Source of the DNA: Candidatus Melainabacteria bacterium | GTDB lineage: Bacteria; Cyanobacteriota; Vampirovibrionia; Obscuribacterales; Obscuribacteraceae | DNA: 37,715 bases | NCBI GenBank assembly: GCA_023250095.1 | Contig: JAHFBI010000007.1 | Location: 1-37,715, forward strand | Direction: 5' to 3' | Shown: piece by piece, positions 1-37,715 of the stretch | How the letters are laid out: the number at the start of each line of letters is the position of its first letter | Numbering within the stretch: position 1 is the stretch's first letter | Notes under the pieces: generated by a model | What the model was told of the DNA's origin: nothing | The model's input: the letters and a program-made list of their open reading frames with translations, nothing else | Database searches by the model: none | Program-made: the position numbers and the translations under genes

Positions 1-145
1 CAAAAGCGTGAGCCCAGAGTATAAAGCCACTCACCGGACCGGCAATAAGATAAATCAAGAGCAAAAGGAAGAGCACTTCTGCCACTGATTCCGAGTCGAC
101 AGGCAAACGCCCTTGTGAAGCCCTGCTTTGTCCGGGGGACGGCAC
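1..145 (-). CDS. Partial membrane protein downstream of mreB, unidentified
   Basis: The first 48 codons of a gene run off the left edge of the window. The start is a GTG at 145, with GGGAGG six bases upstream (152-157) in the short gap after the mreB stop, so it is very likely co-transcribed with mreB. The visible protein has a polar N-terminus of about 20 residues and then a strongly hydrophobic segment from about residue 24 to 45 (LFLLLLIYLIAG core), a probable membrane helix. The position after mreB invites a guess of mreC, but nothing in these residues identifies it, so I leave it unnamed. Confidence 0.6.
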   Translation of the reverse strand, partial: MPSPGQSRASQGRLPVDSESVAEVLFLLLLIYLIAGPVSGFILWAHAF

Positions 146-157
146 GAAAAACCTCCC

Positions 158-1201
158 TCAGGCTTCGTACAGGGATTGCTCCAGAACCCGGCGGTAGGAT
201 GGATCCGTCAGCATCTTGCCTGTGCCTATGGCCACGCAGGAGAGGGGATCTTCGGCGATAAAGACCGGCACTTCCGTTTCGTTGGAGATCAGTTCGTCAA
301 GTCCCTGCAAGAGAGCGCCGCCGCCTGAAAGCACTATGCCGCGATTGTAAATGTCCGCCGCCAGCTCAGGAGGAGTTCTCTCCAGGGTGCGTTTTATCGC
401 TTCGACTATGGCTGAAAGTGGTTCGGCGAGGGCTTCGCGCACTTCTCCTCGGCTGATGGTCACCGTGCGCGGCAGCCCATTAATGAGATTCAATCCCCGC
501 ACATCATACTTGTCATTGTCCTGCGTCTTGTAGGCCGATCCCAGACGGAACTTGATTTCCTCTGCTGTCCTTTCACCCGTGGCCAGGCTGTGGACTTTCT
601 TCATGTAATGGATGATGGCTTCGTTGAGCTCGTCGCCTGCGACGCGGATGGATTCGTTGACGACTATACCGCAGAGGCTGATGACGGCCACTTCCGTGGT
701 ACCGCCGCCAATATCAACGATCATCGAGCCGGTCGGCTCGGTAACCGGCAGTGAGGCACCGATGGCCGCGGCCATCGGCTCTTCAGGCAGATAGGTCTGC
801 CCGGCTCCGGCGTTGTAGGCCGCGTCGCGTACGGCTCGCCGTTCTACACCTGTTACGCCGGAAGGCACGCCTATTGCGATATCTGGCTTCATGAAGCTTC
901 TGGGACCGACCACGCGCTCGATGAATTTTTCCAGCATCAGCCGAGCATACTTGAAATCGGCGATGACTCCGTCGCGCAAGGGGCGTGTAGCTTTGATGCC
1001 CTGAGGGGTGCGCCCGATCATGGCTCTGGCTTCTTCACCGACTGCAAGCACGGTCTTGGTCTCATCGTCGACAGCCACGACTGAGGGCTCTCTCAGCACT
1101 ATGCCGCGGTTATCCAGATAAATCAGGGTATTCGCCGTGCCCAGGTCGATGCCGATCTCCTGACAAAAGTATTTTTTGAGAAAGGACACAGCAAACTCCA
1201 C
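158..1201 (-). CDS. mreB: Rod shape-determining protein MreB (bacterial actin)
   Basis: MreB is an actin-fold ATPase that forms membrane-bound filaments and directs side-wall peptidoglycan synthesis. The protein is 347 residues, normal for the family. Phosphate-1 loop GIDLGTANT is at about residues 17-25, phosphate-2 loop DIGGGTTE at 163-170 and the adenosine motif GIVLSGGGALLQG at 288-300. The first residues (MEFAVSFLKKYF) are hydrophobic and basic, consistent with an amphipathic membrane-binding helix. The start at 1201 is GTG with little Shine-Dalgarno signal. A second in-frame GTG at 1189 has GGAG six bases upstream and would trim four residues. The gene follows the Hfq-like gene by 63 bp on the same strand and is followed by a membrane protein gene. 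Identification is secure; the exact start is not. Confidence 0.97.
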   Translation of the reverse strand: MEFAVSFLKKYFCQEIGIDLGTANTLIYLDNRGIVLREPSVVAVDDETKTVLAVGEEARAMIGRTPQGIKATRPLRDGVIADFKYARLMLEKFIERVVGPRSFMKPDIAIGVPSGVTGVERRAVRDAAYNAGAGQTYLPEEPMAAAIGASLPVTEPTGSMIVDIGGGTTEVAVISLCGIVVNESIRVAGDELNEAIIHYMKKVHSLATGERTAEEIKFRLGSAYKTQDNDKYDVRGLNLINGLPRTVTISRGEVREALAEPLSAIVEAIKRTLERTPPELAADIYNRGIVLSGGGALLQGLDELISNETEVPVFIAEDPLSCVAIGTGKMLTDPSYRRVLEQSLYEA

Positions 1202-1264
1202 GCTTACCAGAGGAACGTATATCAGGGGAACAGGATACTTACCCCCGGCTAAAGTCTAGCACGT

Positions 1265-1696
1265 TCAGTCTGAGCGTTGCGTTTTCTCCAGCTCTTCGAT
1301 GCCGCGCAGTTGAGCCTCCATATCGTCGCCGCTTGCTTGACCGCCATCTGCTGACCCGACGACGAAGGGCTTTTGCGGTGGTGTCACTTCAGAAGGAGGC
1401 GGCACTGCACTTGTTTCCGGCAGGCTTGTGGCAGTTTTTGCTTGCCTGGCGAGGCTTTCCGAGTTGTTGCTGGCGCTTGTGCCATGTGGACGGTAACCCA
1501 GGACAGCCAGGCGCAGAATTGTAAATGGTTCTTCACCCTCTCGCTCGAGCGAAAAGGCCTGTTCGTCGAACCAGCGAAGTCTGCCCACTACGGTATTCCC
1601 ATTGGCTAGAAGAAACTCCAGGGAGATCCCGTTGCGGATGTAACGTTGCAGTTCGGCAATGCTCGGTCCCCGGTTGTCGTGTCCACCTACCGTCAT
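1265..1696 (-). CDS. hfq: Cyanobacterial-type Hfq/Sm-like protein with C-terminal extension
   Basis: About residues 10-70 match the Sm-like fold as seen in cyanobacterial Hfq: GPSIAELQRYIRNG, then an EFLLANG strand, VVGRLRWFD and an ILRLAVLGYRP end. This resembles the cyanobacterial pattern of PS-x-RQ-x-Q, V-E-I-K-L-L-T-G and A-I-A-Y. In cyanobacteria this Hfq is divergent, and its known role is with the type IV pilus ATPase PilB rather than classic sRNA pairing; whether that holds here is unknown. After the core comes a Pro/Ser/Thr-rich, low-complexity tail of about 70 residues ending in acidic and charged residues. I start at the ATG at 1696, which has AAGGAAGG nine bases upstream. A GTG at 1771 would add 25 residues but lies inside a candidate promoter. 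The gene is followed by mreB. Confidence 0.72.
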   Translation of the reverse strand: MTVGGHDNRGPSIAELQRYIRNGISLEFLLANGNTVVGRLRWFDEQAFSLEREGEEPFTILRLAVLGYRPHGTSASNNSESLARQAKTATSLPETSAVPPPSEVTPPQKPFVVGSADGGQASGDDMEAQLRGIEELEKTQRSD

Positions 1697-1757
1697 GCTT
1701 GCTGGCCTTCCTTGCTTCCGAATTTGGGCGTCCGCTTTACTATCAGATAACACATAC

Positions 1758-1787
1758 AGGGTACTTAGCACCAGGCCATTGTGTCAA
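1758..1787 (-). promoter_or_regulatory. Candidate promoter for hfq-mreB
   Basis: On the minus strand a perfect -35 hexamer TTGACA (1782-1787) is followed after 18 bases by TACCCT (1758-1763), a poor -10. Transcription would begin near 1750, between the candidate GTG at 1771 and the ATG at 1696, which supports the shorter Hfq start. The weak -10 keeps confidence low. Confidence 0.3.
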
Positions 1788-1976
1788 ATCGAGATATGGC
1801 GTGTAAGTAATTTGCCAGCGCCTGCCTCCGGCGAACCTATCTGGCTGTGCCGGGTATGGTTCAGGCTTTTCGCAGGGCTCATGCCGCGGTTGCTGGCTTC
1901 GGACTTCAAAGAAGAGGATAGTCCAGGGCTGCCGGCAGCCGGACCTTTCTTGCTTGACTGGCTTCAGGTATTGCGG

Positions 1977-2837
1977 CTATTTCTTCTCATAGGTATAAAA
2001 GCCGCGCCCTGTCTTGCGTCCCAGGTGTCCGGCCTCAACCAGCTGCCGGATGAGGGGACAGGCGCGGTATTTGGGATCGCCAAAGCCCTGGTAAAGGGTT
2101 TCCATTATGTGCAGGCAGATGTCCAGTCCAACAAAGTCCGCCAGAGCCAGGGGACCCATGGGGTGGTTGTAACCCAGAGTCATACCAGTGTCGATTTGCT
2201 CGGCAGTGGACAGTCCTTCCATGAGTGCGAAGGCCGCTTCGTTAATGAGCACGAATCCCAGGCGCGTAGTGATGAATCCTGGCATGTCTCTGGAGTTTAT
2301 GACAGTTTTGCCAAGCGCTTCTCCGAGACTGCGGATTTTTTCCAGGGTTTCTGCCGAGGTATCGAGTCCGGCAATAAGTTCGAGCAATTTCATGATGTGC
2401 GCCGGCGAGAAAAAGTGCATACCGATAAATCTGTCGGTGCGTCCAGTGGCTGCCGCGAGTTTGGTGATTGATAGAGAAGATGTGTTGGAGGCGAAGATTG
2501 CCTTGTCAGGACAAATCTGGTCCAAGTGGGCAAACAACTCCTGCTTAAGTTTCATGTCTTCGGCAATGGCTTCGATGACAAGATCGGCGGCAGAGGCTTC
2601 CCTCCTGTCATCGCTATAGCGGATGCGCCCTTTCAGGGCTTGCAGTTTATCGGCAGTGATGAAGCCCTTGTCGAGCGAACTTTTCCCCATCCTGTCTACG
2701 GTAGCCTGGGCTTTCTGGAGCGATTCGGGGTAAATGTCGTAAAGCGTTACTGATGCGTCAGTTTTGGAAGCAATCAGATAGCCGATGGCAGAGCCCATGA
2801 AGCCGGCCCCGGGGATGAAAACGTTTGTGAAAGTCAT
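1977..2837 (-). CDS. hbd: 3-hydroxyacyl-CoA (3-hydroxybutyryl-CoA) dehydrogenase
   Basis: This NAD(P)-dependent enzyme interconverts 3-hydroxyacyl-CoA and 3-oxoacyl-CoA in fatty-acid oxidation, butyrate or polyhydroxyalkanoate-type metabolism. From the ATG at 2837 the protein is 286 residues, the usual size of the stand-alone enzyme. The Rossmann motif GAGFMGSAIG is at residues 10-19, ASNTSSLSIT follows the nucleotide-binding domain, and HFFSPAHIMKLLEL carries the catalytic His. The C-terminal domain has the typical NHPMGPLALADFVGLD and the GRKTGRGFYTY end. An upstream in-frame start at 2897 would add 20 residues with no family counterpart, so I prefer 2837. The substrate chain length cannot be read from sequence. 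The gene is divergent from the biotin carboxylase gene. Confidence 0.9.
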   Translation of the reverse strand: MTFTNVFIPGAGFMGSAIGYLIASKTDASVTLYDIYPESLQKAQATVDRMGKSSLDKGFITADKLQALKGRIRYSDDRREASAADLVIEAIAEDMKLKQELFAHLDQICPDKAIFASNTSSLSITKLAAATGRTDRFIGMHFFSPAHIMKLLELIAGLDTSAETLEKIRSLGEALGKTVINSRDMPGFITTRLGFVLINEAAFALMEGLSTAEQIDTGMTLGYNHPMGPLALADFVGLDICLHIMETLYQGFGDPKYRACPLIRQLVEAGHLGRKTGRGFYTYEKK

Positions 2838-3010
2838 TGCCTGTAGTCTCTTGGTAACCGTTTCCTGTCTCTGGCAGGAACGGGGACATCCTACCACTTC
2901 CCTGTCACGGTCTTAATTTCAATCTAATTTGAATGTATTCAAGCAAGAATGCTGGTAGCTTGAACACGCTTAGGTCGTTGACTCCATCTAAAGTTTGAGC
3001 GAATTGCCAA

Positions 3011-4873
3011 ATGTTTCAAAAAATTCTTGTAGCCAACCGCGGCGAGATTGCCGTGCGCGTCCTCAGAGCCTGTCAGGAGCTGGCAGTCAAAACTGCAGTT
3101 GTCTTTTCAGAAGCGGACCGCCATGGCAGGCATGTCGCTCTTGCCGATGAGAGCTGGCTGCTTCAAGGACAGCCTGGCAAGGTCTATCTAGATATCGCCC
3201 AGATTATTGAATTGGCTCGACGCTCAGGCGCCGAGGCCATCCATCCTGGGTATGGTTTTCTGGCTGAGAATCCCGAATTTGCCCAAGCTTGCCGGGAAGC
3301 CGGAATCGTTTTTATCGGACCGGAGCCTGAGGTCATTGCTCGGATGGGCAGCAAGGTTGAGTCTCGTCGCGTCATGGAGGGTGGCGGCGTGCCCGTTGTA
3401 CCTGGCACCACTGAACCTGTGACGGATGTCGCCGCCATCAAGGAACTTGGTATCAGATACGGTTACCCACTGGCCATCAAGGCGAGTGCCGGAGGCGGCG
3501 GGCGCGGACTGAGACTTGTGCGCAGCGAACAAGACATCGAGCAGGCTCTGTCCGGAGCCCAGCGGGAAGGGCAGAGCTATTTCGGCTGTGGCGAAGTCTA
3601 TGTGGAGAAGTATCTGGATGCACCGCGTCACATTGAAGTGCAGATTCTTGCCGACAATTATGGCAATGTGATCCATCTGGGCGAACGTGATTGCTCCAGC
3701 CAGCGTCGCCACCAGAAGTTGCTCGAGGAGAGCCCGGCTCCAAATCTCGATCCCTTGCTGCGCGAGCGCTTGCTGGCGGCAGCCGTCCAGGGCGTCAAGC
3801 ATATTGGCTACAGCTCGGCCGGCACGGTCGAATGTCTTGTCTCGGGCAATGATTTCTACTTTCTCGAGATGAATACGCGAGTGCAAGTGGAGCACCCGGT
3901 AACGGAATTTGTGACCGGCGTCGACATCGTTAAAGAACAGATCCGCATAGCCTCCGGCTTGCCGCTGTCTCTCAAGCAGTCAGACATTGTCTTTCGCGGA
4001 CATTCTCTGGAGTGCCGGATAAATGCCGAAGATCCCTTCAAGAATTTTATGCCGTCTCCGGGCACCATAACTTGCTATCAGGAGCCAGGCTTGCCCTGGG
4101 TGCGCATCGACAGCGCCTGCTATTCCGGCTATCAAGTCTTGCCTTTCTATGATTCACTTCTAGCCAAGGTCGTCGCCTGGGGATGGACGCGTGAGGAGGC
4201 GATCGAGCGCATGAAACTTGCGCTCAAAGAATTCAGGATTGAAGGAGTCGCCACAACGATTCCTTTCCATCAAGCTATCCTCAATGATCCTTCATTTCTG
4301 GCGGGCAGGATTTCTACCGGTTTTGTCGAAAGCGAATTCAAGAAAGTTTTCGCCAGGTCTCAAAAGGCTCCTGAGGGAGGTGGCGATGCCATGTTGCGAT
4401 CGGCAGCCATTGCCGAGGGCGCAGAGGCATCTGTGCTCGGGCAGTTGCCCGCCGTCGTAAGGCAAGAGCCGCGGGCCTTTGAAGTGGAGGTCAACCAGAA
4501 GCTCTTCAAAGTTTCCGTCACCGAAATCCACGCAGGCTCTCCGGAGTTTGTCGCCAACGACAATCGGTCCAGGGGAGCTCTTGAGGGCGAAAGACACAGA
4601 GGTTCAGTACTCCCTGCTCGTCGAAGAATAGCTCCGTCCAGACGTTCTGCCAGCCAGACCGGTGAAATCCGTTCGTCCATGCATGGATTGGTTAAAGAAA
4701 TACTTGTGAAAGAAGGCGATCGTGTGACTGCCGGACAGAAACTTCTAATATTCGAAGCCATGAAAATGGAGTCAGAAATAGTCGCTCAGTGCGATGGCAA
4801 GATAGAGGTGTTGAAGGTCAAAGCTGGCGAGACTGTTGAGGCAGGTCAGGTGATGATTGTGCTTGGAGAGTGA
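3011..4873 (+). CDS. accC: Biotin carboxylase fused to biotin carboxyl carrier domain
   Basis: This is the alpha subunit of an acyl-CoA carboxylase (acetyl- or propionyl-CoA type), or possibly of pyruvate carboxylase. Residues 1 to about 445 form biotin carboxylase: ILVANRGEIA at 5-14, glycine-rich ATP-grasp loop GGGGRG at 161-166, ERDCSSQRRHQK at 225-236 and EMNTRVQVEHPVTE at 286-299. A less conserved stretch of about 100 residues follows, containing a BT-like strand (FEVEVNQKLFKVSV). The last 70 residues are a biotinyl domain with EAMKM at 582-586, so Lys585 is the biotinylation site. At 620 residues it is longer than free-standing AccC (about 450) because of this fusion. No carboxyltransferase gene is in the window. 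The ispF gene follows after 3 bp. Confidence 0.93.
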   Translation: MFQKILVANRGEIAVRVLRACQELAVKTAVVFSEADRHGRHVALADESWLLQGQPGKVYLDIAQIIELARRSGAEAIHPGYGFLAENPEFAQACREAGIVFIGPEPEVIARMGSKVESRRVMEGGGVPVVPGTTEPVTDVAAIKELGIRYGYPLAIKASAGGGGRGLRLVRSEQDIEQALSGAQREGQSYFGCGEVYVEKYLDAPRHIEVQILADNYGNVIHLGERDCSSQRRHQKLLEESPAPNLDPLLRERLLAAAVQGVKHIGYSSAGTVECLVSGNDFYFLEMNTRVQVEHPVTEFVTGVDIVKEQIRIASGLPLSLKQSDIVFRGHSLECRINAEDPFKNFMPSPGTITCYQEPGLPWVRIDSACYSGYQVLPFYDSLLAKVVAWGWTREEAIERMKLALKEFRIEGVATTIPFHQAILNDPSFLAGRISTGFVESEFKKVFARSQKAPEGGGDAMLRSAAIAEGAEASVLGQLPAVVRQEPRAFEVEVNQKLFKVSVTEIHAGSPEFVANDNRSRGALEGERHRGSVLPARRRIAPSRRSASQTGEIRSSMHGLVKEILVKEGDRVTAGQKLLIFEAMKMESEIVAQCDGKIEVLKVKAGETVEAGQVMIVLGE

Positions 4874-4876
4874 TTC

Positions 4877-5344
4877 ATGCGTGTTGGCAATGGCTTTGAC
4901 GTACACAGACTCGTGGTTGGGCGTCCGCTAATACTGGGCGGGGTACATATCCCCTTTGAAATGGGACTGGAAGGGCATTCGGACGGCGATGCGCTCTGCC
5001 ACGCAATTGCCGATGCTATCCTCGGAGCATGTGCTCTGGGAGATATTGGGCAGTGGTTTCCCCCGGATGACTCTCTCTATGAGGGCGCCAATAGTCTCGA
5101 GCTACTGAAGACTGTCGTTAAATCTGCTAAAGAACGTGGCTTCCAGCTGGGAAATATAGATAGCGTGATCATTTGTGAACGCCCGAAACTCTCGCCTCAT
5201 TTTGCATCTGTCCGCAAATCCTTGTCCGAGGCCACCGGACTCGGGCAGGACCGGGTTAGCGTAAAAGCCAGAACGACAGAAGGGCTCGGTGCTATCGGTC
5301 AGGGCGAGGCTGTAGCTGTTGAGGCTGTTGTATTGATTGAGTAG
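4877..5344 (+). CDS. ispF: 2-C-methyl-D-erythritol 2,4-cyclodiphosphate synthase
   Basis: IspF converts CDP-methylerythritol 2-phosphate to methylerythritol cyclodiphosphate with release of CMP, in the MEP route to isoprenoids. The protein has 155 residues, typical of the family. Metal ligands are visible as D8 and H10 in GFDVHRL and H42 after the GHSDGDALCHAIADA motif (33-46). The C-terminal KARTTEGLGAIGQGEA motif is also present. GGAGAG overlaps the end of accC and serves as the ribosome site, so the two genes are probably co-transcribed. It shows that the organism makes isoprenoids by the MEP pathway. Confidence 0.97.
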   Translation: MRVGNGFDVHRLVVGRPLILGGVHIPFEMGLEGHSDGDALCHAIADAILGACALGDIGQWFPPDDSLYEGANSLELLKTVVKSAKERGFQLGNIDSVIICERPKLSPHFASVRKSLSEATGLGQDRVSVKARTTEGLGAIGQGEAVAVEAVVLIE

Positions 5345-5506
5345 CCCGTTGTCAGGGTATGGTTTGTAGATTCGGGGTGGTAGGATCTTCAGGGTTCTGC
5401 CGAGTTATTGTTTGTATTAGTTTTTTTGCAGGCAAGGTTAGCATCACCCATGGTGCCCGGCAACTTGCAAGGTGAGAGCAATCAGAGGAAGATGCGGTAA
5501 GTCATA

Positions 5507-6772
5507 ATGACGTTGATAGGCATTTTCCTGCTAAATACGCTTCTTGTCCTGATGTGGACAGGGCTGACGTTTTTATTTTTTGCCTATTTTCGAAGGTTGC
5601 AGGGGCGCAGCCTGCCTGACTCTGATTTGCCTTTTATCTCGGTGATTGTGCCGGCTCGCAACGAAGGTGGCAAGATCCGTCGCTGTCTGGAATCGCTGGC
5701 ACGGCAGAATTATCCAAATTATGAAGTAATCGCCGTCGATGATCGATCCGTCGATGATACAGGCGCGATTATTGCCGAAGTCGCCTCCAGATATCCCCAC
5801 GTGAAGTGCGTTAGAGGACAGGATACTCCACCTGGCTGGATTGGTAAGTGTAATGCTCTGGTCACAGCGCAGAAGCATGCTTCTGGCAAATGGTTTCTTT
5901 TCACCGATGCCGATACCTGTCATACGCCAGATTCGCTTCGCTATTCCGTTTCATATGCCCTGGCCAACAATGCTGAACTCATCTCATTCATGCCCGTGCA
6001 GGAGCTGGGGAGCTTTTGGGAAAAGGTTGTGATGCCGGTGTTGCTCGGGTCCTTTCTTTGTGGGGATCCGATGAACACGATCAACGATCGCACGAACGAT
6101 CGCGCTTATGCTTATGGGCAGTATATTCTCGTGCGCCGTGATGTCTATGAGTCTGTAGGCGGACACGAGGCTGTCCATGATCAGATTCTCGACGACATCA
6201 GCTTCGCGCGTGTCGTGAAAGGGCATGGCTATCACATCATGGCTGCCGACGGGCGCTTGCTCTATCGCGTGAGAATGTATACGAATCTCCAAACTCTCTG
6301 GCAGGGATGGACAAAGAATCTCTATGCCTTGATTGAGTGCAAGCTCCTTTATCTTTTGATTGTAATCTGTCTGATTAACACGGCTCTATGCGGACCTTTC
6401 GTACAAGCAGGGCTCGTGACTGGATGGTGGCTCAGGGGTGAAATCGCGCACGATCTTCCAACTCTGACAACTTTGACCGGCATACAGCTGGCGTTGCTTC
6501 TGGCATGGTACCGGCGCACTTCCCAACATTACATTGGTGTTGGTTTCCGGCACTTCTTTCTCTTGCCGTTCGGTTGCTTGACAGTGACTGTTCTTTATCT
6601 TCATTCTGCTTATCTAGTGCTTTCGGGGCACAAGGTCAGCTGGAAAGGACGTCGCTATACAGTGAACACATCCAAGTCTATCGAGCCAGAGGGGACTTGC
6701 TCTACCGGCTCTCAGCTGGAGCCTCTGGACAGCGCCTTTGTTCCGCTCACCCCGACTGATTCAGGCACTTAG
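5507..6772 (+). CDS. Membrane glycosyltransferase family 2 (HpnB/CrtQ-like)
   Basis: An inverting GT-A glycosyltransferase that probably acts at the inner face of the cytoplasmic membrane. An N-terminal hydrophobic helix (about 2-28) precedes the GT2 domain, which begins SVIVPARNEGGKI at about 45-57. The nucleotide-binding VDDRS is at 77-81, the metal-binding DAD at 134-136, an acidic LDDISFA stretch near 228-234 and QGWTKN near 266-271. Three further hydrophobic helices follow (about 280-300, 320-335 and 350-375). This arrangement resembles hopanoid-associated HpnB and carotenoid CrtQ-type enzymes, but no squalene or carotenoid gene is adjacent, so the acceptor is unknown. The start has GGTAAG six bases upstream. 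The 162-bp gap before it contains nothing else I recognise. Confidence 0.82.
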   Translation: MTLIGIFLLNTLLVLMWTGLTFLFFAYFRRLQGRSLPDSDLPFISVIVPARNEGGKIRRCLESLARQNYPNYEVIAVDDRSVDDTGAIIAEVASRYPHVKCVRGQDTPPGWIGKCNALVTAQKHASGKWFLFTDADTCHTPDSLRYSVSYALANNAELISFMPVQELGSFWEKVVMPVLLGSFLCGDPMNTINDRTNDRAYAYGQYILVRRDVYESVGGHEAVHDQILDDISFARVVKGHGYHIMAADGRLLYRVRMYTNLQTLWQGWTKNLYALIECKLLYLLIVICLINTALCGPFVQAGLVTGWWLRGEIAHDLPTLTTLTGIQLALLLAWYRRTSQHYIGVGFRHFFLLPFGCLTVTVLYLHSAYLVLSGHKVSWKGRRYTVNTSKSIEPEGTCSTGSQLEPLDSAFVPLTPTDSGT

Positions 6773-6850
6773 CTCAAGCTGACGGCGCGAGGGCTGACAA
6801 AGCTTGTTTGAGAGTGCGGGCGGATGTTCCTTTGAGCAGACCTGCCTGAA

Positions 6851-8008
6851 TTATCCCGGACGGGAGACATATTGCATCAGCTCAAGAAGTAAGGTGTCGA
6901 TCTCGGCAACTACTGCGCCAAGGTCGGAAAGCATTGCTGCTCTCGAGCTAAGCATATCGATGTTGACCTGCTGCCGCTGGGAACTGGCCGAGGCAAGCTG
7001 TTCCAGGGCTCGATGGAGGTTTGCCCGATTGCCTGGTGTCACGCGCCCAAGTTTTATCCAAGTGGAGAGCAAATGCTGGCGGCGTGTGAGCCCGTTTTTT
7101 GCTCCGGGAGGAACTGAGTTGAGGTAGGTCCACACTGTAGGTGGGAAGTCAGAGTCTGCATCAGGAGTGAAGTCGAAGAGCTTTGCCAGCATATTGGGAT
7201 CGCTCTCGAAAGAACGTTGCTCGCCGCGCTGCTGACGGAGAGCCAGAAGTGACAGCCCTGTCTGCAGTCCGCCCCCTATGATTTCTAGCATGTTGCCTGC
7301 GCTCTGGACAGGTTCTCTGGTCGAAAGCTGCAGCCCGCCGCCAGCGATTTCAGCAATTCCGCCGGAGGTGAAGTTTGCGATGCTGTTAATAAGGACTCTC
7401 TTGTCACGCCGGTCGGAAAGAAAGGAGGCAAGCTCATTAGTTTCGCAGATTTCTCGATTGATTGCCGCGCTGGCGCCTCTGACCTCCAGCATAGCCACAA
7501 TGATATTGTCCGTGAGCTGTTGCTTTATCGAGAGTTCCGCTAATTCAGAGGCGGCTTGCGCCCCTTTATTCGTTATTGCTCTGGATTCAGTAAGCTTGAG
7601 TATGAGCGGGAGGACGCCCATCTGGCGTACCAGTTCCTGGCAGGACGCCGACAAAGGCAGAGCCGCCGGGACAGCAGCCTCAGTCGGTATACTAGTTTTT
7701 GTCGTCGTCGGCGTGAGGACGCCAGGCTTCTTTGAGCTTTCCTCGCCGGAAGCGGACATGGTGCCACCGGCGGTGCCAGAGGGACAGGATATATGGGAGC
7801 TAGGACTGTTTGTAATGTGTGGCAGCTCTGCCGTGGGCAGCCTCGGGTGCCGGGAGAAGGCGTCATTGGGCAGGAGCAAGTTACCTGATGTGTTTTGTGT
7901 TTTTTGCGCTGCGACCGGACACGCAAGCGTACCAGACACCAAGAGTATCCAAACCATAGAAGCGACCTGCCAGGCTGGCTTACGCTTGTTTTTTATGCTC
8001 ACTTGCAA
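6851..8008 (-). CDS. Secreted protein of unknown function
   Basis: I do not recognise this 385-residue protein. The N-terminus is a clear signal peptide: basic residues (KNKRK), a hydrophobic core around residues 18-30 and a likely signal peptidase I site after VAA near residue 34. A Cys at about 30 does not sit in a good lipobox. Residues 35-115 are Pro/Ser/Thr-rich and low in complexity. The rest is probably helical, with two similar short glycine motifs (EIAGGGLQ and EIIGGGLQ) about 25 residues apart. The start is TTG with AGGAG seven bases upstream. It lies 21 bp after the M20 dipeptidase gene on the same strand, so the pair is probably one transcript; a joint role in using or remodelling extracellular peptides is only a guess. 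Confidence 0.75.
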   Translation of the reverse strand: MQVSIKNKRKPAWQVASMVWILLVSGTLACPVAAQKTQNTSGNLLLPNDAFSRHPRLPTAELPHITNSPSSHISCPSGTAGGTMSASGEESSKKPGVLTPTTTKTSIPTEAAVPAALPLSASCQELVRQMGVLPLILKLTESRAITNKGAQAASELAELSIKQQLTDNIIVAMLEVRGASAAINREICETNELASFLSDRRDKRVLINSIANFTSGGIAEIAGGGLQLSTREPVQSAGNMLEIIGGGLQTGLSLLALRQQRGEQRSFESDPNMLAKLFDFTPDADSDFPPTVWTYLNSVPPGAKNGLTRRQHLLSTWIKLGRVTPGNRANLHRALEQLASASSQRQQVNIDMLSSRAAMLSDLGAVVAEIDTLLLELMQYVSRPG

Positions 8009-8029
8009 TTTCGTGCTCCTGCCAGCTGG

Positions 8030-9406
8030 CTAGTTCGGCTTCATTTGAGCCAGGCGCGAAAAATATTTGACGAACATTCTGATTCCCCCGGAAGCCTGCT
8101 GCCAGTCGAAGTTTTCGTTGACGGCGTGATAGCCGTGCTCAGGGATGGAGAGCCCTAGGAAAATGATCGGTGAGTTGAGAATCTTTTTCATGCTTACGAC
8201 TGCCCCGATTGAGCCGCCTTCGCGCACAAAGGCCGGATCTTTCCCGAAAGCCTCGGACATGGACTGCCTTGCGGCTATGGCATATGGACCGGAGAAATCG
8301 CTGAGATATGGATGGAGGGTACCTTGAGGGGTTACGGTTACATCTTTGTTGTTTGCCTGGACGAAATCAGTGACCAACTTGAGGATCTTTGCGGGATCTT
8401 GATCAGGCACAAGGCGCATGCTGATTTTGGCTTCCGCCTGATGGGGCACGATGGTCTTGATGCCTGGACCGGTGTATCCTCCCACAATGCCATGCACTTC
8501 AAATGTCGGCAATGCCCAGATGCGCATGACTGCTTCACTGTTGTCTTCAGTGCGCAGTCCACTGAGCTCATGGGCAGCCTGAAAATGTTCGGTGCTGAAG
8601 CCTGAATTCAGGAAGTTGTCCCTTTCGGCGTCGGTGAGGGGGCGGACATCATCGTAGAAGCCTGGTATATGAACCTTACCAGTTCCCGCATCATAACATT
8701 GGGAAATCAGCTGACACAGTTCGCCGACAGGGTTTCGTGCCAAACCACCGGTGGTCCCTGAGTGAACATCTTTAGCACCAGTCGACAGCTTCAGGCATAC
8801 GCCTTGAAGTCCGCGCAACCCGTAGCCGATGGCCGGCCGTTCTCTGGATACCCAGATAGTGTCTGAAACGACGACCGAGTCAGTCTTGAGTTTAGCGATG
8901 TTCTCGGTGAGAAATGTTTCAAAGCTCGGGCTGCCTATTTCCTCTTCCAGTTCCCAGATGAACTTTATGTTGATTGGAATCTTGTGCTCTCTGACATATC
9001 TTGCTGCATAAAGTACGCTCAATGCCGGTCCCTTGTCGTCTGTCGTGCCACGCCCGACGTAGGAGTCATAAGCGATCTTCATGTCGAAGGGGGCAGACGT
9101 CCATTCGGATGGTTCGGCAGGTTGAACATCCAGATGGTTGTATACGGTGACAGTGGGGTGGCTGTCTGAAGAAATCATTTCGGCAAAGACAACCGGGTTG
9201 CCCTTTGTGGGCACTATCTGTGCTTTGGCTCCCGCGTCGGTGAGAAGTTTGACTGCATGTGCTGCCGTGCGGACAATGTCGCTCTTGTGATCCGGGTTCA
9301 CGCTGACGCTCGGGATGTTCACGAGAGCCTTGAGATCCAGCTCGTATTGCCTGCGCGATTTGTCGACGAACTGTCCGAGCTCGGCGGCATCGATATCGAC
9401 TTTCAT
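8030..9406 (-). CDS. M20 family dipeptidase/metallopeptidase
   Basis: A zinc-dependent M20 peptidase of the carnosinase/ArgE/DapE-related type, probably cleaving dipeptides. From the ATG at 9406 (GGGGA five bases upstream) it has 458 residues, usual for the group. NHLDVQP near residue 90 gives the first metal ligand, [10 protein letters not shown] near 125 the bridging Asp, and WELEEEIGS the catalytic and metal-binding glutamates. The dimerisation domain contains [12 protein letters not shown] and [14 protein letters not shown]. The REGGSIGAV and [12 protein letters not shown] motifs supply the last ligands. A frame open to 9616 would add 70 residues with no family likeness, so the shorter start is chosen. 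No signal peptide is visible, so it should be cytoplasmic. Confidence 0.9.
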
Positions 9407-9622
9407 TAAATTCCCCGTTTTTTTGTTGCAATGACGGTAAATGGTGAGGGATTCCGGCACCAAATTCAAGAGTGCCTTGTCAGGGGGGAGGTACTCATGC
9501 TGCTCCGCCTGGAGTGCCTGGGAGCGAAGTCCTTCGTTACGTCCGGGAAACTTTGTTGGAAGGAATGCTGAGGCTTCTCTTTCCTGCGCCTCTTTCTTTC
9601 TTAGTTGCGGAGGCAACAGACC

Positions 9623-10783
9623 TCAGGGGCTGCACGGAGAAACTTCTACATGCAGTGGAGAGACATAGGAGATAATCTCCTTGTAGCTGATGGCGCCAAA
9701 GCTCAGGCACGCCGAAAGGAGACAACCTTGCTGCCAACGGATTCTGTCAACCTGGCACCAATACCAGGCAAGATAGTTCTGAAGATATTTCCGGCTTATT
9801 CCCTGAAAGTTAGAGCGGATAACAGCAATAATTTCCTCGACAAGTTTCATCGTTGCTTCAGAGGCGGAATGCTCGCGAGGTGAAACTTGACTGGACAGTC
9901 TGGAGCTAACGTAGCGGTCGCCTGGCACGCTCTTGATGAGTCCCGAGAGCTCTAACATCATAAGAGTGGCGAGAAGGGACCCTGCAGGCATGCTCGTTTG
10001 CAGGCACAGGTTGTCGAAGTTAACTTCCTCGGTTAAGAGTATTTCGTATATTTGTCTCTCTTTAGGGCTAAGGGCTGTTATAGATGTTGTTTCTTCAGCC
10101 ATCGTTTTATCCGAGAGCGCCGTGGCTGAGTCTTGCTGGCAATACGTATCGGTCAGAGCTTTTTCTTCGGAGGCAGAAGGCGCCAGTGAGGCAATACTCC
10201 GAGGCAAGGTCTCATGGCGCAAACCGGCAAGCGTCTTACTGCGCTCCTTCTTTTCGATTATTTCTTGCTCGGCAATCGGGTGCTTGTTGGCTGGCGTTTC
10301 CCGGCTGCGCCTGCAAAACAAGACGCCGAAAAGTCCCGAAGGCAAAGCCTGCGCCCTCTCTGCGACTTGGCTCTGAATGACCATTGTAAGCTTCTTTAGG
10401 ATGGACAGAGCAGAGGAATAGGCGATGCCGACAAGTTTGTGGAATTGCCATGAGTTCAAGCGCACACCGTGTTCAAGCAACCAGATGGCTGCCATCCAGG
10501 GGCGGGCAGATCTTATGCGGTGGAAGAATGTTCCAGCCGTGAGCCAGGATTGCTTGCCACAATGAGGACACTCAATTGTTCTGACGCCATGGACTTTTGC
10601 TATGCTTCCGTAACCACAATGTTGGCACTTGTTATTCCCGTCAGAAAGCGCCAGACACAATTGCTCCATACAGTCCTGTTCTGTAGGGAAGCGAGCGCTA
10701 AACTGGCGCCAGTGGAACTCGAGAGTGCCTTCGCTGTCGGGATGGTCTCCATCTTCGTCAGAAATACAGGAAATATCATTCAT
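9623..10783 (-). CDS. IS1595-type zinc ribbon plus DprA-like winged helix protein (transposase-derived)
   Basis: Residues about 24-135 look like the N-terminus of IS1595-family transposases: FHWRQFSARFPTEQDC, a zinc ribbon with C53/C56 and C72/C75, then a TAGTFFHR turn and an LNSWQFHKLVGI helix pair. The likeness stops where the DDE catalytic core should begin. A variable linker (about 140-235) follows, then residues 238-293 match the DprA C-terminal winged helix (LSPKERQIYEILL, then MMLELSGLIKSVPGDRYV). Near 326-350, GISRKYLQNYLAWYW faintly recalls the IS1595 transposase C-terminus. Without a catalytic domain it is more likely a DNA-binding regulator than an active transposase. AGGTGG seven bases upstream supports the ATG at 10783. 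The family assignment rests on motif recall. Confidence 0.7.
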   Translation of the reverse strand: MNDISCISDEDGDHPDSEGTLEFHWRQFSARFPTEQDCMEQLCLALSDGNNKCQHCGYGSIAKVHGVRTIECPHCGKQSWLTAGTFFHRIRSARPWMAAIWLLEHGVRLNSWQFHKLVGIAYSSALSILKKLTMVIQSQVAERAQALPSGLFGVLFCRRSRETPANKHPIAEQEIIEKKERSKTLAGLRHETLPRSIASLAPSASEEKALTDTYCQQDSATALSDKTMAEETTSITALSPKERQIYEILLTEEVNFDNLCLQTSMPAGSLLATLMMLELSGLIKSVPGDRYVSSRLSSQVSPREHSASEATMKLVEEIIAVIRSNFQGISRKYLQNYLAWYWCQVDRIRWQQGCLLSACLSFGAISYKEIISYVSPLHVEVSPCSP

Positions 10784-11194
10784 GGTCTATCCACCTGCTT
10801 TATTTGTTTTGACGTCTTCTGTTGAAAAAGTGTTCATTCACCGGGCAGAGTCATTTGTTGAATGTTTTCTTGTTTGAAAGGGCGTTACTGACTGGTTCGG
10901 TCGACAGGGTGGCGATGTTTGTACGCACTCGCATGTGCAGCAGGTAGGGGCAGAAAGTAAACCGATATCGGTTTACTTTCTGCCCCTACCTGCTGGGATG
11001 TTGGAAGCCACTATTCCAAGTAAATATGTCAGATGCTCATGAATTTGGATTTCTTGTCTGATTTGGAGATGCACCCTAGCGGAGTGCCTAAATGGGGACT
11101 GATGTAATATGCGTGCAGCTTACTTTCCACTAATGTCAAAACAACTTTGTCAGGTTACATCCGCTCTGCAAATTTTTATCGGTTTCGTCGTTTT
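10784..11194. other. Intergenic region of 411 bp containing a large palindrome
   Basis: This region lies between the end of the protease gene and the start of the zinc-ribbon gene, both on the minus strand. Apart from the 58-bp palindrome, a ribosome site at about 10791-10796 and a TTGACA on the minus strand near 11133 without a well-spaced -10, I see no gene or RNA in it. Confidence 0.6.
10938..10995. repeat. Perfect 58-bp palindrome without a loop
   Basis: Two 29-base arms are exact reverse complements and meet with no spacer at a central GATATC (centre between 10966 and 10967). The left arm starts CAGCAGGTAGGGG and the right arm ends CCCCTACCTGCTG. Symmetry breaks at 10937/10996. No T-run follows on either strand, so it is not a standard intrinsic terminator. 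It sits about 155 bp upstream of the zinc-ribbon/winged-helix gene. It could be a fused pair of inverted transposon ends, a protein-binding site, a cruciform or RNA hairpin, or an assembly fold-back artefact. Confidence 0.95.
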
Positions 11195-12055
11195 CTAATT
11201 GGAGCTTTTCGGAGGCATAGCCGGACGTAGCTGTCTGTCGACCTTATAAGGTAATGGTATGTATTGCACGGCCGATTTGAGATGTCCAGACTGCGGGTAG
11301 AGATCCATGAGTGTATAAAAGTCTTCCGGCAATCCGGTTTCTACAGGCAATCCCAGTTCCCTGGCATCTTCGAAAGTGATGGGGTGGTCGTGAGTAAAGA
11401 TGCCGGATACCAGTGCCTGGGTTAGTCGGGGAATGTTTTCTGAGTCTACTTTTACTGCCGGTACATGATCCATGAGGATCTTTTGAAGCAATGCTTCGAC
11501 CTGCTTGAGCGATTTTGCGGCGATGTCCGCCATGATGAGAGTTTCGTCGGATAGCTTATCCGGAGGTTTGGACTCGATCAGCTTCAGGAGGCTGACTGCG
11601 GGCATTGTACCTATCTGCGGGTCGATTGGCCCGAGCACGGCATTTTCGTCCATGACGATTTCATCGGCTGCCAGAGCGATCATAGTGCCACCGGACATGG
11701 CATAGTGTGGGATGAAGACTGTCACTTTCGCCTGGTGTCTCGTTAAAGCCCGGGCTATCTGGTGGGCTGCCAGTACGAGTCCGCCTGGCGTATGTACGAT
11801 TAAATCGAGGGGCATGTCCGCCGGCGTAAGGTGAATGGCTCGGAGAATACGCTCCGAATCCTCGATGCTGATGAATCTGGCGATCGGGAGCCCCAGGAAG
11901 TTCATCACTTCTTGGCGATGAATGAGAACGATGACCCGGCTGCCGCGCTTCTTCTCGAGTCCGTGTATCAGGGACTGGCGTCTTGACTCAAGTGCTGATT
12001 GCCCCAGTACCGGAGCCAGAATGGCTATGATGAAAAAAATGAAGAAAAGATCCAT
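11195..12055 (-). CDS. Membrane-anchored ClpP-class serine protease (SDH/SppA-like)
   Basis: A member of the serine dehydrogenase proteinase group (PF01972-like, ClpP/crotonase fold), thought to cleave proteins at or in the membrane. From the ATG at 12055 the protein has 286 residues. Residues 2-18 form an N-terminal membrane helix (LFFIFFIIAILAPVLG). The family motif LIVHTPGG is at about 85-92, the nucleophile Ser121 is in YAMSGGTMIALAA, and DEIVMD with LGPIDPQIG follows at about 131-149. The frame is open to 12109, but that start would overlap the stress-protein gene by 43 bp. The 12055 start leaves an 11-bp gap, though its ribosome site is weak. It is the last gene of the minus-strand group starting at 14990. 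Confidence 0.85.
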   Translation of the reverse strand: MDLFFIFFIIAILAPVLGQSALESRRQSLIHGLEKKRGSRVIVLIHRQEVMNFLGLPIARFISIEDSERILRAIHLTPADMPLDLIVHTPGGLVLAAHQIARALTRHQAKVTVFIPHYAMSGGTMIALAADEIVMDENAVLGPIDPQIGTMPAVSLLKLIESKPPDKLSDETLIMADIAAKSLKQVEALLQKILMDHVPAVKVDSENIPRLTQALVSGIFTHDHPITFEDARELGLPVETGLPEDFYTLMDLYPQSGHLKSAVQYIPLPYKVDRQLRPAMPPKSSN

Positions 12056-12066
12056 GAGCAATTGTT

Positions 12067-12939
12067 CTAGGTATCTGAGGCTGTAGTGCGGCACAGCGCT
12101 GTCGGGCAAGGCGCTTTCATAAATATTTCTTCCTCGGGTAGCCCGAAATCCAGGTGCTTCTGACCGCCGTCCTTTGCCTGTGGGATAAGAAGAAGAGCGA
12201 CGTCGTTGCTTCTGAGGAAGGATATGAGCCAGTCTTTAAACCTTGTCGTGAGGACAAGGTGCTCATATGGCAGTCCCAGCCTGGCGAACTCGCTGTCGGC
12301 AGCTTCCTTTGCACCTTTGATGCGCTCAGAGTGTAGTAGCTTTTCTTCGCTTGAGGTAGGGGAGCCTGGCGCGGCAAAGACCATGGCTGTGGGATCGGGA
12401 ATAACCACCAGGATCTTCAGTCGTTTTGAGAGAGCTGGTGCCAATGTTCTGATCATAAAGGCGTCGGCACTGTTATCCAGGAGGAAAACTGCCCACAATT
12501 CCGCAGCTGCGTTGTTGATTTCGCGCGCTCTTACGAGTGTGCCTGGGAAATGGCTCTGTGATAACTGTGCCGTCACAGAGCCATTTAACAATAGATCTTG
12601 CGTTGAGTGTGGTCCAGGACAGACGATTGTGACCGAATGGGAATTAGACCTGGCAGCGGCTGCGATGGAGTCGGATGTAAGCCCCTGCAGTACCTTCTTG
12701 TGGACTGTGCAACCAAGAAGTGTCAGAGGTTGGGCGATGAGTTCAAGCAGGCGTTCTGCCTGCAGTAAGGCACTTTCATATGGCGCCGGCTCTGTCGCAG
12801 ATGTCGCGTTCGTTGGCTCCTGTGTTGCAACTACATGGACCAGGGTGACCTCGTTGCCGGCCAATTCAAATACTCTCAGGGCCAGGGCAATAGATTCCTG
12901 GGAGTGAGGCTTACCGTCAACTGGAATCAAATAATGCAT
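12067..12939 (-). CDS. Universal stress protein, tandem UspA-like domains
   Basis: A 290-residue protein with two UspA-like halves. The first half (about 1-140) begins MHYLIPVDGKPHSQES, the usual strand-1 and loop, and ends with a nucleotide-binding-like GPHSTQDLLLNGSVTAQL. The second half (about 148-285) has a degenerate copy (IPQAKDGGQKHLDFGL) lacking a clear GxxG(9)GS signature, so it may not bind ATP. Proteins of this type bind nucleotides and help survival under stress or starvation. The gene lies between the saccharopine dehydrogenase-like gene and the protease. A (ACAG)8 repeat lies in its 66-bp leader, and a 14-bp inverted repeat lies inside the coding sequence at 12548-12586. Confidence 0.83.
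   Translation of the reverse strand: MHYLIPVDGKPHSQESIALALRVFELAGNEVTLVHVVATQEPTNATSATEPAPYESALLQAERLLELIAQPLTLLGCTVHKKVLQGLTSDSIAAAARSNSHSVTIVCPGPHSTQDLLLNGSVTAQLSQSHFPGTLVRAREINNAAAELWAVFLLDNSADAFMIRTLAPALSKRLKILVVIPDPTAMVFAAPGSPTSSEEKLLHSERIKGAKEAADSEFARLGLPYEHLVLTTRFKDWLISFLRSNDVALLLIPQAKDGGQKHLDFGLPEEEIFMKAPCPTALCRTTASDT
12548..12586. repeat. 14-bp inverted repeat inside the usp coding region
   Basis: Arms at 12548-12561 (AAATGGCTCTGTGA) and 12573-12586 are exact reverse complements around an 11-base loop. On the usp mRNA this makes a stable hairpin within the frame, around the GSVTAQLSQ codons. It could slow ribosomes or be chance. Confidence 0.85.
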
Positions 12940-12949
12940 GGTTTTGCTC

Positions 12950-12990
<41 letters not shown>

Positions 12991-13005
12991 GTGTCTCTAA
13001 AATAG

Positions 13006-14169
13006 TTAACTTTTGGCCACTGGGCTGCGCTCACTTCTCTTTAGGTTCACTCCGCGCGACTGAAATTGAGAAATGAAGCTGTGAGCCGGCACGCACTTTT
13101 CTTGCGGTAGCGTGCCGCGTGACATTATTTCACCGGAGGCTACCATCTGAGCAATGATGGAAATTGGGAAAGCCGTAGTCCGCATCATGGCTGAGAGCCC
13201 GGTAGCTTCATCCATGTAGTCTATGGCTTCCCAGATGACTTCGGTGGGTATCTCTTCCCTGATACCTTTAACGCTGACTCTCAATAGCACAACGTCGGGC
13301 TCGTCTTTCGGCAACTTCTGCTCGAGCAGCGTCGCAAGAATTGCTCGTGGGCGAACCTGCTGATTGCCCAGTTTGAGAGGGCGTGTGTCCATCAGCCCGA
13401 GATCTCGGAGCAGGCGAACCATTTCACAGTGCCCTCTGTAGCGGATCGTCTTGTAATCCATATGCACCACGCGATCACCTAGCGTTGTCGGTAATGTGGA
13501 TATTCCGCCGGAGGTATTGAAGGCCTCGAGTGTTCCAAAAGGCTGCGGGAACTCAATCTCTTCAAGATCCTGCAGGGACGGGACGCGGATCAAACGACCG
13601 CCACGGATCACAGTAGCATCTTCGACATATTCGTTGATCAATCCCTCGACCGAGAAGAAAAGAGAATAGTTGAGGGGCGGTCTTGGCTCCACCGGCAGTC
13701 CGCCCACGCGGATGCGGATCTCGGAATACTCATCGAGGTCCTCGCATGCCGATGCGCACAGGATCGACACCATGCCCGGTGCCAGTCCGCAGTCCGGGAT
13801 GATCGTCACACCCTTCTCTCTGGCCATTTCGTCCAGCAGGAATTCCTTGCGAACAACGTCTTCGTTGCCTCCGAGATCGCAGAAGCTTGCCCCGGCTTCC
13901 ATAGCTGCTTTGGCTAGCTCGTAATTGAATTTGTAGGTAACGCAACTGATAACCACATCGCAACCGGACATCAGATAGCTCAGCTCATCGCAGTCGCTGA
14001 CATCGGCTTTCACTGCTGCAATGCGATCGTCTTTGAAGGTGCTCTTGATGAAGTCGAGCCGCCTTTCCTCGGTATCGACCAGAAGAATTTGTTTGACTTC
14101 CTTATTCGTTAGCAGATCGAAGACAACCGCGTATCCCATGCGGCCAGCTCCCAGGACCAGGAATCTCAT
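13006..14169 (-). CDS. Saccharopine dehydrogenase-like / lysine 6-dehydrogenase-like oxidoreductase
   Basis: An NAD(P)-dependent enzyme of the saccharopine dehydrogenase family; the nearest functional type I can name is L-lysine 6-dehydrogenase. The 387 residues begin with a Rossmann motif FLVLGAGRMGYAV (3-15) and an acidic strand-2 end (LLVDTEERRLDF). CDVVISCV follows at about 69-76, then ASFCDLGGNEDVV and the family hallmark IPDCGLAPGMVS near 124-135. The catalytic domain contains GTLEAFNTSGGISTLP and MDYKTIRYRGHC, both seen in lysine dehydrogenase-type proteins. The substrate is not certain; saccharopine, lysine or another amino acid is possible. GAGG eight bases upstream supports the ATG at 14169. 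The SDR gene ends 29 bp before it. Confidence 0.8.
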   Translation of the reverse strand: MRFLVLGAGRMGYAVVFDLLTNKEVKQILLVDTEERRLDFIKSTFKDDRIAAVKADVSDCDELSYLMSGCDVVISCVTYKFNYELAKAAMEAGASFCDLGGNEDVVRKEFLLDEMAREKGVTIIPDCGLAPGMVSILCASACEDLDEYSEIRIRVGGLPVEPRPPLNYSLFFSVEGLINEYVEDATVIRGGRLIRVPSLQDLEEIEFPQPFGTLEAFNTSGGISTLPTTLGDRVVHMDYKTIRYRGHCEMVRLLRDLGLMDTRPLKLGNQQVRPRAILATLLEQKLPKDEPDVVLLRVSVKGIREEIPTEVIWEAIDYMDEATGLSAMMRTTAFPISIIAQMVASGEIMSRGTLPQEKCVPAHSFISQFQSRGVNLKRSERSPVAKS

Positions 14170-14198
14170 AAGCAGTACCTCGACAGTTGAACTACCAG

Positions 14199-14990
14199 TT
14201 AATAAGTCGATCGACGTTTGCCGCCGTCGACACAGATGGTTGAGCCGGTGATATATGAGGCTTTTTCCGAAGCCAGAAACAGAGCGGCAGCGGCAAACTC
14301 TTCCGGTGTCCCCAGTCTGCCTGCTGGAATGGTGTTTAGGTATTGCGACATGTATTGCTCTCTTGTGAGCCCGCTTTTTTTCGTGCAGGCTGAGAGCAAA
14401 TCATCCAGTCTATCCGTGGCAATCGAGCCAGGTGCCAGGCAATTGACGGTGATGTTGAAGGGTGCTACTTCGTCGGATAGCGTTTTGAACATGGCTGTGA
14501 CCGCAGATCTTAGGGCATTCGAGACGGCCAAACCTGCGATGGGCTCCAGCACGCTTAGAGATGTCACGGCGATAATACGCCCCCATCCCTGAGCTGCCAT
14601 GCCTGGGATGAAGGACTCGTTGAGATGAGCAGTGCTTTGAAAGAGTCGCTCAAATCCTTCCTGCCAGTCCGAAGCGCAAGTAGTAAGGACAGTCGACGTC
14701 TTCGGACCGCCGACATTGTGAACAAGAATATCCAGTCCAGAGAAAACCTCCTTTACTTTGGCAATCAGCTCTTGGCGCGAACTTATCTGCAAGAGATCGC
14801 ATGATTTGTAATGGACCTTCTGACTGCAGGATTCTTCAATGACTCCCGCTGCCCGGGCAAGCGATTCCCCGTCGCGAGCGCAGAGGAAAAGGCGGACGCC
14901 TTCCTCTGCCAGGCTGCGGGCTATAGAAAATCCCAGGCCTTTCGATGCCGCGCAGACAAGCGCCTTCTTTCCGCTAATTCCCAGTTCCAT
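14199..14990 (-). CDS. SDR family oxidoreductase with altered catalytic residues
   Basis: A 263-residue short-chain dehydrogenase/reductase related to FabG. The cofactor loop is CAASKGLGFSIA (about 13-24), and the usual NNAG is replaced by HNVGGP at 91-96. The catalytic Ser is S144 in VTSLS, but the YxxxK expected 13 residues later reads S157-N-A-L-R161, so both the Tyr and the Lys are missing. I recall this SN-x-x-R variant as a recognised FabG-like subgroup, so it is probably a stable lineage and not decay. The protein ends normally with ASYITGSTICVDGGKRR. It is the first gene of the minus-strand group that runs to the membrane protease. AGGTG lies about 10 bases before the ATG. The reaction is unknown. 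Confidence 0.85.
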   Translation of the reverse strand: MELGISGKKALVCAASKGLGFSIARSLAEEGVRLFLCARDGESLARAAGVIEESCSQKVHYKSCDLLQISSRQELIAKVKEVFSGLDILVHNVGGPKTSTVLTTCASDWQEGFERLFQSTAHLNESFIPGMAAQGWGRIIAVTSLSVLEPIAGLAVSNALRSAVTAMFKTLSDEVAPFNITVNCLAPGSIATDRLDDLLSACTKKSGLTREQYMSQYLNTIPAGRLGTPEEFAAAALFLASEKASYITGSTICVDGGKRRSTY

Positions 14991-15583
14991 ATAATAAGCA
15001 CCTGAGTTCAGGGTCCTTTGATTTTACCCTGTTGCCGCGCGGCGAATCCGGACTTGAGGGCATGACAATGATGCCCCAGGGGAGACGGTGCCCAGGAGGC
15101 GACAATTATAGGCTTACGCTTCCCTATTCGCCGGACGCCTTCTTTCCCTTTCCTGTGGCTAATGCCAGTTCTTCAGCTGTTGGGCGGGAGCTTCCGAGAG
15201 CTGCAGATTGCCAAGGGGGACAATTGGCATCTGCCAGGGAAGAAATACTTGCAAAGATCTATCCCAACTTTTGTAAACTCAAAGGCTCAGAGCTGGGATA
15301 ATTTGTAGGTCGAATTATTCTGCCCGGTTTAGAGTTCGTCCGGCGCCGGTGAGATTGATGTGGCAAGCAGGCTCTTTTCTTTGTCAATTCGCTGGAGCAC
15401 GATCTAGGCGCCCTGAAATTCATTTCTTGGTTTTTTATTTGCGATTTTCCAGTCCCTGACACTGTTCGTGTGGCCCCAGTGCGTCTCTATAGTAATGTTT
15501 TTGATGTATCGCATCGCTGGCTTGTTGCAGAATCAAGCGGAACAATAGGAAGATCCGTCCTTGAAAGAGGAATTGATTAAAGT
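14991..15583. other. Divergent intergenic region of 593 bp
   Basis: This region separates the SDR operon (minus) from the kmo operon (plus), so it should hold both promoters, but I find no convincing -35/-10 pair. It contains a possible small gene (15068-15301), a 6-bp hairpin CAGGGT/ACCCTG near 15010-15032 and a 7-bp inverted repeat TATCCCA/TGGGATA at 15260-15300. From 15301 to 15560 I see nothing recognisable. Confidence 0.5.
15068..15301 (+). CDS. Possible small protein of 77 residues, unrecognised
   Basis: An ATG at 15068 has GAGGG seven bases upstream and opens a frame of 77 residues. The first half is rich in Pro, Gly and Arg. The second half ends in a plausible helix (ASAREEILAKIYPNFCKLKG). 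No family is recognised, and no signal peptide or membrane helix is seen. It lies in the divergent region before kmo on the same strand, with about 280 bp between them. The good ribosome site is the only positive evidence; it may be a chance frame. Confidence 0.28.
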   Translation: MMPQGRRCPGGDNYRLTLPYSPDAFFPFPVANASSSAVGRELPRAADCQGGQLASAREEILAKIYPNFCKLKGSELG

Positions 15584-17035
15584 ATGATGTCGCACATTCC
15601 TAACATGCCTGAGAAATCTGGACCCGATGCCGGGGTTTGCAAGATTACCGTTTGTGGAGCCGGTCTTGTCGGCAGCCTGCTATCCATATTTCTGGCCAGA
15701 AGAGGTTTCGATGTCCAGGTCTTCGAAAAGCGCGCTGACATGCGGCACCAGTCAGTAGCTGCCGGTCGTTCGGTAAACCTGGCTATTTCCAATCGCGGTA
15801 TCAACGCACTCAGGCAAGTAGGGCTCGACAGAGAAATCCTCAAGCAGTCAGTGCAGATGAAAGGGCGCATGATTCATTCTCGTGAGGGAAAGCGTTCTTT
15901 TTTCAGCTATGGCACTGCAGAGTCGGATTGCATCAACTCCATCTCCCGGGCGACTCTCAACAAGGTATTGCTTACTGCCGCTGAGGACACAGGGCGCGTT
16001 CATCTCAATTTCGCCCGGAAAGTGATTGCAATGAATCCTCGCACCAGGACCATCGCCGTCCTTGCCGAAGATACAGGAGTGGCTAGTGATTATGAAACCG
16101 AGATATTGATTGGAGCCGACGGCTCGGCTTCGGCCATGCGCGATGCTATTCTGCGCGTGCCAGGTTGGCAATTCAGCCAGTCGATTCTTGAATATGGCTA
16201 TAAAGAACTTTTGATTCCTGCTGCCTCAGGCGGTATTTTTTCGCTGGAGAGAAATGCTCTGCACATCTGGCCGCGCGGGAATTATATGCTCATCGCCTTG
16301 CCTAATTTCGAGGGCAGTTTCACATGCACGCTCTTCCTGCCTTTGGATGGGCCGGTGAGTTTTGCCGCTCTTCCGTCGCCTGAGCTGCTGAGGGCTTTCT
16401 TTCAAGAGCAGTTTCCGGATGTTTTGCCCTTGCTCTTCGATCTGGAAGGCACTTTCTTCGGCAATCCTACTTGCCGCATGGCGACGATTAAGTGCCATCC
16501 CTGGAACCTCGGGGGGCAGGCTCTCGTCATCGGCGATGCAGCTCACGGCATAGTTCCTTTCTTCGGACAGGGCATGAATTGTGGCTTCGAGGATTGCTCT
16601 GTTTTTGCTCAGTGTCTCGATGAATACGGCGCCGGCGGGCAAATCGACTGGGCGAGACTTTTCGAGGATTTCGTTTGCCGGCGCAAGAGCAATACTGATG
16701 CCATTGCTGACATGGCTGTAGCAAATTTTCAGGAGATGGCGGATAAAGTAGCCGATGTTCAATTTCAGAAGCGAAAGGCAGTGGAGAAGGTTCTCGAGAA
16801 GAAATTTCCCGGGCGCTATTTCTCGCGCTATGCTCTGGTGGCGTTTTCTTACGTGCCTTACCGCGTGGCACTGGAAGCTGGTGAAATCGAAGAGAGAATT
16901 CTCACGGAGCTTTGCCTCGGTCTTGAGAATCCTCAGGATGTGGACTTGCAGAGGGCTGACCGTCTGATCGACGAGCTGCTGTCGCCTTTGCTTTCTCTGT
17001 ACACGGTCGAGCTGTCTCCATGTTTGAGCCATTGA
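15584..17035 (+). CDS. kmo: Kynurenine 3-monooxygenase
   Basis: KMO is an FAD- and NADPH-dependent hydroxylase that turns L-kynurenine into 3-hydroxykynurenine in tryptophan breakdown and in the kynurenine route to quinolinate and NAD. The 483-residue protein has the FAD motif VCGAGLVGSLLS at about 23-34, the family signature GRSVNLAISNRGINAL at 61-76, and NYMLIALPNFEGSFTCTLF in the middle. The second FAD motif GDAAHGIVPFFGQGMN begins at residue 317. The C-terminal segment (FSRYALVAFSYVPYRVALEAG) is KMO-specific and helps separate it from other flavin monooxygenases. AGAGGA lies about 12 bases upstream of two adjacent ATGs. kynB follows after 20 bp. Tryptophan dioxygenase and kynureninase are not in the window. 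Confidence 0.94.
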   Translation: MMSHIPNMPEKSGPDAGVCKITVCGAGLVGSLLSIFLARRGFDVQVFEKRADMRHQSVAAGRSVNLAISNRGINALRQVGLDREILKQSVQMKGRMIHSREGKRSFFSYGTAESDCINSISRATLNKVLLTAAEDTGRVHLNFARKVIAMNPRTRTIAVLAEDTGVASDYETEILIGADGSASAMRDAILRVPGWQFSQSILEYGYKELLIPAASGGIFSLERNALHIWPRGNYMLIALPNFEGSFTCTLFLPLDGPVSFAALPSPELLRAFFQEQFPDVLPLLFDLEGTFFGNPTCRMATIKCHPWNLGGQALVIGDAAHGIVPFFGQGMNCGFEDCSVFAQCLDEYGAGGQIDWARLFEDFVCRRKSNTDAIADMAVANFQEMADKVADVQFQKRKAVEKVLEKKFPGRYFSRYALVAFSYVPYRVALEAGEIEERILTELCLGLENPQDVDLQRADRLIDELLSPLLSLYTVELSPCLSH

Positions 17036-17055
17036 TTTTGGGGAAGTTGCTTGTC

Positions 17056-17757
17056 ATGTTCAATCCAGACTGCTTCGAGATTATCGACATATCCCAACCA
17101 GTCTCATCGGCTACAGCTTGTTTTCCAGGTGATGTGCCGTTTCATTTTGACCTGACTCTTTCTTTTGCGGACAGTCAGGTCGTCAACCTGACTGCTCTGA
17201 CAATGAGTCCGCACGTAGGCACGCATGCCGATGCGCCGGCGCACATCGGCGGGGATCTCTTCGATACTCAGGGAGTGGTTGGGAACCTGCCCCTTCAACC
17301 TTTCCTCGGGGAGACATTGCTTGTAGACATTGCTCCCTGGAACACTGAAATTCGCCTCGAGCACATCAGTTCCAAGCTTTCGGATAAGCTGCCTGCGCGC
17401 TTGCTTGTCCGGACGAAGAGGCAGATACGTTTCGATGTTTTCGAAGACGAGTACGCTTATTTTGCCGGCGATCTGCTTTCCGAGCTCGGGCGCCGGGGCG
17501 TGCGGTTGCTGGGCATCGATACTCCTTCTGTCGATCATGTTGGCTCAAAGAAGCTGCCTGCCCATCATGCTTTGCAAACCCTTGGTATGGTCTGGCTGGA
17601 GAATCTGGATCTCACGAAGGCTTGCGCCGGAAAATACTTTCTTGTGGCCCTGCCTTTGAAATTCATGGAGCTGGAAGCCAGTCCCGTAAGAGCCGTTCTT
17701 CTGTCGTCGCAAGAGCAAGCCTTAGCAGCCGGGGGTTTCAAGGATGTTCAATCGTAA
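17056..17757 (+). CDS. kynB: Kynurenine formamidase (cyclase family)
   Basis: KynB hydrolyses N-formyl-L-kynurenine to kynurenine and formate, the step just before KMO. The metal-binding signature HVGTHADAPAH is at residues 53-63 (H53, H57, D59, H63), and the later GIDTPSVDHVGSKKLPAHH matches the family's GTDTxSVD region. The cyclase fold is shared by other hydrolases, but the position beside kmo makes kynurenine formamidase the best call. I start at the ATG at 17056, which has GGGGAAG nine bases upstream; the frame is open from 17020, but that would overlap kmo. The 233 residues are slightly longer than usual. Its end overlaps the start of btpA by 14 bp. Confidence 0.88.
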   Translation: MFNPDCFEIIDISQPVSSATACFPGDVPFHFDLTLSFADSQVVNLTALTMSPHVGTHADAPAHIGGDLFDTQGVVGNLPLQPFLGETLLVDIAPWNTEIRLEHISSKLSDKLPARLLVRTKRQIRFDVFEDEYAYFAGDLLSELGRRGVRLLGIDTPSVDHVGSKKLPAHHALQTLGMVWLENLDLTKACAGKYFLVALPLKFMELEASPVRAVLLSSQEQALAAGGFKDVQS

Positions 17758-18532
17758 GTGTTCGATTATTGGCGTCGTGCATCTGTTGCCTCTGCCTGGA
17801 TCTGCTGGCTATGGCGGAAGCATGGATGAGATCTTGCGCTTTGCTGTGGGAGATGCTCTTGCCTACAAGGAAGGCGGCGTCGATACTTTGCTCATTGAGA
17901 ATATGCATGATGTGCCTTATTTGAAAGGTCATGTAGAGCCGGAGACTGTGGCCGCTTGTGCGGTAGTGGCGCAGGCGGTGAAGTATGAAACGATGATGCC
18001 GCTGGGGATACAGATCCTGGCAGGAGCAAATCTGGAGGCTCTCGGTGTGGCGCTGTCGTCCGGGCTGGATTTTTTGCGTGTCGAGGGCTTCGTCTTTGCC
18101 CATGTCGGTGACGAAGGGCTGCAGGACTCTTGTGCAGCCAGTCTTATCCGCCGGCGAGCTGCTCTTCGAGCCGACCATATCAAAATTTATGCCGACATAA
18201 AAAAGAAACATTCCGCTCACGCCATGACTGCCGATGTGAGCCTTGTGGAAACAGCGGAAGCTGCCGAGTTCTTTCGGGCTGACGGTGTCGTGATCACAGG
18301 CAGCGCTACAGGGCGCCCGCCTTCACCTGAGAGTGTGTCTGCCGTGCGCCAGTCTATTACCACAGCCGTCCTGGTCGGCTCTGGCGTCAGCGGAGAAAAT
18401 GTTCGGGCTTTCGCGCCGGCGGCTGACGCCCTCATTGTCGGCTCAGCCCTGAAATATGATGGGAACTGGCGCAACCATGTCGACAGAGATCGGGTATCTC
18501 GCTTTATGGAAGTAGTGTCCAGCCTTCAGTAG
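17744..18532 (+). CDS. btpA: BtpA/SgcQ family TIM-barrel protein
   Basis: The 262-residue protein belongs to the BtpA family (PF03437-like). BtpA was named in cyanobacteria for a role in photosystem I stability; relatives such as SgcQ occur in non-photosynthetic bacteria and archaea with unknown activity. Family-typical segments are IGVVHLLPLPGSAGYGG (about 9-25), GGVDTLLIENMHDVPY, IQILAGANLEAL, FLRVEGFVFAHVGDEG and ADGVVITGSATGRPP (near 183-197), ending with ALIVGSALKYDGNW. The fold should be a (beta/alpha)8 barrel. The ATG lies inside the end of kynB (14-bp overlap), so the two are likely translationally coupled. Its presence with kynurenine genes hints at a metabolic enzyme role, which I infer only from context. 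Confidence 0.88.
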   Translation: MFNRKCSIIGVVHLLPLPGSAGYGGSMDEILRFAVGDALAYKEGGVDTLLIENMHDVPYLKGHVEPETVAACAVVAQAVKYETMMPLGIQILAGANLEALGVALSSGLDFLRVEGFVFAHVGDEGLQDSCAASLIRRRAALRADHIKIYADIKKKHSAHAMTADVSLVETAEAAEFFRADGVVITGSATGRPPSPESVSAVRQSITTAVLVGSGVSGENVRAFAPAADALIVGSALKYDGNWRNHVDRDRVSRFMEVVSSLQ

Positions 18533-18539
18533 CTCATAC

Positions 18540-20093
18540 TCAATCGTTTGTGTAAGATTTGCGCCTGGCTAGCTCCGCAAAGGGATCGCCTTGCGGCACC
18601 CGCGGTTTGACGATATGCGCGGCGGCTGTCGCGGGCTTGCTGTGATGAACTGCCAGCCTCCGGGGGGCAGGTGTTGCGCTCCTATCTGCAGGAAGGCTCT
18701 TTCCTGGTGAGGAGTCCGACACGGAAGTCATCTGTGAGCGCGTTGGCTTTGTGGGCGACGGCTGAGGAACGGAGTCTGTCTGCGTGGCTGCCGTTTGTCC
18801 TTGCCCAGAGGGAGGATTTGAGGGCGTCTGGCTGGCTGTGCTTGAACCTGCTGAGCTGCCCTTGAGTACTGTCGCCGGAGTCACGGGCACGCTGGAAGGA
18901 GGCGCCGGTGTCAGGACTGTCTTTGTCGGCAGGGGTCTGTGAGCGTACATAAAGGTGAAAACAATGCCGCCGACAATGAAGGCCACAAGAGCCGCCAGAA
19001 GAGCTGGAAAAATCCAGGATTTGTTGTCTTGTTGTCTTGCCCCTGGCGGCGGTTCGATGACAGTGCGTAATTGCTGGCTCTGTCCCGGGCGCGGTATGGA
19101 AAATTGCAAGTCTTGAGCCAGCTCAGCCATGGTTTGCGGACGCTGGTATGGATCTTTGGACAGGGCGCGCATTACGACTTGCTCGACGCGCTCGGGGATG
19201 TATAAGTCCGGGCGCACTTCATGGAAAGGTGGTGGCGTCTCGTTCAAATGTTTGGACATGGTTTCGACCATGTTCTTGCCAAGCAAGGGCAGTTTGCCGG
19301 TCAGTGTCTCGTAAAGCACAACCCCCATGGAATAGATGTCGGCGCGTGCGTCGAGGCTCTGTCCCAGGCACTGTTCCGGACTCATATAGACCGGGCTGCC
19401 GCACACTTCCCCGGCCTGCGTCAGGGTCTGAGACTCTTCGCTCACATTGTTGATCGGGATGAGCTTGGCGACCCCGAAGTCCACGACTTTGACGAAATCC
19501 TGGTTGTCCTCGGTTTCTTCCAGCATGATGTTGCCGGGCTTGAGGTCGCGGTGGATAACTCCTTGCCGGTGTGCGTGGTCGAGAGCATCACAGGCTTGCG
19601 AAAAAATGTGGATGCAGCGCTCCACGCTAATCTGTCCCTTTTCTTTGATCTCCTGTGCCAGGCTCCGCCCTTTCAGCCGGTCCATCACCATATATGGTTG
19701 TCCGGTGGCGGTGACGCCGAAATCGTAAGTGGTGACCACGTTGGGATGCTTTAGCCGGCTTGCAGCTTTGGCTTCTTGCTGAAAGCGCTTGACGCTCAAA
19801 GTGTCATTCAGGAACTGGGCGCGTAACATTTTGATGGCCACTTCACGATCCATCAATTCGTGATAAGCCAGATAAACTACGCCCATGCCGCCTGTGCCGA
19901 GCACTGATTTGATCTGATAATGGGCCCCTAGCTTGCGCCCGAGATAAGGATCCTGCGGAAGCGGTACCAGCAAATTGCCGTCGTTCGGGCAGCAACCCTC
20001 GGCGCCGGAATATTCCCGGCTGCAAGCCATGCAGATTTTTCTAACTACCGTTCCGGTAAGATCTTCAAATGGCACAGCAGGGTTCTCTATCAC
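18540..20093 (-). CDS. Transmembrane Ser/Thr protein kinase with N-terminal zinc ribbon
   Basis: A Hanks-type kinase of 517 residues. A short CxxC...CC motif (C21, C24, C34, C35; ending CCPNDG) looks like a zinc ribbon. The kinase domain (about 59-335) is intact: glycine loop GTGGMG at 66-71, invariant K88 in VAIK, catalytic HRDLKPGN at 181-188 (D183), DFG at 205-207 and SPE at 238-240. One membrane helix runs from about 360 to 383. The outer C-terminal tail of about 130 residues is Pro/Ser/Thr-rich with many basic residues and has no PASTA repeats. It should phosphorylate cytoplasmic proteins in response to an unknown cue. It is convergent with btpA (7 bp between stops) and separated from recF by 500 bp. 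Confidence 0.92.
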   Translation of the reverse strand: MIENPAVPFEDLTGTVVRKICMACSREYSGAEGCCPNDGNLLVPLPQDPYLGRKLGAHYQIKSVLGTGGMGVVYLAYHELMDREVAIKMLRAQFLNDTLSVKRFQQEAKAASRLKHPNVVTTYDFGVTATGQPYMVMDRLKGRSLAQEIKEKGQISVERCIHIFSQACDALDHAHRQGVIHRDLKPGNIMLEETEDNQDFVKVVDFGVAKLIPINNVSEESQTLTQAGEVCGSPVYMSPEQCLGQSLDARADIYSMGVVLYETLTGKLPLLGKNMVETMSKHLNETPPPFHEVRPDLYIPERVEQVVMRALSKDPYQRPQTMAELAQDLQFSIPRPGQSQQLRTVIEPPPGARQQDNKSWIFPALLAALVAFIVGGIVFTFMYAHRPLPTKTVLTPAPPSSVPVTPATVLKGSSAGSSTASQTPSNPPSGQGQTAATQTDSVPQPSPTKPTRSQMTSVSDSSPGKSLPADRSATPAPRRLAVHHSKPATAAAHIVKPRVPQGDPFAELARRKSYTND

Positions 20094-20595
20094 CTTTGTT
20101 CATCATACAGTGACCTAACTGCAGGCGCTGGCTTGATAAGCCCTCAGATGCCTGGAAAGCCTACAGCGGTTCTTAACTTGTGTTAATGTACCCTCCTTGC
20201 CGAGGAAATAATCCTCCTGCAACAGGATTGTGATGGCAAGAAGGGCGCCCAGCGGAGGTTTATCGCCTATGCCCGGATGCTGCGGGTCTGCGACATCAAG
20301 AGCCGATGGAAAGAAACGTCACGTTATCTGCCGGTCAAAGGGCGCCGTAGGTGCCTGGAAGATTATTGCAAGCAGCATGGCGCCGTAAAATAGAGGGCTG
20401 GGGGTCAGGCTATGTCGGAGGATTGTTACCAGCCCTGTCTGTCTATATACGCAACTCGGAAATTCTGGAAAACTGAATGAGAGCTCGGGCAATTTTTTAT
20501 CAAGGTAGAGCTCAGGAACCTGAATCCTGGTTTGAGCCGGTCTGGGCTGGTTCTGCCATATTTGTCATATTTTTGGCGTGTTTCTGCCTGTGTTT
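20094..20595. other. Intergenic region of 502 bp with hairpins and a possible gene remnant
   Basis: The region lies upstream of the kinase gene and downstream of recF. A frame on the plus strand is open from 20187 to 20393 (about 68 codons; reads like protein, with RRFIAYARMLRVCDIKSRW), but it has no usable start before an internal ATG at 20277. Small hairpins are visible: TTGCC/GGCAA arms at 20197-20239 enclosing GAGGA/TCCTC, and AGGGCTGG/CCAGCCCT at 20394-20436. An open run of this length is expected by chance in one of six frames, so I call neither a gene nor an RNA. Confidence 0.35.
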
Positions 20596-21903
20596 TTAGA
20601 GATGACTTGCCGGAGCGCTCTTATCGGCATTGATATTTCCCTGGCAGACAGTAAATATGCGTGCATCTTTCAGCCAGATTGGATCGAAGCCGCTCACATG
20701 CGTGGTTGTGATGATGGTTTGCATGTTTGCCTCGACAGCCAGGAGCAGTTGAGCCTGGCGAGCCGTATCCAGCTCGGCCAGAACATCATCGAGCAAGAGG
20801 ACCGGCAGGTCGTTCAACTTTTCCTGGATGCAGTTTAGCTCTGCCAGTTTTAAAGAAAGAACTATGCTGCGCTGTTGCCCCTGGCTGGCAAAGGAGGCCG
20901 CGTCAGTTTCGTTGAGACAGAAGACTATGTCATCGCGATGGGGACCGATGAGGCTTTGCCGCCTCCTCAGCTCTTCAAAGCGATGGTCTTTCAGCTCTTT
21001 GAGAAGTGTTCTGGCTAGATCAAGCTCTTCCATGGCTGCCAGCTTCTCGGCGCAAAGAGGTCCGGTCGAAAGCGGGCTTTCAGTCGAGCCGTCTGCATCT
21101 GGCTCTTCGACTTGCTCCAGGGAAGCAGATCTTTCTGCTGGAGCGCGAAAAACATAGCGCAAGCTTAAGTGTTCTCTCTGACTGGAGAGTTTTTCTTGCT
21201 GGTCTTGAGCCAGAGGCAGGAGATCTGAAAGAAGGGTAAGACGAGTCTTGATGATGCGGCTTCCAAAACGAGCCAGCTGCTTGTCCCAGACAAGGAGCTG
21301 ATCCTGATCTGAGACTGTCAGCTTCCCTTTCTCGAAGAGTGTCTTTAAGAGTTTGTTTCGCTGAGCAATCGTTTTCTGGTAGCTGGAGAAGACCTCCTGA
21401 AAGGACGGGCGTAGCTTCAGGATCAAGCTGTCTATCCAGTCGCGCCGGAACTTCGGGCCACCTCTGAGCAAATTAAGATCCTGGCTTTTGAAGCTGACGA
21501 CTATCAGCCTGCCGATCAATCCGGCAGCAGACGGCTGTGTCAACTCGTTTACTTTGACGGTTCGCTCGACCCTGCTGCCTCGGCACGAAAGCTGGGTCTT
21601 CTGTCCGCCTTTTTCGGCGACGCAAGAGGCAGCCGGCTGTCTCAGGGCAAAAGATAATATTTCTTCGCCACGTCCCCCTTCAAGCACAAGCTCGGCGTGC
21701 ATCTCTTTTGCTCCCCAGGCAATTAGGTCGAAGTCGCTGTCGGCTCGGCTGGACTTGCCCGTGGCAAGCAGCTCTATGGCTTCGAGAAAATTGCTTTTGC
21801 CTTGAGCATTTTGTCCGATGAGAATATTGCGCCCATGACCCAGCTCTACGCTTGCACTGCTCAAGTTACGGAACTGGCCAAGATGGATCTTCTTGATTCG
21901 CAT
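20596..21903 (-). CDS. recF: DNA replication and repair protein RecF
   Basis: RecF is an SMC-like ABC ATPase that with RecO and RecR loads RecA at single-strand gaps. Walker A GQNAQGKS is at residues 30-37, the ABC signature region SQGQQRS at about 340-346, and Walker B LLLDDVLAELD at 369-379. SFKSQDLNLLRGGPKFRR and SLIGPHRDD are also family motifs. At 435 residues it is longer than the usual 360-380. The extra length is mostly a Glu/Ser/Pro-rich insert at about 253-290, with perhaps another near 80-115. ribF ends 9 bp upstream, so they are probably one transcript. gyrB lies nearby in the opposite direction, an echo of the common recF-gyrB neighbourhood. Confidence 0.95.
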   Translation of the reverse strand: MRIKKIHLGQFRNLSSASVELGHGRNILIGQNAQGKSNFLEAIELLATGKSSRADSDFDLIAWGAKEMHAELVLEGGRGEEILSFALRQPAASCVAEKGGQKTQLSCRGSRVERTVKVNELTQPSAAGLIGRLIVVSFKSQDLNLLRGGPKFRRDWIDSLILKLRPSFQEVFSSYQKTIAQRNKLLKTLFEKGKLTVSDQDQLLVWDKQLARFGSRIIKTRLTLLSDLLPLAQDQQEKLSSQREHLSLRYVFRAPAERSASLEQVEEPDADGSTESPLSTGPLCAEKLAAMEELDLARTLLKELKDHRFEELRRRQSLIGPHRDDIVFCLNETDAASFASQGQQRSIVLSLKLAELNCIQEKLNDLPVLLLDDVLAELDTARQAQLLLAVEANMQTIITTTHVSGFDPIWLKDARIFTVCQGNINADKSAPASHL

Positions 21904-21912
21904 GTGGCGGCG

Positions 21913-22875
21913 TCAAATCGTTTGTGCCAGAGGCTGGAGGAGAAACTCAGGATGGCGCACGAAATAATCGGCGGCTGCCTGGCAGTCTGCAGTAATCTGC
22001 CCTTTCAGCTCGTCTATGGAGCTGAACTTTCTCTCGCCGCGTAAGAAGTGTAAGAACTCCAGGCTCAAAGTCATGTCATAAAGATCTCCGCAGAAATCCA
22101 GGAGATGAGCTTCAACAGTCAGGGTATTGCCGTTGCCGAAAGTCGGGCGATGTCCGACATTAACCACGCAAGGACGGCGGCTCCGGTCGCTCAGGCAGAC
22201 GATACCCACATACACGCCCGGGCAAGGAAGCATTTGTTCGGGGTGTGTGCTTATATTTGCCGTGGGGAAGCCGAGAAGCCGTCCGCGCCCATCACCACTT
22301 CTGACATTGCCCAGCACGGTGTACGGGCGGGAAAGGAGCTGGCAGGAACGCTCGAGGTCACCTTTCAAGATGGACTCGCGAATGGCCGAGCTGGACACTT
22401 CGCCTGTGTCCAGCACTATCTCCGGAGCCACATGGACGCTGTATCCATGAGTCAGTCCGAGCTGGGAAAGGAGCTGCCCGTCGCCTTCCCTGTTCCGCCC
22501 GAAGCGATGATTAAAGCCAATGGAAAGAGAGACCGCTCCCATGCAATCGACCAGAACTTTCTTTACATATTCTTCCGGCGAAAGCAAACAGAGCTCTTCT
22601 GTGAATGTCAACACGAGTGTCGCTTCAATGCCCATCGAAGCGAACAACTCCTGCCGTTGTTCGATGAGAGTCAAGAGAAGGGGTGGTTTGCCAAGTGTCA
22701 GTGCCCGGGGATGCTCTTTGAATGTGATAATTGCCGGAGTAGCCTCCAGTCTCTGGGCTTCGGCTAGCGCCGTGGCAATCACTGACTTATGACCTTGATG
22801 TACGCCGTCAAAAAATCCCAGCGCCAAGGCTGATTTCTTGAGGAGTCCTGGTTTTATTTCATAAAACGTATCCAA
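21913..22875 (-). CDS. ribF: Bifunctional riboflavin kinase / FAD synthetase
   Basis: RibF phosphorylates riboflavin to FMN and adenylates FMN to FAD. The N-terminal FAD synthetase domain has LGFFDGVHQGHKSVI (about 19-33) and IGFNHRFGRNREGD near 118-131. The C-terminal flavokinase domain has GDGRGRLLGFPTANI near 195-209, then PGVYVGIV and TVEAHLLDF. Its 320 residues fit the family. The start is a TTG at 22875 without a strong ribosome site; no ATG or GTG before the conserved core offers a better choice. The product supplies FAD, which the KMO in this window needs, although the genes are not linked. recF follows after 9 bp. Confidence 0.95.
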   Translation of the reverse strand: MDTFYEIKPGLLKKSALALGFFDGVHQGHKSVIATALAEAQRLEATPAIITFKEHPRALTLGKPPLLLTLIEQRQELFASMGIEATLVLTFTEELCLLSPEEYVKKVLVDCMGAVSLSIGFNHRFGRNREGDGQLLSQLGLTHGYSVHVAPEIVLDTGEVSSSAIRESILKGDLERSCQLLSRPYTVLGNVRSGDGRGRLLGFPTANISTHPEQMLPCPGVYVGIVCLSDRSRRPCVVNVGHRPTFGNGNTLTVEAHLLDFCGDLYDMTLSLEFLHFLRGERKFSSIDELKGQITADCQAAADYFVRHPEFLLQPLAQTI

Positions 22876-25276
<2,401 letters not shown>

Positions 25277-25293
25277 CATTCCTGCGTAAACAA

Positions 25294-25920
25294 ATGTCTT
25301 CCAAGCCGCTGACTAAAGAAAGAATCCGAGCCATCCTCAATTTGTTGCCGGTGCTTTTGAACACTGTCGCCGAGTCTGAGGAGCTCTTCCCTGGTTGTGG
25401 CGGCGACACAAGGAGAGGGCCTCATCTAGATCGAATCGTTGAGTTTTCAGAACAAGGACTGGCGGCACCCGAGCCCTCACTGGACACGACAGAGCCAGAG
25501 ACTCCCGATGACGGTGCCAGTTCCGCCGATGTGCACGAAGCCTTGCGACAGCACTTGCGTTGTCTCATTGGTGCTGTCGGGGAAAACGTAAGGCAATTTC
25601 TTCTTGATAGCAAGCGTCTCCTGGAGATAGCTGGTTATGTGCGCCAGGGCGGCGTGAAATCGATGGTTTACCGGCTTGAGACCGGGCTTTCTTTGCCTCT
25701 TGCGCCGAATTATTTCGCCGGGGCTATCGAGCGTCTCTTTATAATTGCCCGTCAGGGAGAGCTGACAGATGCAGGCTTTGAGGCGAACCACTCGTGTCTG
25801 GAGCGGCTTGCTTCCATTGCCCCCGAAGAAGAAGATGCTGTCGCCTCTTGCATGAGCCAGCTCGATGAGATTCTCTTGTCCAGATCAAGGCGTCAGTCTC
25901 TGGCTATCGAAGAGCCTTGA
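25294..25920 (+). CDS. Unknown protein between gyrB and a CDP-alcohol phosphatidyltransferase gene
   Basis: I do not recognise this 208-residue protein. It has no signal peptide or membrane helix. The first 30 residues look helical and basic (KPLTKERIRAILNLLPVLLN). An acidic, Pro/Thr-rich low-complexity stretch lies at about 60-78. The rest is probably helical, with RQHLRCLIGAVGENVRQFLL and GAIERLFIIARQGELTDAGF standing out. Cysteines do not form a metal-binding pattern. It starts 17 bp after gyrB and ends 18 bp before the next gene, all on one strand, which argues that it is expressed as part of that transcript. The ribosome site is poor. Confidence 0.75.
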   Translation: MSSKPLTKERIRAILNLLPVLLNTVAESEELFPGCGGDTRRGPHLDRIVEFSEQGLAAPEPSLDTTEPETPDDGASSADVHEALRQHLRCLIGAVGENVRQFLLDSKRLLEIAGYVRQGGVKSMVYRLETGLSLPLAPNYFAGAIERLFIIARQGELTDAGFEANHSCLERLASIAPEEEDAVASCMSQLDEILLSRSRRQSLAIEEP

Positions 25921-25938
25921 GAAGGAGTCGGATAGGCC

Positions 25939-26532
25939 GTGATTAATGTCCCGAATCTGGTGACTGTGGCACGTGTGATTCTTGCGCTTGTGACAGCCGG
26001 GCTCATCTGGCTTTCGGCCGACTCGATGCGCTGGCTCTCTCTTTTTTTCACGATAATAGTCATCTGGGGCGATGGGCTGGATGGTTATTTGGCGCGAAAG
26101 TTGAATCAGTGCACCAAGCTGGGGGCCGTGCTGGATATTGCCGGAGACCGTGTTGTGGAGATGACTTACTGGATAGCATTTGCGGCTCTAGGCTGGCTGC
26201 CTGTGTGGATACCGCTCATCTTCCTTGTGCGTGGGACATTTGTCGATGCAATGCGGGCCCAGGCTTCTGAGCTAGGCAAGACTGCCTTCGGCGAGAAGAC
26301 TATGATGGAGACTCCTGTTGGGAAGTTTCTCGTTGCATCCAATTTCAGCCGCTTTACTTATGCTGTTGTGAAAGCTCTGGCATTTTGCCTGGTGATTGCC
26401 GCCCATACCACAGCTTTGCAAAGCACATCCGTGCCGGCTGTCGCGCTTGCTCTTTCTTATTTCGCTACTTTCTTTTGCATCATGCGCGGTCTGCCAGTTC
26501 TCATCGAAGGGCGCAGGCTGCTTGCCGGTTAG
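25939..26532 (+). CDS. CDP-alcohol phosphatidyltransferase family membrane enzyme
   Basis: A 197-residue integral membrane enzyme that moves a phosphatidyl group from CDP-diacylglycerol to an alcohol; phosphatidylglycerophosphate synthase (PgsA) is the likeliest member. The start NVPNLVTVARVILALV is typical. The family motif D-x2-DG-x2-AR-x8-G-x3-D-x3-D is complete in the segment from DGLDGYLAR to GAVLDIAGD at about residues 45-71. Several hydrophobic helices follow, the last at about 150-185. The acceptor (glycerol phosphate, inositol phosphate or other) is not fixed by the motif. The start is GTG with AAGGAG eleven bases upstream. Its stop overlaps that of the convergent glycosyltransferase gene by 4 bp (TTAG). 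Confidence 0.88.
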   Translation: MINVPNLVTVARVILALVTAGLIWLSADSMRWLSLFFTIIVIWGDGLDGYLARKLNQCTKLGAVLDIAGDRVVEMTYWIAFAALGWLPVWIPLIFLVRGTFVDAMRAQASELGKTAFGEKTMMETPVGKFLVASNFSRFTYAVVKALAFCLVIAAHTTALQSTSVPAVALALSYFATFFCIMRGLPVLIEGRRLLAG

Positions 26533-27653
26533 CTTTGCGGGCAGGGGTCTGCCAGGGGCAGGTTCTTGGGTCCGTCAGCTATGTCCTGGAGCATTTCCCC
26601 GCATTCGGCAGCCACTTGCCGGGCACTGAGTTGAGACAGGCACTGACGCTGTCCCTGGCAGGTTTTTTTGTAATTGCAGGGACGGCAGGGCAGTTGAGCG
26701 TCGAAGACAGCTTTGTGTAGCTTGCCGAAAGGACGCCAGCGCACAGGATCTGTCGGACCGAAAAGAGCGACGACTCGGCATCCCGCTGCTGCTGCCAGGT
26801 GGGACGGGCCCGAGTCGGTTGAGACGGCAAGATCCAGGGTGGACAGAAGGACGATACTCTGGCGCAGGCTGAGATCCCCGGCCAGGTTTACCCCTGCCAT
26901 GCCGGCCATTTCTTGTAATTGCTCGTATATTTGCCTGTCCTGGGCTGCTCCGATGAAAAAGGGCAGAAAGTCGTGTTTTTGCGCCAGAAGCTTCATTACT
27001 TCCGCCCAGGAAGAGAGGGGATACATTTTGTCCGGGTGGGCTGAGGCTGCATGGAAGAGGACTTTCGGCTTGCTGCTGCCTAGAGCCGGAACCAGGGAAA
27101 GCAGCTCTTCCTTCTCGCTCTGGCAAACCCAGGCTTCCAGATAGTCGTCAATTGGCTCCACGCCGGCAGCGCGCAAAACATCGAGCAGGGCTTCTACTTC
27201 GTGGACGTGCTTGTTCCATGGGACAGGATGTGTCAGGAACAATCGCCTGTATTCAGTGTCCCAGCCGACTCTGTGGGCAGCCGAGCTCAGCCAGGCAAGA
27301 AGGGCGGATGAAAAGGATCTCTTCAGGACGAAGACAAGATCATATTTCCGCTCCCTCAGATGCTTTGCCTGCTGAAGAAAACTGAGCTTCTGTCCATTGC
27401 CCCGGTCGTATTTGTGAAAGTTCGTCGTGTCGAACGGTAAGAGTTGATTGATATAAGGGCAGCCCTCGAGCACTTTGCCGCTTTCCGGTCCGACCAGCAC
27501 ATCGATCTGGCTGTCGGGGTAGTAGTATCGCAGATTTCGCAGGAAAGGCACGGTAAGGATGGTATCGCCAATGAAGCGATAACGCATGACCAGAATCTTT
27601 CTGGCTGCAAGCGGTGCCTGGCAAATCATTTTGAGCGGGTTGTGTGCGTCCAT
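26529..27653 (-). CDS. Glycosyltransferase family 9 (heptosyltransferase-like)
   Basis: A GT-B enzyme of the lipopolysaccharide heptosyltransferase family (WaaC/WaaF/WaaQ type). The N-terminal MRYRFIGDTILTVPFLRNL (about 23-41) is the family's GD-x-(L/I)-x-T-x-P motif. The C-terminal domain has DLAVSTDSGPSHLAAAAG and VVALFGPTDPVRWRPFG, then a Cys-rich PCRPCNYKKTCQGQRQC typical of the group. Its 374 residues are normal. It begins 7 bp after lpxK, downstream of waaA, so it most likely adds an inner-core sugar to Kdo-lipid A. Whether the sugar is heptose is uncertain, since no heptose synthesis gene is in view. Confidence 0.88.
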   Translation of the reverse strand: MDAHNPLKMICQAPLAARKILVMRYRFIGDTILTVPFLRNLRYYYPDSQIDVLVGPESGKVLEGCPYINQLLPFDTTNFHKYDRGNGQKLSFLQQAKHLRERKYDLVFVLKRSFSSALLAWLSSAAHRVGWDTEYRRLFLTHPVPWNKHVHEVEALLDVLRAAGVEPIDDYLEAWVCQSEKEELLSLVPALGSSKPKVLFHAASAHPDKMYPLSSWAEVMKLLAQKHDFLPFFIGAAQDRQIYEQLQEMAGMAGVNLAGDLSLRQSIVLLSTLDLAVSTDSGPSHLAAAAGCRVVALFGPTDPVRWRPFGKLHKAVFDAQLPCRPCNYKKTCQGQRQCLSQLSARQVAAECGEMLQDIADGPKNLPLADPCPQS

Positions 27654-27660
27654 GATTCAG

Positions 27661-28749
27661 TCACATGCCCATTCTATTTGATTTGTCCAGACTTGCTCCC
27701 GGCGGGATGGGACCTAGCCAGGCGCATTTGAGTTTGAGTGTGGCAATAGGCAGGTCCCCGACAAGCTGGCTGCTCAGGCGGACGGCGTCTTTTTCTGTCG
27801 TCACGAGCATCTCGGCTTGCGTGCTCTGAGCGAGGGACTTCAAGGAAGCAATGTCTTGCGCGGTATACCAGTGATGGTCGCCGAAGCTTCTTTGCCCGAC
27901 CACCTCTGCGCCCAACGATTCAAGTTCGGCCTGGAAATTTTCCGGGCGGGCTATGCCGCAGAAAGCCAGCACTTTCGTTTGCGCCAGTGCCGACGGAGAC
28001 AGGGCTACTTCCTGACAGCCAAACGGCGTGAGTGCTGAGGGCTCGAAACGGCAGGCGGTAATTGTCGCTGACGGGGACGCGGAGGACAGCAATGACCGGA
28101 CTTGCTCTAGCTTCTCTTCGTCGAAGACGTCTGGCACTTTGGTGATGACGATCCAGTGTGCCCGGACAAGAGCGCTCACAGGCTCGCGCAAGCGCCCGGA
28201 AGGCAGCAAACTGTCCTTGAGGAGATCGTCATTGTAGTCGATGAGGACGATGTCCGTGTCGCGGGACATGGGGAAATGCTGGAAGCCGTCGTCGAGGATC
28301 AAGATATCACAGCCATGATCTTGGATAGCCATGGCAGCGGCTGTTGTGCGGCTCGCGCCGACGATGACGACTGCCTGCGGGCAGGACAGTGCCATCATAT
28401 ATGGTTCGTCACCGGCATCGGCGCAACTGGTTATCGGTCCTTGCCCGGCACTGACAATGACTGAGCTTGCCCGGGACAACCTTTTGTACCCGCGACTGAG
28501 GATGCCTACTTTGTGCCCCGAATCGCTCAGGCGCTGGCAGATGTCGACCACGATCGGAGTCTTGCCAGTGCCGCCTACGGTCAGGTTGCCGACACTGATC
28601 ACTGGCTGGGCAAAATGTTTTTGCTTGAGAAGCCCTAGATTGTAGGACATGATCCGGCAATATGAGCCTGCCAGAAATGCGGCAGACACAGGTTTAAGAA
28701 GACCGCTCAGGAGTCTTTCGCCTGTCGTTTGCGGATTACCCCAGCTCAT
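27661..28749 (-). CDS. lpxK: Tetraacyldisaccharide 4'-kinase
   Basis: LpxK phosphorylates the 4'-position of tetraacyldisaccharide 1-phosphate to make lipid IVA, at the cytoplasmic membrane. The P-loop region VISVGNLTVGGTGKTPIV near residues 50-67 is the family hallmark. GILSRGYKR, DILILDDGFQHFPMSRD (near 150) and LVTTEKDAVRL near the C-terminus are also diagnostic. An N-terminal hydrophobic helix precedes the P-loop. I start at the ATG at 28749, which forms an ATGA overlap with the waaA stop and has AGGAG eight bases upstream. An ATG at 28755 sits too close to that site. The overlap implies translational coupling with waaA. Confidence 0.96.
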   Translation of the reverse strand: MSWGNPQTTGERLLSGLLKPVSAAFLAGSYCRIMSYNLGLLKQKHFAQPVISVGNLTVGGTGKTPIVVDICQRLSDSGHKVGILSRGYKRLSRASSVIVSAGQGPITSCADAGDEPYMMALSCPQAVVIVGASRTTAAAMAIQDHGCDILILDDGFQHFPMSRDTDIVLIDYNDDLLKDSLLPSGRLREPVSALVRAHWIVITKVPDVFDEEKLEQVRSLLSSASPSATITACRFEPSALTPFGCQEVALSPSALAQTKVLAFCGIARPENFQAELESLGAEVVGQRSFGDHHWYTAQDIASLKSLAQSTQAEMLVTTEKDAVRLSSQLVGDLPIATLKLKCAWLGPIPPGASLDKSNRMGM

Positions 28750-30122
28750 GGCCATTGCTCCTGAGACCTGTCCAGCTCCTTGAGGGAGTTATTTGTTTCC
28801 AGCGGCTGCAAGTCAGCAAACCTGCCGCTTGCCTTTCCTGAAGAACGGGACCCACTTGCGCCAGCCAGGACAGAATCGAGCACGGACATGGTGCGCTCTA
28901 CTGCACCATGGGCTTCGGAAAGCACTGCTTTGCCGGCTGCACCCAGCTGTGCCTGCCGTGAAGGGGAAGCCGCCAGGTGCGACAGCTGGACAGCCAGCTC
29001 CTGTTCATCGTGCACCATCACCAGTGCCTGGCGGGAAAGGAGCAGGGAGGCTGTGTCGCGGGTTTTTTCCACATGCGGTCCGCAGATGACAGGACAGGAC
29101 CAGGCGTAAGGTTCCATCAGATTGTGACCGCCGATTCTAACAAGTGTGCCGCCAACATAGGCGATGGAGGCTATGGCATAAAAAGATGTCAGCTTTCCGA
29201 TTGTGTCCAGCAAAAAGATGTCCCTGTCGCCCTCAAAGCTCTCTTGCAAGGAGAAGCGGCGCACAAGGAAGTGAGCGGATTCAATCAGGCTGGCCACGCG
29301 GTCGAAGCGCTCCGGATGGCGTGGAGCCAGGATAAGCCGTGAGGGCACCTTGAGTTTTTGCCAGGCGTTAATAAGGGCAATCTCTTCTCCTTCGTGCGTC
29401 GAGCCGCCGATTATGACTGTTTCTTCCGGTCTGAGCTTCAGAGCCTCTCTCAGCTCATCTGTCTGCTGGCTGCCGAGCGTCTGGCTGCCGTCAAACTTCA
29501 AGTTCCCGCAAGTGAACACAGAGCGCTCGGCTGCGCCGAGGGCGAGATAACGGAGAGTTTCTTGATCCGACTGGGTGGCTATCGCTTTAAATCGCTTGAA
29601 GGTCGGTGCGATCAATGGCTTGCCTAAAAGGTACTTTTTGAAGGATCTCGGTGAGATGCGACCGTTTACCTGGCACACAGGAATACCGCGCAATGCTGAT
29701 TCAAAGATAAACCCCGGCCAGATTTCGGTTTCGGCAACAGCCACCAGGCAGGGATCTATCGTATCGAGCCAGCGGTTAATGGGCAGGGGCAGATCAAGCG
29801 GGAAATAGAAGATACTGGCAAAGTCCCCGGCTTTTTCCAGAGCAAGCTTCTGACCGGTCGCCGTTGTCGTGGAAACACAGATGTGATATTCAGGATGTGC
29901 CTGCCGGAAGACTTTGAGCAAAGGAAGCACGGCGTTGAACTCCCCTACCGACACGGCATGAAACCAGACTCGCCTTAGATCTGGCGGGAAAGACTTCTTA
30001 AGCTCCGCTGGCGGGAAGCCGAGCTTTTGTTTCAGTCCGGCGCGAGCTTTGGGCTGAAGCAGAAGGAAAGGTCCGGCGACCACAAGAGCCAGTATGACGA
30101 GAAAGTAATAGACCAGCATCAT
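28746..30122 (-). CDS. waaA: 3-deoxy-D-manno-octulosonic acid transferase
   Basis: WaaA (KdtA) transfers one or more Kdo residues from CMP-Kdo to lipid IVA. The protein has 458 residues, somewhat above the usual 420-430, with an extra Ser-rich tail of about 35 residues. An N-terminal membrane anchor (MMLVYYFLVILALVVAGPFL) is followed by WFHAVSVGEFNA, where the Glu is the catalytic base of this family, then AETEIWPGF near 130, CQVNGRISPRS, GGSTHEGEE near 240 and RHPERFDRV. IGGHNLMEPYAWSCPV lies in the C-terminal domain. It is the first gene of waaA-lpxK-GT9, which is strong evidence for an outer membrane with Kdo-containing lipopolysaccharide. Confidence 0.96.
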   Translation of the reverse strand: MMLVYYFLVILALVVAGPFLLLQPKARAGLKQKLGFPPAELKKSFPPDLRRVWFHAVSVGEFNAVLPLLKVFRQAHPEYHICVSTTTATGQKLALEKAGDFASIFYFPLDLPLPINRWLDTIDPCLVAVAETEIWPGFIFESALRGIPVCQVNGRISPRSFKKYLLGKPLIAPTFKRFKAIATQSDQETLRYLALGAAERSVFTCGNLKFDGSQTLGSQQTDELREALKLRPEETVIIGGSTHEGEEIALINAWQKLKVPSRLILAPRHPERFDRVASLIESAHFLVRRFSLQESFEGDRDIFLLDTIGKLTSFYAIASIAYVGGTLVRIGGHNLMEPYAWSCPVICGPHVEKTRDTASLLLSRQALVMVHDEQELAVQLSHLAASPSRQAQLGAAGKAVLSEAHGAVERTMSVLDSVLAGASGSRSSGKASGRFADLQPLETNNSLKELDRSQEQWP

Positions 30123-30235
30123 ATCTTACAACTCTACAGTCCTTGCCCTTTTCCTGCCATGCGGTTTGTTTAAGGCTTGATAGAGTGTAAGGTAAATGTT
30201 GCCGCACGCCTGAATATTCAAGACTATGAGACTCT

Positions 30236-30274
30236 AAAGAACACAGGCAACTCAATCTCTTTGCTGTGTTCTTT
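30236..30274 (-). terminator. Candidate hairpin terminator after priA
   Basis: Arms AAAGAACACAG (30236-30246) and CTGTGTTCTTT (30264-30274) are exact reverse complements (11 bp) around a 17-base loop, about 70 bp beyond the priA stop and 114 bp before the waaA start. On the minus strand only a short T-run (CTTT) closes the stem, so termination efficiency is uncertain. Confidence 0.4.
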
Positions 30275-30343
30275 GTCGCGCGCCTGCTGCGGGAGGCTAG
30301 CTTTGCTCGGGCAAAGAACTTTTTTGTCGGACTTTCCGTGTAA

Positions 30344-33082
30344 TCAGAGCATGTCCTGGGCGTCGATATCTATGGCCAGGGCGACGCCTGGACCAACACG
30401 CCAGAGGAAGAGGAATTGCCCAAGGAGCTTTCGTCCTGCAGCTCCACAAAGGTTTTTGACGATGACATGGAAGCGGAATTTGCCGCGCAACCTTTCGATG
30501 AGACAGGGGGCCGGTCCAAGTATTTTGATGGCTGTCAGCTGTACTTTGTCTTCCAGATAAACGCTGAGCGCCTCTGCCAGCTGTTCGGCAGCGCTCTGGG
30601 CGGTCGTCTCCTCATCGGCTGAGAAGACAATGCGGATGAGTTGACTGAAAGGGGGGTATTCAAAAGACTGACGCGACGCAAGTTCCTGCTCAGCAAAAGT
30701 CTTGTAGTCATGTCTTTGAGCCAGAAGCAAAGCTGGAAGCTCGAGATTGTAAGTTTGCAGGATGACCTGCCCCTTGTATTTGCCGCGCCCGGCTCGCCCT
30801 GAGACCTGTGTCAGAAGCTGGAAACCTCTTTCCAGGCTACGGTAATCAGGCAGATTGAAGGCAGCGTCAGCTGCCAGGACGCCGACCAGGACCACATTTT
30901 CAATGTCTAGCCCCTTGGAAACCATCTGTGTGCCAATAAGAATGTCAGCCTGCCCGGAGGCGAATTTAGCAAAGATTTCGTCGGCAGCACCGCGTTCTCT
31001 AGTGATGTCGCTATCAAGCCTGAGCAGGCGCGCCTCTGGAAAGCACTCTCTTACTTCTTGCTCGACTCTCTGCGTGCCCAGGCCGAACTGGCGGATGAAA
31101 GGACTCTTGCAGGACGGACAAATTTCGGCAGCCCCGGACCGGAAAGCGCAGTGGTGGCAAATAAGATAGCCGTCCTGCCCTTTTCCTTTGCTCTGGTGGA
31201 AAGTGAGAGAGACGCTGCAATTGCGGCATTTCAACACATAACCGCAAGCACGACAGAGGACATGGCTAGCAAAACCTCTCCTGTTGATGAGCAAAATGGC
31301 TTGCTTGCCTTGCTTGAGACAGTCTTTAACAGCCACAGTCAGCCGGTCGGAAAAAATGCTGTAATTGCCCAGGGCAAATTCGCGGCGCATATCTACAAGA
31401 TGCGACTCAGGCATTTCTTGCTTGAAAACACGCTCTGGCAATTCCAGAAGGTGGTTGTTCGACCTGGCTTCAGCATAGCTGCCGACATCCGGTGTGGCGC
31501 TGCCCAGAAGCAAGAGGGCGCCTGAGCGCTGGCAGCGCTCCCTGGCCAGGTGTCTGGCATGATAGCGAGGGCTGGGGCTGCTTTGCTTATAGCTGCTGTC
31601 ATGCTCTTCATCGAGAATGATCAGACCGAGGTGATTCAAGTCAGTGAGAACGGCCGAGCGAGCCCCCAGAAGGACACGAGCCTGCCCAGATTGTAAACGC
31701 CGCCAGGTATCGTAACGCTCGCCCTGTGAAAGTGCGCTGTGCCATACGGCTACGTTTTCCCCGAAACGTGCAACAAGGCGCTCAGCCAGTTGTGGCGTCA
31801 GGCTGATTTCCGGAACCAGCATCAAGGCTGTCCGTCCTTTCGAGAGTGTCCTTGCGATAAGACGCAAATAGATTTCTGTCTTGCCGGAGCCAGTAACACC
31901 ATGGAGCAGCCAGGGAGGATCTGCCTTGTCTGGGGAGTCCGCTTCTTCGGAGAGTCTTTCATCCAGACTTGCCTCCAGTACGCTCAGGACTTTTCTCTGG
32001 TCGCTCGTGAGCGTCGGCAAGGCAGCCTTTGTGCCTGGGCTGAGCAAAAGATGGCTGAGCGGGTCGCGCAAAATTTCTTCTTGAACTCGTGTGAGTATCC
32101 CCAGCTGGCACATGCGGTTTATGGTGCTGGCGCTTGTATGGGCTTGCTCGATGAGTCTGGCTAAGGCCAGTTGCCCGCCTGCCTGGCGCAAAACCTGGAC
32201 TATTGACTCCTGACGCTGGCTGGAGGCTGGCTTACGGGTCCAGATGACACTCTGGACAACTTTTGGCTGGGGAGAAGGCGAGCTTTCTTGCTCGACCTTG
32301 ATAAGCCCTTTTTGTCTGAGCTGGCAGAGGTATGTGTAAAACTTGCTCTGGTTCAGTCCGGTCTTCTGTCTGAGAGCCCTGAGCGACAGATAGCCTTGCC
32401 TGGCGCTTTGCAAACTGTCGTAAATGAGCAGTTGTTCTGTCCCTTTGGGCGGCAGGGGCACTCTGGTGTCCAGTCCGGGGCAGATGCGCACTATTTTTTT
32501 CAGCCTTGCTGACAGATCGGAAGGGACGCAAGCGCTTATCACTTCGGAGATAGGGGCTGCATAATAGTCCGCCACAAAATAGAGGAAGTTTATATAGGAG
32601 CGATCGAATATAGGAGCGCTTTCGAGCACTTCGACAATGTCTTTGATCAAGACGGGCTCCTGTCGGGCAGCTGTTGAGGCTTGCCAATCGGCGCAGTCGC
32701 TAAGGTCAATAACGAAAGCCGGGACAAGGTTCTGCTTGCCAAACGGCACCAGGACCTGGCTGCCGATGAAGACTTCCGACTTGAGGTGCTCGGGCACGCC
32801 ATAAGTGAACAGACGGTTGCCGAGGTCGCGGCTAATAATGTCTATGGCGACATCAGCCAGAATCCTCTTTTCCGGCGCCGTCGGGGTTGGCGGATTTCTC
32901 TCTAGAAGGGAGCCATTCGGTTGGTCCTCAAGAAAGGTTCTCTCTTGAAGGGCGTTATCGGTTCCACTTACCTGGTCGCCGGGGCTCTTTCGTCCCGCTT
33001 CTGCGCTCAATGAAAGCCTCCGCCTCAGGCGGTCTGGGAGCCTCCCTCCATAAACTTCCGGGAGGCGGTCTGACCTTACCAT
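30344..33082 (-). CDS. priA: Primosomal protein N' (PriA helicase)
   Basis: PriA is the DEAH-type 3'-5' helicase that rebuilds stalled replication forks and reloads the replicative helicase. Walker A GVTGSGKTEIY lies near residue 395, motif II DEEHDSSYKQ near 490, and GSATPD follows. The zinc-binding region (about 617-660) has paired Cys motifs CRACGYVLKCRNC, CHHC and CPSC. GTQMVSKGLDIENV and the QVSGRAGRG helicase end are present. The PriA core starts near residue 73 (ILADVAIDIISRDLGNRLF); before it is a basic, polar extension with no family match, making the protein 912 residues against the usual 730-820. I start at the ATG at 33082, with GGAGG eight bases upstream, in preference to the ATG at 33100. 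Confidence 0.95.
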   Translation of the reverse strand: MVRSDRLPEVYGGRLPDRLRRRLSLSAEAGRKSPGDQVSGTDNALQERTFLEDQPNGSLLERNPPTPTAPEKRILADVAIDIISRDLGNRLFTYGVPEHLKSEVFIGSQVLVPFGKQNLVPAFVIDLSDCADWQASTAARQEPVLIKDIVEVLESAPIFDRSYINFLYFVADYYAAPISEVISACVPSDLSARLKKIVRICPGLDTRVPLPPKGTEQLLIYDSLQSARQGYLSLRALRQKTGLNQSKFYTYLCQLRQKGLIKVEQESSPSPQPKVVQSVIWTRKPASSQRQESIVQVLRQAGGQLALARLIEQAHTSASTINRMCQLGILTRVQEEILRDPLSHLLLSPGTKAALPTLTSDQRKVLSVLEASLDERLSEEADSPDKADPPWLLHGVTGSGKTEIYLRLIARTLSKGRTALMLVPEISLTPQLAERLVARFGENVAVWHSALSQGERYDTWRRLQSGQARVLLGARSAVLTDLNHLGLIILDEEHDSSYKQSSPSPRYHARHLARERCQRSGALLLLGSATPDVGSYAEARSNNHLLELPERVFKQEMPESHLVDMRREFALGNYSIFSDRLTVAVKDCLKQGKQAILLINRRGFASHVLCRACGYVLKCRNCSVSLTFHQSKGKGQDGYLICHHCAFRSGAAEICPSCKSPFIRQFGLGTQRVEQEVRECFPEARLLRLDSDITRERGAADEIFAKFASGQADILIGTQMVSKGLDIENVVLVGVLAADAAFNLPDYRSLERGFQLLTQVSGRAGRGKYKGQVILQTYNLELPALLLAQRHDYKTFAEQELASRQSFEYPPFSQLIRIVFSADEETTAQSAAEQLAEALSVYLEDKVQLTAIKILGPAPCLIERLRGKFRFHVIVKNLCGAAGRKLLGQFLFLWRVGPGVALAIDIDAQDML

Positions 33083-33148
33083 AAGCATAACCTCCGGCAT
33101 AGCTCATGTTTGCTTAAAGAGCTAAAACGCCTGAGGTTCGAGAAAAGT

Positions 33149-33643
33149 TCAAGCACCAATCAAATATTTGTTCCAGTAAGAGTGACCGGAAAGAGAATGC
33201 TTGGAGATTTCAAAGGAAACGTGGCTCTGCGGGCGGCGGGGCACGCAAAGCAAGGGCATGTTGGCTTCTCTGGGGGTGCGGTCGCCTTTCTTGACATTGC
33301 ATCTCAGGCAGGCCGCCACTACGTTTTCCCAGGAATCACCACCTCCCCGCGAGCGCGGCAGGATATGGTCGATGGTCAGGTCGTGCCGGCGATCGCCGCA
33401 ATACTGGCAAGTGTAATTATCCCGGTGCAAGACGTTGCGCCGGGATAAACTGATTTCTTTATAGGGGATTTTTACATAACTACGCAGCCGGATGACCGTA
33501 GGTAAGTGAAAGTCAGCATAGATTAGTTTGCCATTATGCTCGATTTGTTCGGCTTTTCCCTTCATGATGAGAACAAGAGCCCGCCGCCAGCTACATATAT
33601 TTAGCGGTTCGTATGATGCGTTGAGTACCAGGACTTTAGACAA
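33149..33643 (-). CDS. HNH endonuclease family protein
   Basis: A 164-residue protein with a complete HNH domain: zinc ligands C79 and C82 (CQYC) and C112 and C115 (CLRC), catalytic D92-H93 in LTIDHILPRSRGG, and N107 in WENVVAAC. The N-terminal 70 residues (VLVLNASYEPLNICSWRRAL) are typical of the stand-alone HNH proteins widespread in cyanobacteria and other bacteria, whose role is unclear; repair or restriction is usually proposed. The start is a TTG at 33643 with AGAGAGG six bases upstream. The stop is 48 bp before priA, so the pair may be co-transcribed. Confidence 0.9.
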   Translation of the reverse strand: MSKVLVLNASYEPLNICSWRRALVLIMKGKAEQIEHNGKLIYADFHLPTVIRLRSYVKIPYKEISLSRRNVLHRDNYTCQYCGDRRHDLTIDHILPRSRGGGDSWENVVAACLRCNVKKGDRTPREANMPLLCVPRRPQSHVSFEISKHSLSGHSYWNKYLIGA

Positions 33644-34016
33644 GGCAAACCTCTCTCTGTTGTATGTCTTTTTGTTTATCAGTCCTCAACCTGCCAGATG
33701 GCGGGGATCTTAGCAATGCGGACTAGTTTCTCCTTCCAAGCAAGAACAGCTTCTTAAGCATATCTTCATATTGTCACATTATAACGAGATCTCGCACAAT
33801 TTGTCTAGAAATCGCGCTGGCGCGGCGTCCTGTGCTACAATTTACGACCTGTCAAAAAAGACGGAATCGGGCCTTAGCTTGTGATCTCGCCCCAGAATGC
33901 CTCAGTTGGCATTGTCGCCGAGAGCAACATCACAAGCGGTGAGACTCTTATCGGTAATTTCAAGAGAAGAAACGGTCAGTCCAGTGCAAACCATCAAACA
34001 GGAGAGAGGAGCAACC
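33644..34016. other. Divergent intergenic region and rpsB leader, 373 bp
   Basis: The left part should hold the promoter for the HNH-priA genes (minus), which I cannot pick out. The right part holds the extended -10 element at 33833-33841 and then a leader of about 170 bases to the rpsB start. A frame open from 33897 into rpsB would add 40 residues unlike any S2 protein. S2 leaders are often autoregulatory, but I cannot fold this one with confidence. Confidence 0.5.
33833..33841 (+). promoter_or_regulatory. Extended -10 promoter element for rpsB-tsf
   Basis: TGC followed by TACAAT matches an extended -10 (TGn-TATAAT with one mismatch). No good -35 lies 16-18 bases upstream, as is usual for extended -10 promoters. 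Transcription would start near 33848, leaving a leader of about 170 bases before rpsB. Confidence 0.45.
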
Positions 34017-34832
34017 TTGCCAGTAGCAACAATGAGACAACTGTTGGAGGCCGGCGTCCACTTCGGGCACCAGACCCGCCGCTGGAATCCCAAGATGCGC
34101 CAGTACATTTACGGCGAGCGCAACGGGATCTATATCATCGATCTCGAACAGACATCGCGCGCCCTTGACAAAGCTTGCGATTATATGCGGCAGGCAGCAT
34201 CCGAGAGAAAGAATATTGTTTTCGTCGGCACGAAGAAACAAGCCGCCGAAATTGTCGAAGAAGAAGCCAAGCGTGCCGGCGCTCATTACGTCAACCGGCG
34301 CTGGCTGGGCGGTATGCTCACCAATTTCGAGACTATCCGCCTGCGCATCAATCGTTTGAAAGAGCTGGAAGAGATGCGCGATACGGGCGAGTTCTATCGC
34401 CGTCCGAAGAAAGAAGTCGCCGTCCTCAATCGCGAGCTGACGAAGCTGGAAAAGTCCCTGGGTGGCATCAAACTGATGCGTGGTCGCCCGGACGTGCTCT
34501 TCGTGATTGACCAGAAGCGCGAGCTCATCGCTGTCGCCGAAGCGAAGAAGGTGGGCATCACTGTGGTTGGCATCATCGACACCAACTGCGATCCAGACGG
34601 CATCGACTATGTCATTCCAGGAAATGACGACTCAATCCGCTCCATCAAGCTGATTTGCTCGAAGCTTTGCGATGCCATTCTGGAAGGCAAGCATGGGCAG
34701 CCGAACCTCGGGCTCGAAGAAGAGCGCACGCCTCCCGAAGAGCCCAAGAGCCTGGTTTCGGTGGCAACTGTGCGCGGCGCCGATGAAGGCACCGAAGAAT
34801 CTTTCGAGGCACCGGCACCCGAAGGGCTCTAG
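34017..34832 (+). CDS. rpsB: 30S ribosomal protein S2
   Basis: S2 is a late-assembling protein of the small ribosomal subunit that helps bind S1. The protein starts at TTG 34017 with AGGAG five bases upstream, reading [19 protein letters not shown], the normal S2 start in cyanobacteria. [54 protein letters not shown] and [21 protein letters not shown] are all diagnostic. After the core the C-terminus carries an acidic tail of about 40 residues ([12 protein letters not shown] and on) with no known role. At 271 residues it is near normal length. An upstream open frame from 33897 is rejected as a start. tsf follows after 104 bp. Confidence 0.97.
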
Positions 34833-34936
34833 GGTCATAAACTGCCTGCCGGGCCGCTTCAGGCATTTTACCTGAGGCTGTCCGGTTGAATGATCTGGTT
34901 GAAAAACAGCTTTCTCAGAAAGAGGAGATGAAGGAA

Positions 34937-35860
34937 ATGGCTGATATTTCGGCTTCCATGGTGAAAGAATTACGCGACAAGTCCGGTGCTGCCATGATGG
35001 ACTGCAAAAAGGCACTGGTGGAAGCGAACGGAAATTTCGACAAGGCCATCGAATGGTTGCGACAGAAGGGCATGGCCGTGGCCACCAAAAAGGCTTCCCG
35101 CACGGCTACTGAAGGGCTGGTTGTCGCAAGGGTCGCAGACGATCTCAAATCCGGAGTCATAGTCGAAGTTAACTGTGAAACAGACTTTGTGGCACGCAAT
35201 GAAGAATTTGTCGCCCTCTGCCAGGAAATCGCCGCTACGGCTTTTGAAACCAAATCTCTCGATGCCGAGGTGCTGATGAAACAGAAGCACGGAGCCGGCA
35301 CGGTTGCCGATTTCGTGACGGAAAAGGTGGCCAAGACTGGCGAGAACATGGTGGTCCGCCGCCTTGTATATGTGAACATTGAAGGACCGGGAGCCGTTGG
35401 CAGCTATATTCATGCTCTGGGCGGTAAAATGGGCGCTATTCTGGCGATCAAGAGTTCCAAGGATGTCGCAAGAGAAGAAATGTCTGCTCTTTGCCGAGAG
35501 CTGTCTATGCACATAGTCTCGGCCAAGCCTCAATACATAAGCCGCACTGAAGTCCCGGTCGAGGTCGTGGAGAACGAGCGGCGCATTGAAGCCGGCAAAG
35601 AGGATCTTGCCAAGAAGCCGGCGGAAATTCGCGACAAGATTGTATCTGGCCGCGTTGATAAGCTGATGGCGGAGCGCTGCTTCCTCGATCAGCCCTTTGT
35701 CAAGGATCCCAATCAGACCATCGCCCAGTATCTCAAGCAAAAGGGCACAACACTCGGCGCCGAGCTCACACCGGTCAAGTTCGCCCTGTTCATTCTCGGC
35801 GAAATGACTGCCGAGCCGACAGCGGAAGCTCCTCCAAGCAATGGCTGTTGCCAGCACTGA
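34937..35860 (+). CDS. tsf: Elongation factor Ts
   Basis: EF-Ts is the nucleotide exchange factor that recycles EF-Tu-GDP. The N-terminal UBA-like domain is standard: VKELRDKSGAAMMDCKKAL and then WLRQKGMAVATKKASRTATEG. The core has VIVEVNCETDFVARNEEF and later GKMGAILAIK and LSMHIVSAKPQYISRTEVP, ending with FLDQPFVKDPNQTIAQYL. I start at the ATG at 34937 (GAGGAG nine bases upstream), giving 307 residues; an open frame from 34886 adds 17 non-family residues. It follows rpsB in the usual order. The gap of about 290 bp before pyrH has a weak promoter-like pair. Confidence 0.97.
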   Translation: MADISASMVKELRDKSGAAMMDCKKALVEANGNFDKAIEWLRQKGMAVATKKASRTATEGLVVARVADDLKSGVIVEVNCETDFVARNEEFVALCQEIAATAFETKSLDAEVLMKQKHGAGTVADFVTEKVAKTGENMVVRRLVYVNIEGPGAVGSYIHALGGKMGAILAIKSSKDVAREEMSALCRELSMHIVSAKPQYISRTEVPVEVVENERRIEAGKEDLAKKPAEIRDKIVSGRVDKLMAERCFLDQPFVKDPNQTIAQYLKQKGTTLGAELTPVKFALFILGEMTAEPTAEAPPSNGCCQH

Positions 35861-35963
35861 AAGCTCAGGACACTTCTTCTTCTACTTCTTCGAAAAAGCG
35901 CATCTGGCAGTTTATGCAACTGCTGGTTGCCTGTCCCTGACGTGCTGCAAGATGATCCGAGTT

Positions 35964-35993
35964 TTTACACTGGCTTCTTAACAACTTTAAAAG
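35964..35993 (+). promoter_or_regulatory. Weak candidate promoter before pyrH
   Basis: TTTACA (35964-35969) and TAAAAG (35988-35993) are separated by 18 bases in the 277-bp gap between tsf and pyrH. The -35 matches five of six consensus bases, the -10 four of six. The gap suggests that pyrH-frr-glmS may have their own promoter. Confidence 0.25.
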
Positions 35994-36137
35994 GGGCGGG
36001 GCTCATCGCAGGCAGCCTGCTTTGTTCGGCGGCTCGCCAAGTTTGGTGGCAATAAATGTCTTTGGCGGCAAGACGATGTATGATGCTTGCTTGGAGACAT
36101 TTCAAGGGAGCCGCGTGCTTGAAATACAGGCAAGCTG

Positions 36138-36890
36138 GTGAATCGGATATACATGGGGAACCTCAAATACAAGCGAATCCTCCTTAAGCTCAGCGGCGAA
36201 GCCCTGACCGGCGATAGAGGTTTCGGCATAGATTCGGCGGTGATCGGACGTATAGCCGCTGAGATATCGAGAGCGCATATCCTGGGAATTCAGATAGCTG
36301 TCGTCGTCGGAGGCGGCAATATCTTCCGCGGCGTGCAGGGCAGCGGCTGGGGAATGGACAAAGCGGCAGCGGATTATGTTGGCATGCTAGCCACAATCAT
36401 GAACTGTTTGATACTGGCCGAGGTGCTCAAGAACAAGAGCATTGACCATCACCCCATTGAGACACGCGTCATGACTGCCATTGCCATGCCGGAAGTGGCA
36501 GAGCCGTTTATCCGCTTGCGCGCCATTCGCCATCTTGAGAAAGGACGTATTGTCGTATTCGGCGGCGGCACCGGGAATCCGCACGTTACAACGGATACGG
36601 CCGCCGCCTTGCGCGCGGCAGAGATCAAGGCTGATGTCGTTCTCATGGCCAAAAATCACGTGGACGGCGTCTACAGCGACGATCCTAAGAATAATCCCCA
36701 GGCGCAGAAGATATCCGCCATTACTTTCGACGATATGATTAGGCGTGGTCTGAAAGTGATGGATCCGGCAGCCGTGTCGCTTTGCCAGCAGAATAACATT
36801 CCTATTATAGTTTTTGACTTTGCCAAAGAAGGAAGCATTGAGAGAATTGTCCAGGGAGACAAAGTCGGTACTCTTGTCGGGGTAAGTTGA
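36138..36890 (+). CDS. pyrH: Uridylate kinase
   Basis: PyrH converts UMP to UDP and belongs to the amino-acid kinase fold, unlike eukaryotic UMP kinases. KRILLKLSGEALTGDRGFGID near the start, VVVGGGNIFRG (about 55-65), RHLEKGRIVVFGGGTGNPHV and VLMAKNHVDGVYSDDPKNNP are diagnostic. The protein has 250 residues from GTG 36138, or 245 from the ATG at 36153; neither has a clear ribosome site, and family alignments would favour the later one slightly. The stop overlaps the frr start region, with the frr ATG 2 bp beyond it, so the two are coupled. Confidence 0.96.
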   Translation: MNRIYMGNLKYKRILLKLSGEALTGDRGFGIDSAVIGRIAAEISRAHILGIQIAVVVGGGNIFRGVQGSGWGMDKAAADYVGMLATIMNCLILAEVLKNKSIDHHPIETRVMTAIAMPEVAEPFIRLRAIRHLEKGRIVVFGGGTGNPHVTTDTAAALRAAEIKADVVLMAKNHVDGVYSDDPKNNPQAQKISAITFDDMIRRGLKVMDPAAVSLCQQNNIPIIVFDFAKEGSIERIVQGDKVGTLVGVS

Positions 36891-36892
36891 AT

Positions 36893-37453
36893 ATGACGGC
36901 TATAACAGAAGTCCTTGGCTCTGCCGAGGATCATATGAAAAAGGCTCTGTCCAACCTTTTGCGCGAGTTCCACACTGTCAGGACTGGGCGCGCTAATCCA
37001 GCCTTGCTCGACCGGGTGGAAGTGGAATATTACGGGACGGCCACGCCACTCAAGGGACTGTGCAATATTTCGGTTTCGGAAGGGCGGACTCTGGTTATCC
37101 AGCCTTATGATAAGTCCGCTCTCAAAGATATCGAGCAGTCCATACACAAGTCCGGACTGGGTTTGACGCCCAATAACGACGGTTCGGTTATTCGAATCAA
37201 TATTCCTCAGCTGACCGAGGAGCGCCGCAAAGAACTGACAAAGGTCGTAAAAAAATACGCCGAAGAGTCAAGAGTGGCTGTGAGAAATATACGGCGCAAC
37301 ACTCTGGAAGAGTTCAAGAAGCTCAAGACCGCTCAGATCTCCGAGGACGAGATCAAGCGGCAGGAAGAGTCGCTGCAGAAGATGACGGACAAATATATCA
37401 AGGACATCGACAAGATGACTTCGGACAAAGAAGCCGAAGTCATGGAGGTATAA
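36893..37453 (+). CDS. frr: Ribosome recycling factor
   Basis: RRF, with EF-G, splits the post-termination ribosome. The 186-residue protein has HMKKALSNLLREFHTVRTGRA near the start, the hinge and domain II region around VEVEYYGTATPLKGLCNISV, VIQPYDKSALKDIEQSI, LGLTPNNDGSVIRINIPQLT and TEERRKELTKVVKKYAEESRVAVRN split across the two helical arms. GGGGTAAG about six bases upstream, inside the end of pyrH, supports the ATG at 36893. A TTG at 36887 is less likely. The glmS start follows after 6 bp. Confidence 0.97.
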   Translation: MTAITEVLGSAEDHMKKALSNLLREFHTVRTGRANPALLDRVEVEYYGTATPLKGLCNISVSEGRTLVIQPYDKSALKDIEQSIHKSGLGLTPNNDGSVIRINIPQLTEERRKELTKVVKKYAEESRVAVRNIRRNTLEEFKKLKTAQISEDEIKRQEESLQKMTDKYIKDIDKMTSDKEAEVMEV

Positions 37454-37459
37454 CTTCTC

Positions 37460-37715
37460 ATGTGTGGAATCGTTGGTTATCTCGGACCGGCCAAGGCTGC
37501 TCCGGTCCTGCTTTCGGAATTGCGCTGTCTCGAGTACCGGGGCTATGACTCGGCCGGCGTGGCAGTGATCGAGGACGGGCAACTCTCTGTGATGAAGGCG
37601 GCCGGCAAGCTGGCCAATCTGGAGATTCTCCTCAACGACAAGCGGCCTTCTGCCACTGTCGGGATAGGACACACCCGCTGGGCGACGCACGGCATACCTA
37701 ACGATCAAAATGCTC
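37460..37715 (+). CDS. glmS: Glucosamine-fructose-6-phosphate aminotransferase, partial
   Basis: Only the first 85 residues are inside the window. The start MCGIVGYLGP places Cys2 as the N-terminal nucleophile of the glutaminase domain. ECRG-like LEYRGYDSAGVAV and GIGHTRWATHG are the class II glutamine amidotransferase motifs of GlmS. The enzyme makes glucosamine 6-phosphate for peptidoglycan and lipid A, which suits the mreB, waaA and lpxK genes here. GGAGG lies 11 bases upstream, inside the end of frr. The sugar isomerase half is beyond the window. Confidence 0.95.
   Translation, partial: MCGIVGYLGPAKAAPVLLSELRCLEYRGYDSAGVAVIEDGQLSVMKAAGKLANLEILLNDKRPSATVGIGHTRWATHGIPNDQNA

Follow-up and report, generated by a model that had tools for sequence, protein, structure and literature searches.

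An earlier note on a 37,715-nucleotide stretch of Obscuribacteraceae DNA (contig JAHFBI010000007.1; the whole stretch analysed is hereafter the window) proposed that the gene at 9623-10783 fuses the DNA-binding part of an IS1595-type transposase to a DprA-type winged helix. The locus raises the question of what such a protein is: the debris of an insertion sequence, or a transposase taken over by its host, and in the latter case, what DNA its two modules would recognize.

Architecture of the chimeric protein

The frame at 9623-10783 (-) begins with an ATG at 10783, is open for 386 codons with no internal stop, and encodes a 386-amino-acid transposase-derived chimera. Homologues with the same architecture were found in related genomes, where the earlier note had proposed to look for them, and because the arrangement recurs in at least 127 proteins it does not represent a chance fusion. 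Residues 47-90 (10514-10645, -) correspond to the IS1595-type zinc ribbon with its TAGTFFHR turn, assigned by conserved cysteines and hhalign; C53, C56, C72 and C75 are 98-100% conserved among 127 members, and the ribbon of these proteins would be expected to bind zinc. The HTH region of the transposase N-terminus occupies residues 91-140 (10364-10513, -), as judged by alignment with IS1595 transposases and by three helices in a structural model. Of the two Pfam checks proposed earlier, that for the ribbon (PF12760) fell below threshold on the window protein alone (E=0.42), and it was the family profile that settled the ribbon. A profile of 24 relatives matched 11 genuine IS1595 transposases, three of them verified with Pfam, at an hhalign probability of 99.85% (E=1.6e-30), in agreement with the proposed origin of the N-terminus.

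The other Pfam check succeeded. PF17782 (DprA_WH) matches residues 231-288 (9920-10093, -) above its curated cut-off (E=1.4e-12) and is present in 23 of 24 members scanned; the winged helix is of the DprA type that had been named, at boundaries a few residues away from the 238-293 first given. The C-terminal tail, GxSRKYLQxYL..DRxRW (residues 308-377; 9653-9862, -), recalls that of IS1595, as had been suspected: it aligns with genuine transposases, and the NCBIfam model NF033547 (IS1595) matches residues 309-342 with E=1.1e-4, a score below the model's whole-protein cut-off. PF12762 (DDE_Tnp_IS1595) is sub-threshold, its last ~40 positions alone matching.

The catalytic core reported missing was indeed not found. 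Confidence in the hhalign alignment was high at the N-terminus (ribbon, HTH) and the C-terminus (GxSRKYLQxYL...W...LL.AC) and nil across the core, and the same gap appeared when the family profile was run over Obscuribacteraceae transposases. Where the transposase core starts, the family has the signature RRSxETPAxxHPxxEQ (residues 158-173; 10265-10312, -), which together with the SRKYLQ tail has the lowest mean entropy among all segments and contains no conserved catalytic acidic residue; no catalytic acids of a DDE core were seen in alignments of the family and the transposases. An AlphaFold2 model of the window protein (pLDDT 79) combines a winged helix with a helical tail, further helices and a small sheet resembling a zinc ribbon, so both folds expected from structure prediction are present, and an RNase H fold is absent from its order of elements. 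Foldseek against the PDB returned generic winged helices only, with no match under E 0.001. A DDE domain hidden in the linker was rejected, since Pfam, the model and hhalign show none. Because the profile gap covers the core and the model has no RNase H fold, we conclude that the IS1595 catalytic core was swapped for a linker and a winged helix.

The protein is thus related to two known families without belonging to either. With IS1595/ISXO2-like transposases (PF12760 plus PF12762, NF033547) it shares the ribbon, the HTH and the GVSRKYLQxYL C-terminus, but a linker and the DprA winged helix stand in place of the DDE core and the family is not mobile; lacking a catalytic core, it is not a transposase. 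With DprA (PF02481 plus PF17782) it shares the winged helix, nearest to that of Obscuribacteraceae DprA. The Rossmann-fold DNA_processg_A domain (PF02481), however, is absent from the window protein and is not among the families listed for 24 members, and for that reason the protein is not a DprA.

Origin of the winged helix

The winged helices of the family are nearest to those of Obscuribacteraceae DprA, with a mean best identity of 34% versus 28-29% for other families, in a comparison where Obscuribacteraceae DprA sequences outnumbered the others. A tree of the domain was poorly resolved because the domain is short. The window's genome keeps a normal DprA with PF02481.

In Obscuribacteraceae the DprA winged helix is also joined to other HTH proteins, both HigA-like (L206 2178-2756, -; L207 2265-2828, -; L208 2215-2838, +) and of the Cro/CI type (L239 1032-1676, +). 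Between L239 and the DprA encoded in its own genome, the winged helices share 66% identity. Long palindromes lie immediately upstream of the HigA-like fusion genes, with cores that differ from those of the family described here.

Distribution and domestication of the family

The window's genome holds nine family members, three truncated by contig ends; those paralogs that matched over their length are 40-52% identical to the window protein. Every one of the at least 127 full-length members is from Obscuribacteraceae, the window's own family, which includes Ca. Obscuribacter phosphatis. The genomes are metagenome assemblies or drafts throughout, and start codons of members were set by proximity to the domain. 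Among 60 relatives, members occur in Obscuribacteraceae only, and other families match solely via DprA's winged helix. A profile scan of 84,980 species gave 57 family loci and two ordinary IS1595 transposases; the 57 lie in Obscuribacterales-type assemblies, a few of them filed under other phylum names and coinciding, by their matches, with Obscuribacteraceae genomes. A first contig search with the single window protein as query gave no match, no plasmid match to the family was found, and a viral match (L355) was rejected as a member, being an ordinary IS1595 transposase.

Copy number ranges from none to 24 per genome, with 24 paralogs in Ca. Obscuribacter phosphatis, and nearly every member is an open frame. 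The best identity between paralogs of one genome has a median of 36%, and apart from one pair at 83% no near-identical copies were seen. Eighteen one-to-one ortholog pairs of the congeneric genomes G027 and G035 gave dN/dS values of 0.12-0.29, with neighbours common to all 18 pairs and on both sides in 16. A FastTree tree contains genus-level expansions (G000, G006, G004) as well as conserved ortholog pairs. No fixed partner gene was found beside family members, whose neighbours are diverse.

Purifying selection, synteny and repeated expansion within genera strongly support the domestication suggested in the earlier note: these are stable, selected genes and not a moving element; the mobility that defines an IS1595 transposase is not seen in paralogs so diverged and orthologs so syntenic. 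Homologues confined to broken insertion sequences, which together with a DDE fold in the linker had been named as grounds for abandoning that view, were not found either: the intact diverged paralogs, dN/dS and synteny reject a broken element. We give hardly any credence to the idea that the proteins are functionless remnants of ordinary insertion sequences. Their IS1595 ancestry fits it, but the open frames, the rarity of close copies, the dN/dS values well below 1 and the common promoters described below do not, and selection and synteny refute it.

Several incomplete relatives were also observed. One genome without full family members (G026) encodes four proteins of 145-202 amino acids with an IS1595-like zinc ribbon and HTH only (L174, L175, L241, L242). 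Two shortened members (L240 991-1809, +; L243 1101-2027, -) have no SRKYLQ tail, and one G027 copy lies in two parts with a run of N between them (L115 3041-3826 and 5018-5464, -).

An ECF-sigma-type promoter common to the family

A count of upstream words in three genomes identified AAAAAGTTCA before 20/20, 18/19 and 10/10 of their family genes. The aligned promoter, TTGAACTTTTT-N12-CGTY, has the ECF-sigma form and is found in 113 of 128 members; its outline, GAAC-N17-CGT, is the pattern taken to mark an ECF sigma regulon. Conservation of the -10 CGT reaches 96%, and this element had no part in the selection. Exact matches number 46, 20 and 16 in three genomes (0 for the reversed control), and the pattern occurs in all 36 Obscuribacteraceae genomes tested, while 24 further genomes have it no more often than the control. 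The paralogs of the window's genome use a variant of this promoter, and the variant pattern matches the window once, as ATGAACACTTTTTCAACAGAAGACGT at 10812-10837 (-), 28 nt before the ATG of the 9623-10783 gene.

In three genomes from which regulon genes were sampled, the same promoter precedes ComEC, ComM, RadC, a RecJ-type DHH protein, a ComF-like phosphoribosyltransferase, Vsr, YraN, DnaE, an SbcC-like ATPase and DUF1800 proteins. It also precedes two ECF sigma genes (L283, L301), and because the sigma gene itself carries the promoter, this factor is the candidate reader. Obscuribacteraceae may possess a regulon for competence and DNA processing under ECF control. Of the two functions suggested beforehand, a competence or recombination accessory role gains from the promoter held in common with ComEC, ComM, RadC, RecJ and Vsr, and would fit the family proteins on that basis.

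About 14 proteins of a second paralog family follow the same promoter; their likeness was judged by eye, and one matched DUF6088. This second family, drawn from two genomes (L246, L248, L255, L266, L277, L278, L282, L286, L287, L289, L292-L295), looks AbiEi-like by eye.

Palindromes upstream of family genes

Upstream of the window gene lies a perfect palindrome of 58 bp (10938-10995), with the core AACCGATATCGGTT at 10960-10973. Palindromes whose core is ACCGATATCGGT or a variant of it, and whose arms are specific to the gene, lie upstream of genes across the family. In about two thirds of members a dyad with the core CCGATATCGG or one of the variants CCGTTAACGG, CCGAATTCGG and TCGATATCGA is found upstream of the promoter, and about one third have no recognisable dyad. 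The core dyad occurs in 76 of 118 family promoters but in 1 of the 48 regulon promoters that belong to other genes (p=2.6e-15). The arms are specific to each gene, yet their symmetry is often perfect through more than 20 bases of each half. The distance from dyad to promoter gave no significant helical phasing (p=0.6), and a covariation analysis of protein columns against dyad bases, which is confounded by phylogeny, singles out no DNA-reading domain.

The 14-mer AACCGATATCGGTT occurs at 23 places in the window's genome and 11-68 times in several Obscuribacteraceae genomes. Within Obscuribacteraceae it is confined to genomes that hold the family (20/26 versus 0/10 without it; Fisher p=3e-5), and in 24 genomes outside none was found. 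Variant cores may explain some of the six family-holding genomes without the exact 14-mer. These family-specific palindromes in promoters favour the other function suggested beforehand, that of a regulator, which the proteins may well have.

The sites lie between genes and also, apparently, inside ORFs (which were called mechanically). The palindromes might be intrinsic terminators or REP-like repeats, tied to the family by location as in RAYT/REP and possibly spread by an ancestral element. Their long perfect arms of unconserved sequence, the sites found between convergent genes, where a terminator would be, the tandem arrays and the clustering close to family genes would all suit such an origin. 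Dyads are, however, as common beside divergent upstream neighbours (20/45) as beside codirectional ones (31/71), many are apparently inside ORFs, and no member keeps a catalytic core able to move them. We regard this explanation as quite improbable; a dyad that merely terminates the upstream gene is disfavoured by neighbour orientation, by the enrichment at family promoters and by the sites inside ORFs.

A second alternative holds that the proteins repress IS1595 transposition, as core-less transposases that occupy transposon ends. They do keep the transposase's DNA-binding parts, and the genomes of highest copy number yielded no IS1595 core. Against this, winged-helix copy number showed no clear relation to the presence of IS1595 across 50 genomes, as judged by eye, and orthologs are syntenic and constrained in genomes without any IS1595. 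A crude search of the IS1595 elements of relatives for terminal inverted repeats gave one unrelated candidate and nothing resembling the palindromes. Repression of this kind is very improbable.

Tandem arrays were observed in G027, with five AACCGATATCGGTT palindromes in one (L303 1974-2202) and four in another (L304 1849-1982), 40-57 bp apart. G023 has 68 palindromes, many crowded on contigs C9, C53, C228 and C232 with roughly 40-150 bp between neighbours of a group; C232 also carries a family gene.

Clustering and matching of palindrome flavours

Most dyads of G027 lie outside family promoters. Palindromes in this genome are found near family genes, at a median distance of 22 kb where 74 kb would be expected (p=1e-4; the 27 sites include one in a gene's own promoter, which ought to be left out of the count), and in G005, 11 of 24 lie within 21 kb of family genes (p=5e-10). 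These statistics use exact 14-mers in two genomes, both picked because clustering was seen there.

The sequence, or flavour, of the neighbouring sites also agrees with that of the gene. The sampled neighbourhoods of 31 genes contain 45 further dyads, of which 30 have the flavour of the gene itself, without a difference over 12 bp, while shuffled flavours gave a mean of 14 matches and none of 5000 shuffles reached the observed count. Paralogs differ in flavour, as for L053 (TCCGTTAACGGA) and L057 (TCCGATATCGGA) of G005, and rare flavours recur around their genes: own site included, TCCGTTAACGGA is present three times and TCCGAATTCGGA five times.

The matching of flavours bears on who binds the sites. 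Another factor might bind the palindromes and control the family genes, while the chimeras have their role elsewhere, perhaps together with DprA and RecA on DNA entering the cell during transformation. The promoter held in common with competence and DNA-processing genes and the resemblance of the winged helix to DprA of the same bacteria speak for this. Yet the palindrome is absent in 10 of 10 Obscuribacteraceae genomes without the family, and a single master regulator does not explain why paralogs differ in flavour and why the local sites of each match it. We consider a separate binder unlikely.

Discussion

We favour, as the probable explanation, a domesticated and expanded zinc-ribbon/winged-helix family of Obscuribacteraceae in which each paralog would bind a palindrome specific to it, both in its promoter region and close by. 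An IS1595 transposase would have lost its RNase H catalytic core to a linker and a host-DprA-like winged helix, while retaining its DNA-binding N-terminus and C-terminal helices. Binding would most likely be by a symmetric dimer, each paralog recognizing the palindrome flavour (core xCCGNNNNCGGx) particular to it. The predicted site just upstream of its own promoter would allow autoregulation, and own-flavour sites would recur at a few further places within ~5-30 kb, inside and between genes. With a palindrome of its own at the promoter and further sites nearby, the protein would therefore act locally on its stretch of chromosome, perhaps as a local regulator or as a ParB/Noc-like organiser. 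An ECF sigma factor would turn on the family genes together with those for DNA uptake and DNA processing. Weighing against this reading are the third of members without a dyad, the six family-holding genomes that lack the exact 14-mer, the unphased spacing to the promoter, the covariation that points to no reading domain, the sites placed like terminators and, in G027, the majority of dyads outside family promoters. A more tentative extension, possible although we would not presume it, is a chromosome-marking system with many orthogonal protein-site pairs per genome, local domains of ~10-40 kb and ECF switching during DNA uptake or stress.

The favoured reading has parallels in known systems. 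ParB-parS, Noc and SlmA use palindromic sites scattered by the tens over genes and intergenic regions, those of ParB near its gene. The sites described here are similarly dispersed and near the gene, but the protein is unrelated, has many paralogs each with its own flavour, and has no CTPase. In RAYT/REP systems a transposase-derived gene is accompanied by dispersed palindromes concentrated near it. Such a tie is seen here as well, whereas the present family has no catalytic domain and its sites combine a conserved core with locus-specific arms.

Like transposase-derived transcription factors (eukaryotic host-transposase fusions, ZBED6; bacterial TldR), the family reuses the DNA-recognition part of a transposon without catalysis. 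It differs from these in joining a DDE-type zinc ribbon to a winged helix in bacteria, in its more than 20 paralogs and in its gene-specific palindromes. TnpB-derived TldR is a bacterial parallel (PMC13418256). A review of recruited prokaryotic mobile elements treats HTH and antitoxin-derived factors, and the terms IS1595 and DDE are absent from it (PMC8987985). No earlier description of the family was found in the open literature, a scope outside which most subscription journals fall.

New here are the common ECF-type promoter, the gene-specific palindromes, and their local clustering and recurrence of flavour; the gene first noted belongs to a large family with apparently cognate palindromes clustered around each gene. 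This would be a clear bacterial case in which a DDE transposase core was replaced by a host domain to yield a large domesticated family. The family offers what are predicted to be ready-made orthogonal protein-palindrome pairs, and the predicted DNA sites are directly testable. Finally, the results point to an ECF-sigma-controlled regulon for DNA uptake and repair in Obscuribacteraceae, non-photosynthetic relatives of the cyanobacteria.
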